48,539 bases of DNA, taken from TM7 phylum sp. oral taxon 351. GTDB taxonomy: Bacteria; Patescibacteriota; Saccharimonadia; Saccharimonadales; Saccharimonadaceae. The DNA is taken from the NCBI GenBank assembly GCA_007845165.1, contig SDRH01000001.1:1-48539 (forward strand), in the 5' to 3' direction. The notes below the pieces were generated by a model. The model was not told the origin of the DNA. It did not search any database and saw only the letters and a program-made list of their open reading frames with translations. Shown here in pieces: positions 1 through 48,539 of the stretch; position 1 is the stretch's first letter, and each line of letters starts with the position of its first letter. Made by a program: the position numbers and the translations under genes.

Positions 1-22
1 CCTTCCAGAAAATTCTTCTCAT
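1..22 (-). CDS. Probable sensor histidine kinase, first seven codons only
   Basis: An ATG at 22 on the minus strand overlaps the TGA stop of the response regulator in an ATGA junction, and the frame stays open to the window edge, reading MRRIFWK. Only these seven codons are visible. A gene translationally coupled behind an OmpR-type regulator is usually its sensor kinase, so that identity is inference from gene order alone. Confidence 0.45.
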
Positions 23-675
23 TCTCGCTCCAATTTATACCCCACCCCACGCACCGTATAAATACAATCCAGTTTTAATTTTTTTCTTAGTTCCTTAATA
101 TAAACATCGATCACCCGATCAAACGGGATTTCTTCACTTTCCTTCCAAACATTTTCAATAATTTGTTCCCTCTTGAGAACTCGCCCCTCATTCAAAAACA
201 AATATTTTAAAATCTCCAGTTCTTTCGGTTTCACTTCTACTGCTTGCCCCGCTATCTCAGCCCGGAAACTCACAAAATCAATTTTTGTCTCTTGATAACT
301 AAATTCTCTTAGGTCCTCGCCCAAGGTCTTCTTCAGCAATGCTTCCACTCGCGCCTTCAAAACCGGTAACGAAAACGGCTTTTCCATAAACCCATCCGCC
401 AAATTCGAAAAGGCCATAATCTGCGATTCCTCGTCCGAAAATGCCGTCATCATCAAAACCGGTACTCGACTTTTTTCACGAATTTTTCTTAAAACTTCTA
501 GTCCACTCATCGACGGCAATTTGATATCTAAAATCACCAAATTAATTTCATGATTAAACTTCTTCAGCGCTTCTAATCCATCCCCCGCCTCGACCATCTC
601 GTACTTAAATTCCCGCAAAAATTCTACCACCCCTTCCCGAATCATCCGGTCATCCTCTACGATCAATATTTTCAT
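19..675 (-). CDS. OmpR/PhoB-family response regulator
   Basis: This 218-residue two-component regulator should bind DNA after phosphorylation by a partner kinase. The receiver domain (about residues 1-115) shows the acidic pocket E7-D8-D9, phosphoacceptor D50 in the LVILDIKLP strand, T77 and K99. A winged-helix output domain fills about residues 124-217 and ends in the typical RGVGYKLE strand. It lies 19 bases after the FtsX-like permease gene and overlaps the next reading frame by ATGA. A -10-like box 7 bases before the ATG suggests it can also be transcribed apart from the ABC genes. The likely job is to control the adjacent exporter, as in BceRS-type detoxification modules, but the ligand is unknown. 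Confidence 0.93.
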   Translation of the reverse strand: MKILIVEDDRMIREGVVEFLREFKYEMVEAGDGLEALKKFNHEINLVILDIKLPSMSGLEVLRKIREKSRVPVLMMTAFSDEESQIMAFSNLADGFMEKPFSLPVLKARVEALLKKTLGEDLREFSYQETKIDFVSFRAEIAGQAVEVKPKELEILKYLFLNEGRVLKREQIIENVWKESEEIPFDRVIDVYIKELRKKLKLDCIYTVRGVGYKLERE

Positions 676-682
676 TAATCTA

Positions 683-691
683 AATATATCA
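683..691 (-). promoter_or_regulatory. Possible internal leaderless promoter of the response regulator
   Basis: On the minus strand an extended -10 of the form TGA-TATATT lies 7 bases before the regulator ATG, in the short gap after the permease stop. No Shine-Dalgarno sequence is present. The geometry matches the leaderless starts seen at several other genes in this window. No convincing -35 box is seen. Confidence 0.4.
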
Positions 692-694
692 AAT

Positions 695-2068
695 TTAAAG
701 CTCTGTCAAAAGTTCCTTTGGATTCTTTTTTAAATTTCGATAACTTATTACCCCAAGTGAAACCAGCATGACCACCAACATGAAAACCACTGTTATCACT
801 ACCGCGTTAATCGTCATCTGCGCATCAATTGCCGAAAGTGTTTTAGTAAAACCTTCCATTTCTGCGCCCCCACCTAGCTGCGTCGCCCCAGCCTGTTTCG
901 CCATTTGTTTTGTCACCCCAGTTGTCACATTTTTTAAAATATCATTTCCCATTATTTTCGCAAATTTTCCCGCCAAGACATAAGCCCCCACGAACGCCGG
1001 TAGGCTCACCATCAAAAGTTCTATCACGAACTGTCCAAAAATCTGTCCTTTTTCCAAACCTATCGCCAGTAAAATTGCGATTTCTTTTTTTCTCGCATTC
1101 ATCCAAAGTAGTAGAACTAGAGCCACTATTATTCCCGCAAAAATTAGTGAACCGAAAAACATTTGGTTGGCCACTCCATACATTCCCGAAATTGATTGTT
1201 CCAAAGCTGGATAGTTTGAGGCACTTTTTATCAAATTATACTCGCGCCAATTCACATCCAATTTCTTCACCGCAGCCATCACTTGGTCAAGATTCTTCTC
1301 GCCCTTCACAAAAAATGTTGCATCTTGATATGCCGCCGTATCCTCATCATTGCCATAAACTTTCGCCGCCGTCGAAACATCCGTCACTAAAGTATTTTCA
1401 TAAAGTTCCTGTGCCGCTGTCACACTCCCCGTATTTTTCCCTGCAAACAAACCCTTGATCACTACTTCTACGGTTTCGTTTGCCGCTTTTTCGTTATCCG
1501 CGTCAAATAAATTTGATTTAATTTTAATTTTATCCCCCATCTTCAAATTATTTTTCTTTGCCAATTCTTCGTGCATCAAAATCTGATTTTTATCGTCATT
1601 TTTTAGATGCTCTCCCGAAACCAATTTATAAGCCCCCGAAACAAATTTAGTTTCCCTAGCTGAATCATTCACGCCAGTCAGCATCACCGTGCGCTTAAAA
1701 TTTTTCGCTCGTTCCGCCGACATTCCGCGTAACGTTTCTGGTGTCTCGATAATATCCTTGCCCACCAAATCCGCCACACTATTAATTCTTTTCACCGTAT
1801 ATTCAATCTCCGGCGATTCAGAAATTTTTTTAATGTCAGTTCCCCTCACATTACCACCTCCCCGCGGCGTACCTTGATTTACTTGGCGATTAATTTCCAT
1901 TGAAAAACTATTAGTTACTCCCGAAAAGGCCTCCTTGGCCGCCCTGCTTGTCGCATCCTGAATCGCCAGGCTAATCATCCCTAGTGCCGCCATTATTAGT
2001 ACCACAGAAAAAATCACCAAACTTTTTAACTTTTTTCGCGTTACATATAAAAATGCATTTTTCAACAT
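695..2068 (-). CDS. FtsX/MacB-like ABC transporter permease
   Basis: A 457-residue permease with the MacB/FtsX plan: one N-terminal membrane segment (about 15-37), a large extracytoplasmic domain (about 40-290), then three C-terminal membrane segments. The segment after the first C-terminal helix carries the conserved cytoplasmic motif region ([19 protein letters not shown]). Its start codon shares a base with the stop of the ATPase gene (TAATG), so the two are translationally coupled. With the other permease (2703-3947) it probably forms a heterodimeric exporter or mechanotransmitting complex driven by the ATPase between them. The substrate cannot be read from sequence; the adjacent regulator suggests peptide or antibiotic stress. 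Confidence 0.88.
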
Positions 2069-2694
2069 TATCTCAATTTCCTTCCCTTTAATTCCAAGAC
2101 CACATCCGCCGATTCCGCCACCCTTTTACTATGCGTCACCACAATCACACATTTATTGCGTTCCTTTGCTAACTTTTTCAAAACTTCAATAATTTCTTCC
2201 GCCGTGTTTTCATCCAAATTTCCCGTCGGCTCATCCGCCAAAATAATCGGCGCCTCCGAAACCAACGCTCGCGCGATCGCCACGCGTTGTTGCTGTCCGC
2301 CCGAAAGCTTCATCACATTTCGATTTATTTGATCCTTATCTAATCCTAGCTTCACCAAAATCTCATCCGTCGCCTCCTGGTTCACCAATCTAATATTTTC
2401 TAGCGGTGTTAAATAATCAATCAAATTATAGTTCTGAAAAACCAGAGTGATATGGTTCTTGCGATGATAACTGTAACCGTATTTACCAATCTTTTCATCT
2501 TCAAACAAGATTTCGCCACTCTTCGGTTCATCTAATCCCGCGAGCAGTGAAAGCAAGGTAGATTTTCCTGCTCCCGATTTTCCGATAATCGCATAAAATT
2601 TCCCTCGCTCAAATTTCTGGTCCACCCCTTCTAAAATATTTTCCCGATTTCCCACGTAAGCATATGAAACATTTTTAATTTTTAGCACACTCAT
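2068..2694 (-). CDS. ABC transporter ATP-binding protein, MacB/LolD type
   Basis: The nucleotide-binding subunit for the two flanking permeases. It has Walker [10 protein letters not shown], a Q-loop (VFQNYNL), signature LSGGQQQR, Walker B IILADEP and the switch histidine in VVTHSK. The frame is open 20 codons further upstream, but the ATG at 2694 is chosen because a strong AGGAGG lies 4 bases before it and overlaps the stop codon of the upstream permease. This gives 208 residues, about normal for the family. Gene order is permease, ATPase, permease, regulator, kinase. Confidence 0.92.
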
Positions 2695-2702
2695 CTTTCC
2701 TC

Positions 2703-3947
2703 CTAACTTATTTTCGCTAAAATTTCTTTTGGTTTTTTCGTTAAAATCATCCACGATGCCGCTATTACTGCTAGAACGATAATTAAAATCAAAAGTCCGT
2801 AGCTCATCGCAAAAATATCTAATCCCCCGCCACTTGTCGCAAAACTACTTAAATCTAAATTGTCTAACCCCTCTTTCTGTAAAACCGCACCCAGAATCCA
2901 TCCCACAAAAATTCTTCCGAGTATCGCCGCCAAAATCATTACCGGCAGCGAAACTAATACCAACTCCAAGATAAATTGCCCCACAATTTTAATTTTACTG
3001 CGCCCAATCGCCAGTAATATCCCAATTTCATACATTCTTTCTCTCACCCAAAGAATTAACACCAAGGACAATACAACTATTCCCGCCCCGATCACCGCCA
3101 TAATCATCGTAAAAATCATCTGTTTCACCATATCTAGAGACTCCACCATCCCCGAGAATTGATTTTCTTTTTCAACCATCTCAAAGTCTTCTAGCTGAAC
3201 ACTTTTTTTATTCATTTCCGCCTTTAACGCCGCTAATTTTTCGGAATCAGATACCAATATTTTTAGGCTCGTCACCAGTTTTTTCTTGCCAAAAATTTGC
3301 ACCATCGTCGCATAATCCGTGAATATCATATTCTCACTAAAATCCGAAGACATCCCGGTGTATTTTTCTTGCTTTTTCCCAGTAAAAATCCCTTGAATTA
3401 AAAGTTCTAATTCCTTCTCTTCCCCTAAAACTTTTAGACTCACCTTATCACCGATTTTCCACTGGTTCTTCTTCGCCAGTGCTTCATGCACCAAAACCTT
3501 TCCAGTTTCCTCACGCGAAATATTTTTCCCTTCAATCAACTTAAATACTTCACTCCGAAATAACGGGTCTTTCTTCACATCACTTATAGCCTGAAGCGTA
3601 ACCGCGTTTTCTAAGTAGCCCGGCAAATCTTCTCGCATCACCATTTGTTCGCCTGTCACCACCTTACCGTTTTTTAATTCAGCTACTCCTTCATATTGAT
3701 AAATCTTCTCTGCTCCAAGTTTGCTATCAATCAAATCAAAACTTTCCGCGTTAAAAGTCTCAGATTTTAATGATCTGATTTTCACACCGAAATCATTCGC
3801 ACTATTTATCGCGCTCGTCATTTTCTCACTAGTTTTCATTATTGAAAACCCCGCATAAATCACCGCCAGAATTAAAGTTAAAATCAAAAATATCAACGCC
3901 GTACGCGTGCGCTTTCGAAAAACATAAGCTACCGCATTTTTAATCAT
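2703..3947 (-). CDS. FtsX/MacB-like ABC transporter permease
   Basis: A 414-residue permease with an N-terminal membrane helix, an extracytoplasmic domain (about residues 40-265) and three C-terminal membrane helices; the conserved cytoplasmic stretch reads RERMYEIGILLAIGRSKIK. It is the first gene of the operon and has a good GGAGG 5 bases before the ATG. It resembles the permease at 695-2068 in plan but is diverged, which points to a heterodimer. The 110 bases upstream are AT-rich and separate it from the divergent tRNA-Gly gene; they presumably hold its promoter, but no clear -35/-10 pair stands out. Confidence 0.88.
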   Translation of the reverse strand: MIKNAVAYVFRKRTRTALIFLILTLILAVIYAGFSIMKTSEKMTSAINSANDFGVKIRSLKSETFNAESFDLIDSKLGAEKIYQYEGVAELKNGKVVTGEQMVMREDLPGYLENAVTLQAISDVKKDPLFRSEVFKLIEGKNISREETGKVLVHEALAKKNQWKIGDKVSLKVLGEEKELELLIQGIFTGKKQEKYTGMSSDFSENMIFTDYATMVQIFGKKKLVTSLKILVSDSEKLAALKAEMNKKSVQLEDFEMVEKENQFSGMVESLDMVKQMIFTMIMAVIGAGIVVLSLVLILWVRERMYEIGILLAIGRSKIKIVGQFILELVLVSLPVMILAAILGRIFVGWILGAVLQKEGLDNLDLSSFATSGGGLDIFAMSYGLLILIIVLAVIAASWMILTKKPKEILAKIS

Positions 3948-4040
3948 TTTTCCTCCATATTTTTATTTTAAATTTTAATTATGAAGCCACTGTGAATTTT
4001 TCGAAATTCTTCTTAATTTCCGAAAATCCCTCTCGAATCA

Positions 4041-4049
4041 TGATAAAAT
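4041..4049 (+). promoter_or_regulatory. Extended -10 promoter of tRNA-Gly
   Basis: TGA-TAAAAT lies 8 bases before the mature tRNA 5' end, so the primary transcript would start almost at the tRNA itself. No good -35 box is visible. The tRNA-Ser gene also has a TGn extended -10. Confidence 0.55.
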
Positions 4050-4057
4050 GAAATTAC

Positions 4058-4132
4058 GCGAGTGTCGTATAACGGCTATTATATTTCCTTCCCAAGGAAG
4101 AGACGAGGGTCCGACTCCCTCCACTCGCACCA
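4058..4132 (+). tRNA. tRNA-Gly(CCC), CCA encoded
   Basis: The 75-nt cloverleaf has a perfect 7-bp acceptor (GCGAGTG with CACTCGC), anticodon loop TTCCCAA giving anticodon CCC, T-stem GAGGG/CCCTC, discriminator A and an encoded CCA. The D-stem is weak, with a T-T mismatch, and the T-loop reads TCCGACT, with C where position 55 is normally T. A decoding tRNA is still the best reading. Its 3' end is the source of the repeats that follow. Confidence 0.9.
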
Positions 4133-4546
4133 GACCATAATAAGAAAGAGCATTTATGCTCTTTATTTTTATGGTCGCCTGTACGAGAAAACTTGCGAAG
4201 CAAGGTTACTCGCACTATTCCTCAAGTTAATAATTATTATTTTTTGTTTTATTTGGGGTGAGGCCGAGGGAGATTTTCTCCCTCCACTCGCACCAGACCA
4301 TAATAAGAAAGAGTATTTATACTCTTTATTTTTATGGTCGCCCGTCCGAGAAAGACCGCGAAGCGGGATTACTCGCACCAAATCAAAAAAATAAGAACGT
4401 TTACGTTCTTTATTTTTTTGATTGCCTGTACGAGAAAGTTTATTTATAAAATTACTTACGCCAGATTCTAAAGAGAAAGAATATAAATATTTTTTCTCTT
4501 TAGAATCGCCTGCATAAGAAAGACTACGTAGTAGTCTTACTCGCAC
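4133..4546 (+). repeat. Array of hairpin units ending in tRNA-Gly 3'-end copies
   Basis: Four units follow the tRNA: 4133-4215, 4296-4380, 4381-4463 and 4464-4546 (83-85 bp each), with an AT-rich 47-bp stretch plus another tRNA-end copy (4263-4295) after the first. Each unit starts with a near-perfect 43-44-nt palindrome (4133-4176, 4296-4339, 4381-4423, 4464-4507) with T-rich 3' arms like terminators. Next come GCCTGTACGAGAAA or close variants, a small variable hairpin, and a copy of the tRNA end, TTACTCGCAC(CA). The first two palindromes are almost the same; the third and fourth differ in sequence but keep the fold. No credible gene lies inside; a 125-codon minus-strand frame is a by-product of the repeats. 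Confidence 0.85.
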
Positions 4547-4590
4547 TATTTCTTTTTTATCCCACTTATTTGCAGAATTTGATGATAATG

Positions 4591-5016
4591 CTAGTGCCCT
4601 ACTTCATCATCCCAAACTCGTATAACCTCACAGGATTCCGGTTGCAAATCAGTATCCTTAAATAGCTCCTGGATTGATTCTTTTGTATATTTTTTCCTCG
4701 CAAATTCATCGGATTCATCAAAGGTATGCAGAAAAAATTTTCCACCTTCTTTTATGTTAATTTTAATTGTTTTAATTAAGGACTCTGGGTTTTTAAGTTT
4801 TTGAATTACATAATTGGAATAGACAAGGTCATATGGTGCATTTGGCGATAAATAAACTTCGTTCAAATTTGTCCCAGTTATAATATCCACCCCATCACAC
4901 TCCCAGCCCACTTTCTCCAACCCCCTAAGATCGGTCCCATCACCACATCCTAAATCTAAAGCCTTGCCGACTCTAGTAAAATACTTAGTTACAAAATCTT
5001 TTAATTCAGGGTTCAT
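4591..5016 (-). CDS. Class I SAM-dependent methyltransferase
   Basis: A small (141 aa) Rossmann-type methyltransferase. Motif I is LDLGCGDGTD (about residues 20-29), followed by the acidic end of strand 2 (GVDI) and a motif near YDLVYSNYVIQKL where this family places its post-motif-II strand. The C-terminal part is short compared with the usual 200 or more residues, so substrate-binding additions are minimal and the substrate cannot be inferred. The start is the ATG at 5016; no Shine-Dalgarno is present, and a TATAAT ends 7 bases upstream. Codon choice is more AT-rich than in the core genes, which may indicate a later acquisition. Confidence 0.75.
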   Translation of the reverse strand: MNPELKDFVTKYFTRVGKALDLGCGDGTDLRGLEKVGWECDGVDIITGTNLNEVYLSPNAPYDLVYSNYVIQKLKNPESLIKTIKINIKEGGKFFLHTFDESDEFARKKYTKESIQELFKDTDLQPESCEVIRVWDDEVGH

Positions 5017-5023
5017 ATTATAT

Positions 5024-5029
5024 ATTATA
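5024..5029 (-). promoter_or_regulatory. -10 box of the methyltransferase gene, leaderless geometry
   Basis: TATAAT on the minus strand ends 7 bases before the ATG. A second TATAAT-like copy abuts the ATG but is too close to serve that start. No Shine-Dalgarno sequence is present. Confidence 0.5.
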
Positions 5030-5032
5030 CAA

Positions 5033-5059
5033 GAAAAAAAGGGAGCCTCCTGCTCCCTT
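5033..5059 (-). terminator. Intrinsic terminator after the MBL-fold gene
   Basis: The 6-bp stem GGGAGC/GCTCCC (5041-5046 with 5052-5057) is followed on the minus strand by seven Ts. It lies just past the stop of the metallo-beta-lactamase-fold gene and before the methyltransferase promoter. Confidence 0.85.
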
Positions 5060-5065
5060 CCAGCT

Positions 5066-5785
5066 TTACGCTTCGCATTCCACTACAGAAAATCCGTAAC
5101 CTAGCGCCATCTGGATGCAGTTTTCATCATTGAAATGCATACAATAAATCCGCTTTCTCAAATCTTCCGGCACCGCCATCGCGAGATTCCCCACAAACAA
5201 ATGCGCCCCGTTCGAATTCCTCACCGAAGTCACATCGATATAAGCCCGCGCGATCTGCACACCTTCACTCAGAAGATAATGCAAGTTCTTAATTTCCTTC
5301 GTATCGCCCGAATAATATACCAGACCATCCTTTGTGGTAAAAATCAGACCGAAACTCATCAGCTCCGCACAATGCCAAGTTTTCACATAACGTACCCCTG
5401 AAAAACTTTTGAATTTTTCATCATATTGCGTGTCATGCACCAAATCATACATTTCTTCTGTACAGCCAAAACCCTGCAGTATTTGCTCAATCGTTTTTTC
5501 ATGCCCATCGTTGTCCGCCGGCAAAATAATTTTCAGCGGTCGATGCAATACAAAATATAGATAAAGCACCAGACTTCCCAGACTGCCGATATGGTCCGAA
5601 TGCGTATGGGTAATCATCAGATTCACTGCCCTCACTCTGCCAAGCAAACTCTTTTGCTTTAGCTTCGCGAACACGTCCTCTCCGCAATCAATCAGAAACA
5701 ATTGATCTTCCTCGATGAAATACGCTGCTGTATTCCCCTCCTTCACATTAAACGCCGAGCCTCTGCCCAAAAATTTTAATTCCAT
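5066..5785 (-). CDS. Metallo-beta-lactamase-fold hydrolase, RNase Z-like group
   Basis: A 239-residue MBL-fold enzyme. The metal motif HTHSDH (in ITHTHSDHIGSL, about residues 60-65) is intact, later ligands are likely in TWHCAELMSFG, YSGDTKE and MHFND, and the N-terminal FLGRGSAFN strand resembles RNase Z and related phosphodiesterases. It lacks an obvious RNase Z exosite arm, so a tRNA 3' processing role is possible but not shown; this is noteworthy because tRNA genes and tRNA-end repeats lie nearby. The start at 5785 has a strong GGAGG a few bases upstream. The gene is monocistronic, with its own terminator. Confidence 0.82.
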   Translation of the reverse strand: MELKFLGRGSAFNVKEGNTAAYFIEEDQLFLIDCGEDVFAKLKQKSLLGRVRAVNLMITHTHSDHIGSLGSLVLYLYFVLHRPLKIILPADNDGHEKTIEQILQGFGCTEEMYDLVHDTQYDEKFKSFSGVRYVKTWHCAELMSFGLIFTTKDGLVYYSGDTKEIKNLHYLLSEGVQIARAYIDVTSVRNSNGAHLFVGNLAMAVPEDLRKRIYCMHFNDENCIQMALGYGFSVVECEA

Positions 5786-5867
5786 ATCCCCCTCCTTCGA
5801 ATTTTCTAAAGTTTAAAGTACTCGTAATCTTAACTTACGCTTATAGATTATTGTAATCAAATTCACT

Positions 5868-5898
5868 AAAAAGTCCACCCCTGTTTCCCGAGGTGGAC
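5868..5898 (-). terminator. Intrinsic terminator after the PPIase-like gene
   Basis: A perfect 7-bp stem GTCCACC/GGTGGAC (5873-5879 with 5892-5898) is followed on the minus strand by TTTTT, just beyond the stop of the gene at 5916-7031. Confidence 0.85.
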
Positions 5899-5915
5899 CT
5901 ATTTACGAATAATTT

Positions 5916-7031
5916 TTAAGATTCTTGTCGGTCAATTTTAATTAATTCTTTGACCTTACCAGAATCTCGAATTTCCTTCATTTGCCTATCAAATTCCGTG
6001 AACGAAATTTTGATTGAAGTATAATTCACTGTCGAATCAGTTTTCGCCACCAATTTCACGAAGTAATAACCATCTCCCGAACTTGAAACAAATTTATCCG
6101 AAATTTCCCCCGTATTTAGACTCATCGCTTTTAGTGACCTGCCACCATCTACGTTCATTTTATCAACCAAGCCACCGGTTTCTTCATATAGTACCTTATC
6201 GCCCAGCTCTTCCGAAATCGCCTTCAAATCTTTTCCAGACTTAATCAAAGATTCTACCTGCGCCGCAAGCTGCACTGCATTCATATCAATTGCCTGCGAA
6301 ACTTTTTCCTTCACCAGTGACAGATAAATCATTCGACGATATTCCTTCATCGTCAAACCAAAATTATCTTCCAGGATCTTCTTAAATCCTTCTTCACTGC
6401 GTTCCACGCCACCAATTTTTCGGTGCTCCAAAATCGTTTCGTCCACCTCCTTATCCGTCACCGTCAGATCATTTTCTTTCGCCAATTTCAAGGCCCAAGC
6501 ATAATTCTCTGCCTCGTCCAGCGCCAAGCGCTTATAATGCTGCTCCATAAAATCATTATCTTTCGCATTATCTAGCTTACCCTGTTGTTTTTCAATCGGC
6601 GTAATTGTACTATGATAAATCAAAAGATAATCCGAATAACGTACGTCCGCGCCGTTTACATTAGCCACTGACACTGGCAAAAGTTGCGTCAAACGATAGA
6701 GAATCGGATTCGTACTCTGCCATTTGTAAAGCATGAAATATCCCGCCCCCGAAGCCAAAACCACCGCCATCACCGACAGAATAATCGTCACCGTTACCAC
6801 GCGATATTTTGCATATTGCATTGGATATTTGAACTTACGCCCCTTCGATAGCACCTCTTCGCGACGCTCTTCGACCTTCTCTAATTCTGTCTTATTCTTG
6901 AATTCTTCAATCTTTTTCTGTTCGCGCTTTTGCTTCATTTTCGCCACGATTGAAAGTCTCTTCTCTTTTACAGCGTCGGTTTCGTTTATCATCGTTTTAT
7001 CCACTTCGTTTTCTAATTTAGCTTTGCTCAT
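5916..7031 (-). CDS. Membrane-anchored SurA/PrsA-like peptidyl-prolyl isomerase family protein
   Basis: A 371-residue protein with a highly charged, probably cytoplasmic N-terminus (residues 1-76, rich in K and E and likely helical), one membrane segment (about 78-101), then an extracytoplasmic part. The segment from about 120 to 270 has the SurA-N/trigger-factor-like helical chaperone character (NGADVRYSDYLLIY and later helices). A parvulin-like region follows (ISEELGDKVLYEETGG to DGYYFVKLVAKTD). The rotamase core looks degenerate, so chaperone activity is a safer guess than isomerase activity. It follows the PH-domain gene by 3 bases and probably helps fold exported proteins. Confidence 0.72.
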   Translation of the reverse strand: MSKAKLENEVDKTMINETDAVKEKRLSIVAKMKQKREQKKIEEFKNKTELEKVEERREEVLSKGRKFKYPMQYAKYRVVTVTIILSVMAVVLASGAGYFMLYKWQSTNPILYRLTQLLPVSVANVNGADVRYSDYLLIYHSTITPIEKQQGKLDNAKDNDFMEQHYKRLALDEAENYAWALKLAKENDLTVTDKEVDETILEHRKIGGVERSEEGFKKILEDNFGLTMKEYRRMIYLSLVKEKVSQAIDMNAVQLAAQVESLIKSGKDLKAISEELGDKVLYEETGGLVDKMNVDGGRSLKAMSLNTGEISDKFVSSSGDGYYFVKLVAKTDSTVNYTSIKISFTEFDRQMKEIRDSGKVKELIKIDRQES

Positions 7032-7034
7032 TTC

Positions 7035-7514
7035 CTATTTCTCATTAATTAGATTTTGTAAATCGTTATAAATTTTTTCCGAATTTTTCACCATCGATAT
7101 CACCAAATCCCCCACCGCTGTTTGAATTACAATCGTGCCATACCCCATTAGTCCCGCCCGAATGCCACTCACACCATAAGAAATACTTTGAATCTTGTCC
7201 AACCCCAAGTCTACCACTGATTTCTTAAACAAACCTCGTTGTGAAATTTGACGAATCCGCTGATTGGTCACGATATAAATCGAAAAATACCACAACATGT
7301 AAGAATATAAAAATCCTAAAACCCCCACCAAAATCAGTACCAAGAAAGTCTCAAAGATCATCATATTATTTGGCCAAAGTAGGGTTAATCCCACTCCGAT
7401 CATAATCATTAAAATTAAAAATATCACACCGGACTTTGCCGTCAAAAAATGGCGTCGGAACACAAACTGCACCTCTTCGCCTTCTCTCTGACCATCAAAA
7501 ATCAATTTTCTCAT
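7035..7514 (-). CDS. Bacterial PH-domain membrane protein (YdbS/YdbT type)
   Basis: A 159-residue protein with two adjacent membrane segments (about 28-75) followed by a bacterial PH domain (bPH2), recognisable by YIVTNQRIRQISQRGLF and the downstream LGLDKIQSISYGVSGI region. The function of such proteins is not well defined. The ATG at 7514 lies only 7 bases downstream of the tRNA-Arg CCA end and has no Shine-Dalgarno sequence, so its mRNA is probably released by tRNA 3' processing or is leaderless. It forms a pair with the PPIase-like gene, whose start is 3 bases beyond its stop. Confidence 0.82.
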   Translation of the reverse strand: MRKLIFDGQREGEEVQFVFRRHFLTAKSGVIFLILMIMIGVGLTLLWPNNMMIFETFLVLILVGVLGFLYSYMLWYFSIYIVTNQRIRQISQRGLFKKSVVDLGLDKIQSISYGVSGIRAGLMGYGTIVIQTAVGDLVISMVKNSEKIYNDLQNLINEK

Positions 7515-7521
7515 ACGTATT

Positions 7522-7597
7522 TGGTGACCCGGGCGGGAGTCGAACTCGCAACCTTCTCCTTAGGACGGAGCCGCTCTATCCATTGAGCTACCAGGCC
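7522..7597 (-). tRNA. tRNA-Arg(CCT), CCA encoded
   Basis: The 76-nt cloverleaf has acceptor GGCCTGG/CCGGGTC, D-arm GCTC/GAGC, anticodon loop GTCCTAA giving anticodon CCT, T-loop TTCGACT, discriminator A and an encoded CCA. The T-stem has one A-C mismatch. Unlike tRNA-Gly and tRNA-Ser here, it carries no 3' hairpin array and runs directly into a coding sequence. Confidence 0.93.
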
Positions 7598-7605
7598 ATA
7601 CCTAA

Positions 7606-7614
7606 ATTATACCA
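7606..7614 (-). promoter_or_regulatory. Extended -10 promoter of tRNA-Arg
   Basis: TGG-TATAAT on the minus strand lies 8 bases before the tRNA 5' end, the same arrangement as at tRNA-Gly. It probably also drives the PH-domain and PPIase-like genes. Confidence 0.65.
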
Positions 7615-7705
7615 TATTCGATTCCACGACCATTTTTGATAAACATAGAGATTAACTAAGACTTTTTAGTAAAATAACCTAGGAATTGTTATATAACTTC
7701 ATAGT

Positions 7706-8500
7706 TTAGTTATTATGGTGAACATCGTTTTCCAAAAATGGATTAACTAAATCCATCCACTCCAAAGGCAAATAAACAGATAGATAACCATGATTATATC
7801 CTTTCGCTTCATATACGGTACAATTGGGATGCATTTTTTGAAATAGCTTAGCCGATTCCTTAACGCAACTCATTTCTTTTTCACCATAAATATATAGAAC
7901 CTGCGCCTTGCTTTCTGCAATAGAATGTTTAAGCCTATATTCTCCCATATATGTTTGATATATAGTCACCAATGTTTTAATCGGCGTCCTTGGCATATCC
8001 TCCATATAATAGTCTTCTATTTCTTTCGGATAAGCCATATTAGGAAACATTTTTTTCATTAAACTCAACTGAATTTTACATGCATATTTACTAAACATAA
8101 GTTTTCCAAATAATTTTACAATAATCGTACCAACCCTTGCCAGCCTGGGTTGAGGAATACAAATACTACCATCTATTATTGCTTTCTGAGCTATATCGCT
8201 TTTTAGTGATAATAACTCAATAGCAATTTGACCTCCCAAAGAAACACCTCCCACAGCAAACAATTTTCCATTACAATTGTTTTTTATATAGTCCATAATT
8301 TGATGTGCTGAGTTTTCAGTTGAAATATACTCTTTTTGGTATTCTTCTCCATGGCCATCAAGTGTTGGTAAGATCACATGATATTTATCGGATAACATAC
8401 GAGCTTGCCGGAGATAATTCCACCAGGAGTTACCTCCGCCATGTATCAATAATATATGTGGAAATTTTTTATCACCAAATTCATGAAATATCATATTCAA
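7706..8500 (-). CDS. Alpha/beta hydrolase
   Basis: A serine hydrolase-fold protein of 264 residues. The oxyanion region is LLIHGGGNSWW, the nucleophile elbow GGVSLGGQ places the serine near residue 102, a later acidic residue is likely in YIYGEKE, and the catalytic histidine is likely in GYNHGYLS. The substrate is unknown. It may start at TTG 8500, which has GGAGG 5 bases upstream and overlaps the permease stop, or at ATG 8494 two codons later. Its codons differ from its neighbours, with frequent ATA isoleucine and TTA leucine where the zinc genes use ATC/ATT, suggesting separate acquisition. Confidence 0.8.
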   Translation of the reverse strand: MNMIFHEFGDKKFPHILLIHGGGNSWWNYLRQARMLSDKYHVILPTLDGHGEEYQKEYISTENSAHQIMDYIKNNCNGKLFAVGGVSLGGQIAIELLSLKSDIAQKAIIDGSICIPQPRLARVGTIIVKLFGKLMFSKYACKIQLSLMKKMFPNMAYPKEIEDYYMEDMPRTPIKTLVTIYQTYMGEYRLKHSIAESKAQVLYIYGEKEMSCVKESAKLFQKMHPNCTVYEAKGYNHGYLSVYLPLEWMDLVNPFLENDVHHNN

Positions 8501-9321
8501 AAAACCTCCACCACCTTCGCCACCAAAAACGCCATCACATTAAAAATTACGATCGTCGCCCCGGTCGGAGTGGCCACGAAATACGAAAAGATAATTCCCA
8601 TTACCATACAGAATACCGAAACGACCACTGAGCTAAAAACCACCGCCTTAAAACTTTTCACTATCTGCATCGCCGTCACCGTCGGGAAAATAATTAAACT
8701 CGAAATCAGAAGCGCGCCCACCAGTCGCATCCCCAGCACTACCACCACCGCACACAAAATCGCAAAAATTGTATTTAATCGCTCAGTTTTCAGCCCAATC
8801 GATTTGGCAAAATTCTCATCAAACGTCATCGCGAAAATCTCATGGTATTTCACGATAAAGAATAGGATCACCACGAGCGAAAAAATCACTCCCACTACCA
8901 CATCGAAATCATCTAGCGCCAGGATACTGCCGAATAAATAATTATTAATATCCGTATTCACCCCCTTCACTACCGAAATCACCAGAGTCCCCACCGCCAG
9001 CGCCCCCGCCGAAAGCATCGCAATCAAAGCATCCGCGTCCACCTTACTTTTCTGGTTCACCTGCAAAATCAAAATCGCCGCCAAAATTACTATCGGCAAA
9101 GCAAACTGTAGCGGCATCACGCCAATCACCGTCGCAATCGCAAAGGCGCCAAAACCCACATGTGAAAGTCCGTCACCAATCATTGCCTTTCGCCTCAAAA
9201 CCAAGGACACCCCGATCAGTCCTGCTGTCACTGCCAGTACCACCCCCACCACCAAGGCTTTCACCATAAATTGGTATTGCCACATTTCCAGAAACTTTTC
9301 CAAAATTCCGTTCATCGCCAC
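8497..9321 (-). CDS. znuB: Zinc/manganese ABC transporter permease, ZnuB family
   Basis: A 274-residue, almost wholly hydrophobic ABC-3 family permease with about eight membrane helices, including the typical RRKAMIGDGLSHVGFG segment near residues 43-58 that contacts the ATPase. Last of three genes ordered binding protein, ATPase, permease. A clear AGGAGG precedes the ATG at 9321, 3 bases after the ATPase stop. Its TGA stop overlaps the hydrolase start. It should form the channel for metal imported from the binding protein; zinc is preferred over manganese because of the partner's histidine-rich loop. Confidence 0.9.
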   Translation of the reverse strand: MAMNGILEKFLEMWQYQFMVKALVVGVVLAVTAGLIGVSLVLRRKAMIGDGLSHVGFGAFAIATVIGVMPLQFALPIVILAAILILQVNQKSKVDADALIAMLSAGALAVGTLVISVVKGVNTDINNYLFGSILALDDFDVVVGVIFSLVVILFFIVKYHEIFAMTFDENFAKSIGLKTERLNTIFAILCAVVVVLGMRLVGALLISSLIIFPTVTAMQIVKSFKAVVFSSVVVSVFCMVMGIIFSYFVATPTGATIVIFNVMAFLVAKVVEVF

Positions 9322-9324
9322 CTC

Positions 9325-10032
9325 CTATTTCCCCGCACCTTCACTATGGTCATGGCGATGAATTCTTTTCACGTATGCTTCCGTAGTTTCCATCGTCGCC
9401 ATCCCGTCCGATAGCGCCAAAATTTTATTCCCCACCAAATTCTGATGATCGAGATCGTGCGTAATCATCACCACCGTAATTCCCTGCGCATTCAATTTCA
9501 AAAGCTCTGCGTATAATTCCTTCTTCGATTTCGAATCCAAATTATTCCCTGGTTCATCCAAAATCAATAATTTCTTCGTCGCTACCACCGCCCGCGCCAA
9601 CCAAACTTTCTGCCTCTGTCCACCCGAAAGTTCCGCAAAATGTTTCTTTAATAATTTTTTCATCCCAAATTTCGCGAGCGCCGCTTCACATTTTTCCTTA
9701 TCACTCTTCGTGTAAAAAATTCCCCGTTTCTGATTGAGTAGTCCACTTAATACAATCTCTTCCACTGTCGCCGGAAAGTTCGCCGTTATCACCGTTTCCT
9801 GTGAAATATAGCCAATCTCCTTACGACTCATCCCGAGAAATTCCACATTTCCCGCACTTGGTTCTATCAAACCCAAAATCGTTTTAATTAAAGTGGTTTT
9901 TCCCGCCCCATTACAGCCAACCAAGCAGACAAAATCTCCCGCCAAAATCTCAAAATTAATCTTTCGAAACACCGGCGTTTTCGCGTATTCTACACTCAAA
10001 TTTTTTACTGCAATGATTGGCTGTTTTTCCAT
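9325..10032 (-). CDS. znuC: Zinc ABC transporter ATP-binding protein, ZnuC family
   Basis: A 235-residue ATPase with Walker A GCNGAGKTT, Q-loop YISQE, signature LSGGQRQK, Walker B LLILDEPGNNLD and switch histidine MITHD. The Walker B region reads EPGNNLD, a common form in metal transporters. The C-terminus ends in a short histidine-bearing tail (HRHDHSEG), which may sense or hold zinc. It sits 7 bases after the binding-protein gene and 3 bases before the permease gene. Confidence 0.92.
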   Translation of the reverse strand: MEKQPIIAVKNLSVEYAKTPVFRKINFEILAGDFVCLVGCNGAGKTTLIKTILGLIEPSAGNVEFLGMSRKEIGYISQETVITANFPATVEEIVLSGLLNQKRGIFYTKSDKEKCEAALAKFGMKKLLKKHFAELSGGQRQKVWLARAVVATKKLLILDEPGNNLDSKSKKELYAELLKLNAQGITVVMITHDLDHQNLVGNKILALSDGMATMETTEAYVKRIHRHDHSEGAGK

Positions 10033-10039
10033 AAAAATC

Positions 10040-11038
10040 CTATTTACTTAAAGCCAATAGATTTCGCTTCATTAAATCTACGTAAGTCACGCCCTTGGAA
10101 AAATCATCCGCCGTCACATTATGTGCCGAATGTAGTTCCAAAACTTCTGCGCCCGTATCTTTACTCACGGTTTCTGCAATCTTACCATTCGAAAGTTCGA
10201 TCTTGTAAATTTTCTTAATCTTTTCTTGCTTCACTTTATTGATTAAGAAACTAATCGTCTTTGCACTTGCTTCAGTTTGTTCTGAACAGCCCGAAAAAGC
10301 TGCCGCATATTTCAAACCAAATTCATCAGCAAAATAACGGAACGGAAAACGATCTGCCACCACAATTTCCGAAATTTTACCATCAATCGCCTGGTGTAAA
10401 TCCTTATCTACTTGCGCAATTTCTGCCACGTATTTTTCGGCATTATCATTGATCTTAGTCTTTTCGTCTGCATCAATTTCGGAAGCCACTTCTGCGATTT
10501 TCTTCACGATTTCCATCGCCTTTTTTGGACTCGTCCAAACATGTTCATCAATTTCTGGACCTTCTTCTTCCTCGTCATGCTCGTGTTTATGCGCATGCGA
10601 TTCGTGGTCGTGGTCATGGTTGTGGTCATGTTCATCCTCATCTTCCATTCCTTCCACGATTTCTTCTTCCACCGTCGAAACCAGATCCACCAGCTTCACT
10701 ACGTGGGTCTTTTTCGTGTCCACATCTTTCAAAACCTTCTTCACCCAATCATCCGAGTCGCCGCCCACATAGACAAACATATCCGCATTCTTAATATCGA
10801 TAATATCTTGCGGTGTTGGTTCATAGGTATGGGTTTCCGCTCCCGGCTTCACCAACATCTTTGTACTAATATTCGTATTTTTCGTCACCGCTCTGGCAAA
10901 ATCATAGCCCGGGAAACTGGTCGATACTACTGAATACTTTTTTTGTTCAAACTTTTCTCGATTTAATACCAAGAAAGCCAATAATCCCACCACCAAAACT
11001 AGGCCGAAAATCGCCCATAACTTTTTCAAATTTTTCAT
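10040..11038 (-). CDS. znuA: Zinc-binding protein of ABC transporter, ZnuA/AdcA-like
   Basis: A 332-residue cluster A-I metal-binding protein. It has an N-terminal hydrophobic segment (about 7-25), the GAETHTYEPTP metal-site motif, a long His/Asp/Glu loop (about residues 125-165) typical of zinc importers, DEHVWTSP with the second metal histidine, and the C-terminal LHSAHNVT...GVTYVDLM region found in Firmicutes-type members. There is no cysteine near the N-terminus, so it is not a lipoprotein and is probably held by its uncleaved membrane segment. AAGGAG precedes the ATG. With ZnuC and ZnuB it forms a complete importer. Confidence 0.92.
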   Translation of the reverse strand: MKNLKKLWAIFGLVLVVGLLAFLVLNREKFEQKKYSVVSTSFPGYDFARAVTKNTNISTKMLVKPGAETHTYEPTPQDIIDIKNADMFVYVGGDSDDWVKKVLKDVDTKKTHVVKLVDLVSTVEEEIVEGMEDEDEHDHNHDHDHESHAHKHEHDEEEEGPEIDEHVWTSPKKAMEIVKKIAEVASEIDADEKTKINDNAEKYVAEIAQVDKDLHQAIDGKISEIVVADRFPFRYFADEFGLKYAAAFSGCSEQTEASAKTISFLINKVKQEKIKKIYKIELSNGKIAETVSKDTGAEVLELHSAHNVTADDFSKGVTYVDLMKRNLLALSK

Positions 11039-11080
11039 TTCTTACTCCTTATTCTACTATTAAAATTCTGAGTAAAAAAT

Positions 11081-11266
11081 TTAATCAATCAAGCAATTCC
11101 CTCGTGAAACTTCATTCACTCCGCGTTTATCTAAAAGTCTCAAATGAAAAATTCGAAACAAACATTTCGCACAAATCGTTAGTCTCGGTAAACTACTGAA
11201 AATGCGGGAAGCTCCCTTTTCACTCCCGCATTCCACCGCATGTCCGCAAAGTCGACAATGGTGCAT
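11081..11266 (-). CDS. Small cysteine-rich protein, possible zinc ribbon
   Basis: A 61-residue frame with two CxxC pairs (C4-C7 and C32-C35) plus C13 and C57, and two leading histidines. The cysteine spacing suits a small zinc-binding knuckle. An AGAGG lies 6 bases before the ATG, one base separates it from the upstream stop, and the zinc importer follows, all of which support a real gene. No family is recognised. It could be a metal-responsive accessory or a chance frame. Confidence 0.5.
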   Translation of the reverse strand: MHHCRLCGHAVECGSEKGASRIFSSLPRLTICAKCLFRIFHLRLLDKRGVNEVSRGNCLID

Positions 11267-11267
11267 C

Positions 11268-12287
11268 TTAGCCTCTTGGTGGTTCGCCTTCCGGCTCGTT
11301 TAATAATTTCTTTGACTTGATTTCGTAGCGCTTACCGTTAATTGGCGAAACATAATAATCTTCGTTCAAAAGATTCACAAACATCGTCAAATCCTTGTCA
11401 TCCATCATAATAATCGCACCATCATCATCGGTCATTAGTTCCAGCTTCATCTCATCCGCGTAGTCCACCAATTGTTCTTGTGACATCTGCTCTTCGATAT
11501 TCATGTCTTGTAACTTCTTCACCAAAGGCTTCTTGTCCATCAAAAGCGCATTCAAAGTTAAGCCTTCCGCAAAAGAAAGTTTATATTTTTCTTCAATCTC
11601 TTTTGCCTTCGCTTCGGCTAGCATTTGTGACTTATAATCATATTGAAAAAGATTTTCAAACTTCGTCTGATTAAAAATCACTACTGATCCATCGACAAAA
11701 GCCACCTGGTTATCATCTGGCATCTTCAAAGCCACTTCCGCAGAGAACGGCTCAAAGCTTTCCCCATTCAATTCCCAAGAAGTCTTCGCATTTAAGGCTG
11801 AAGCCGCAGAAATTCCTTTCGCAATATAAAAAACTTTCGTACCATCGTCGCCGCCTGGATAAGAAAACTTCGCGATAATCCCCTTCATTTTCTTGAATTG
11901 GTGTTCATTATCGGTGAAATAATCGATGTCTTTGTATTCTTTTTCGATCAAATTTAATAGGCTCTCCGCCCGAATCACCTTTGAAAGATCGGTACGATAA
12001 ATCACCTTATCTTCACCGTCTGATTTTTCATATTCGCGGCATTCCAGACCTTTTTCCGCACCCGAAATCACATAAGCAATCGCTTCCCCCATAAACATCT
12101 GCTTCACTGAATTAGTCAATTTTTCAGAATAGCGAATCTTAAACGGCGTGTAGTTTTTATTGAACAAAAATAGTTCACACGACACGTTATTTTTTACTTC
12201 ATCAAGCTCATTCGCCCATAAAAATACATCAAAATCGTTCAATTTTCGAATTTCAGAGTTCGTAATTTCAGTCTTTTCGGAATCCAT
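11268..12287 (-). CDS. DUF4868 family protein, similar to Kiwa component KwaB
   Basis: A 339-residue soluble protein. The central-to-C-terminal stretch (about 190-265) has the pattern of DUF4868: VAFVDGSVVIFNQTKFENLF, then a helical segment with EIEEKYKL and a paired-lysine segment LVKKL. DUF4868 includes KwaB of the Kiwa anti-phage system, which normally works with the membrane protein KwaA. No KwaA-like multi-pass protein is adjacent, so this is either a lone relative or has another partner. The family call is from memory of the pattern, without a profile search. The start has GAGGTG 3 bases upstream. It lies between the CYTH gene and a small cysteine-rich frame. Confidence 0.6.
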   Translation of the reverse strand: MDSEKTEITNSEIRKLNDFDVFLWANELDEVKNNVSCELFLFNKNYTPFKIRYSEKLTNSVKQMFMGEAIAYVISGAEKGLECREYEKSDGEDKVIYRTDLSKVIRAESLLNLIEKEYKDIDYFTDNEHQFKKMKGIIAKFSYPGGDDGTKVFYIAKGISAASALNAKTSWELNGESFEPFSAEVALKMPDDNQVAFVDGSVVIFNQTKFENLFQYDYKSQMLAEAKAKEIEEKYKLSFAEGLTLNALLMDKKPLVKKLQDMNIEEQMSQEQLVDYADEMKLELMTDDDGAIIMMDDKDLTMFVNLLNEDYYVSPINGKRYEIKSKKLLNEPEGEPPRG

Positions 12288-12323
12288 ATCACCTCACTAT
12301 TTTTCTATTAGTTTAGCACACTT

Positions 12324-12866
12324 TTACTTCGCTGTTTCACCGTAAGTATCTTTTACTACCAAATCCGGCAAAATATTTAAGTCCATCATCAAAACCTCAA
12401 TGCGATTTCGTATTTCTTCGGCCTCTGATTCATTTTCCAAAACCGCCTCGAATTTAATATAAGATTTGCGGCCATGTTCGATTTGGTCAAGATAAATCGT
12501 AATGCCGTTTTCCAGCACTACTTCTTGACGTGTTCTCGAAACTTCCGACTGAATAATCAATCCCATCTGCAATAAAATATTCGCCGCTTCTGCGTAACTT
12601 GAAACCAAAGTTTCGTGTACTAAATCTATCTTCGATTTTTCCAGATGCCTCTTACAAATCAAACTATAACGTGCTGGTCGGTCCACCGCCTTTACGTCCA
12701 TTCTTAAAATCATTCTGGCAAAATTATTGTGTTCTTCATAATTTCTCGGCACAAAAATTCGTGAGTGCTGCCAATACATTGGGTCAAAATCATAACCCAA
12801 ATTCATTAAGCGGTTTTCTAATTTATCGACGTCCTTTACTTCTGCTTTAACAATAATTTTTTTCAT
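12324..12866 (-). CDS. CYTH-like (class IV adenylate cyclase/thiamine triphosphatase superfamily) protein
   Basis: A 180-residue protein with the alternating basic/acidic strands of triphosphate-tunnel enzymes: the N-terminal KKIIVKAEVKD strand, LENRLMNLGYDFD, a strand with RMDVKAVD, RYSLICKRHLE, then TRQEVVLENGITIYLDQIEHGRKSYIKFEAVLE. The usual ExExK signature is altered to KAEVK, so catalytic competence is uncertain. Its ATG overlaps the RNase H stop by ATGA. The members cleave or bind triphosphate compounds; the substrate cannot be given. Confidence 0.65.
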   Translation of the reverse strand: MKKIIVKAEVKDVDKLENRLMNLGYDFDPMYWQHSRIFVPRNYEEHNNFARMILRMDVKAVDRPARYSLICKRHLEKSKIDLVHETLVSSYAEAANILLQMGLIIQSEVSRTRQEVVLENGITIYLDQIEHGRKSYIKFEAVLENESEAEEIRNRIEVLMMDLNILPDLVVKDTYGETAK

Positions 12867-13318
12867 TCTTCACTCGTTTTCACCGTTAAAATTTCTAAAC
12901 CCGGAAAGCTTGTCTTTTCTCGTGCCTTGTTCGCCCACTCATCAGCTAGCTCATTTTCTGTCGTACCATTATGGCCACGCACCCAAACTAATTTCGCGTT
13001 TGCTTCCCTGTAAGCTTTGAACACTTTTTTTACTAAACTCAAATTTTTAATTGGTCCGCTCTTCTTTTTCCAACCATTCTTTTCCCAAGACGGCGCCCAT
13101 TTCGTCAGTACATTAATCCAAAATTCCGAGTCAGTCCAAATTTCCGCCTCTTCGCCCGCTAACACCTTAAGAGCTTCCAGAATTGCCGAACCTTCCATTC
13201 GAATATTTGTCGTTAAATCTTCTCGCCCCATCGCTACCGGTTTTTTGTCTTCAATTACAGAAAATCCCCCCGGCCCCGGATTCGGTGACGCGCTTCCATC
13301 TGTCCATAATTTTCTCAT
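12863..13318 (-). CDS. rnhA: Ribonuclease HI family protein
   Basis: Cleaves RNA in RNA-DNA hybrids. With the start at ATG 13318 the protein is 151 residues, the normal size. Catalytic acids are visible as D7 in WTDGSASPNPG, a glutamate in EGSAILEAL, aspartate in TDSEF and the late VRGHNGTTENELAD motif with its histidine and final aspartate. The frame is open 20 codons further up, into pilC, but AGAGG lies 5 bases before ATG 13318, which decides the start. It sits 7 bases after pilC. Confidence 0.92.
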   Translation of the reverse strand: MRKLWTDGSASPNPGPGGFSVIEDKKPVAMGREDLTTNIRMEGSAILEALKVLAGEEAEIWTDSEFWINVLTKWAPSWEKNGWKKKSGPIKNLSLVKKVFKAYREANAKLVWVRGHNGTTENELADEWANKAREKTSFPGLEILTVKTSEE

Positions 13319-13325
13319 TTTACCT

Positions 13326-14537
13326 CTATTTCTGGATTTGTGACACCAATTGATAAATCGGCATGAGCACACCGGCAATAATTACCGCCACCATCAAAGC
13401 CATAATCACCAACATAATTGGTTCAATCAATGTCGAAATCGTATTAATTTGCTGATCTAATTCGTCTTCATAGACGTTCGCTGCCTTACCCAGCATTTCA
13501 TCAATTTTACCAGATTCTTCACCAATTGCCGCCATTTGTGGCAGTAATGGCAAAATATAATCTAGTTCCTTCAGCGATGCCGATAGTGTCTTACCCTGCT
13601 TCACTTTTTCCGAAACTTCCTTAATTTCTTCTTCCATAATTAAGTTATTAATTGCTTCGGCTGAAATCGCTAAAGTATCCTGAATCGACACGCCCGTCGA
13701 GAGCAAGTTTTCCGCCGTACGTGCGAAACGTCCATTATATAGACGCCAAAACATCGATTTAAATACCGGAATATTAAGTTTAATTCTCGCTAGGACATGG
13801 CGTCCACTATCTGTGCGCACAAATTGAAATACGAAATAAATAGTCAAACCAATCACAATTGTCACTAGCCACCACATATTCACCAGGAAGTTCGTTTGCT
13901 CCACCAGTAGCTTAGTAATCATCGGTAAATCCTTCCCCAGGTCATGATAAAGCTGTTGCACCTGCGGCACCACCGCGATCACCATAAATACCAAAACCGC
14001 AATAATCACCGCGAGTACAATCGCTGGGTAGGTTAAGGAATTTTTGATCCTCGTCACCATCGCGTGATCTTTTTCTTGCTGATCGGCTAATCGTCTTAAA
14101 GATTTATCCAGCGTACCAGAAGATTCACCAGCCTTCAAAAGCGCTAGATAAATTCGGTTAAATACATCTGGAAATTTCGCACAAGCCTGCGTCAAACTTT
14201 TACCCGCTTCCACGTCCGCCAAAATCGATTCCGTCACCCGACGCATTGGTTTACTCTCTGTCTGTTCAATCAAAACTCTCAAAGAATTCGAAAGTGGTAA
14301 GCCCGCCCCAATCAGCGTGGAAAATTGTCTCGTGAAAACGATTTTATCTTTCGTGGTAACCTTGTTTTTAAATTTATCAAAAAAACTGTCGCCCGAAGTA
14401 TCTTCCGTCACTGTGTCTGGCGTATAACCACGCTCAATCAAAAGTTTACCAGCGGCGCGTTCATTTTCTGCCTGAATTACACCCTTGATAATTGCACCCG
14501 ACTTACTATCGCGGGCCTTATAAATATATCGGTTCAT
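13326..14537 (-). CDS. pilC: Type IV pilus inner-membrane platform protein PilC
   Basis: A 403-residue GspF/PilC protein. Two homologous cytoplasmic T2SF domains (about 70-190 and 270-385) each precede hydrophobic segments, giving three membrane helices. Recognisable family strings include FTRQFSTLIGAGLPLSNSL and MAAIGEESGKIDEML. PilC anchors the retraction and extension motors to the membrane. Its ATG touches the pilT stop and it follows pilB and pilT, the standard order. Confidence 0.95.
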   Translation of the reverse strand: MNRYIYKARDSKSGAIIKGVIQAENERAAGKLLIERGYTPDTVTEDTSGDSFFDKFKNKVTTKDKIVFTRQFSTLIGAGLPLSNSLRVLIEQTESKPMRRVTESILADVEAGKSLTQACAKFPDVFNRIYLALLKAGESSGTLDKSLRRLADQQEKDHAMVTRIKNSLTYPAIVLAVIIAVLVFMVIAVVPQVQQLYHDLGKDLPMITKLLVEQTNFLVNMWWLVTIVIGLTIYFVFQFVRTDSGRHVLARIKLNIPVFKSMFWRLYNGRFARTAENLLSTGVSIQDTLAISAEAINNLIMEEEIKEVSEKVKQGKTLSASLKELDYILPLLPQMAAIGEESGKIDEMLGKAANVYEDELDQQINTISTLIEPIMLVIMALMVAVIIAGVLMPIYQLVSQIQK

Positions 14538-15688
14538 TAGGCGCCTTTCACAATCCTTTCAAATTCACGTACATCTACCGCATATTCTCTTGCACTATCA
14601 TAAGTCACCGTTCCCTGTTGGACTAATTTTGCCAAAGTGCGATCCATGGTCTGCATCCCCTCTGACGCCCCGGTCTGAATCGCCGTATCCAGTTGGTGAG
14701 TTTTGCCTTCGCGAATAATCGAGCGAATTGCGGTGTTCGCCACCATAATTTCTGCCGCACAAACACGGCCACCACCGATCGCTGGCACTAGACGCTGCGA
14801 ACAAACTGCCATCAAAATCCCTGCGAGCTGTGAACGAATTTGTGGCTGTTGTTCGGCTGGGAAGACGTCAATCATACGGTCCACTGATTGCGCCGCTGAG
14901 TTAGTGTGCAAAGTCGCAAACACCAAGTGACCAGTTTCCGCAATTGTAATCGCCGCACTAATCGTCTCAAGGTCACGCATCTCACCGAGTAGCACCACAT
15001 CCGGGTCTTCACGTAAAGCCGACTTCAAAGCTCGACTAAACGAATACGTATCATAATGTACTTCACGTTGTGCCACCAAACTTCGCTTCGATTTATGGGT
15101 AAACTCAATCGGATCTTCAATTGTTAAAATATGCACCGATTTTTCACTATTGATCTTATTAATAATTGCCGCCAGTGTGGTCGATTTACCAGAACCGGTC
15201 GGCCCCGTCACCAAAACCAAACCACGTGGATAATCTGCAAAGCCCGAAATCACCTGTGGCATACCCAATTCTTCAATCGTTGGCATCTTAGTAGGAATCA
15301 AACGAAAAGCTGCCGCAAGGTGTCCTTTTTCGTTAAAGGCATTCACACGAAAACGTGCAATTTCCCCGAAAGCAAATGAATAGTCGAATTCCTTATCCTT
15401 CGCCAAAGTTTCACGTTGCATTGAATCTAGTGTCGAGAAAATCAAGGTGTCGACAATTTCCGTAGTTAAAATCGGCGTGTTTGGAATTGGCACTAGCGAC
15501 CCGTCAATACGTAAGATTGGTGGCAACCCCACCTGAATATGCAAATCCGAAGCCCCGTGCTTAATACAAGCCTCTAATAATGTTTCAATTTTCACCGAAT
15601 TTGGCACGGCAGTTGGTGATGAAGCGGCTGCAGCAGCCTGCGCTGCGGCTGTTGAACGTACGCTCGTCTGTGCTTGATTTTCTTGCAT
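14537..15688 (-). CDS. pilT: Type IV pilus retraction ATPase PilT
   Basis: A 383-residue secretion ATPase of the PilT group. It shows Walker A GPTGSGKSTT, the Asp box around LTIEDPIEF, Walker B DVVLLGEMRD, a His box GHLVFATLHTN, and the PilT-specific motif AIRSIIREGKTHQLDT. The first 30 residues are an Ala/Ser-rich tail before the conserved start at VKIETLLEACIKHGASDLHI. AAGAGG lies 6 bases before the ATG. Together with PilB it supports twitching-type retraction, which in epibiotic Saccharibacteria is thought to help host contact. Confidence 0.96.
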   Translation of the reverse strand: MQENQAQTSVRSTAAAQAAAAASSPTAVPNSVKIETLLEACIKHGASDLHIQVGLPPILRIDGSLVPIPNTPILTTEIVDTLIFSTLDSMQRETLAKDKEFDYSFAFGEIARFRVNAFNEKGHLAAAFRLIPTKMPTIEELGMPQVISGFADYPRGLVLVTGPTGSGKSTTLAAIINKINSEKSVHILTIEDPIEFTHKSKRSLVAQREVHYDTYSFSRALKSALREDPDVVLLGEMRDLETISAAITIAETGHLVFATLHTNSAAQSVDRMIDVFPAEQQPQIRSQLAGILMAVCSQRLVPAIGGGRVCAAEIMVANTAIRSIIREGKTHQLDTAIQTGASEGMQTMDRTLAKLVQQGTVTYDSAREYAVDVREFERIVKGA

Positions 15689-15732
15689 ATTTACCTCTTA
15701 TCTTTATTTTACCATAAACTTTTTTATCTTCA

Positions 15733-17484
15733 CTACGCCAAATCTGATGCTACGCGGTTTACCTCACTTACGGTCGTCACCCCAGTCAGCGCCTTTAACA
15801 TTCCGTCTTGTCGCATCGTCAAAGTCCCTTTTTCTTTTGCGAGTTGCATAATCTCCGAAGATGTCGCGCGTTTCACGATTAACTTCTGAATATCATCATC
15901 AATCTCAATCGTTTCATAAAGACCAGCACGCCCCTTATATCCACCTGGCGTCTCCCTTTCGTCAATTCCTCGCATCATCGAGTAGCCGTTCGGGTTCACC
16001 ACTGGAAGCCCTGGATAACCCAAATCTTCCGACACCATCGCCACCTGTTCCTGGCTTTGTGGCAATAATTTAGCCACCAAATCATTAATCTGCTTAGTTT
16101 CCATTTCTGTCGAATGCACCACTTCTCGCTTCGGCGCCACACGCCTCACTAGACGCTGACCGATCACCGTATTTAAGGTCGAAGCTAAAAGAAATGGCTC
16201 AATCCCCATATCCAGAAGCCTTGGCAAAATACCTGCCGCTGAGTTGGTGTGCAAAGTCGAAAATACCAAGTGTCCAGTTAGCGATGCCTGTACTGCCAAG
16301 TTCGCCGTTTCCGCATCACGAATTTCCCCCACCATTACTACATCTGGGTCCTGACGCAAAATACTACGAAGACCCGCCGCAAAAGTTAGACCCGCATCCA
16401 CATTCACCTGAATTTGGTTCACCCCGTCCATCTTGTATTCGACCGGATCTTCTAGGGTAACGATATTAATTTTGTCCGATTTAATTCTTTTGATCAAAGC
16501 ATACAGCGTCGTCGATTTACCAGAACCGGTCGGACCCGAAGTTAAAATCATTCCGTTCGGACGTTCAATTCCCCGCTGCACCATCGCGAGCGCATGCCCC
16601 GTCATACCCATCTGTTCAATGTCAAGCGTCGTACCACTTTTATCCAAAATACGAATCACTACCTGCTCACCCCAAATCACCGGTGAAACCGCGATACGCA
16701 AATCGATTTCCGTACCTTCCACCGACACTGTAAACTGGCCGTCTTGTGGCACGCGGTGTTCATCAATTTTCAAGTTCGCTAAAATCTTAATCCTTGAAAC
16801 TAGTGCTGGTTCAATTGATTTCGGCAGTTCCATCACCTTACGCAACACACCATCGATGCGACAGCGCACCACTAATGCCGACTCTAGTGGTTCAATATGA
16901 ATATCCGAAGCCTTAGTTTTCGTCGCATAATCCAAAATTGTGGTTAGTGCCTTCGAAATCGGCGAATCCTGTGTAATAGTTTTTACGCTCGAAGAATTCG
17001 CATCTTCCTCGTCACTACTTTTGACTGCTTTTTCTACTGCCCGAAAATCGCCCTGATACTGAGCAATCGCACTTTTAATCCCAGCTTCGCTAGCCACCAT
17101 GCCGCGAATTTGCTTCTGGGTCAAAGTTGAAAGATAATCAATCTGCTGCACGTTCGACACATCCAGCATCGCCACATACAGAACCCCGTTCTTTTCCCCC
17201 AGTGGCACCACCATTAATCTCGAAACTACATCATAAGGCAGCAAAGTCAAAATCTCGCGGTCCATTTTCACGTTATGTAGACTCACATACGGCACATTCA
17301 TAATTACCGCCGTAGCATGCGAAATTGTTTCTGCATCGCAAATTTTTTGCGCTACCAAATTAGCCAGTAGTGGCTGCTTACGTTTTTCTGCCTCTTCGAC
17401 TACTCTTTTTACATCCGACTCAAAAACCAACCCTTCTTTAATCAAGAGCTGGATTACTTTTTCTTGCGAGTCATGTGTAAACAA
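15733..17484 (-). CDS. pilB: Type IV pilus assembly ATPase PilB
   Basis: A 583-residue GspE/PilB extension motor. An N-terminal GspE-N domain (about 1-150) is followed by the core with SDIHIEPLE, Walker A GPTGSGKSTTL, LEDPVEY, Walker B DVVMVGEIRDAET, GHLVFSTLHTN, and the C-terminal GYKGRAGLYE region. No tetracysteine zinc motif is present, unlike many GspE proteins. The start appears to be TTG at 17484, preceded by AAAGGA at a normal distance; no in-frame ATG lies nearby. It is separated from pilT by 44 bases. Confidence 0.94.
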   Translation of the reverse strand: MFTHDSQEKVIQLLIKEGLVFESDVKRVVEEAEKRKQPLLANLVAQKICDAETISHATAVIMNVPYVSLHNVKMDREILTLLPYDVVSRLMVVPLGEKNGVLYVAMLDVSNVQQIDYLSTLTQKQIRGMVASEAGIKSAIAQYQGDFRAVEKAVKSSDEEDANSSSVKTITQDSPISKALTTILDYATKTKASDIHIEPLESALVVRCRIDGVLRKVMELPKSIEPALVSRIKILANLKIDEHRVPQDGQFTVSVEGTEIDLRIAVSPVIWGEQVVIRILDKSGTTLDIEQMGMTGHALAMVQRGIERPNGMILTSGPTGSGKSTTLYALIKRIKSDKINIVTLEDPVEYKMDGVNQIQVNVDAGLTFAAGLRSILRQDPDVVMVGEIRDAETANLAVQASLTGHLVFSTLHTNSAAGILPRLLDMGIEPFLLASTLNTVIGQRLVRRVAPKREVVHSTEMETKQINDLVAKLLPQSQEQVAMVSEDLGYPGLPVVNPNGYSMMRGIDERETPGGYKGRAGLYETIEIDDDIQKLIVKRATSSEIMQLAKEKGTLTMRQDGMLKALTGVTTVSEVNRVASDLA

Positions 17485-17495
17485 AATCTTTTCCT

Positions 17496-17999
17496 TTAAT
17501 TTTCTTTCTTAGTTTCCGAAGTTTGATTCGTCGAGGTTGAACTATTTCCAGAAGTTTTATCTGAAGCTTCATTTTTCGATTTATTTTCATCTTCAGAAGT
17601 TTTATCTGAATTTGCCTTCGTCTTAGAATCTTCATTTTCATCGTCAGAAGTTTTTTCGGCTTCTTCTTTTTTCTTTTCTGCGTCTTTCTCTTTCTTTTCT
17701 TCTTCCGCTGCCGTTTCTGGTGTTGCACGACCACAAGCCACTAATTCGGCGCGGTCCAAAATTCCGTTACGGTCCACGTCTTCACAACTACCCACGTAAA
17801 CTTCTACCGTTGGGTTAATCGCATCCACATTAAAGACTTCCGGATCAGGGCTCGTCAAATCTGCCGTAATTTTACCAATCGTCTTATGTTTCAAATAACG
17901 CGTATCTGGATCGCCCAGCAAGAAACTACAAGCGATAAATGTTAGTAAGACCCCCACGCTCGCTACAAAAGTTACCGTGAAGATGTCTGAGCGTCTCAT
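17496..17999 (-). CDS. Pilus-operon membrane protein with EF-hand-like loop
   Basis: A 167-residue protein in the position of PilP. One membrane helix (about 9-28), a short extracytoplasmic domain, then a very hydrophilic C-terminal tail (about 95-167) rich in E, K, S and T. Residues 72-89 form an EF-hand-like loop (DxDxNGxxD then E) closed by cysteines at both ends, nearly the same design as in the upstream PilO-like protein. It overlaps that gene by ATGA and precedes pilB by 11 bases. No PilP family signature is seen, so the name is not assigned. Confidence 0.7.
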   Translation of the reverse strand: MRRSDIFTVTFVASVGVLLTFIACSFLLGDPDTRYLKHKTIGKITADLTSPDPEVFNVDAINPTVEVYVGSCEDVDRNGILDRAELVACGRATPETAAEEEKKEKDAEKKKEEAEKTSDDENEDSKTKANSDKTSEDENKSKNEASDKTSGNSSTSTNQTSETKKEN

Positions 18000-18982
18000 T
18001 TCTCGTCCTCCTTTTCCTGCTTTTTCTTTTCTTCTTCCGCCTGCTTCTTGGCTTTTTCTTCCGCCTTCTTCTTGGCTGCCGCGTCTGCCTTGTCTTTTGA
18101 TTCTTGTGTGCGAGCCTTACCTGAGGCATAAACTGTCGAATCTTTTTCACGCACTGCCGCACCTTTCGTGTAATAAGCTGCGCCTTGAGCCGTTAATTCA
18201 AGTCTCGAAGATTTGGTGGTTAAATTCGAACTCCATTTAATCTGCGCACTTTCAATATTGAATGAACGAATCGATTTTTCCAAGTTCGATAGTACTTTCA
18301 TCGTATCTTTTTCGTCTTTCTTTACCGAAATCGAAACTGGAATCGTTGAGACACCGACAATTCCACTATTCTTATAAGAATTCCCTGGTGACAATTGTTC
18401 CGGTTCAAATCCTGACAAGAGGAAAATCTGATTAATTGAAGCTAAAAGTGCCTCATCATTTTTCTGTGCTGGCAAGGCATCTGGGATTACCCTTAGAGCC
18501 GAACACATCTTAATCATATTGAGATTGTAGGCTTTTTCGTTATCGGTTTTTGAATTCAAATACAACTTCGAATAATCGATACGATTTTTATTTTCATCAA
18601 AACAGCTCTTCTGACCGTCTCTCGCAATCGATTCCAAATTCGTATTATTCGCCATCGTCACCAAAGCGTTGTAACGCAAAGTATTAGCTAATTTCGAAAC
18701 GTCCACCTTGTTTGGATCACATTTCGCCAGCTCCTTATCGTTATATTTACCATCCTTATCCGTATCCTCACAGATACCGACATTCTTAATCGTCTGATAA
18801 TAATTATTGATGGAAGTATCTCGCGCCGCAATTACCTTGCCATTAAAACTCATATATTTAATGAAGTAAACTGAAAGCACCAAACAAACCCCGAAACAGA
18901 CCGAAGCTGCCAAAACAATCAAGGTAATTTGTTGCCTAATTTTATTAATTCGTACGCGTTTTGTTAAAATTAATTCACTCAT
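17996..18982 (-). CDS. pilO: PilO-like pilus alignment protein with EF-hand-like loop
   Basis: A 328-residue bitopic protein: basic N-terminus, membrane helix (about 18-43), then an extracytoplasmic domain. The ferredoxin-like second half (about 215-290, with VSTIPVSISVKKDEKDTMKVLSNLEKSIRSFNI) fits PilO. An insert at residues 71-88 has a cysteine-bounded EF-hand-like loop CEDTDKDGKYNDKELAKC, likely to bind calcium if functional. The last 35 residues are a charged K/E/A tail. The assignment rests on position between pilN-like and pilB as well as fold-like pattern. Confidence 0.72.
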   Translation of the reverse strand: MSELILTKRVRINKIRQQITLIVLAASVCFGVCLVLSVYFIKYMSFNGKVIAARDTSINNYYQTIKNVGICEDTDKDGKYNDKELAKCDPNKVDVSKLANTLRYNALVTMANNTNLESIARDGQKSCFDENKNRIDYSKLYLNSKTDNEKAYNLNMIKMCSALRVIPDALPAQKNDEALLASINQIFLLSGFEPEQLSPGNSYKNSGIVGVSTIPVSISVKKDEKDTMKVLSNLEKSIRSFNIESAQIKWSSNLTTKSSRLELTAQGAAYYTKGAAVREKDSTVYASGKARTQESKDKADAAAKKKAEEKAKKQAEEEKKKQEKEDEK

Positions 18983-18994
18983 TTTTTACCTTCT

Positions 18995-20500
18995 TTAATT
19001 GTTTGTTCCTGCTGAAGTTTTTTGCCCCACACATTCTGCATCATCCTTTGCACATTCCTTTGCTGGTGCTGCGAACATGCCTTCCACTTGGAGATAAGAG
19101 TCGGTTACGTTTTGACCGGATGGACCAAATGTCATGATATGCTTGTTGGTAAACTTGAAAAGTTCTGGATCCACAGTAATAATTGTCGAGAAGCGCAAAA
19201 CTAGATTAGAGCTTGAATCACGACCGTTCGAAGAATCTGTCACGCGAATTCCCTTTGGCACCATCAAACATTTATTCTCTGCCGACCATTTCACATTATC
19301 GCCGTTCTTTTCGCCCTTGTAAGTAATACAACTGCTTTCGAAGTGAGGCACGCTCGAAATTTTACCATCCAATCCCATCGAAGGTGTATAAATGTAATTT
19401 TTCACATTCTTAATTTTTTGCGTACGAGTCTTTACGCCATTAACTTCTGACTCTGACACTTCTGCATTCGTATCAAGCGTATCTTGAATTCCGTCATCCG
19501 CCGTACGCATTTTTTCGTGCTTATACCAAAGATCAAATAGTGGGCTACGCCAAATCTTTTCGTCTGGAATAATTGTCTGAATGTCTGTCTTGACCACATC
19601 ACCATTATTTTCTACATTGCCACTTTTTTCCGTATTTTCCACATGTTCGACGTCGTCTGAAACATTTGATTTAGCTTTTACTTTGCCAAAATCACTCTTT
19701 AAGCTTGTGTTCGAAACATTCGAATTATTATTTGGCTGAGTCAAAGCTGATTTCTTTTGATGATCATTTCGTGAAGGGTCACAATCTGTCAAACCGCGTT
19801 TCCAAATCGCATAAGTATTGCCATTATCGGTCAAAATATTACCCGCCGCATCTGTTTCTTCGATACAACGTGATGGAATCAAATTTCCCTGTGCATCCAC
19901 AAAGCGGCCATAATCATATTTCATCAAATTCACTGATTTCTTAAATGATTCCAATACGCGGTAATCAATGTATGGTTCTTCTCCCGCATTTGCTTGCGCA
20001 TCAAAATTTATCGTCGAAGTTGAAAGGTTCACATTCAAATCCGAAATTTTAATCGTGTCTTTATTGGTTGGAAAAAGATTTTTTAACACCGGAAAAACTC
20101 GCGACAACACTGAGCGATTATCGTTAATCGATTTTAATTTGGCTAATTGATCTTGAATATTTAAGAAATCTGGTAATTCCGAATATTGGTTAATTGTATT
20201 CGAAAGATTCTCGATATGCTTTCCCTGACTTGCAATTGTCAAATCCTGGGCGCCCTTGAAAATCGCCAAAAACGCCGTAAAAACCGATGAAGCAATAATT
20301 ACCACCACGCAACCAAACACAATCATGTTACGTAGCTTCATTAACTTCAACATATCCGTCTTGATATCTGGCACCAAGTTAATTTCATATTTACCGGTTT
20401 GCCCCGTCATCATTTCATTATCGGTTTCACCAGTAAAAATACTTTTAATGACATCAGGAATATCAGAAAGATGCATGGTTTTAAAATCGATTTTTTTCAT
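18995..20500 (-). CDS. pilN: PilN-like pilus assembly protein, enlarged
   Basis: A 501-residue protein directly downstream of pilM. The N-terminal cytoplasmic segment contains the INLVPD motif (about residues 40-45) through which PilN docks into PilM, followed by a membrane helix (about 58-80) and a coiled stretch. It is more than twice the usual PilN length. The extra extracytoplasmic part (about 180-500) has a low-complexity N/S/V-rich region and cysteine-bearing segments of no recognised family. The gene touches pilM (shared base) and lies 12 bases before the PilO-like gene. Confidence 0.78.
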   Translation of the reverse strand: MKKIDFKTMHLSDIPDVIKSIFTGETDNEMMTGQTGKYEINLVPDIKTDMLKLMKLRNMIVFGCVVVIIASSVFTAFLAIFKGAQDLTIASQGKHIENLSNTINQYSELPDFLNIQDQLAKLKSINDNRSVLSRVFPVLKNLFPTNKDTIKISDLNVNLSTSTINFDAQANAGEEPYIDYRVLESFKKSVNLMKYDYGRFVDAQGNLIPSRCIEETDAAGNILTDNGNTYAIWKRGLTDCDPSRNDHQKKSALTQPNNNSNVSNTSLKSDFGKVKAKSNVSDDVEHVENTEKSGNVENNGDVVKTDIQTIIPDEKIWRSPLFDLWYKHEKMRTADDGIQDTLDTNAEVSESEVNGVKTRTQKIKNVKNYIYTPSMGLDGKISSVPHFESSCITYKGEKNGDNVKWSAENKCLMVPKGIRVTDSSNGRDSSSNLVLRFSTIITVDPELFKFTNKHIMTFGPSGQNVTDSYLQVEGMFAAPAKECAKDDAECVGQKTSAGTNN

Positions 20501-21546
20501 TAGTCATTGCTCCTTTCTGCCAGACCGATTGCCACTCCAAATTCCGAGGCTACTGGAAGTAGTAATTTTTGTTGCTGCTCATTGACGCGTACATATTGCC
20601 ATGGATTGCCCTGAATTGTCGAAATACCCGTCTTCGCTTCGATGTATTCTGCCATTAGTGGAATGATTCCCGCGTAACCCGAGAGAATAATTCCCCCAAA
20701 TTGCGCCCCAGTATATTTATTCTGGAAGAAACGCACCGACTTCACTAATTCCATCGTAAAACCTTCCAAATTACTTGAAAGAGTTTGGTAAATTTTCCCC
20801 TCAAACTGATCTTGCAAAAGTCCATACTGCAAAATAAACTGTTTTGCCTGTGCTTCTGAAATCGACAGCCCATTCGCTACAGTTTTAATAAAGGCCGAAA
20901 GTCCACCCGGAATCGAGCGCACTAATCTTGGTGCCCCTAGATACATCACTACCAGATCAGTCGAATTTTCCCCAAAATCGATAATCATCCGCGCATCTTC
21001 TACCCCAATCTGTGCCAAAGCTCTCACCATCGCAATTGGTTCTGGTTCCTGCGCAATCACATTTAGGCCCAACATTTCGATATCTTCGAGTCTTTCTTCG
21101 GCGTAGGCGCGATCCGTGGATGAAATCAAAATTTCCGCCTTCGTATTGTCATTAGGCGAAACACCGAGCACGGCAAAATCAATCTTCGCATCATCCACTG
21201 CCATCGGAATATACTGGTCAGCTTCGTACTTTACGGTTTTCGCTAATTCTTTCTCTGGTGCATTTGGTACTTCAATAATTGCTGTATAAGTTTTGCGCGC
21301 CGGCAAGCCAATTGCGATATTTTTGGTAGTAATACCCGCCTGTTTTTTGGCACCCAAAATCGTTTCGGCCAGTTTCCTACGACCCTGTTCCGAATCATCC
21401 ATCGTAATTTTTTTATCCACCGGCACATAGGCAAATTTTTCCAGTGCCCAACCCTTCTCAACATCGCCCGATAACTGAATCATGCGAATTGAGTTGGTTC
21501 CAATATCCAATGCGAAGAAATCGCCCACACCACGTAATAGACTCAT
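20500..21546 (-). CDS. pilM: Type IV pilus actin-like protein PilM
   Basis: A 348-residue actin-fold ATPase. The phosphate-1 motif is FFALDIGTNSIRMIQL at the N-terminus, and the second is IDFGENSTDLVVMYLG. PilM binds the PilN N-terminus on the cytoplasmic side and links the alignment complex to the motors. This is the first gene of a run that continues with little interruption to the zinc transporter and hydrolase. There is no Shine-Dalgarno; a TGT-TATAAT box ends 8 bases before the ATG. Confidence 0.93.
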   Translation of the reverse strand: MSLLRGVGDFFALDIGTNSIRMIQLSGDVEKGWALEKFAYVPVDKKITMDDSEQGRRKLAETILGAKKQAGITTKNIAIGLPARKTYTAIIEVPNAPEKELAKTVKYEADQYIPMAVDDAKIDFAVLGVSPNDNTKAEILISSTDRAYAEERLEDIEMLGLNVIAQEPEPIAMVRALAQIGVEDARMIIDFGENSTDLVVMYLGAPRLVRSIPGGLSAFIKTVANGLSISEAQAKQFILQYGLLQDQFEGKIYQTLSSNLEGFTMELVKSVRFFQNKYTGAQFGGIILSGYAGIIPLMAEYIEAKTGISTIQGNPWQYVRVNEQQQKLLLPVASEFGVAIGLAERSND

Positions 21547-21554
21547 ATAGCCTT

Positions 21555-21563
21555 ATTATAACA
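21555..21563 (-). promoter_or_regulatory. Extended -10 of the pilM operon, near-leaderless
   Basis: TGT-TATAAT on the minus strand ends 8 bases before the pilM ATG, so transcription should start within a base or two of the start codon. This is the only clear promoter found for the long run of genes that follows. Confidence 0.6.
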
Positions 21564-21591
21564 TAAGCGAAATAGAATTCTTTAATTTTTC

Positions 21592-22506
21592 TTACAGGAT
21601 TTCAATTGACTTTTTGCTCTTCAGGAAGCTAATTTCCTGCACTACCAAATCTTTGTATTCCCCCTCCGACTGAATGAAAATCCTCTGTTTTTCTTCAAAA
21701 TGAATTGTCTTTTCTTTCAATTTCCTGCCCGGAATTCCACTAAACATTGCCTGCAACATAAAAAACACCATGGCAAAAAAATTATTCAAACGTTGTTCCG
21801 TATAGAGAAAAGTTTCTCCCAAATAATACTCCCCACCCTTCATCAATCTCGCCACGTTTTTCCCGTTCACCACCAGAATATCCGAATATTTTTGACCATC
21901 AATCGTAATGTAATCTTTTTTACGATTCACAAAAAACCACATCAAAAGCGTCTTCAAAGAAAAGATTAAATTAAATTTCGATTTTCTTAATTTCCTACGC
22001 ACTTTTTCGTCATCAAAAATTTTCGTCGATTCTGCCATCATCCCCACCGTAAAATACGCCAAAGCGTAACGAAAATGTTTTCCGTCTATCAAAGCTTCAA
22101 TTGGAAAAACTTTTTTACCCGAATTTGACCGTAAAATCTGAATAATATCATTAAAGTTTCCGTATGGAATCACATAAAATTTTGCATCCTTGCCAGATTG
22201 CATAATCCCGTTCACTCCGATCCCCGCCGTACCGTCACCTCCGGCCACTAGCACCACGTCTCCATCCCCAATTAGATTCGCCAGTCTCTTCGCATTTTCT
22301 TCCAAAGTCGGCGACTCCACATCGAAGCGCAAAAAAGTAATTCCCTTCTGCTGCAAAATGAATTCTCGAAGTGTTGTCACCACTTCTTTTTCCACGCGTT
22401 TATAACCGGTACTTTTACGGTTACAAACTAAAATCACTCGCGTTCTCGTCCCCGCGAGCGCAGCCAAACGTTCTCTAATATGTTTCAGATCGGCTTTTTT
22501 CGACAT
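21592..22506 (-). CDS. Diacylglycerol kinase/sphingosine kinase-family protein
   Basis: A lipid-kinase-fold protein, 304 residues from ATG 22506. It has the nucleotide-binding motif VAGGDGTAGIGVNGI and the following YGNFNDII, corresponding to the family GTxNDFA segment with a changed first residue. DgkB, YegS and related proteins phosphorylate diacylglycerol or similar lipids, which fits recycling of membrane lipids in an organism with little lipid synthesis. The longer GTG start at 22533 would run into the pilin gene; ATG 22506, just past the pilin stop with a GGGA upstream, is preferred. Confidence 0.8.
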   Translation of the reverse strand: MSKKADLKHIRERLAALAGTRTRVILVCNRKSTGYKRVEKEVVTTLREFILQQKGITFLRFDVESPTLEENAKRLANLIGDGDVVLVAGGDGTAGIGVNGIMQSGKDAKFYVIPYGNFNDIIQILRSNSGKKVFPIEALIDGKHFRYALAYFTVGMMAESTKIFDDEKVRRKLRKSKFNLIFSLKTLLMWFFVNRKKDYITIDGQKYSDILVVNGKNVARLMKGGEYYLGETFLYTEQRLNNFFAMVFFMLQAMFSGIPGRKLKEKTIHFEEKQRIFIQSEGEYKDLVVQEISFLKSKKSIEIL

Positions 22507-22507
22507 T

Positions 22508-22909
22508 TTAATTCCCGTTGCCGTAGATACCACCAGGCAATAGGAAGTTCAAAATTCCCCACATCAAAGCATAAACCAGAAGTCCAATCACAATTTGCAT
22601 TGCGCGATCTTTTGCTATTTTGATTTTTCCTGGATCATTTTGTGAAGTCATATAAAGAAAACCGACATAGGTAAAACCCGCTACTGCACCCACGCCAACC
22701 CCGTAAGTTAGAATATTCACTACGCTACCAATAATCGAAAAGAAAGCTTCTTCGCTATCCGAAGTGCCACATTTGATAATCGCAGTTGGTACACCACAAT
22801 CTTCTCCCTCCGCGAATACTCTAGTCACCGGCAAAAACGCCACCATCGAAACGCAAAAAATCGCGAGAACTGGTAGCAAATTTAATAATTTTTGACAAAA
22901 ATTTTTCAT
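22508..22909 (-). CDS. VirB2/TrbC-like pilin-family membrane protein
   Basis: A 133-residue exported protein with an N-terminal signal (hydrophobic core about 9-27, likely cut after VFA), two cysteines in the short mature N-terminus, and two membrane helices separated by a basic loop (SQNDPGKIKIAKDRAMQ). This is the layout of T4SS pilin-like proteins common in Patescibacteria. An ATG at 22918 is also in frame, but the -10 box covers it, so it cannot be on the mRNA; ATG 22909 is therefore chosen. It may form a pilus or a pore, and is not a type IV pilin. Confidence 0.75.
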   Translation of the reverse strand: MKNFCQKLLNLLPVLAIFCVSMVAFLPVTRVFAEGEDCGVPTAIIKCGTSDSEEAFFSIIGSVVNILTYGVGVGAVAGFTYVGFLYMTSQNDPGKIKIAKDRAMQIVIGLLVYALMWGILNFLLPGGIYGNGN

Positions 22910-22916
22910 TACTTTC

Positions 22917-22922
22917 ATTATA
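22917..22922 (-). promoter_or_regulatory. -10 box of the pilin gene, fixes the start codon
   Basis: TATAAT on the minus strand ends 7 bases before ATG 22909 and overlaps an upstream in-frame ATG at 22918. The predicted RNA begins at or next to 22909 and is leaderless. Confidence 0.6.
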
Positions 22923-22931
22923 GCGTATCTT

Positions 22932-22965
22932 GTGATTTTCGCACAGTTTCCCGTCCGAAAATCAC
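22932..22965. promoter_or_regulatory. Perfect 10-bp inverted repeat upstream of the pilin promoter
   Basis: GTGATTTTCG (22932-22941) and CGAAAATCAC (22956-22965) are exact reverse complements separated by 14 bases. The repeat covers the -35 zone of the pilin promoter and follows the rpoD stop. It lacks a T-run, so it may be an operator rather than a terminator. Confidence 0.45.
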
Positions 22966-22978
22966 CCGCTCCCCTATT

Positions 22979-23983
22979 TTAATGTAAATATTCGTGAAGT
23001 TTTTTCGTATCTTTGTGTTTACGAAGTTTCGACAACGCCTTCGCCTCAATCTGGCGAATACGCTCACGGGTTACCGAGAATTCCGCACCTACTTCTTCCA
23101 AAGTATGTGGACGTCCACCACCGATACCGAAACGTAGTTTCACTACTTTTTGTTCACGTTCCGAAAGACTGGAAAGAATTTCCGCAATCTGTTCTTTCAA
23201 CATCTGTGCGGCTGCTGCATCTTCTGGTGACACGCGACCTTCATCTTCGATAAAATCACCGAGTACCGAGTCTTCGTCATCACCATCGCGACCTACCGTC
23301 GCATCAAGCGAAGCGATATCTTGCTTGATTTTCATCACATAGTCGACTTTTTCCGGTTCCATGCCCATCTCTTTGGCAATTTCTTCCACGGTCGGTTCAC
23401 GGTTAAGTTCATTGGTCAATTTACGTGTCGCACGAAGTACCTTATTAATCGTTTCCACCATATGTACTGGAATACGAATCGTTCTTGCCTGGTCGGCAAT
23501 CGCACGGGTAATCGCCTGGCGAATCCACCAAGTGGCATAAGTCGAAAATTTGAAACCCTTATCTGGATCAAACTTTTCTACCGCACGTAAAAGCCCCGTA
23601 TTTCCCTCTTGAATTAAATCTAGAAAATCTAGACCTCTGCCAGAGTAACGTTTTGCAATCGAAACCACTAGACGCATGTTGGCTTCCACCATTTTATCCT
23701 TGGCTTTTTTCTCACCTTTCACGATGCGATATGCCAAATCTACTTCTTCCTCATTTGAAAGTAGTGGAATCTTACCAATTTCACGCAAATATAGACGCAC
23801 CGAGTCATCCGCGAACTGATCTACATTCTCTGCCGTAATCTCGAGATCTTCATCCGTCAAATCATCTTCCGAGACTAAATCATCATATTCTGGCTCTGGC
23901 GCACCGTCCAAGCTAAAGGAGTTGAGGAGATCTTCTTCCTCATTAATCTTGTTCTTATCTTTTTCCACGACATTTTTTCCCAT
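22979..23983 (-). CDS. rpoD: Principal RNA polymerase sigma factor RpoD
   Basis: A 334-residue group 1 sigma-70. Region 1.2 begins at [17 protein letters not shown], region 2 includes [25 protein letters not shown] and the -10 recognition helix around [15 protein letters not shown], region 3 follows (PVHMVE...), and region 4 ends with [18 protein letters not shown], which reads the -35 element. Region 1.1 is reduced to an acidic N-terminus of about 50 residues. No Shine-Dalgarno is seen; a TATAAA box ends 8 bases before the ATG. In most bacteria rpoD sits beside dnaG; here a large low-complexity gene separates them. Confidence 0.97.
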
Positions 23984-23991
23984 TGCACCAA

Positions 23992-24000
23992 TTTATATCA
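23992..24000 (-). promoter_or_regulatory. Extended -10 of rpoD, near-leaderless
   Basis: TGA-TATAAA on the minus strand ends 8 bases before the rpoD ATG, with no Shine-Dalgarno sequence between. Confidence 0.45.
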
Positions 24001-24056
24001 CAAAAAATCAAACACGTCAAAATCTCTCCCTTAATTTTTTGCTTCTTCCCCTTTCT

Positions 24057-25622
24057 TTATTTTTTTATTATTTTACTAGCCTTACTTAATGCCATACGTG
24101 CATGAGTTAGGGCTATATTATACGGATTTCTCATTTCTCCTTTAACCTTCTTAAGGAAAAGGTACCTATTCGCATTCTTCCTTTCATTTTCTGGCACAGA
24201 AGCAATTTCCTCATTAGAATATTTTTCACCCACGTGTGAGCCAATATTTTCTAGGAAGCCTTCTTTCACCTGATCGAGCATCTCCAGCTCTTTCATGGCT
24301 TTTTGTTTCTCTTCTTCGCTACTTCTCTTATCGTCAATAATTTTTTGCAGTTCATTTCTCGAAGCATCGATACGATAAAGCCCAAAAGCAAATTCTTTTG
24401 CCAGATTTCCGGTACCCACCGCACGCCCCACGTCAAGTTTAATTTGATCCAAATCAAACTTTTTCTCAAAAGTCTTCATCTTCTCAATCGATTCATTGTG
24501 TAACTTATTTCGTTCTTCGAAAGACGCAAAATCTGGGTCATTCGCTTCCGGCTTTTTTAATGGCATCAAGAAGTTTCGATTATCCATCTCTTTGTAGCCA
24601 TTCGCCGCCATTGCTCCACCGAGAGTCTTTAAGTTCTCTTGGAAGAATTTATCTTCCGCTTGTCTCAATACCTCTTTTTGTGTCACGTTTAGAGCTTCGG
24701 TTTTAGCACCAGCTGTCTCCGCAGAACCCGCACCCTCAACTGATTTATTCACCTTTACCGTCGGTGCACTTCCTCCAGAAAAGAACATCGGTCCACCCAC
24801 GCCACCAGTCCAAGAAAAAGTACTGGTCGGTTTTTTCTCTGGAGCTTTAGATACTTCATCCTTCTCTGGAGCTTCAGATTTTTCAGTCGACTCTTCGCTC
24901 TTACCTTTAGCTTTCTCTTCAGTCTGACTCTCAGTTTTATTTTCGATCTTTTCCTCGGTATTTTCCTCAGACTTATCTTCGGTTTTTCCCTCGGATTTAT
25001 CTTCGGTTTCTTTTTCGGTCTTTTCTTCAGTCTGCCCCTCAGTCTGACCCTCAGTCTTTTCTTTAGTCTCGGTCTTCGGCTTTTCCTCACCTGGCTTTCC
25101 ACCAAACAACTGATAAACCCGTTCATCCATTTCCCGAGCCTTCTTTATTTCTTCTATTTTATCGGAACTCTCAACTAGACGCTGCGAAAAGCTCTCCATT
25201 AGCTTCATTTTTTCGTTTCTTGGCAGTTCTTTATCTTGGCTAAGCTTTCTTAAAGAATCTTTACTCTCTTCAAGGTGACGATTTTGAATTTCAAGCTCTT
25301 TCTCACGCTCCGCCTCGTTCACCTCGCGATTTTCATAAATATTATAAAGCTTCGTCAATTTAGTTTCGACTAAATCCAGCGCCTGCTTCTTGGTTTTATA
25401 ATCATCAAAACTAAGTTTCCCCTCCAACTTCATCTGCTCAATCATATCGCGACGATCCGCAATCTGATGCATCTTCAACTCAAAAATTTCCGCCCCCGTT
25501 TTTAGCTTTTCTGAATTTTTTTCTACCTCAAAATTCTTCACCGGATTTTGCTCCGCCGCTGCACTATTTGTTTTTTCCGCTCCACCTCCTGGAGCCACGC
25601 TACCTAATTTATTTGGATTCAT
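24057..25622 (-). CDS. Large hydrophilic low-complexity protein, unknown function
   Basis: A 521-residue protein without signal peptide or membrane helix. Residues about 35-175 are charged and probably coiled coil. Residues about 186-250 are a tetrapeptide-like repeat built on T/S-E-x-K/Q. A Ser/Gly/Pro-rich linker follows (about 255-300), then a helical, charged C-terminal part (about 305-521) with no recognised domain. The start ATG has a weak GAGGG upstream. It lies between dnaG and rpoD. A cytoplasmic scaffold or structural role is only a guess. Confidence 0.8.
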   Translation of the reverse strand: MNPNKLGSVAPGGGAEKTNSAAAEQNPVKNFEVEKNSEKLKTGAEIFELKMHQIADRRDMIEQMKLEGKLSFDDYKTKKQALDLVETKLTKLYNIYENREVNEAEREKELEIQNRHLEESKDSLRKLSQDKELPRNEKMKLMESFSQRLVESSDKIEEIKKAREMDERVYQLFGGKPGEEKPKTETKEKTEGQTEGQTEEKTEKETEDKSEGKTEDKSEENTEEKIENKTESQTEEKAKGKSEESTEKSEAPEKDEVSKAPEKKPTSTFSWTGGVGGPMFFSGGSAPTVKVNKSVEGAGSAETAGAKTEALNVTQKEVLRQAEDKFFQENLKTLGGAMAANGYKEMDNRNFLMPLKKPEANDPDFASFEERNKLHNESIEKMKTFEKKFDLDQIKLDVGRAVGTGNLAKEFAFGLYRIDASRNELQKIIDDKRSSEEEKQKAMKELEMLDQVKEGFLENIGSHVGEKYSNEEIASVPENERKNANRYLFLKKVKGEMRNPYNIALTHARMALSKASKIIKK

Positions 25623-25641
25623 TATTATTTTAGTCCCTCAA

Positions 25642-25670
25642 ATTAGATTAAGTATAACGCTTATTCTAAT
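25642..25670. promoter_or_regulatory. Inverted repeat over the promoter of the 521-aa gene
   Basis: ATTAGATTAAG (25642-25652) and CTTATTCTAAT (25660-25670) match as an inverted repeat at 10 of 11 positions around a 7-base spacer. A possible minus-strand -10 (TATACT, 25651-25656) lies inside. It may be an operator. Confidence 0.35.
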
Positions 25671-25726
25671 CTTAATCAACCAGCCAGCCCCAAAAATTGC
25701 CGTAAAATCTACCCCCTACACTTTTT

Positions 25727-27340
25727 CTAACCTAAACGCTCGATTTCCTTCAAAATTTCCGTCATGCGCTCTTCATCCTCACAAGATTCAAGCTCTAAAA
25801 TCAATTGTTTCTTTTTCTCTTTATTACGTTCTACCTCGTAACGTTGACGCAGTTCCTGACTTAATTTCAAAAGTTCTGTTTCACTCTTTTTCGCAAATTT
25901 TTCCTCAAAAATCAGTGACAATTCTTCCAGTTTCACTTCATCAGTTGGAATTTCCAAATCAATTTCCGCTCCTGCTGTTCCCCCGTAAACCAAAATCGCC
26001 AGTAAATCATTTTCTAGCACCTTCAAAATACTCGGTCCTGCCGCCTCGTTCACTTCTTTCACCGGCTTCAGTCGCACAGTTTCCACTTGCACCTTTTTCT
26101 CTTTCAGGTCCTCCACCGTCACTTCCAATTTTCGCGCCACCATCTGCTCATAATGTTTGCGCTCCACCGGATCCTGAATCTCCACAATTAATTTCATTGC
26201 CAGATCCGAATATTGCTTCTTCCCCATTCCGGTACGTAAGTTATATTTAATTTCATATTTGCCCAACACCCAGTCAATCGCTGGCACTGGTTTCATTACA
26301 CATTCACGCCATTTTTCTGGCGCCGAACGAATTAATTCATCCGGATCTTTCGCCTTACCATAATCCGATACCACCGACAAAGAAATCCCTAATTTACTTG
26401 CCATCAAAATCGCGCGCTCCGTCGCTGCTACACCCGCTGCATCGCCATCATAGGCCAAACGAATATCTGAAGTTAATCGCGATAAAATCTTCAAATGATT
26501 TTCCGTCATTGCTGTACCCGAAGTCGCCACCGCCTCCTGTACCCCTGCCTGATGCGACGAAATCACATCCATGTTCCCCTCTACAATCACACAAAAACCA
26601 TTTTCCCTGATCGCTTTTTTCGCCAAATTCAAACCAAAAATAAATCGACCCTTATTAAATAATAGAGTTTCCGAAGTATTCAAATATTTTGGCTCCCCCG
26701 CTTCCGTAATTCGCCCCGTAAAACCAATCACGTTATCGGAACTCGCATCAATAAACGGAATCATCATTCTGCCACGGAAAAAATCTCCCCCAAAGCGATT
26801 CATCAGTCCCGCCTCTTTAATTTCCGCTTCCTTATAGCCACGTTTTTTCAAAAAATTTACCAAAAAATCTTTCCCGCTCGGCGCATAACCAATCCGAAAA
26901 TTTAAAATCGAATTACGATCCAAGTTTCTCTGATAAAACACATAATCTCGAATTTTTTCGTTTTTCACTAAGCACGCTTGATAAAATTTCGTGGCAAGTT
27001 CCAAAATTTCCCGCATTTTCATCTTCGTGCGCGACACTTGCATATCTCCACTCGAATATTTTTTCAGTTCCACCCCCGCTTTTGCCGCTAGTTTTTCCAA
27101 AGCTTCCGGAAAACTAATTCCCTCTACCTCCATCACAAACGAGAAAATATCCCCACCTTTATTCGCCGAAAAGTCGTGCCAAATTCCTTTATCTGGTGAC
27201 ACCATAAACGAAGGTGTTTTATCCACACCCCACGGCGAGTGACCTTTCAAAGTCGCACCACTTCGCTTCAGCTCAATATATTCCGATACCACATCTTCGA
27301 TCGGCAACCTGGCTCGAATTTCCTCCTTCGCATCTTGCAT
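25727..27340 (-). CDS. dnaG: DNA primase DnaG with an altered zinc-binding domain
   Basis: A 537-residue primase. The N-terminal domain is clear (KTPSFMVSPDKGIWHDF...KGGDIFSF), but the four zinc ligands of the CPxH...CxxC pattern are replaced: S35, G38, D56 and A59. The catalytic TOPRIM core is intact, with VEGNMDVISSHQ and LAYDGDAAG. The RNA polymerase domain includes LNFRIGYAPSG and FMGRI-like FTGRITEAGEPKYLN. The C-terminal helicase-interaction part is short and helical. It has no Shine-Dalgarno and an extended -10 ends 6 bases before the ATG. Primer synthesis is expected, but template recognition may differ from zinc-containing primases. Confidence 0.93.
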   Translation of the reverse strand: MQDAKEEIRARLPIEDVVSEYIELKRSGATLKGHSPWGVDKTPSFMVSPDKGIWHDFSANKGGDIFSFVMEVEGISFPEALEKLAAKAGVELKKYSSGDMQVSRTKMKMREILELATKFYQACLVKNEKIRDYVFYQRNLDRNSILNFRIGYAPSGKDFLVNFLKKRGYKEAEIKEAGLMNRFGGDFFRGRMMIPFIDASSDNVIGFTGRITEAGEPKYLNTSETLLFNKGRFIFGLNLAKKAIRENGFCVIVEGNMDVISSHQAGVQEAVATSGTAMTENHLKILSRLTSDIRLAYDGDAAGVAATERAILMASKLGISLSVVSDYGKAKDPDELIRSAPEKWRECVMKPVPAIDWVLGKYEIKYNLRTGMGKKQYSDLAMKLIVEIQDPVERKHYEQMVARKLEVTVEDLKEKKVQVETVRLKPVKEVNEAAGPSILKVLENDLLAILVYGGTAGAEIDLEIPTDEVKLEELSLIFEEKFAKKSETELLKLSQELRQRYEVERNKEKKKQLILELESCEDEERMTEILKEIERLG

Positions 27341-27346
27341 AACTCA

Positions 27347-27355
27347 ATTATAACA
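27347..27355 (-). promoter_or_regulatory. Extended -10 of dnaG, leaderless geometry
   Basis: TGT-TATAAT on the minus strand ends 6 bases before the dnaG ATG, which puts the expected start of RNA at the A of the ATG. The -10 box of the divergent gene is only 14 bases away. Confidence 0.6.
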
Positions 27356-27363
27356 AACCTCTA

Positions 27364-27372
27364 TGCTATAAT
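27364..27372 (+). promoter_or_regulatory. Extended -10 of the divergent membrane-protein gene, leaderless geometry
   Basis: TGC-TATAAT ends 6 bases before ATG 27379, with no Shine-Dalgarno sequence. It is back to back with the dnaG promoter, so the two polymerases would compete for the same DNA. Confidence 0.6.
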
Positions 27373-27378
27373 TAAAGC

Positions 27379-28041
27379 ATGGACAATATGGCTTATCTTC
27401 AACAAATCGCCTCTAATTCTTCCAAGCCGAATTCAGGCAAAAAGAGTTCCCCTTTTGGTTTTCTCGATAAAATCATCCCTTATCTTACCCTGCGCAATAT
27501 TTCTATCGCTCTCGGGGCTATTTTCATCTTGATTCTTTTTAGTGTTTTTTCTGGCACTAAAAAAATCGTCGAAAATCGTGATCGCGATAGTTTAATTTCA
27601 AGTTATTATCTCGCTAAATACATTAACGAAGAGCTTATCGATAATTACAAGGACTATATGCAGTCCTCTGATGTCCGTGGTATTACCGCCTCTCTTCAGG
27701 CCGTACTTGCCGAACTTGAATTGAATGAAAAAAATCTTCTAACTTCTGAATTTGGTATTCCTGAACTGGAATCTGCTTATGACGAATCCGACCTTGCGAC
27801 TAACCAAAAAAATACCGTCACAAAAATCGCTGAGGAATTCCAAAATGGTCGTATTTCCGCTCGACTTGATCGTTTTGCCCTGCGCGAATTTCCCCTACTT
27901 CTAGCGTATTTAATTAATTATCAAACCGAAGCCGAAACTCGTACCACCAATCAAAAAGTCAAAGCTAATACTGTCGAGCGCGTAAAAAACCTCGAAAATA
28001 TTAAGTCCCAATACGAAAATTTCAAATCTTCCGCTATCTAA
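27379..28041 (+). CDS. Membrane-anchored protein of unknown function
   Basis: A 220-residue protein: hydrophilic N-terminus, one membrane helix (about 39-58), then a helical, charged domain (about 65-220). No family is recognised. The start is supported by the -10 box 6 bases upstream of the ATG. The gene is single, divergent from dnaG and closed by a bidirectional terminator shared with mscL. Confidence 0.75.
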   Translation: MDNMAYLQQIASNSSKPNSGKKSSPFGFLDKIIPYLTLRNISIALGAIFILILFSVFSGTKKIVENRDRDSLISSYYLAKYINEELIDNYKDYMQSSDVRGITASLQAVLAELELNEKNLLTSEFGIPELESAYDESDLATNQKNTVTKIAEEFQNGRISARLDRFALREFPLLLAYLINYQTEAETRTTNQKVKANTVERVKNLENIKSQYENFKSSAI

Positions 28042-28118
28042 AATTACAAAAAATTTTTTCCAAAATCCATTTCATAAAACTTGAGAAACCGTCTCATAAA
28101 ACCCTTAAATCACGGCAT

Positions 28119-28150
28119 AAAAATAAGTCGCCCCTCGCGACCTATTTTTT
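28119..28150. terminator. Bidirectional terminator between converging genes
   Basis: The stem GTCGC/GCGAC (28127-28131 with 28137-28141) is flanked by A-rich DNA on the left and seven Ts on the right, so it can end both the plus-strand membrane-protein gene and the minus-strand mscL. Confidence 0.8.
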
Positions 28151-28156
28151 TAAAAC

Positions 28157-28612
28157 TTATTTCTGATGCTTGCGAATATCTTTCAAGACTTCCAAGATTT
28201 GTTCGTCGGTAGTTGGCTCGGCTTTTGCCTCTTCATCCTTCTTAAAGTTCTTAGAGAATTTATTTACCAACTTAACAATAATGAACACACAGAAAGCGAT
28301 GATAATAAAGTCCACCATATTCTGTAAGAAGCTACCGTAGTGAATATGTGCAGCCGAATCTTGTCCGAAGAAGTTTGGAATTGTGATTTCCAAATTGCGA
28401 AAATCTACCCCACCGACAATCAAGCTCACGACTGGCATAATAATATCACTGACTAGTGATGAAATAATCTTCTGGAATGCACCACCGATAATCACACCGA
28501 CCGCGAGATCGAGTACGTTACCGCGATTGATAAATTCCTTAAATTCTGTCATAAAGTTCGATTTACTCACTTTTTCGACATTCTTTTTGAGTTTTTTCAA
28601 TTCTTTTTTCAT
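28157..28612 (-). CDS. mscL: Large-conductance mechanosensitive channel MscL
   Basis: A 151-residue channel that opens under membrane tension to release solutes. The signature FKEFINRGNVLDLAVGVIIGGAFQKIISSLV starts at about residue 25, the second helix is about 92-118, and the C-terminal charged helix ends the protein. The family usually begins near MTEFKEF; the 20 extra basic residues here are probably real because the -10 box fits the upstream ATG at 28612 (6 bases) and would leave the inner ATG far downstream. No Shine-Dalgarno is present. Confidence 0.95.
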   Translation of the reverse strand: MKKELKKLKKNVEKVSKSNFMTEFKEFINRGNVLDLAVGVIIGGAFQKIISSLVSDIIMPVVSLIVGGVDFRNLEITIPNFFGQDSAAHIHYGSFLQNMVDFIIIAFCVFIIVKLVNKFSKNFKKDEEAKAEPTTDEQILEVLKDIRKHQK

Positions 28613-28618
28613 AGGCTC

Positions 28619-28624
28619 ATTATA
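28619..28624 (-). promoter_or_regulatory. -10 box of mscL, leaderless geometry
   Basis: TATAAT on the minus strand ends 6 bases before the ATG at 28612. No Shine-Dalgarno sequence lies between. Confidence 0.6.
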
Positions 28625-28660
28625 TGGAAAATTTTTCGTTCTGGCAAATTATTCTAGATA

Positions 28661-28686
28661 AAAAATAGGCCTTTCGACCTATTTTT
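28661..28686. terminator. Terminator after the argS-orn-yjbR-like operon
   Basis: AAAAATAGG (28661-28669) and CCTATTTTT (28678-28686) form a perfect 9-bp stem with A- and T-rich flanks. It lies beyond the stop of the minus-strand gene at 28701 and just upstream of the mscL promoter. Confidence 0.8.
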
Positions 28687-28700
28687 ATCCTCTTTGATTT

Positions 28701-29033
28701 TTAATCCGCCATCTCTTTCGTTAAATTATAGCTTAATCGTACCAAGTCTTCGATTTTATCTTCTTCCACTTGGCCACTTAAGACTATTTCTACTCCCCCC
28801 ACACCAAAATAACGTGATGTCATCACCGACTCAAATTCTTCTTTTAGTAATTTCGAAAGATTTCGATCACATCGTACTTCCAAAGTATTTTTTCGTTCCA
28901 CCAAAAATACTTTTTCATTTGGCGCCAAATAAATATATTCTTCCAAATTCGGATTTTTCGTATCTGCGTGAATATCAAAAAATCTTTCTTTTTTAAATTC
29001 CCCAATTCCGCTAACTTTTTCTATTTCAAACAT
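28701..29033 (-). CDS. MmcQ/YjbR-like protein
   Basis: A 110-residue protein whose C-terminal half fits the MmcQ/YjbR fold (CyaY-like): a strand with EKVFLVERKNTLEVRCD, the SRYFGVGG turn, the strand VEIVLSGQV, and the closing helix DKIEDLVRLSYNLTKEM, which is the most typical part. The family is called DNA-binding but its role is unclear. It is one base after the oligoribonuclease stop and forms the last gene of an argS-orn operon. Confidence 0.55.
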   Translation of the reverse strand: MFEIEKVSGIGEFKKERFFDIHADTKNPNLEEYIYLAPNEKVFLVERKNTLEVRCDRNLSKLLKEEFESVMTSRYFGVGGVEIVLSGQVEEDKIEDLVRLSYNLTKEMAD

Positions 29034-29034
29034 C

Positions 29035-29565
29035 TTATTTCTTTATATATTTACTATAATATTTTAATTCTTCAATCGACCCCAAAATATCATCGAGCGC
29101 CAAATGCATTTCCCTTTTGGTAAATTTTTTCTTCATCACATTTTCGAAATACAATTTAAAGGCTGACACATCGAGCATGCGATAATGCAAGCGTTCATTC
29201 AATTTCGGCCACTCTTTTACGATAAATCTTTTATCCTGATGAATCGAATTTCCTGCTAAATATACTTCATCGCCGAAATGATCATCGATGAATTTTAATA
29301 GCATTTCTTCCACCTCATTCACTGGAAGTCCAGCCTTATTTTGTTCACAAAGTTTTTGATAAGTCTCTTCGTGTTTTTTCCAGAACTCCCCCACCATGCG
29401 TTCTTTGATCAATTTTTCCGAAACTTTCACCGTCGCGGTCATTTGCGCCATCGGATTCAATTCCCAATCCGTCGCAATCACTGCCACTTCCAAAATCTTG
29501 TCTTTTTCCGGATCCAAACCTGTCATTTCCAGGTCCATCCAAAGTAATTTCGCTTTTTTCGGCAT
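29035..29565 (-). CDS. orn: Oligoribonuclease
   Basis: A 176-residue DEDDh 3'-5' exonuclease that finishes RNA decay by cutting di- to pentanucleotides. The motifs are LWMDLEMTGLDPEKDKILE (first Asp and Glu), GNSIHQDKRF (second Asp region), the MLDVSAFK segment, and a C-terminal H-x4-D (HLALDD). The start shares a base with the argS stop, so it is translationally coupled. Confidence 0.94.
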   Translation of the reverse strand: MPKKAKLLWMDLEMTGLDPEKDKILEVAVIATDWELNPMAQMTATVKVSEKLIKERMVGEFWKKHEETYQKLCEQNKAGLPVNEVEEMLLKFIDDHFGDEVYLAGNSIHQDKRFIVKEWPKLNERLHYRMLDVSAFKLYFENVMKKKFTKREMHLALDDILGSIEELKYYSKYIKK

Positions 29566-31325
29566 TACATTTGCTCCGGCACTTCAATACCTAATAAATT
29601 CAAACCATGAGTCAAAACCTTTAAGTAAACTAAAATAATTTTACCTCGTTCTAACTCAAATTCTGAACCCGCCACCTGTACGTGTTCATAAAAACGACTA
29701 AATTCTTGAGCTAATTCATAAAGATAAGTACAAATCTTATTTGGCAAAAGTTCACGCACCGTTTCCTTCAAAACATCTGGATACTGAATTAATTTCTTCA
29801 TTAAGTTACGTTCATAAATCGAAATGTCCGCGAGGTATTTCGCTTCTTTTTCCGCCGAATCATTTTCTGAAATTAAAACCTCAGCCTCCGATTCAACTTT
29901 ATTTAATTCCCCACTAATGCGACCACTGAAAATTTTACCTAAAATTTTCTTCGCACGCACTGCCGAATATTGCAGATATGGACCAGAATTTCCCGTCATC
30001 GAGACCGATTCTTTTATATCAAATATGATATCTCCACCAATTTTATATTTCGCCAGCGCATACTTTAGAGCGCCCATCAAAACTTTCTCATCGCTCGATT
30101 TTTCCATCGCCTCGCGCACCATTTCAATCACATCAATCGCGCGTAAAAAGTTCCCTTTTCTCGAAGACATTTTTTCATTACCTGGCAGTTTCACCTGACC
30201 ATGTGTAATGTGTAAAGTCCTACTCGAAAGCTCTGGCGCATATTGCGAAATTGCCGAAAGCACCACTTTCATATATTCAATGATGTCGTTACCAGTAATA
30301 ATGATTGATTTATCAAAATGAAAATCTTTATATTTCTCAAAAATCAAACCCGTATCTTTGGCTTCGTAGGTTGGCAGGCCATTATTATTAATAAATACCC
30401 TGGTATGAAGTCCATGCTTATCGCCACGGTAAACTACCGCCCCATCCGACATTTCATACACACCATTTTTTAGCTCCCTGCGCACGGTCTCTAGACCAGT
30501 CTTCGCCACCGTCGATTCAGGGTAATATTTATCAAATTTCACCTGCAAACGCTTATAAAAATTCTCAAAATATTGGTAACTATTCTTGCGACCCCAGAAA
30601 TATAGTTTCGCTACTCTGGCGCGTTCCGGGTCTCCGCTATAATCCGCACCTTCCCCTGCTTCCGCGATTTCGAAAACCATCTTATTTAATTTCACGATTT
30701 CCGCGTGCGCCTCTGCATCATCCTCATCCGCCCTGGTACCAAACACGTAACATTCGGCCAGTAAATCTGCCACTTTTTCTGGTGACAAATCTGTCGGAAT
30801 TTGGTCAATTTTACGTAGCATGCCATACATATTTCTGGCCACATGTAATCCGATATCCCCACCAAAATTCGCACGCACCACTTTACCGCCCGCATATTCA
30901 ATCACGCGTGAAATCGCTTCCCCCACAATCGAAGTGTATAGATGGCCAACATGTAGCACCTTGAATGGGTTCGGATCGGAAAATTCACAAATCACCGTCT
31001 GGCCAGAATATTCGTCTGATGATATATTTTTTGTAAAATCTTTTTCGAACTTATCGATATTTTTTAGAAGATTTTTATTGCTTAATTTGAAATTCAAAAA
31101 CCCAGGCCGTGCGATTTCCACTTCCAAATCCGTCTCGCCGAGTCTACGCACGATTTCTTCTGCGATTTCCATCGGATTTTTCTTTAATGTTTTCGCTAAT
31201 AACATCGCCACATTTGTCGCGAAGTCGCAGCCAGTATTCTCTGGTGCTGGCGTCAAAACTACATCCATTTCTACGGCGTATAGTTCGACAATCGTCTTTT
31301 TTAGGGTATTTTGAATTTCTTCCAT
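29565..31325 (-). CDS. argS: Arginyl-tRNA synthetase
   Basis: A 586-residue class I synthetase. The N-terminal Add-1 domain is about 1-100, the HIGH motif is the HVGH variant in PNPFKVLHVGHLYTS, KMSKS appears as KMSSRKGNF, and the C-terminal DALR anticodon-binding domain (about 465-586) ends in LLGIEVPEQM, close to the common LLGIxxPExM. It has no Shine-Dalgarno; TGA-TAAAAT ends 6 bases before the ATG. It is the first gene of the argS-orn-yjbR-like operon. Confidence 0.97.
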   Translation of the reverse strand: MEEIQNTLKKTIVELYAVEMDVVLTPAPENTGCDFATNVAMLLAKTLKKNPMEIAEEIVRRLGETDLEVEIARPGFLNFKLSNKNLLKNIDKFEKDFTKNISSDEYSGQTVICEFSDPNPFKVLHVGHLYTSIVGEAISRVIEYAGGKVVRANFGGDIGLHVARNMYGMLRKIDQIPTDLSPEKVADLLAECYVFGTRADEDDAEAHAEIVKLNKMVFEIAEAGEGADYSGDPERARVAKLYFWGRKNSYQYFENFYKRLQVKFDKYYPESTVAKTGLETVRRELKNGVYEMSDGAVVYRGDKHGLHTRVFINNNGLPTYEAKDTGLIFEKYKDFHFDKSIIITGNDIIEYMKVVLSAISQYAPELSSRTLHITHGQVKLPGNEKMSSRKGNFLRAIDVIEMVREAMEKSSDEKVLMGALKYALAKYKIGGDIIFDIKESVSMTGNSGPYLQYSAVRAKKILGKIFSGRISGELNKVESEAEVLISENDSAEKEAKYLADISIYERNLMKKLIQYPDVLKETVRELLPNKICTYLYELAQEFSRFYEHVQVAGSEFELERGKIILVYLKVLTHGLNLLGIEVPEQM

Positions 31326-31331
31326 ATCTCT

Positions 31332-31340
31332 ATTTTATCA
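31332..31340 (-). promoter_or_regulatory. Extended -10 of argS, leaderless geometry
   Basis: TGA-TAAAAT on the minus strand ends 6 bases before the argS ATG. Confidence 0.55.
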
Positions 31341-31418
31341 CAATTTTAATTACACAACATTTTTCGAAAAAATACAAAAATTCCATAGAATCTCAATCGT
31401 AGTTTCCCTGGTTACAGA

Positions 31419-31448
31419 AAAAAATAGCAGCCCTTAAACTGCTATTTT
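31419..31448 (-). terminator. Intrinsic terminator after pyrG
   Basis: AAAATAGCAG (31421-31430) and CTGCTATTTT (31439-31448) form a 10-bp stem. Seven Ts run through its distal arm and beyond on the minus strand, shortly after the pyrG stop. Confidence 0.85.
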
Positions 31449-31476
31449 AAAACTTACTTTTAGAACTTTAAGTTTT

Positions 31477-33081
31477 TTATTTTAAGCTTTTTACAAACTC
31501 CATAAATAATGGGTGCACACGTAAAGGTCTCGACTTGAGCTCTGGGTGTGCTTGTGTTCCCACGAAGAATTTCTTGCCCGGAGCCTCCACGAATTCCACC
31601 AATTTTCCGTCTGGCGAAGTTCCCGAAACTATGATTCCCCCTTTTTCGATTTCTTTCAAAAATTTCTGATTCACCTCATAACGGTGACGATGGCGTTCTA
31701 CGATATTAGTTTTTCCATAAATCTTAGCTGTTTTACTTCCCTTGACTAATTTCGCCGGAAAATCTCCGAGACGCATACTACCACCCGTCGATTCCTTCCC
31801 CTCCTGTCCATCCATCAGATAAATCACGTTTTCTTTAGTTTCTTTATCAAATTCTTCCGAATTCGCTTGCGTTAGTCCTGCTCTTCTCGCGCTCGCGATA
31901 CAAGCCACTTGCATCCCTAAACATAATCCGAGGTAAGGCACGTCGTGATCCAAAGCGTAATTTGCTGCCGCAATTTTCCCCTCCACCCCACGGTTACCGA
32001 AACCACCTGGCACCACTAGACCATCGACTTCCGACAACATTTTTTCATCGACTTTTTCTGCGTTAATCCACCTAAGATCCAAATTCACATCATTCCAAGC
32101 CGCTGCCGCCTTCAAGGCTTCCGTCACACAAATGTAGGTATCTTCATTCCCGACATATTTCGCCACCAACCCCACCTTCACGGTTCGCGCGTTTTTCTGA
32201 GCTCGCTTCTTCGAAAATTCTTCCCAAGCAGACATATCCGGCTCTTTGTCATCCCCCACAAAATCATTCAAAATCTCTAGCACCCCAGATTTCAAAACAT
32301 TAAATGGTACATCGTATACCGAATCAATATCTGGTAGGTTCAAGACTGCTTCATCTGGAATTCCCGAAAATCTAGCAATTTTTTCACAAATTTCGCGTGG
32401 CGCTGGTTTTTCCGTACGACAAACCACCACATCTGGAATGATCCCAAATCCACGTAAATCTTTTAACGCATTTTGTGCTGGTTTACTCTTCAATTCTTTC
32501 GAAGTATTAATCCATGGCACATAAACTACATTTACGTAAAGACAATTTCGACGCCCCACCTTATTTCCGAACAATCTGATCGCTTCAATAAACGACAGCC
32601 CCTCATAATCTCCCACCGTACCACCAATTTCTACGATATGAATATCCGAATTTTTCGAAGCATTCATAATTTTTTCTTGTACTAATTCCGTAAAATGCGG
32701 CACCAACTGTACGGTTTTACCATGAAAACCTCCGGCGCGTTCTTTTTCAATCAATTCTTTAAAAATCGAACCCGAAAGCGTAATCGAATAACGGTTCGTT
32801 TCAAAATCCAAGAAGCGTTCATAGTGGCCGAGATCAAGATCGGTTTCCACCCCATCATGGGTCACATAACATTCACCATGTTCCACCGGATTCAAAAGTC
32901 CTGCATCCACATTCAGATACGGGTCGCACTTTTGCATTGTCACCTTGAAACCCTTTGCCTTCAAAATAGCCCCAATCGAAGCTGCCGTAATTCCCTTTCC
33001 TACTCCAGAAAGTACTCCGCCGGTCACGAAGATATATTTACATTTATGCTTCTCGTTTTGTTTTTCGTCTTTATTTTTCAT
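31477..33081 (-). CDS. pyrG: CTP synthase
   Basis: A 534-residue enzyme that converts UTP to CTP using glutamine. The N-terminal synthase domain begins with YIFVTGGVLSGVGKGITAAS and shows KCDPYLNVD. The C-terminal class I amidotransferase has the nucleophile in GLCLGMQ and the His-Glu pair in QAHPELKSRP. GGAGAGG lies a few bases before the ATG, and the leader is about 40 bases, unlike the leaderless genes. The gene ends in a strong terminator. Its presence suggests the cell can make CTP from an imported uridine nucleotide. Confidence 0.97.
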   Translation of the reverse strand: MKNKDEKQNEKHKCKYIFVTGGVLSGVGKGITAASIGAILKAKGFKVTMQKCDPYLNVDAGLLNPVEHGECYVTHDGVETDLDLGHYERFLDFETNRYSITLSGSIFKELIEKERAGGFHGKTVQLVPHFTELVQEKIMNASKNSDIHIVEIGGTVGDYEGLSFIEAIRLFGNKVGRRNCLYVNVVYVPWINTSKELKSKPAQNALKDLRGFGIIPDVVVCRTEKPAPREICEKIARFSGIPDEAVLNLPDIDSVYDVPFNVLKSGVLEILNDFVGDDKEPDMSAWEEFSKKRAQKNARTVKVGLVAKYVGNEDTYICVTEALKAAAAWNDVNLDLRWINAEKVDEKMLSEVDGLVVPGGFGNRGVEGKIAAANYALDHDVPYLGLCLGMQVACIASARRAGLTQANSEEFDKETKENVIYLMDGQEGKESTGGSMRLGDFPAKLVKGSKTAKIYGKTNIVERHRHRYEVNQKFLKEIEKGGIIVSGTSPDGKLVEFVEAPGKKFFVGTQAHPELKSRPLRVHPLFMEFVKSLK

Positions 33082-33127
33082 GGGACACCTCTCCTTTCGC
33101 CCACTCCATTAACTTTTACATACCTTC

Positions 33128-33136
33128 ATATTAGCA
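33128..33136 (-). promoter_or_regulatory. Extended -10 of pyrG
   Basis: TGC-TAATAT on the minus strand predicts a leader of about 40 bases with a good Shine-Dalgarno sequence. No run of Gs is seen at the predicted start, so the Bacillus-type reiterative control of pyrG is not supported. Confidence 0.45.
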
Positions 33137-33196
33137 TAAACGTTAAATAAAAATAGCCTATTTTCTCAGACTTTTCTTCATTTTCTCCCTAAATTC

Positions 33197-33205
33197 TGTT
33201 ATAAT
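33197..33205 (+). promoter_or_regulatory. Extended -10 promoter of tRNA-Ser
   Basis: TGT-TATAAT ends 13 bases before the tRNA 5' end. A weak TTCATT sits at the -35 position with a 17-base spacer. Confidence 0.65.
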
Positions 33206-33218
33206 ATAGAAAATTGTT

Positions 33219-33308
33219 GGAAGTGTGTCCGAGTGGTTTAAGGAGCACGCCTGGAACGCGTGTATGCGGGGAACCGTATCGGAGGTTCGAATCCTCTCGC
33301 TTCCGCCA
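33219..33308 (+). tRNA. tRNA-Ser(GGA), CCA encoded
   Basis: A 90-nt class II tRNA: acceptor GGAAGTG/CGCTTCC, anticodon loop CTGGAAC giving anticodon GGA, a long variable arm (ATGCGGGGAACCGTATC), T-stem GGAGG/CCTCT, T-loop TTCGAAT, discriminator G and an encoded CCA. Its last 15-21 bases recur three times downstream. Confidence 0.96.
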
Positions 33309-33869
33309 GATTTAAGAAATGACTAGTTTACTAGTCTTTTTTTAAATCTAACGAGAGGATGAGAACCGCAGGTTCGACCGGACGACGAAGCGAGACAAAA
33401 GAAAATTTATTTTCATTTTGCGAGTGAGAAGGAACGGAAAGATTTCGCGAAGCGAAATTTTAATCCTCTCGCTTCCGCCATTAAAATAAAATAGACCCAG
33501 AGGGTCTTATTTTATTTTAACTTGTGAGAGGATGAGAACCGTAGGTTAGACCGGACGACGAAGCGAGACAAAAGAAAATTTATTTTCATTTTGCGAGCGA
33601 GGAGGAACGGAAAGATTTCGCGAAGCGAAATTTTAATCCTCTCGCTTCCGCCAGATTTAAGAAATGACTAGTTTACTAGTCTTTTTTTAAATCTAACGAG
33701 AGGGTGAGAACCGTAGGTTCGCCCGGACGACGAAGCGAACAAAAGACAAAAAGCTTGCTTTTTTCTTTTTGAGCGAGGAGGAACTGAAAGATTTTATGAA
33801 ATAAAATCTTCACACTCTCGCTTCCGCCATTAAAATAAAATAGACCCAGAGGGTCTTATTTTATTTTTC
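33309..33869 (+). repeat. Array of 172-176-bp units ending in tRNA-Ser 3'-end copies
   Basis: Three units (33309-33480, 33481-33653, 33654-33829) and a terminal palindrome (33830-33869). Each unit ends with CTCTCGCTTCCGCCA, the tRNA-Ser end. The opening palindromes alternate: type A (33309-33348, core ACTAGTTTACTAGT) and type B (33481-33520, core GACCCAGAGGGTC), then A again and B again. After the palindrome comes a segment partly complementary to the tRNA 3' end (CGAGAGGATGAGAACC), then a spacer with CGACGAAGCGA, and a small hairpin such as ATTTCGC-GAA-GCGAAAT. No coding gene is seen. The last type B palindrome can also terminate the minus-strand gene beside it. Confidence 0.88.
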
Positions 33870-33875
33870 GTAATC

Positions 33876-34289
33876 CTAGCGATTATTTTTATTATGCAAG
33901 AAATAAACTATTGCCGAAATAAATGAACCAATTGTCATCATACTCCCAAGCACAATAATCGCGGTAGCCGTTGCGGCGATTCCCATGTCTGTCATATGAG
34001 TCATGCGACTATAGAGAAATAATGCCGCCTGATTATTTGTCACATCCGAAGTATCTTCCCTCTCTGAATCCTCACAAAGCCTGGCATTTTTTAAGAATAC
34101 TTTTTCCAATCTTTCACTTTTATCATGACAGATCGCTGGTACATTATCCACCTCGACTCCTGCACGCATTGCAGTCTTAATTTGACTCACACCCCAAACC
34201 GTCAAAGACCCCGACACAAATCCTAAAATTAGTAGTAGCACCGTATTGCAAACCACGAAGCGTTTCTTATTATTTTCTCTTCCCGCCAT
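33876..34289 (-). CDS. Small two-helix membrane protein, unknown function
   Basis: A 137-residue protein with membrane helices at about 11-33 and 104-130 and an extracytoplasmic loop between them holding two cysteines (in PAICHD and ARLCED) that could pair. No family is recognised. AAGGAG lies 6 bases before the ATG and a TATAAT lies further upstream. Its stop is 6 bases from the last palindrome of the tRNA-Ser array. Confidence 0.7.
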   Translation of the reverse strand: MAGRENNKKRFVVCNTVLLLILGFVSGSLTVWGVSQIKTAMRAGVEVDNVPAICHDKSERLEKVFLKNARLCEDSEREDTSDVTNNQAALFLYSRMTHMTDMGIAATATAIIVLGSMMTIGSFISAIVYFLHNKNNR

Positions 34290-34316
34290 TTATTCTCCTT
34301 ACGGTTACTTTTCTTC

Positions 34317-34322
34317 ATTATA
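34317..34322 (-). promoter_or_regulatory. -10 box of the small membrane-protein gene
   Basis: TATAAT on the minus strand, 27 bases before the ATG, with a Shine-Dalgarno sequence in the short leader. Confidence 0.5.
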
Positions 34323-34335
34323 CTAAATTCCTCAC

Positions 34336-34365
34336 AAAAAAAAAGATTGCGTTTTCCGCAATCTT
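34336..34365 (-). terminator. Intrinsic terminator after the LCP gene
   Basis: GATTGCG (34345-34351) and CGCAATC (34357-34363) form a 7-bp stem followed on the minus strand by nine Ts. Confidence 0.9.
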
Positions 34366-34371
34366 CTAAAA

Positions 34372-35817
34372 TTATTCTGTCTTAGTCTCCGTTTTAATTT
34401 CTTTCGGCACCACAATCTGGCTACGTAAATACTTCTGGAAATTCGTGTAATTATATAACGATCCTTCCGAATAAGTTGAAGCACCCGCCGGAATTACCAC
34501 ACTCGATAATCCAATTCTTCCTGTACCAAATTGATCAATCGTTGAAATTGGCTGAATTCCCCCTTCTAGTTTTGTACCAAAATCAATCAAAGTCCTCACC
34601 TCAGACATCACAATATTTGTTCTCAAATTGTCCCCCAAGCCGTCAATAATACTCATTACTTGACCTGGATTCATCAAAATTCCGATACTCGAAACCTTGT
34701 TTTTAATCGCATTCATAATTCTCTGCTGATTAATCTCGCGGTCAAAATTACTACGTGATAAACCATAATCCCCAGGTTTACAGGCCGCATTCCTCGCTCT
34801 CGCTAATTTCATCGCCAGATCCCCGTTCATGTTGTAATACATGCCTTTTTTCAGATCAATTCCTTGACATGAATCATGAATCCCATCCTCGTCGTCCGCA
34901 TAAACATCCACATCGATTCCTCCAATTTTGTCCACAATCATCTTTACTGCGCCCCAGTCTACCGCCACGTAGTAATGCATCGAAAGACCCGTCACTTCCG
35001 AAATTTTCTTCGCAAAATATAGTGATGCCGCATCCTTCGCATTACTTACACTCATCGAATTCTTATATTCTTCTAATGCGCAAAGATAGGTCGCATTAAT
35101 CTTTCCCCTGTCTCCCACCGTGCAGCTCATTGGTTCACTGCCAGGCACCGAATAATTCACCCATAAATCTCGTGGTACACTAAAAACTTTTGCCGATTTA
35201 TTTTCTTGATTAATCGAAGCCACCAAAATTGAATCGGTCAACTCTTGTCCACCGTGGCCTTTTGCATCTTCCGAAGTACCAAAAATCAAGAAATTCGTCT
35301 GCCCATTTTCATCCTTCTTTAATTCCGAACTAATCAAAATATCCATTGGATTACCCTTAAATACCGCGGTCGAATGAGAAAGCAACATATACATCAAAGT
35401 GATTTCCGTAATAATTAAAACCAAAATCACCGACAATGTAATCATCACAATTTTTGCCCAAAGCGGTACTTTATTTTTGTCTGATTTTTTCGTCATTGGT
35501 TTTTTGGCTTTTACATCAAGTTCCGCTTCTGCTTTTTTTGAAATAGTTTCTGCATTTTCTGGAATCGCTTCCGCTTTTTTTGATTCCGCCTCTGCTTTTT
35601 CTAAAACCGCTTCTGCTTTTTTCAATTCCGCTTTTGCTATTTTTTCAGCATCCTTTTTCGGCATCACATTTGAGTCGACTTCATTCGAAACTGCTTCTGC
35701 TTTTTCTACTGAATTTTTAACCTCAGAAAAATTCTTCACCGCCATTTTTTTCCTAGCGTGATTATGATTTTTCTTTTGATTTACCCCACTTTTCTTTGAC
35801 TTCTTTTTCTTTGCCAT
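34372..35817 (-). CDS. LytR-CpsA-Psr (LCP) family cell-wall transferase
   Basis: A 481-residue LCP protein, expected to transfer lipid-linked glycopolymers to peptidoglycan outside the membrane. Residues 1-120 are cytoplasmic: a lysine-rich start and an Ala/Glu/Lys repeat (about 57-101) with recurring KAEA. A membrane helix follows (about 121-146). The LCP domain (about 170-420) has GQELTDSILVASIN, VFSVPRDLWV, VDWGAVKMIVDKIGGIDVDV and RSNFDREINQQRIMNAI, carrying the conserved Asp and Arg residues. Long repetitive cytoplasmic tails are unusual for the family. The ATG lacks a clear Shine-Dalgarno. Confidence 0.92.
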   Translation of the reverse strand: MAKKKKSKKSGVNQKKNHNHARKKMAVKNFSEVKNSVEKAEAVSNEVDSNVMPKKDAEKIAKAELKKAEAVLEKAEAESKKAEAIPENAETISKKAEAELDVKAKKPMTKKSDKNKVPLWAKIVMITLSVILVLIITEITLMYMLLSHSTAVFKGNPMDILISSELKKDENGQTNFLIFGTSEDAKGHGGQELTDSILVASINQENKSAKVFSVPRDLWVNYSVPGSEPMSCTVGDRGKINATYLCALEEYKNSMSVSNAKDAASLYFAKKISEVTGLSMHYYVAVDWGAVKMIVDKIGGIDVDVYADDEDGIHDSCQGIDLKKGMYYNMNGDLAMKLARARNAACKPGDYGLSRSNFDREINQQRIMNAIKNKVSSIGILMNPGQVMSIIDGLGDNLRTNIVMSEVRTLIDFGTKLEGGIQPISTIDQFGTGRIGLSSVVIPAGASTYSEGSLYNYTNFQKYLRSQIVVPKEIKTETKTE

Positions 35818-35867
35818 AAAAACCCAATAAATTTCTACATAATCATAACATATTTCTCTTTTTAGTT

Positions 35868-35873
35868 TATAAT
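35868..35873 (+). promoter_or_regulatory. -10 box of the MacB-type ABC pair, leaderless geometry
   Basis: TATAAT ends 7 bases before ATG 35881, with no Shine-Dalgarno sequence. Confidence 0.6.
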
Positions 35874-35880
35874 AAGACTA

Positions 35881-37206
35881 ATGGCACAAGAGGTAAATAA
35901 TCAACAAACATCCCCAAATAACCTGATCGAACTGCATGATATTAATCGTGTTTTTGGCATCGGTGAAGCAGAATCTTACGCATTGCAAAATTTCTATTTG
36001 CAGGTCAAACCTGGTGAATTTATTATGATCATGGGTCCATCTGGTTGTGGTAAAACCACCCTACTTAATATTCTCGGTTTTCTCGACCACCCCACCTCTG
36101 GTCAATACTTTTTAAATCAAACTCCAACCTCTCATTTCAGTAGTCGTCGCCTTGCCAAACTTCGTTCGCAAAAAATTGGTATTATTTTTCAAGAATATAA
36201 TCTCATTCCTACTTTAACCGTCCTCGAAAACGTTGCTCTACCTCTTATCTATGCTGGCGTCAGCCACACTAAAGCTATCATTAAAGCTTCCGAAACTCTA
36301 AAAAATTTTGATCTTCAAACCAAAGAATATTACTACCCATACCAACTTTCTGGTGGCCAAAAACAACGCGTTGCCATCGCTCGCGCTCTGGTCGCTAATC
36401 CGGAAATTATTCTTGCCGACGAGCCGACCGGTAGTCTCGACACCAAAAGTTCCGAAGCCGTAATGCAGGAACTTCATCGTGTTCATCAAGCCGGTAATAC
36501 TATTATTATGGTTACCCACAACCCAGCCCTCACCAAGTACGCCACTCGTGTCCTTCATATGATTGATGGCTCGATTGATCGCGACTTCAAATTCGTCGCC
36601 GACCACAATCTCCCAGAACGTATCGATATTCACTTCAATTCCAAAACCTCTAAACCAGAAGCTCCTCAAGTTATTAATACTGAAGCACCTCGCGTCACTA
36701 AACTAGAAACTCCTCGTGTTACTAAACCTGAGATACCTCGCGTTGTTAAACCAGAAGCTCCTCGCGTTGCACCAGAACCAAAATCTGAAATTCCTCGTCC
36801 CAAAATTACCCGTAGCCCAGAATCCACCGTTAATCCTTTTGAACCAAAATTCATTCCGAATACTCCCGAAAAACCTTCCGATAAACCCTTCTCTTACAAT
36901 CTTGGTACCGTTTCCGAACTTCCAAATTCTACTAAAAAACCAACCCCTGCTCCAGTCAAGGAATATTTCCCTCCAGCTAAACCTGAAACCGAAGTAATCG
37001 AACCAGAGGCCACCGAGACTTTAGAAACTGAATCAGAAAAGACTGAACGCGTTTCCCAAATTGCTACTATTACTCCAATCAAGCGTAATAAATCCAATTC
37101 CGCCATCAAATTTAATCTTAATTTCGGCAAAAAATCCGCTAAAAATAATCCTCCCCACACTAAGTCTCACACTAAAAAATCTGCTAAAAAGAAAGGTCAC
37201 AAATAA
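35881..37206 (+). CDS. ABC transporter ATP-binding protein, MacB/LolD type, with long Pro/Lys-rich tail
   Basis: A 441-residue protein. Residues 1-235 are a complete ATPase: Walker [11 protein letters not shown]-loop IFQEYNL, signature LSGGQKQR, Walker [13 protein letters not shown], switch MVTHN. The rest (about 245-441) is a hydrophilic tail with repeats of PRV-x-KPE (period about 8), many prolines, and a very basic end rich in K and S. Such tails are not part of the family and nothing homologous is recognised. It ends with its stop overlapping the permease ATG. Confidence 0.92.
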
Positions 37207-38411
37207 TGTCATTGTTGCTTCGCACGAATTACGCCATCGCCCGCTCTTCTTTGAAGCGCCAAAAATTGCGTACCTTTCTCACCTCTCTTGGTATTGCTAT
37301 CGGTATCGCCAGCATCGTCTATACTTTTGGCATTATCGGCAGCTTCAAAAATCTTGTTAAGGCCGAGACTAACGACGCCCTCCTCGTGCTCCAACAAAAA
37401 TCCGATGAAGCCACCGATATTTCCTCCATCCTCACCGCCAAACCACTCATCTCTTCCCCTTTTAATAAAGAAACTGTTGAACTTGTCCAAAAATCTATCA
37501 ATACCACTGCCGCTATCTCACCTTTTGCTCCTATCACCTGTAATCTTTCTGGTGATAATCTTGTCGCCAATGGCAATATCATTGGCCTCTACGAATCTGC
37601 CCTCAAAACCCTCGGCCTTAAAGTCAAAACTGGCTCTTTCCAGAGTGATGCCAGCCTCAAAACCATCGTACTCGGTCACAATCTTTCCCTTCAACTTTTT
37701 GGCACCGCCGAAAGCATTGGCAAAACTGTCAACATCAAGGGCGAACGCTACATCGTCACTGGTGTCCTCGAAAATCAGGACAATCCGCGTAATTTTACTC
37801 GCTTTAATTTCAACCAAGTCGGTCTGGTGAATTTCGATCAGCTAGCTACTTTGAATCCTATTATCGAAAAGATTCTTATTCAATTACCAGATCATAACAC
37901 TATGCTTTCCGTGAAAGATTCTCTAAATAAAAAACTTTCCGAAAATCCTAACCTCGCCGGCGCCTTTCAACTCGCATCCGAAGAACAAATTTCCCACCCA
38001 GCTTCTTCTAATATTAAACTCATTACCGTTTTACTTTCCATTATCGCGATTATTTCTATTATTGTCGGCTCGATTAGTATTACCAGCATTATGATTGCCA
38101 CGGTCACCGAACGTACTCACGAAATCGGCGTCCGAAAAGCCATCGGTGCTACTCACTTTAATATTTTCCTACAGTTTATTTTCGAATCCATCCTACTCAA
38201 TCTCTCTGGCGCCGTGCTCGGTTTTATTATCGGTTATGCCGCACTTCTCGTCACCGCCTTTCTCACCGAATTCAAAATCTATTTCTCACCCGAAATTCCT
38301 GCCATCGCTCTCGGTGTCGCCCTTTTCACCGGCTTCATTTCTGGCACCATTCCGTCGCTCAAAGCCGCCGGCAAAAATCCTATCGATTCCATCAAACAAC
38401 CAAATCGCTAA
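37206..38411 (+). CDS. MacB/FtsX-like ABC transporter permease
   Basis: A 401-residue permease with the MacB layout: N-terminal membrane helix (about 24-42), extracytoplasmic domain (about 45-270) and three C-terminal helices. The family motif RTHEIGVRKAIGATHFNIFLQF is clear, as is the terminal SLKAAGKNPIDSIK. It pairs with the preceding ATPase. No outer-membrane channel or membrane-fusion protein gene is nearby, as expected for a Gram-positive-like envelope. The substrate is unknown. Confidence 0.92.
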   Translation: MSLLLRTNYAIARSSLKRQKLRTFLTSLGIAIGIASIVYTFGIIGSFKNLVKAETNDALLVLQQKSDEATDISSILTAKPLISSPFNKETVELVQKSINTTAAISPFAPITCNLSGDNLVANGNIIGLYESALKTLGLKVKTGSFQSDASLKTIVLGHNLSLQLFGTAESIGKTVNIKGERYIVTGVLENQDNPRNFTRFNFNQVGLVNFDQLATLNPIIEKILIQLPDHNTMLSVKDSLNKKLSENPNLAGAFQLASEEQISHPASSNIKLITVLLSIIAIISIIVGSISITSIMIATVTERTHEIGVRKAIGATHFNIFLQFIFESILLNLSGAVLGFIIGYAALLVTAFLTEFKIYFSPEIPAIALGVALFTGFISGTIPSLKAAGKNPIDSIKQPNR

Positions 38412-38493
38412 TCTCACTTCATTTAGCTCATGCTCGCTTCATCTAGTTCATTCTTTCATTCGACTCCCGCTCTAGGCCATTCTTCTCTGTTCG

Positions 38494-38502
38494 TGATATA
38501 AT
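38494..38502 (+). promoter_or_regulatory. Extended -10 of tsaD, leaderless geometry
   Basis: TGA-TATAAT ends 6 bases before the tsaD ATG, with no Shine-Dalgarno sequence. Confidence 0.6.
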
Positions 38503-38508
38503 TTACTC

Positions 38509-39561
38509 ATGAAAATTTTGGGTATCGAAACCTCCTGTGATGAAACCGCCGCCGCCATTGTCGAAAATGGTGATCAAATTTTGAGCAATGTTGTAGTTTC
38601 TCAAATCGATATCTTCGCAAATTACGGTGGTGTGATTCCTGAAATTGCCGCCCGCTCCCATCTCGAAGCCATCCAGCCGGTCATCCATCAAGCTTTCACT
38701 GATGCCGGTCTAAAACCGAACGACTGGTCCCAAATTGACGCCATCACCGTCACTCACACTCCGGGGCTACTTGGCTCGCTTCTCGTTGGTACACTTTCCG
38801 CTCGCACTATTAGCATTTTGCATGATGTTCCTTTTTATCCAGTGCACCACCTTAAATCTCATATTTATGCTAACTGGCTCACCGAAAAACCTGAATTTCC
38901 CCTCCTTGCCCTCGTCATTTCCGGTGGTCATACTCAAATCATCCGCATGAAACATCATAATCATTTCGAAATCATCGCCTCTACCCGTGACGATGCCGTC
39001 GGTGAATGCTTCGATAAAATCGCCAAAATTCTTGGTCTTCCCTATCCGGGCGGCCCAGCTATTTCCCATCTCGCTAAATCTGGTGACCCTCATCGTTTCA
39101 CTTTTCCTCATCCACTCGCCAATTCCCTCGACTTTTCTTTCTCCGGTCTCAAAACCGCCTTCCTTCGCACCGTCCAAAATCTAGTCAACGTCCCAATCTC
39201 CTATCCTTCTTCCAAACTTGCCGACTTACTCGACGATACCACCAAAGCAGATCTCGCCGCTTCTTTTGACCAGGCCGTCACTGATATTCTACTCGAAAAA
39301 ATTACTGCTGCCATTAAGCAGAATCCCGAAACCAAATCTCTCGTCATTGCTGGTGGAGTTTCCGCTAACCAAACCCTGCGTCAGGACGCCAAAAAACTCG
39401 AATCAAAATTCAAAAATCTCAAATGTTATTTCCCACTCCCGAAATTTTCTGGTGATAACGCTGCCATGGTTGCTTCTGCCGCTTATTATGAAATTCTATC
39501 TGGCGTCCAACCTTCCGACCCATACAAACTCAATATCCTTCCCCGTTCCGAAATTAAATAG
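38509..39561 (+). CDS. tsaD: tRNA N6-threonylcarbamoyladenosine transferase TsaD
   Basis: A 350-residue member of the Kae1/TsaD/ASKHA fold that installs t6A at position 37 of tRNAs reading ANN codons. It starts with ILGIETSCDETAAAIV, has the metal-binding HHLKSHIYANW segment, SGGHTQII, the YPGGPAISHLA segment and the late VIAGGVSANQTLR motif. TsaB, TsaC and TsaE are not in this window. The ATG at 38509 is fixed by the -10 box 6 bases upstream. Confidence 0.97.
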   Translation: MKILGIETSCDETAAAIVENGDQILSNVVVSQIDIFANYGGVIPEIAARSHLEAIQPVIHQAFTDAGLKPNDWSQIDAITVTHTPGLLGSLLVGTLSARTISILHDVPFYPVHHLKSHIYANWLTEKPEFPLLALVISGGHTQIIRMKHHNHFEIIASTRDDAVGECFDKIAKILGLPYPGGPAISHLAKSGDPHRFTFPHPLANSLDFSFSGLKTAFLRTVQNLVNVPISYPSSKLADLLDDTTKADLAASFDQAVTDILLEKITAAIKQNPETKSLVIAGGVSANQTLRQDAKKLESKFKNLKCYFPLPKFSGDNAAMVASAAYYEILSGVQPSDPYKLNILPRSEIK

Positions 39562-39595
39562 TCTCCAAAATATCATCCAATCTCAATTTTTTTAT

Positions 39596-39624
39596 TTGAA
39601 AATCCGACCAGTTTCATATATAAT
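39596..39624 (+). promoter_or_regulatory. Consensus-like promoter of the DUF285 surface protein
   Basis: TTGAAA (39596-39601), a 17-base spacer and TATAAT (39619-39624). The predicted leader of about 25 bases contains GGAGG before the GTG start, so this is a strong conventional promoter. Confidence 0.75.
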
Positions 39625-39655
39625 TAAGCATAATTAGTTTATTGGAGGTTTATTT

Positions 39656-40420
39656 GTGTTGAGACTTTTAGGTCTTAACCAAATTAATTTTTTGGTTAAG
39701 AGAAGTTTAGTTCTACTTACCCTACTTGGGTCGGTTTTTATTATTTTTAATTCCCCAAACAATGTTTATGCAGAAGATTCAGCCGCCTCCCTAACCGTTA
39801 CCGGTAGTTTTAATATCGATCTCACTCCTCAAGGAACCGAGCAAATTATGATTCGCGCTTCCGGCATGCAAGCTACCGCTAAAACCACTAGTGTTGCAGG
39901 TTATTCCCTCTATGTTTCTGGTGGTGATGAAAACGGTAATTTCGTTAATGAAAAAGCTTCAAACTCTATCCTTAAACCAATAAACGGCTCCGCTTACTAT
40001 TCTTTTGCTGCCGACCAAATCAATATTTGGGGATTCTGTAACCAATACTACAGCAGTACCACCCAGTGTGATTCTAGCTATTTCCCAATCGGCAAGCCAA
40101 GCGCTCCAACTCTTTTAAAGAAGTCCGACACTGCCACCCCTACAGACGGCTATACTTACAAGGCTAATCTATTCGCTCGCGCCAACCAACAAATCGTCTC
40201 CGGAAAATATATTGGTGATATTACTTATTCTCTTATCGTTAATGAGGAGATTAGTTCTACCTTAGTTACTGGTCGTGATTTTAATAAGTTGCTCCGTGAA
40301 GCCGTCAACACTACTGATCCTGCCATTCTTAACGATCCTAAATCTGAACTTCCAGTTTATATAAACAGTTTAACTTTTGCAAAAGCTGAACCAACGGCTA
40401 CTCCAAAAAAAGACCGTTAA
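39656..40420 (+). CDS. N-terminal part of secreted DUF285 surface protein, frame ends early
   Basis: A 254-residue frame that begins at GTG 39656 behind GGAGG. A signal peptide (about 15-39, cut after VYA) leads to a beta-rich domain (about 40-215: SLTVTGSFNIDLTPQG, an SGGDENGNF turn, two cysteines near GFCNQYYSSTTQC). It stops at TAA 40418, just after an A7 tract (40405-40411). Removing one A, or a +1 shift there, joins it to the next frame, giving one protein of about 1,080 residues. So it is either a phase-variable or disrupted gene or a sequencing error. Confidence 0.8.
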   Translation: MLRLLGLNQINFLVKRSLVLLTLLGSVFIIFNSPNNVYAEDSAASLTVTGSFNIDLTPQGTEQIMIRASGMQATAKTTSVAGYSLYVSGGDENGNFVNEKASNSILKPINGSAYYSFAADQINIWGFCNQYYSSTTQCDSSYFPIGKPSAPTLLKKSDTATPTDGYTYKANLFARANQQIVSGKYIGDITYSLIVNEEISSTLVTGRDFNKLLREAVNTTDPAILNDPKSELPVYINSLTFAKAEPTATPKKDR

Positions 40421-42905
40421 AATCTCTACTGAAAATTCCGAAGAACCAGTTTATCTCACCGCCGTTCAATCCTCAACCAATAGCTACGCCTTAACCATCT
40501 GGTCCAACGCGCATCACATTTATACCAATACCGACTCGTCATATATGTTTTCTGGACTAAATAGTGTTTCTACTGCACTCTTTTATAATTGGCCAAATGA
40601 TTCACAAATAAGTTTTTCAAAAACTAAAGATTTTTCTTATATGTTCTATAAATTAGGCAATATAAATGAATCTGCATATTATGACATTAAATACTCTTCC
40701 AACATGGTTAATTCCATCGCAAAAGCCAATCCTACCAATTTGGATTCTATGTTCGAATTATCTAATCTTCAACCTTATGTAACTATTAATACAACTGGTC
40801 CAGTCTCAACTAATTCCATGTTCAAAAATAATGGTAAGAGAAAATATTCCGTTTCTCTTTCCGGCAACTTCCTTGAAAATAGCTCAGATATGACATCCTT
40901 CTTTGAAGGTAGTATTATCGAATTTTCATACGGCATTCGTACGGCTACCGAAAACTTCGGGAAATATACTACATCCACTAATTCGATGTACAAAAATTCC
41001 GAATCTAATATGATCGACTTTGGAAAAGCCACTTTCTCTGTACTAGAAGACACTGAGAGTATGTTTGAAAGTTATGGTGGTTATTACAATTCAATTCGTT
41101 ACTTGCCAAATAAGTCCAACGTCTCCAGGCTTACAAAAATGAAAAATATGTTCAAAAATCTTAAAACTCGTAGCTCCAATTATCTAAATTTGTCATCTTT
41201 TAATACCGAAAACGTCACCGATATGAGCTATCTTTTTGGTACTGACACCGAAAATAGCAGTAAACAAATCGAATCCTTGACCCTAGGTCCAAATTTTGAC
41301 ACTAAAAACGTCACTAATATGGAAGGAATGTTCTCTAGAATTTATAGTCTAGGAAATCTAGATCTTGGTGACAAATTTGACACCAGTAAAGTAACTAATA
41401 TGTCTAAAATGTTCTACGCTAACAGTGTCGAAACATTTAAGATTGGTAATAAATTTAATACCGAGAATGTCACCGACATGAATATGATGTTTGCGGGCTG
41501 TAGTAATATGAAAGACTTTGATCTAAGTGGTTTTAATACTAAAAATGTCACCAATATGTATGGTATGTTCTCAAATGCAAGCAGCCTTCGAAATTTCGTT
41601 AACACTTCCGGCTTTAATACTGAAAAAGTTACCAATATGAGCTATATGTTTAATGGGACTAGATTTGAAAAATTAGATCTTTCTAGTTTTAATACCAAAA
41701 ACGTCACCGACATGTCTTATATGTTTAATGATTATTTCAATTACAGCCCTACTATTACCTATCCAGCCGTTTTTGACACTAGTAAAGTTACCAATATGGC
41801 ATACATGTTTAATAAATCTTATATTAGATACTTACCTTCTGCTGGTTTTGATACTCGTTCCGTTACCAATATGAACCACATGTTTAGTGAATCTCTCGTT
41901 AATGGCCTACCATCATCTGGCTTTAACACTGCAGCTGTCACTGATATGGGATTCATGTTCTATAAAGCGAAATATATGCAGGGTCCCCAAGTTTTCAATT
42001 TTAATACAAGAAATGTCACCAATATGGAAAGCATGTTTGATCAAGCTTTTACCGAAAGGCCAAGTCAAGAAGCTATTTTCGGGGCAGATTTTAATACCGA
42101 AAAAGTTACCAATGTTGTGAATATGTTTAGAGCCGCCAAAATCGGAAAAGCAGATCTTACGAGTTTCGTCGGTCTCCCTGAAGCCACCTCACTACAGTCC
42201 TTCTTTGATAGCGTTCCAGTTACCGAACTCATCTTACCAAATCCATTCAATACTTCCAAGGTTACTACTATGGAGCGTGCATTCTTTGGTCTTTACTCTT
42301 TACCAGACAATTACACTCTTAATATGCCTCTCACAACCGAAAATGTTACTAATATGACATATATGTTTGCAGGCTGCTATGCCGGAAATATTAATCTTTC
42401 TAGCTTTAATACTGAAAAAGTTACGGATTTTAAGTATATGTTCGATGGAAATAGATTTAAGACCTTAGATATCAACAATTTCAATCTAGAAAAAGCAGAA
42501 AACATCAACTATATGTTTAATGGATCTCAACTTCTCACAGAATTAGATTTAAGTCATGTTAAGACAACCAATGCTCTTAAAACCATGTACTACACCTTCC
42601 ATAATATGAAAAAAGTTATCACTATCTCCATTCCTGGATTTAATACTTCCGGTACTACAGATATGTATGGTGCATTCTATGAAAATCCCGAACTCACTAC
42701 AATCTATACATCAGAAAAATTCGTTCCAGCTGTTTATGGTGTAACCTATTACAACTCCACCGATCGTATGTTTACCGATACACCAAAACTAGTTGGTGGT
42801 GCTGGTACTCATCAAAGTAACTACGATAGTTTCCGTACTTATGCCCGTATCGATGACCCATCTAACGGCAAGCCTGGCTACTTCACTTATAAAGCCGCAC
42901 CATAA
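40377..42905 (+). CDS. C-terminal part of DUF285 (BspA-like) repeat surface protein
   Basis: An open frame whose real coding probably begins at the A7 tract near 40405, since the only early start is a TTG without a Shine-Dalgarno sequence and the first ATG is 40545. About sixteen repeats of roughly 23-26 residues carry the F-(N/D)-T-x-x-V-T-(N/D)-M-x-x-M-F signature, as in BspA-like and Mycoplasma-type DUF285 surface proteins. No sortase motif or C-terminal membrane helix follows, so it may be secreted or held non-covalently. It may serve attachment to the host bacterium or to oral surfaces (inference). Confidence 0.85.
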   Translation: MQKLNQRLLQKKTVKISTENSEEPVYLTAVQSSTNSYALTIWSNAHHIYTNTDSSYMFSGLNSVSTALFYNWPNDSQISFSKTKDFSYMFYKLGNINESAYYDIKYSSNMVNSIAKANPTNLDSMFELSNLQPYVTINTTGPVSTNSMFKNNGKRKYSVSLSGNFLENSSDMTSFFEGSIIEFSYGIRTATENFGKYTTSTNSMYKNSESNMIDFGKATFSVLEDTESMFESYGGYYNSIRYLPNKSNVSRLTKMKNMFKNLKTRSSNYLNLSSFNTENVTDMSYLFGTDTENSSKQIESLTLGPNFDTKNVTNMEGMFSRIYSLGNLDLGDKFDTSKVTNMSKMFYANSVETFKIGNKFNTENVTDMNMMFAGCSNMKDFDLSGFNTKNVTNMYGMFSNASSLRNFVNTSGFNTEKVTNMSYMFNGTRFEKLDLSSFNTKNVTDMSYMFNDYFNYSPTITYPAVFDTSKVTNMAYMFNKSYIRYLPSAGFDTRSVTNMNHMFSESLVNGLPSSGFNTAAVTDMGFMFYKAKYMQGPQVFNFNTRNVTNMESMFDQAFTERPSQEAIFGADFNTEKVTNVVNMFRAAKIGKADLTSFVGLPEATSLQSFFDSVPVTELILPNPFNTSKVTTMERAFFGLYSLPDNYTLNMPLTTENVTNMTYMFAGCYAGNINLSSFNTEKVTDFKYMFDGNRFKTLDINNFNLEKAENINYMFNGSQLLTELDLSHVKTTNALKTMYYTFHNMKKVITISIPGFNTSGTTDMYGAFYENPELTTIYTSEKFVPAVYGVTYYNSTDRMFTDTPKLVGGAGTHQSNYDSFRTYARIDDPSNGKPGYFTYKAAP

Positions 42906-43024
42906 TTCCGGCCCTATTCCCGAACATTTGATCATACATTTATGTACACCCCCTCAGCCTCCCCGTGAGGATGAACTGATAATTCCCTCTTCCCTCTCTC
43001 ACTCTCCGAGAAAATTCAGCACGT

Positions 43025-43054
43025 AAAAAAGACTCGTCCTCCGCGAGTCTTTTT
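43025..43054. terminator. Bidirectional terminator between the surface protein and thyX
   Basis: GACTCG (43031-43036) pairs with CGAGTC (43044-43049); six As precede and five Ts follow, so it can end both converging transcripts. Confidence 0.88.
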
Positions 43055-43080
43055 GGTTGAACAAAATTCTACCTGCAAAA

Positions 43081-43740
43081 TTATTCAGCATCATCATCAA
43101 AAATTTCAATATCTTCCACTAGTACTGGAATCGCCTGCTGAAAAACTTCGTAAATTTGTCTAGCTAGCTTCCGAATTTCTGGATGTGCCATTCTCGAACC
43201 GCGCAATTTCAAAAAATGTCGCCATTCTCTAAAATTCGCCGTCATCATCAGTTCGGTTTTTAGGCAAAGCGGCAACACATCCCGCGCCTTTTCCGGCTTC
43301 ACGCCAGCATCAATTTGATGTAGGTACGTCCTCTCCGACATCTCCATTAAATTCAGCCATTCCCTCGCCTCATTTTCCGCCAGGCCACTCGACTCAATCA
43401 CTGTAATCTCCCTTGCAAATTTCCCATTCGCATAATTACAATATCTCGTAGATTCCTGGGAGTAAGACGCCAAACGATGCCTGACAATTTCCTGCGAAAT
43501 CGCTCGATCCGTCACAATTTTGAACGTACAACTTCCATGCTCCAGTGGTGACTCATGCCCATTTTTGATCAGCATCTGAACAAACTTCTCGGTGCTTCCT
43601 TCTGGATTCTTCGGCTCACTCAGATAGCAAATTCTGCCACATTTTTCTACATGCCTTAATAACATCTGCAGATAAAATTCATCCGAAAGATCATCCAAAA
43701 ATGGATTCAACAATCTTGCACTTGCTTCTGTAATTTTCAT
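43081..43740 (-). CDS. thyX: Flavin-dependent thymidylate synthase ThyX
   Basis: A 219-residue ThyX that makes dTMP from dUMP with FAD and methylene-tetrahydrofolate. The ThyX motif is RHRLASYSQESTRYCNY, with the arginines and serine of RHRxxS...SxRY. ESPLEHGSCTFKI and the C-terminal NFREWRHFLKLRGSRMAHPEIR segment also fit. AGGAGG lies 5 bases before the ATG. The gene is single with a terminator beyond it. Confidence 0.95.
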   Translation of the reverse strand: MKITEASARLLNPFLDDLSDEFYLQMLLRHVEKCGRICYLSEPKNPEGSTEKFVQMLIKNGHESPLEHGSCTFKIVTDRAISQEIVRHRLASYSQESTRYCNYANGKFAREITVIESSGLAENEAREWLNLMEMSERTYLHQIDAGVKPEKARDVLPLCLKTELMMTANFREWRHFLKLRGSRMAHPEIRKLARQIYEVFQQAIPVLVEDIEIFDDDAE

Positions 43741-43857
43741 TTCAACCTCCTAATGTACTAAAGCAACGTTTCTCTGTCGAATAATAATTCAAGCTAATTC
43801 AAATCATATCAATAAATCTAAATTTTTCAAGCATAAACAAAATTAGTAAAAACCAAA

Positions 43858-43974
43858 AATCTAAGTCAAAATAAAACAACTCAAAAGACAAAACCAAATC
43901 TAAGTCAAAATAAAACAGCTCAAAAGACAAAACCAAATCTAAGTAAAAATAAAACTACTCAAAAAACCAAATCC
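43858..43974. repeat. Three 39-bp tandem repeats
   Basis: Copies start at 43858, 43897 and 43936 with the core AATCTAAGTCAAAATAAAAC. The first two differ at one position; the third is more diverged. The strand is A-rich. The copies lie between the thyX promoter region and the transposase remnant. Confidence 0.8.
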
Positions 43975-44156
43975 AGTACCAATAAATCGAAAAACCACAT
44001 CAAAAATAAACCTCATTGCAGTGGCTAATCAAAATTCTTGACAGAAACCCCATCAAAAATAAACCAAATTTAGTTATTTTTAACCGCACCTATTAAATTA
44101 CGTTTCAAACAAATTTAAAAATCAATCAAAAATAACCTTAATTTGCGATCATCTAA

Positions 44157-44345
44157 TCAGAAAAGCCTGCGCTTCCCTGCATCGATAATATCTTGGGCCT
44201 TTCTTAGAAGTTTCGTTAGCCCGAGTTCTGAGTTACTTGAACCCACATGAACCAGTTTCACAACCTTGCCATGCTCTTTATAGCAAACTTGCACCCCGGT
44301 CGCACCGGAAGCTGTCTTAAATTTTCTAATATATGCCACAACCAC
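44157..44345 (-). pseudogene. N-terminal remnant of an IS1634-type transposase
   Basis: A 62-codon frame from GTG 44345 reads AYIRKFKTASGATGVQV, then a strand with KLVHVGSS, and LTKLLRKAQDIIDAG, which matches the N-terminal region of IS1634-family (IS4 superfamily) transposases, especially those of Actinobacteria. The catalytic DDE part is absent: the frame ends at 44157 and what follows is A-rich repeats. No terminal inverted repeats were found. It is a relic of a transposition event. Confidence 0.7.
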
Positions 44346-44417
44346 ATTTTAACATAACCTTCTTCCCTTTTCCAACCCACCTTAACATTTTCCAGCCTAC
44401 ATCAAGAAATTATCGGC

Positions 44418-44616
44418 CAACCCGTGCAAATTTTGCATAAGTACCCCACCTGAACACACCCGTAAAGCCCAATCTAATAACCTAACCAAAACCTAAATAT
44501 TTCAACCCGTGCATTTTTTACACCAGTTCCCTATCTAAATATTCACAAATATCCTAAACCAATAACCAAATCCGATCCCGAAATTCAACCCGTGCAATTT
44601 TTGCACTAGTTCCCTT
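44418..44616. repeat. Three repeats spaced about 84 bp with a GTGCAA/TTGCAC palindrome
   Basis: A 30-bp block beginning CAACCCGTGCA recurs at 44418, 44503 and 44586. The third copy contains GTGCAATTTTTGCAC, a palindrome; copies one and two are degenerate. The spacers are also loosely similar (CCTAAACCAATAACC-like), so the whole unit is a diverged tandem repeat of about 84 bp. It is too irregular for CRISPR. Confidence 0.7.
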
Positions 44617-44692
44617 TTTCCACCATTATTCCCCCGACTTTTCCAGAAAGTGCATAAGTTTATTTCAAATCTTCCCTATATTTAGAACCCAC

Positions 44693-44721
44693 TTGACTTA
44701 GCAACCCGCTCACGCTAATAT
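44693..44721 (+). promoter_or_regulatory. Orphan consensus-like promoter reading into non-coding DNA
   Basis: TTGACT (44693-44698), a 17-base spacer and TAATAT (44716-44721). This is one of the best -35/-10 pairs in the window, but no convincing gene follows on the plus strand before the converging valS terminator. It may drive a non-coding RNA or belong to a lost mobile element. Confidence 0.5.
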
Positions 44722-45253
44722 AGACATAACAATTATCGAATTTTTTTAACGGAACACATAATTTTAAATACGATAGCGCCTCGGTAATTGGGTCATAAAA
44801 GAACAGATCAGTACCTTATTAGGAAATGTTTATGCTTATTTGTCAAGCATTAAACATTAGTATTTTACACTGTACAAGATTTTTCATGTGCTTAACAGGG
44901 AAGCATAGTATTTTCACGCCATTTTTTCACATGGAGAGGGAATATTATAGCCTTAAAATAGCGCATAGTATTTTTGTGTCTAAATTTTATAAAATAAAAA
45001 ATACTTCTTTTTAGGATGCTAAAAGTAAGCTAAATTTTACGTGAAAATTATATCTAGGATGTTAAAATAAGGCTAAATATATTATTAAAATTCTATCAAG
45101 GATGCTAATATTCCTCTATAAAACTATAAACTAACAGGGAATTACACTACTTATTTTGCTTTTATAGCCATAAACGCGCATTAAGCTTAATTTATAGTTT
45201 CTGAGTCAAACAATCATTAAACTTAACTCTCAGCTTCTATATTAAATACCACG
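44722..45253. other. AT-rich region without recognisable genes
   Basis: About 530 bases with no supported coding frame on either strand; a 62-codon plus-strand frame at 44826 lacks a good ribosome site and has no domain. TAGTATTTT recurs three times between about 44860 and 44980. The tandem repeat at 45013-45141 lies inside. No known RNA family was recognised by eye. Confidence 0.6.
45013..45141. repeat. Three 43-bp tandem repeats with AGGATG core
   Basis: Copies begin at 45013, 45056 and 45099 with AGGATG(C/T)TAA followed by CTA-A(A/T)A and AT-rich DNA. They are diverged but strictly spaced at 43 bases, about four helical turns, as in iterons or operator arrays. Confidence 0.65.
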
Positions 45254-45280
45254 AAAAACTTCAGCTCATCACCGAAGTTT
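45254..45280 (-). terminator. Probable terminator after valS
   Basis: AAACTTC (45256-45262) pairs with GAAGTTT (45274-45280), followed on the minus strand by TT then CG. The T-run is short, so confidence is moderate. Confidence 0.5.
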
Positions 45281-45336
45281 CTTATCTAGAATATTTACAT
45301 CTACCTCTAATACTCAGCAGGGAACGACTGAATTTT

Positions 45337-48006
45337 TTAGATTACATTTAGCTGCATTTTCATTTCTTCGATCAGCTTTTCTTTTTCTGCGATCAGATTA
45401 CGCGTCTCTCTCACTAATTCCGCCGGAGCTCTTTCCACGTAACTTGGGTTCATCATACGAGAATTTAGCCCATCGAGTTCGCGACCTACCGCCAAAATCT
45501 TCTCCGTCAATTCATTCTTATATTTAGCGACCACCTCAGCCGTCACATCGAGGTATAATTCGTGGTTTGCGATCGCTAACTTCAGACCCCTCGGCGTACC
45601 GTTTGTCGAAGAAATATAAGGCACGTGTGATAAAAATTTCAAAAGCAAGGTATTTTCGATCGCCATTACATCCTCACCGAAGAGCAAGCCAAATTTCTTA
45701 TTATTATTTAGAAGCGACAGGGAATTATTCGTCGCACGAATCTTCGTCACCACCTCAATCATCCGTTCAAAGTTCATCGCTGAAATCTCGTCGAACTTCA
45801 TAGTTTCAGGCCAACCCGCGTCGATCACCATACCAGAAGTCCAAGAAAGATTTTGCCAAATCACCTCTGTAACGAAAGGCGCAAAAGGATGCATCATCAT
45901 CAAAACATTCTCTAAAGTCTTCTTAAGAAGTGGAATATTCTTGAAAATCTTCTGACTCTCTAAGAACCAGTCTGCATACTTATCCCAAACCAAACTATAA
46001 ACAATTTCCACCGCCTCCGAGAAACGATATTCACTCATCGCTTGCTCAAGTATCGAACTGGCCCGGTTAATTTCATGACAAATCCAGTCTTCACCTGCAT
46101 TTTCCGTTGTATATTCTACAACGCTTGTCTCTGTTGAATCCGCTGCAGATTCATCAACCATTCCTTGCACAAACCGTGAAACATTCCACAATTTATTACA
46201 AAGATTACGGCTCGAAATCACCGAATTTTCCGAAAAAGCTTGGTTTAATCCAGCCGAACGACCACGCAAAATCCCCATACGGAAAGCATCGGAGCCATAT
46301 TTTTCAATCATCTCCATCGGGTTAATCACATTGCCCTTAGATTTAGACATCTTCTTACCCTTAGCGTCCAAGACTAAACCATGTAGATAGACTTCCGTAA
46401 ATGGCACTTCACCCGTCACATAAACCCCCATCATAATCATTCTGGCCACCCAGGCGAACAAAATATCTGCCCCGGTCTCCATTACATTTAGCGGATAAAA
46501 TTCATTCTTAAAGCCCTCTTCCCAGTTCGTACAAACAATTGGCCAGTGTGAGGAAGAGAACCATGTATCAAAAGTATCTTCATCGCGACGATATTTTACG
46601 CCGCCGATTTCAATCTCAAACAGATGAGTTCTAGTATCAAATACCCATTCTTCGCCTTCTGCATTTGGATCGATCTTATGAAACATCGGAATTGCAATCC
46701 CCCAAGGAATCTGACGTGAAATATTCCAATCTTTCAGCCCCTCGAGATAATTAATCAAAACTTTCTGCTTATTCTCTGGATAAAACTTAATTTCATTATT
46801 ATTTAAGCGTTCAATCGCCATCTTTGCTAGCTTCGAAGTATCAATAAACCACTGCTCTTTTAACATTGGCTCAATCACTGTACCACACTTATAGCAGTGC
46901 GCCACTGAGTGCTGCATTTTCTTCTCACCGACCAGTAATCCCGCATCCTTCAACATTTTCACCGTCTTCCTACGCGCTTCTTCTACCGTCAGTCCAGCAA
47001 TTTCTTCACCACAGACAGGCAACATCTTACCATCGAATCCAATCACCTGAATTCTCGGTAGATCATGTCGCAATCCCACCTCAAAATCATCATTATCATG
47101 TGCCGGCGTAATCTTCACTACCCCTGTACCAAAGCTCATCTCGGCATGTTCATCTAGTACTACCGGAATTTCACGACCAGTTAGCGGCAAAATTAAAGTC
47201 TTACCATGCAAAAATTCATAACGCTTGTCGTTTGGATTGATCGCCACCGCCGTATCACCGAATAAGGTTTCTGGACGCGTGGTAGAAACTACCACACCAC
47301 CCTCAATTACCCTATCGATTTCACCATTTTCATCTAGAAGTTCCACCTTAGCGTCACTATCCACGTCCGCCCCGAATGGATATTTAATCTCATAGAGAAT
47401 ACCATTTTCATCCTTATATTCCACCTCAATATCCGCAAAAGCCGTCTGATGTTTTGTACAATAATTTACCAATTTTTCACCACGATAAATCAGACCATCC
47501 TTCCACATCTGCTCGAAAGTCTTATAAGTACGGCGCACTACATTTTCATCCAGGGTAAAAGTGAGGTCCTGCCATGAACAAGATGCTCCAAGCGCACGCA
47601 ACTGCAGTTCCATATCGCCGCGTTTACTCTGTACAAAATTCCAAACTTCGTTATAAATTTCATCACGACTCATCGAGAAACGGGAACGACCCGATTTTTC
47701 CAGTTCACGTTCATAAACCACCCAGGTTTCAAAGCCAGCATGGTCCGCTCCTGGCACATACCAAGTCCTGCGTCCACGCAATCTGTTGTAGCGGGTCAGG
47801 GAATCTTCCACTGCCACTGTTAAACCGTGACCAATATGCAAATTTCCGTTCGCATTTGGCGGCGGCATCACAATCGAATAGCGTTTCGATTTCTTGCCAT
47901 CCGTCTCAATTTCATCTTTCTTTGGCAAAAATTTACCCGCCGCTTCCCAAGCTGCGTAAATATCCGCTTCAAAATCCGCCGGATTATATGCCGGAGCAAA
48001 TTTCAT
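45337..48006 (-). CDS. valS: Valyl-tRNA synthetase
   Basis: An 889-residue class I synthetase. The HIGH motif is in PPPNANGNLHIGHGL (about residue 58), the editing domain occupies about 190-360 (STTRPETLFGDTAVAI, then GTGVVKITPAHDNDDFEVG), KMSKS is intact in KGKKMSKSKGNVINP, the anticodon-binding domain is about 610-780, and the C-terminal coiled coil typical of ValS is at about 840-885. A cysteine/histidine knuckle (HCYKCGTVIEP) is present. The ATG overlaps the HIT gene stop (TAATG), so they are co-translated. Confidence 0.97.
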   Translation of the reverse strand: MKFAPAYNPADFEADIYAAWEAAGKFLPKKDEIETDGKKSKRYSIVMPPPNANGNLHIGHGLTVAVEDSLTRYNRLRGRRTWYVPGADHAGFETWVVYERELEKSGRSRFSMSRDEIYNEVWNFVQSKRGDMELQLRALGASCSWQDLTFTLDENVVRRTYKTFEQMWKDGLIYRGEKLVNYCTKHQTAFADIEVEYKDENGILYEIKYPFGADVDSDAKVELLDENGEIDRVIEGGVVVSTTRPETLFGDTAVAINPNDKRYEFLHGKTLILPLTGREIPVVLDEHAEMSFGTGVVKITPAHDNDDFEVGLRHDLPRIQVIGFDGKMLPVCGEEIAGLTVEEARRKTVKMLKDAGLLVGEKKMQHSVAHCYKCGTVIEPMLKEQWFIDTSKLAKMAIERLNNNEIKFYPENKQKVLINYLEGLKDWNISRQIPWGIAIPMFHKIDPNAEGEEWVFDTRTHLFEIEIGGVKYRRDEDTFDTWFSSSHWPIVCTNWEEGFKNEFYPLNVMETGADILFAWVARMIMMGVYVTGEVPFTEVYLHGLVLDAKGKKMSKSKGNVINPMEMIEKYGSDAFRMGILRGRSAGLNQAFSENSVISSRNLCNKLWNVSRFVQGMVDESAADSTETSVVEYTTENAGEDWICHEINRASSILEQAMSEYRFSEAVEIVYSLVWDKYADWFLESQKIFKNIPLLKKTLENVLMMMHPFAPFVTEVIWQNLSWTSGMVIDAGWPETMKFDEISAMNFERMIEVVTKIRATNNSLSLLNNNKKFGLLFGEDVMAIENTLLLKFLSHVPYISSTNGTPRGLKLAIANHELYLDVTAEVVAKYKNELTEKILAVGRELDGLNSRMMNPSYVERAPAELVRETRNLIAEKEKLIEEMKMQLNVI

Positions 48007-48395
48007 TAGTTCTCCTCACTTTCTAAGAATAATTTCTCTCTAATTTCAGCCATTTCCGCCTCGGAAACTTCCACCACCTGGCCATATTTGTAATTTGGAT
48101 CAAAAGTTACCAGATGCACATGCGCATGTGGCACATCCGTACCGATCACCTTAATCAAAGTCCTCTCCCCCAAAACTTTTTCCATATTGGCTGCCAATTT
48201 TTTCACAGTTTTCATTACCGCAAGATAGTAATCTTCCGGCAAATCGTAAAGTTTATCGACTTCAAGTTTTGGCACCACCAAAGTGTGACCTTTAGTTTCT
48301 GGGTGAATATCCAAAAAAGCCAAGGTCTTTTCATCCTCGTAAATTTTGTAACATGGAATCTCACCTGCAATAATTTTTGAAAAAATACTTGCCAT
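48006..48395 (-). CDS. HIT family nucleotide hydrolase
   Basis: A 129-residue histidine-triad protein of the Hint/HinT type. The triad is PHAHVHLV (about residues 88-95), preceded by the usual IKVIGTDV segment; the N-terminus FSKIIAGEIPCYKIYEDEKTLAFLDIHPETKGHTLVVPK is highly typical. Such enzymes hydrolyse purine nucleoside phosphoramidates and adenylated compounds; pairing with an aminoacyl-tRNA synthetase gene suggests clearing of aminoacyl-AMP (inference). GGGGAGAAGG lies before the ATG. Confidence 0.95.
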   Translation of the reverse strand: MASIFSKIIAGEIPCYKIYEDEKTLAFLDIHPETKGHTLVVPKLEVDKLYDLPEDYYLAVMKTVKKLAANMEKVLGERTLIKVIGTDVPHAHVHLVTFDPNYKYGQVVEVSEAEMAEIREKLFLESEEN

Positions 48396-48434
48396 TTTGC
48401 CTTCTCCCCACCATCCAATTAATTTTCTCCCTTG

Positions 48435-48440
48435 ATTATA
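48435..48440 (-). promoter_or_regulatory. -10 box of the HIT-valS operon
   Basis: TATAAT on the minus strand, 39 bases before the HIT ATG, with an ordinary Shine-Dalgarno sequence in the leader. The remaining bases to 48539 are AT-rich and show an imperfect palindrome around 48505-48525 but no gene. Confidence 0.55.
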
Positions 48441-48539
48441 CTAAATTTCTCCCCTGATTTCTACCTGTAACTATAAAATTCATCAAAATATTCCAAATTA
48501 AAATATCTCATATATGATATATTTTATTAGCAAATAATT

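Follow-up and report, generated by a model that had tools for sequence, protein, structure and literature searches.

Since 1978, tRNA-linked repeats (TLRs) have been known from Escherichia coli, in which 22 copies at ten loci have been recorded (Egan and Landy 1978; Rudd 1999, summarised in PMC8144298), and in which the class is defined by the identity of the last 18-19 bp of each repeat to the 3' end of the upstream gene (PMC8144298). For most of these repeats no function has been found, and an early claim of a phenotype was retracted (PMC8144298). The rRNA-linked E. coli TLRs are made as read-through transcripts, to which Hfq and CsrA bind (PMC8144298). Among them, RrA, RrB and RrF lie between dual rRNA terminators, belong to the TLR class, are transcribed when a first terminator is passed and end in a copied rRNA end (PMC8144298), a plan like that proposed for the arrays described here; they differ from these arrays in their linkage to 5S rRNA. 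In the open-access literature, TLRs have so far been described in E. coli and its relatives only. BIME/REP elements share with the present arrays a palindromic nature and can terminate transcription bidirectionally; they are not known to be tied to tRNA ends or to contain a copied tRNA end. Some attenuator candidates resemble rtT (PMC2965389).

The DNA analysed here (the window) is a stretch of 48,539 nucleotides from TM7 phylum sp. oral taxon 351, a member of the Saccharibacteria, and forms part of a 620-kb genome that is 83% complete. Within it, five tandem cassettes follow a tRNA-Gly(CCC) gene (Table 1), and their sequences suggest that they are quite probably TLRs, that is, structured RNA cassettes in the 3' tail of a tRNA transcript that would be produced by read-through. 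Copies of the tRNA 3' end (ACTCGCAC-type) begin at positions 4123, 4208, 4286, 4371, 4454 and 4539, and the units are therefore 85, 78, 85, 83 and 85 nt in length. The initial annotation had located the array and its content correctly, including the small hairpins CTTGC/GCAAG, CCGC/GCGG and GACTAC/GTAGTC; the array is more regular than that annotation described, and what it had read as a first unit of 163 nt proved to be two units that meet at 4208.

Each cassette follows the plan P, A, h, S', in which P is a terminator-like palindrome running onward from the CCA of the tRNA (with arms of approximately 20 bp in P1 to P4), A is a short antisense of the acceptor end of that same tRNA, h is a small hairpin, and S' is a new copy, with CCA, of the tRNA 3' end (S), often followed in turn by another palindrome or terminator. 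Unit 2 (4208-4285) departs from this plan in having a degenerate palindrome and a different type of hairpin (type III), which is also found behind tRNA-Gly in other genomes. The predicted fold of the whole array has an energy of -152.7 kcal/mol, as compared with -84.8 +/- 6.3 for shuffled sequences (z = -10.8).

Table 1. Features of the two tRNA-associated arrays, numbered as positions in the window.
Feature	Positions	Strand	Basis
tRNA-Gly(CCC), CCA encoded; 3' end is the first S	4058..4132	+	ARAGORN; Rfam RF00005, 54.9 bits
P1, terminator-like palindrome adjoining CCA	4133..4176	+	arms 90% complementary
A1 (GTACGAG), antisense of CTCGCAC	4181..4187	+	sequence, cassette alignment
Small hairpin h1 (CTTGCGAAGCAAG)	4192..4204	+	sequence, fold
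S' copy 1, decayed (ACTCGCACTA)	4208..4217	+	sequence
Unit 2, degenerate palindrome	4220..4258	+	sequence; paired in fold
Unit 2, type III hairpin, ending in exact 18-nt copy of tRNA 3' end (4278-4295)	4259..4295	+	sequence
P2, palindrome	4296..4339	+	inverted-repeat arms
A2 (GTCCGAG)	4344..4350	+	cassette alignment
Small hairpin h2	4356..4366	+	cassette alignment
S' copy 3 (ACTCGCACCA)	4371..4380	+	sequence repeat
P3, palindrome	4381..4423	+	inverted-repeat arms
A3 (GTACGAG)	4428..4434	+	cassette alignment
Small hairpin h3 (TTTATTTATAAA)	4439..4450	+	cassette alignment
S' copy 4, diverged (ACTTACGCCA)	4454..4463	+	sequence repeat
P4, palindrome	4464..4507	+	arms 95%
A4 (GCATAAG), changed together with S' copy 4	4512..4518	+	alignment columns 9/68, 10/67, 12/65
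Small hairpin h4 (GACTACGTAGTAGTC)	4522..4536	+	sequence
S' copy 5, decayed (ACTCGCACTA)	4539..4548	+	sequence
tRNA-Ser(GGA), carrier of the second array	33219..33308	+	ARAGORN
tRNA-Ser array, three long-form cassettes, period approximately 173	33309..33869	+	repeats; sub-threshold RF00391 matches

The second array of the window lies behind tRNA-Ser(GGA) and is built of a longer form of cassette, with 19-nt copies of the tRNA 3' end at 33462-33480 and 33635-33653 and an imperfect third copy that ends at 33829. Its four palindromes display two sequences in exact alternation (P1, P2, P1, P2), as if a block of two units had been duplicated. Elsewhere in the same genome the plan recurs behind Gly(TCC) and Pro(CGG), and in decayed form behind Pro(TGG). 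A scan of six neighbouring proteins (a response regulator, an FtsX-like permease, a methyltransferase, a metallo-beta-lactamase-fold protein, a SurA-like protein and a PH-domain protein) returned no cas protein, integrase or transposase, and a CRISPR, an integron or another array served by such a neighbouring protein was rejected on that scan.

Both arrays were assigned to the TLRs, the long form because its sequence and structure agree with the repeats of E. coli, and the short Gly form by its architecture and position only. The Gly array starts immediately 3' of the tRNA's CCA and on the same strand, and tandem cassettes number five behind Gly and three behind Ser, as compared with one to five directly behind E. 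coli tRNA genes. Identity to the upstream 3' end, which spans 18-19 bp in E. coli TLRs, extends over 19 nt in the first two Ser cassettes, over 18 nt in Gly unit 2 and over approximately 10 nt, with some mismatches, in the short Gly units. Kinship in sequence and structure was found for the long form only: the short Gly form has that brief tRNA end and no long-form core, and its homology to the E. coli repeats is thus drawn only from its architecture and from the sites in tRNA tails that it shares with the long form. In both organisms an antisense arm closes a multi-branched fold, and a terminator may stand in front (as at proK); the cassettes described here differ in belonging to another phylum, in following most tRNA types and in the long palindrome that begins at the CCA, and their short and minihelix-like forms are absent from the three E. 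coli loci examined (tyrV, tyrT and proK).

At the gathering score, Rfam models found tRNAs alone in the window. Below that score, the RtT model (RF00391), which represents the E. coli tyrT/tyrV repeats, matched the Ser cassettes at 33338-33480 and 33511-33653 over its full length (1-130) with 28.4 and 21.1 bits against a cut-off of 45, and these are the best places for that model in the entire 620-kb genome. RtT and the Ser cassettes have GAUGAGAA, GGUUCGA and the closing stem in common and differ in their hairpins and inner loops; the Gly cassettes were not matched, and permissive Rfam scans of that array produced chance matches and none to RF00391. The repeats behind tyrV, tyrT and proK of E. 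coli K-12 have the antisense arm at the front; GGATGAGAA (which tyrT replaces by GGGTGAGAA) leads to a first hairpin, and GGTTCGA, AGCGAG, and TAATCC with the tRNA end come after it, so that motifs and architecture are shared with the Saccharibacteria cassettes. A covariance model (R2), run directly against E. coli, matched weakly, yet its top four places were the four tyrT/tyrV repeats. Behind K-12 proL and proM no copy of the tRNA end was found; behind K-12 rrfB the last 18 nt of 5S were absent at up to 4 mismatches, and CTGCCAGGCATCAAAT was seen by eye to recur. A terminator separates tRNA and repeat at K-12 proK (L300), as in Saccharibacteria, and tyrT and tyrV have no comparably strong palindrome.

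Among relatives (mostly metagenome bins, analysed as the stretches around tRNAs and around model matches), the same plan was found behind Gly, Pro, Ser, Tyr, Gln, Arg, Asp, Glu, Leu, Ile, Val, Lys, Asn and Thr tRNAs; the named carriers belong to uncultured Candidatus Saccharibacteria and include one from sheep ileum and one from goat duodenum. An exact pattern of the short Gly cassette, applied to 40 relatives, matched its own genome only, because the sequence varies while the structure stays, and covariance models were successful. Within the genus, the model of the Gly cassette gave matches in 52 of 174 genomes, the strong ones behind Gly and Pro tRNAs, and that of the long form (a core of GACGACGAAGCGAG, hairpin and GAGCGAGGAGGAAC, followed by a second hairpin) found 120 of 170, with up to 14 copies each. 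The long form is rare outside the genus, and the forms behind tRNA-Gly and tRNA-Ser are present in other genera and families too. When nearly all tRNAs of three genomes were surveyed, 7 of 122 were followed within 600 nt by a 12-mer that repeats their own 3' end, as compared with 2 of 4,802 mismatched control pairs.

Individual loci display further variation. Arrays mix cassette types, and some cassettes are common to several species (loci L081, L082 and L085), a pattern that would fit gains and losses of cassettes between S copies that are identical. The core loop at L194, L198-L200, L045, L046, L063 and others contains a perfect Shine-Dalgarno-like AGGAGG, in subtypes GAGGAGGAAC and TAGGAGGTGAG; no start codon or open frame was noticed behind it. 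Two tRNA-Ser loci of one genome (L049 and L060, genome G011) carry a GTCGTCGTC-like sequence before the hairpin and CTCCTCC after it, which are complements of the usual purine-rich strands, together with several consecutive decayed S copies. Behind a tRNA-Gly(CCC) of another genus (L285, genome G303), two long-form cores stand in tandem with no tRNA-end copy between them.

The long form is closely associated with tRNA genes: of 90 matches examined, 79 lie downstream of a tRNA in the same orientation, at a median distance of 56 nt from CCA to core. A few matches have no upstream tRNA and some long forms lost the CCA-bearing tail, and the tail is therefore not always needed. A core variant (GGACGAGTGAGCGAG, hairpin, CGAGCCACGAGGAAC) lies in two genomes (L244 and L250, approximately 507-632) without a tRNA and directly after the apparent end of a protein-coding gene. 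Cassettes at L236 (approximately 430-680) and L083 (1501-1591) have no recognisable tRNA directly upstream, and one of them terminates in a tRNA-Leu-like 3' end; a rearrangement or a lost tRNA is possible there.

The antisense arms were found to fit their own tRNAs. At 62 long-form loci, the 8-nt segment that leads into the first hairpin was compared with nucleotides 59-66 of the tRNA in front, and 85% of positions were paired, as opposed to 63% with tRNAs for other amino acids; many arms are perfect over ten pairs, for example at Ile(TAT), Ser(TGA) and Tyr. In 26 of 77 cases the most closely related cassette stood behind the same tRNA in another genome, as compared with 3 expected from label shuffles (an approximately nine-fold excess), and in 4 cases it lay within the same genome, near the 1.8 expected by chance. 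Cassettes thus group by tRNA and not by genome, which indicates that they were mostly inherited with their tRNA and did not jump about; recent mobility or spread between sites was not supported by these counts.

The initial annotation had noted that both arms of the palindromes, and of the small hairpins, changed together, and had taken this to reflect selection on folding rather than neutral decay. The joint change was confirmed, and the interpretation was supported. In an alignment of six cassettes of this genome and one from a relative, paired changes affected outer arm, palindrome and small hairpin alike. The change in the outer arm is clearest in unit 5, where the S copy reads CTTACGC for CTCGCAC and the A arm GCATAAG for the GTACGAG of other units, such that six of the seven pairs persist and the A-C mismatch is the one seen elsewhere; the pairing across the palindrome (S-P-A) is conserved in this unit, and that with the next S' is weaker. 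Among 14 distinct Gly cassettes of the genus, 22 of 32 pairs changed on both sides and 94% of cells remained paired; among 38 long-form cassettes the corresponding values were 31 of 33 pairs and 98%. The covariation test that had been proposed at the outset was run in the form of a covariation score, and the observed score exceeded all 500 shuffles for both forms (0.58 against 0.21 for Gly, with slid controls at or below 0.11, and 0.548 against 0.167 for the long form), in a design in which kinship is partly controlled by the shuffles and slid controls, and in which model-made alignments are biased towards the structure of the model.

Strand-symmetric decay, or repair of palindromes as DNA, should produce G-T and A-C mispairs equally. 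In non-redundant palindromes the counts were instead 44 G-T to 17 A-C (p = 0.0007), and in the core stems of the long form 21 to 6 (p = 0.006); ordinary terminators behind other tRNAs, as a positive control, gave 57 to 24, and palindrome segments outside the terminator-like inner 12 bp gave 6 to 1, with small counts. These excesses favour RNA of the tRNA strand as the folding element over single-stranded DNA, the other possibility named by the initial annotation. The A arm displays no G-T excess against the tRNA end (23 to 36), a count that cannot decide the matter because the tRNA fixes one side (S) of the helix; for the same reason, the A arm could derive partly from copying.

In a rival explanation, tandem terminators behind a tRNA proliferated through slippage or recombination and became palindromic through template switching, serving termination only. 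It would account for the decayed copies at 4208 and 4539, for antisense arms that match the local tRNA without a G-T excess, and for the A- and T-runs, like those of bidirectional terminators, in approximately 75-80% of palindromes. Such neutral copying is nonetheless unlikely, since core stems unrelated to the tRNA covary, loop sequences are kept across 120 genomes and share motifs with E. coli, and G-T mispairs exceed A-C mispairs in palindromes and core stems alike. A small, non-autonomous mobile or integrative element (attachment-site or MITE/REP-like), inserting at tRNA 3' ends and duplicating them, would likewise explain the 18-19 nt end duplications, the occurrence of one core behind many tRNAs and its patchy presence, as well as a Ser(CGA) cassette (L193) whose antisense arm better fits another tRNA-Ser. 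We consider it very unlikely, given the locus-bound inheritance described above, the lack of a specific open reading frame between copies, and a scan of IMG/VR viral contigs with two cassette patterns that returned no match.

The antisense arm itself invites an account in terms of a tRNA-specific attenuator, in which, after read-through, the arm would pair with the tRNA 3' strand across the palindrome and misfold the pre-tRNA, and the copied end would release that misfold, such that the cassette acts as a switch on tRNA output. The arm does fit the tRNA end and the copied end alike, and in units 4 and 5 of the window it is the pairing across the palindrome that is better conserved; however, the antisense-tRNA helix displays no G-U excess, and the two pairings are indistinguishable because the copied and original ends are usually identical. 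We regard this account as quite unlikely. In its broadest version, many tRNA genes of the lineage would each be equipped with a dedicated RNA switch, with a separate cassette for each tRNA identity; the antisense arm would choose between the tRNA 3' strand and the copied end, and read-through would set the amount of functional tRNA. This version appears very unlikely.

If the cassettes are instead TLRs, as we prefer, most transcripts would end in the first palindrome and yield mature tRNA. A minority would read through, and the cassette would then fold in such a way that the copied end holds its antisense strand. With its acceptor sequence and CCA, that copied end would let the tRNA 3'-processing machinery cut or trim the cassette, so that a small tRNA-tail RNA is set free and the tRNA stays intact, and arrays would grow and shrink through recombination between identical 3'-end copies.

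On this reading, the TLR class is greatly expanded in Saccharibacteria, a distant and genome-reduced phylum, where it stands behind most tRNA types. The hundreds of natural variants, with arms that follow the tRNA, offer enough covariation to settle the fold and to show which elements are bound to the tRNA. If cells with genomes of 600-900 kb retain such tails, it would become directly testable whether the tails contribute to tRNA 3'-end formation or to the production of small RNAs.
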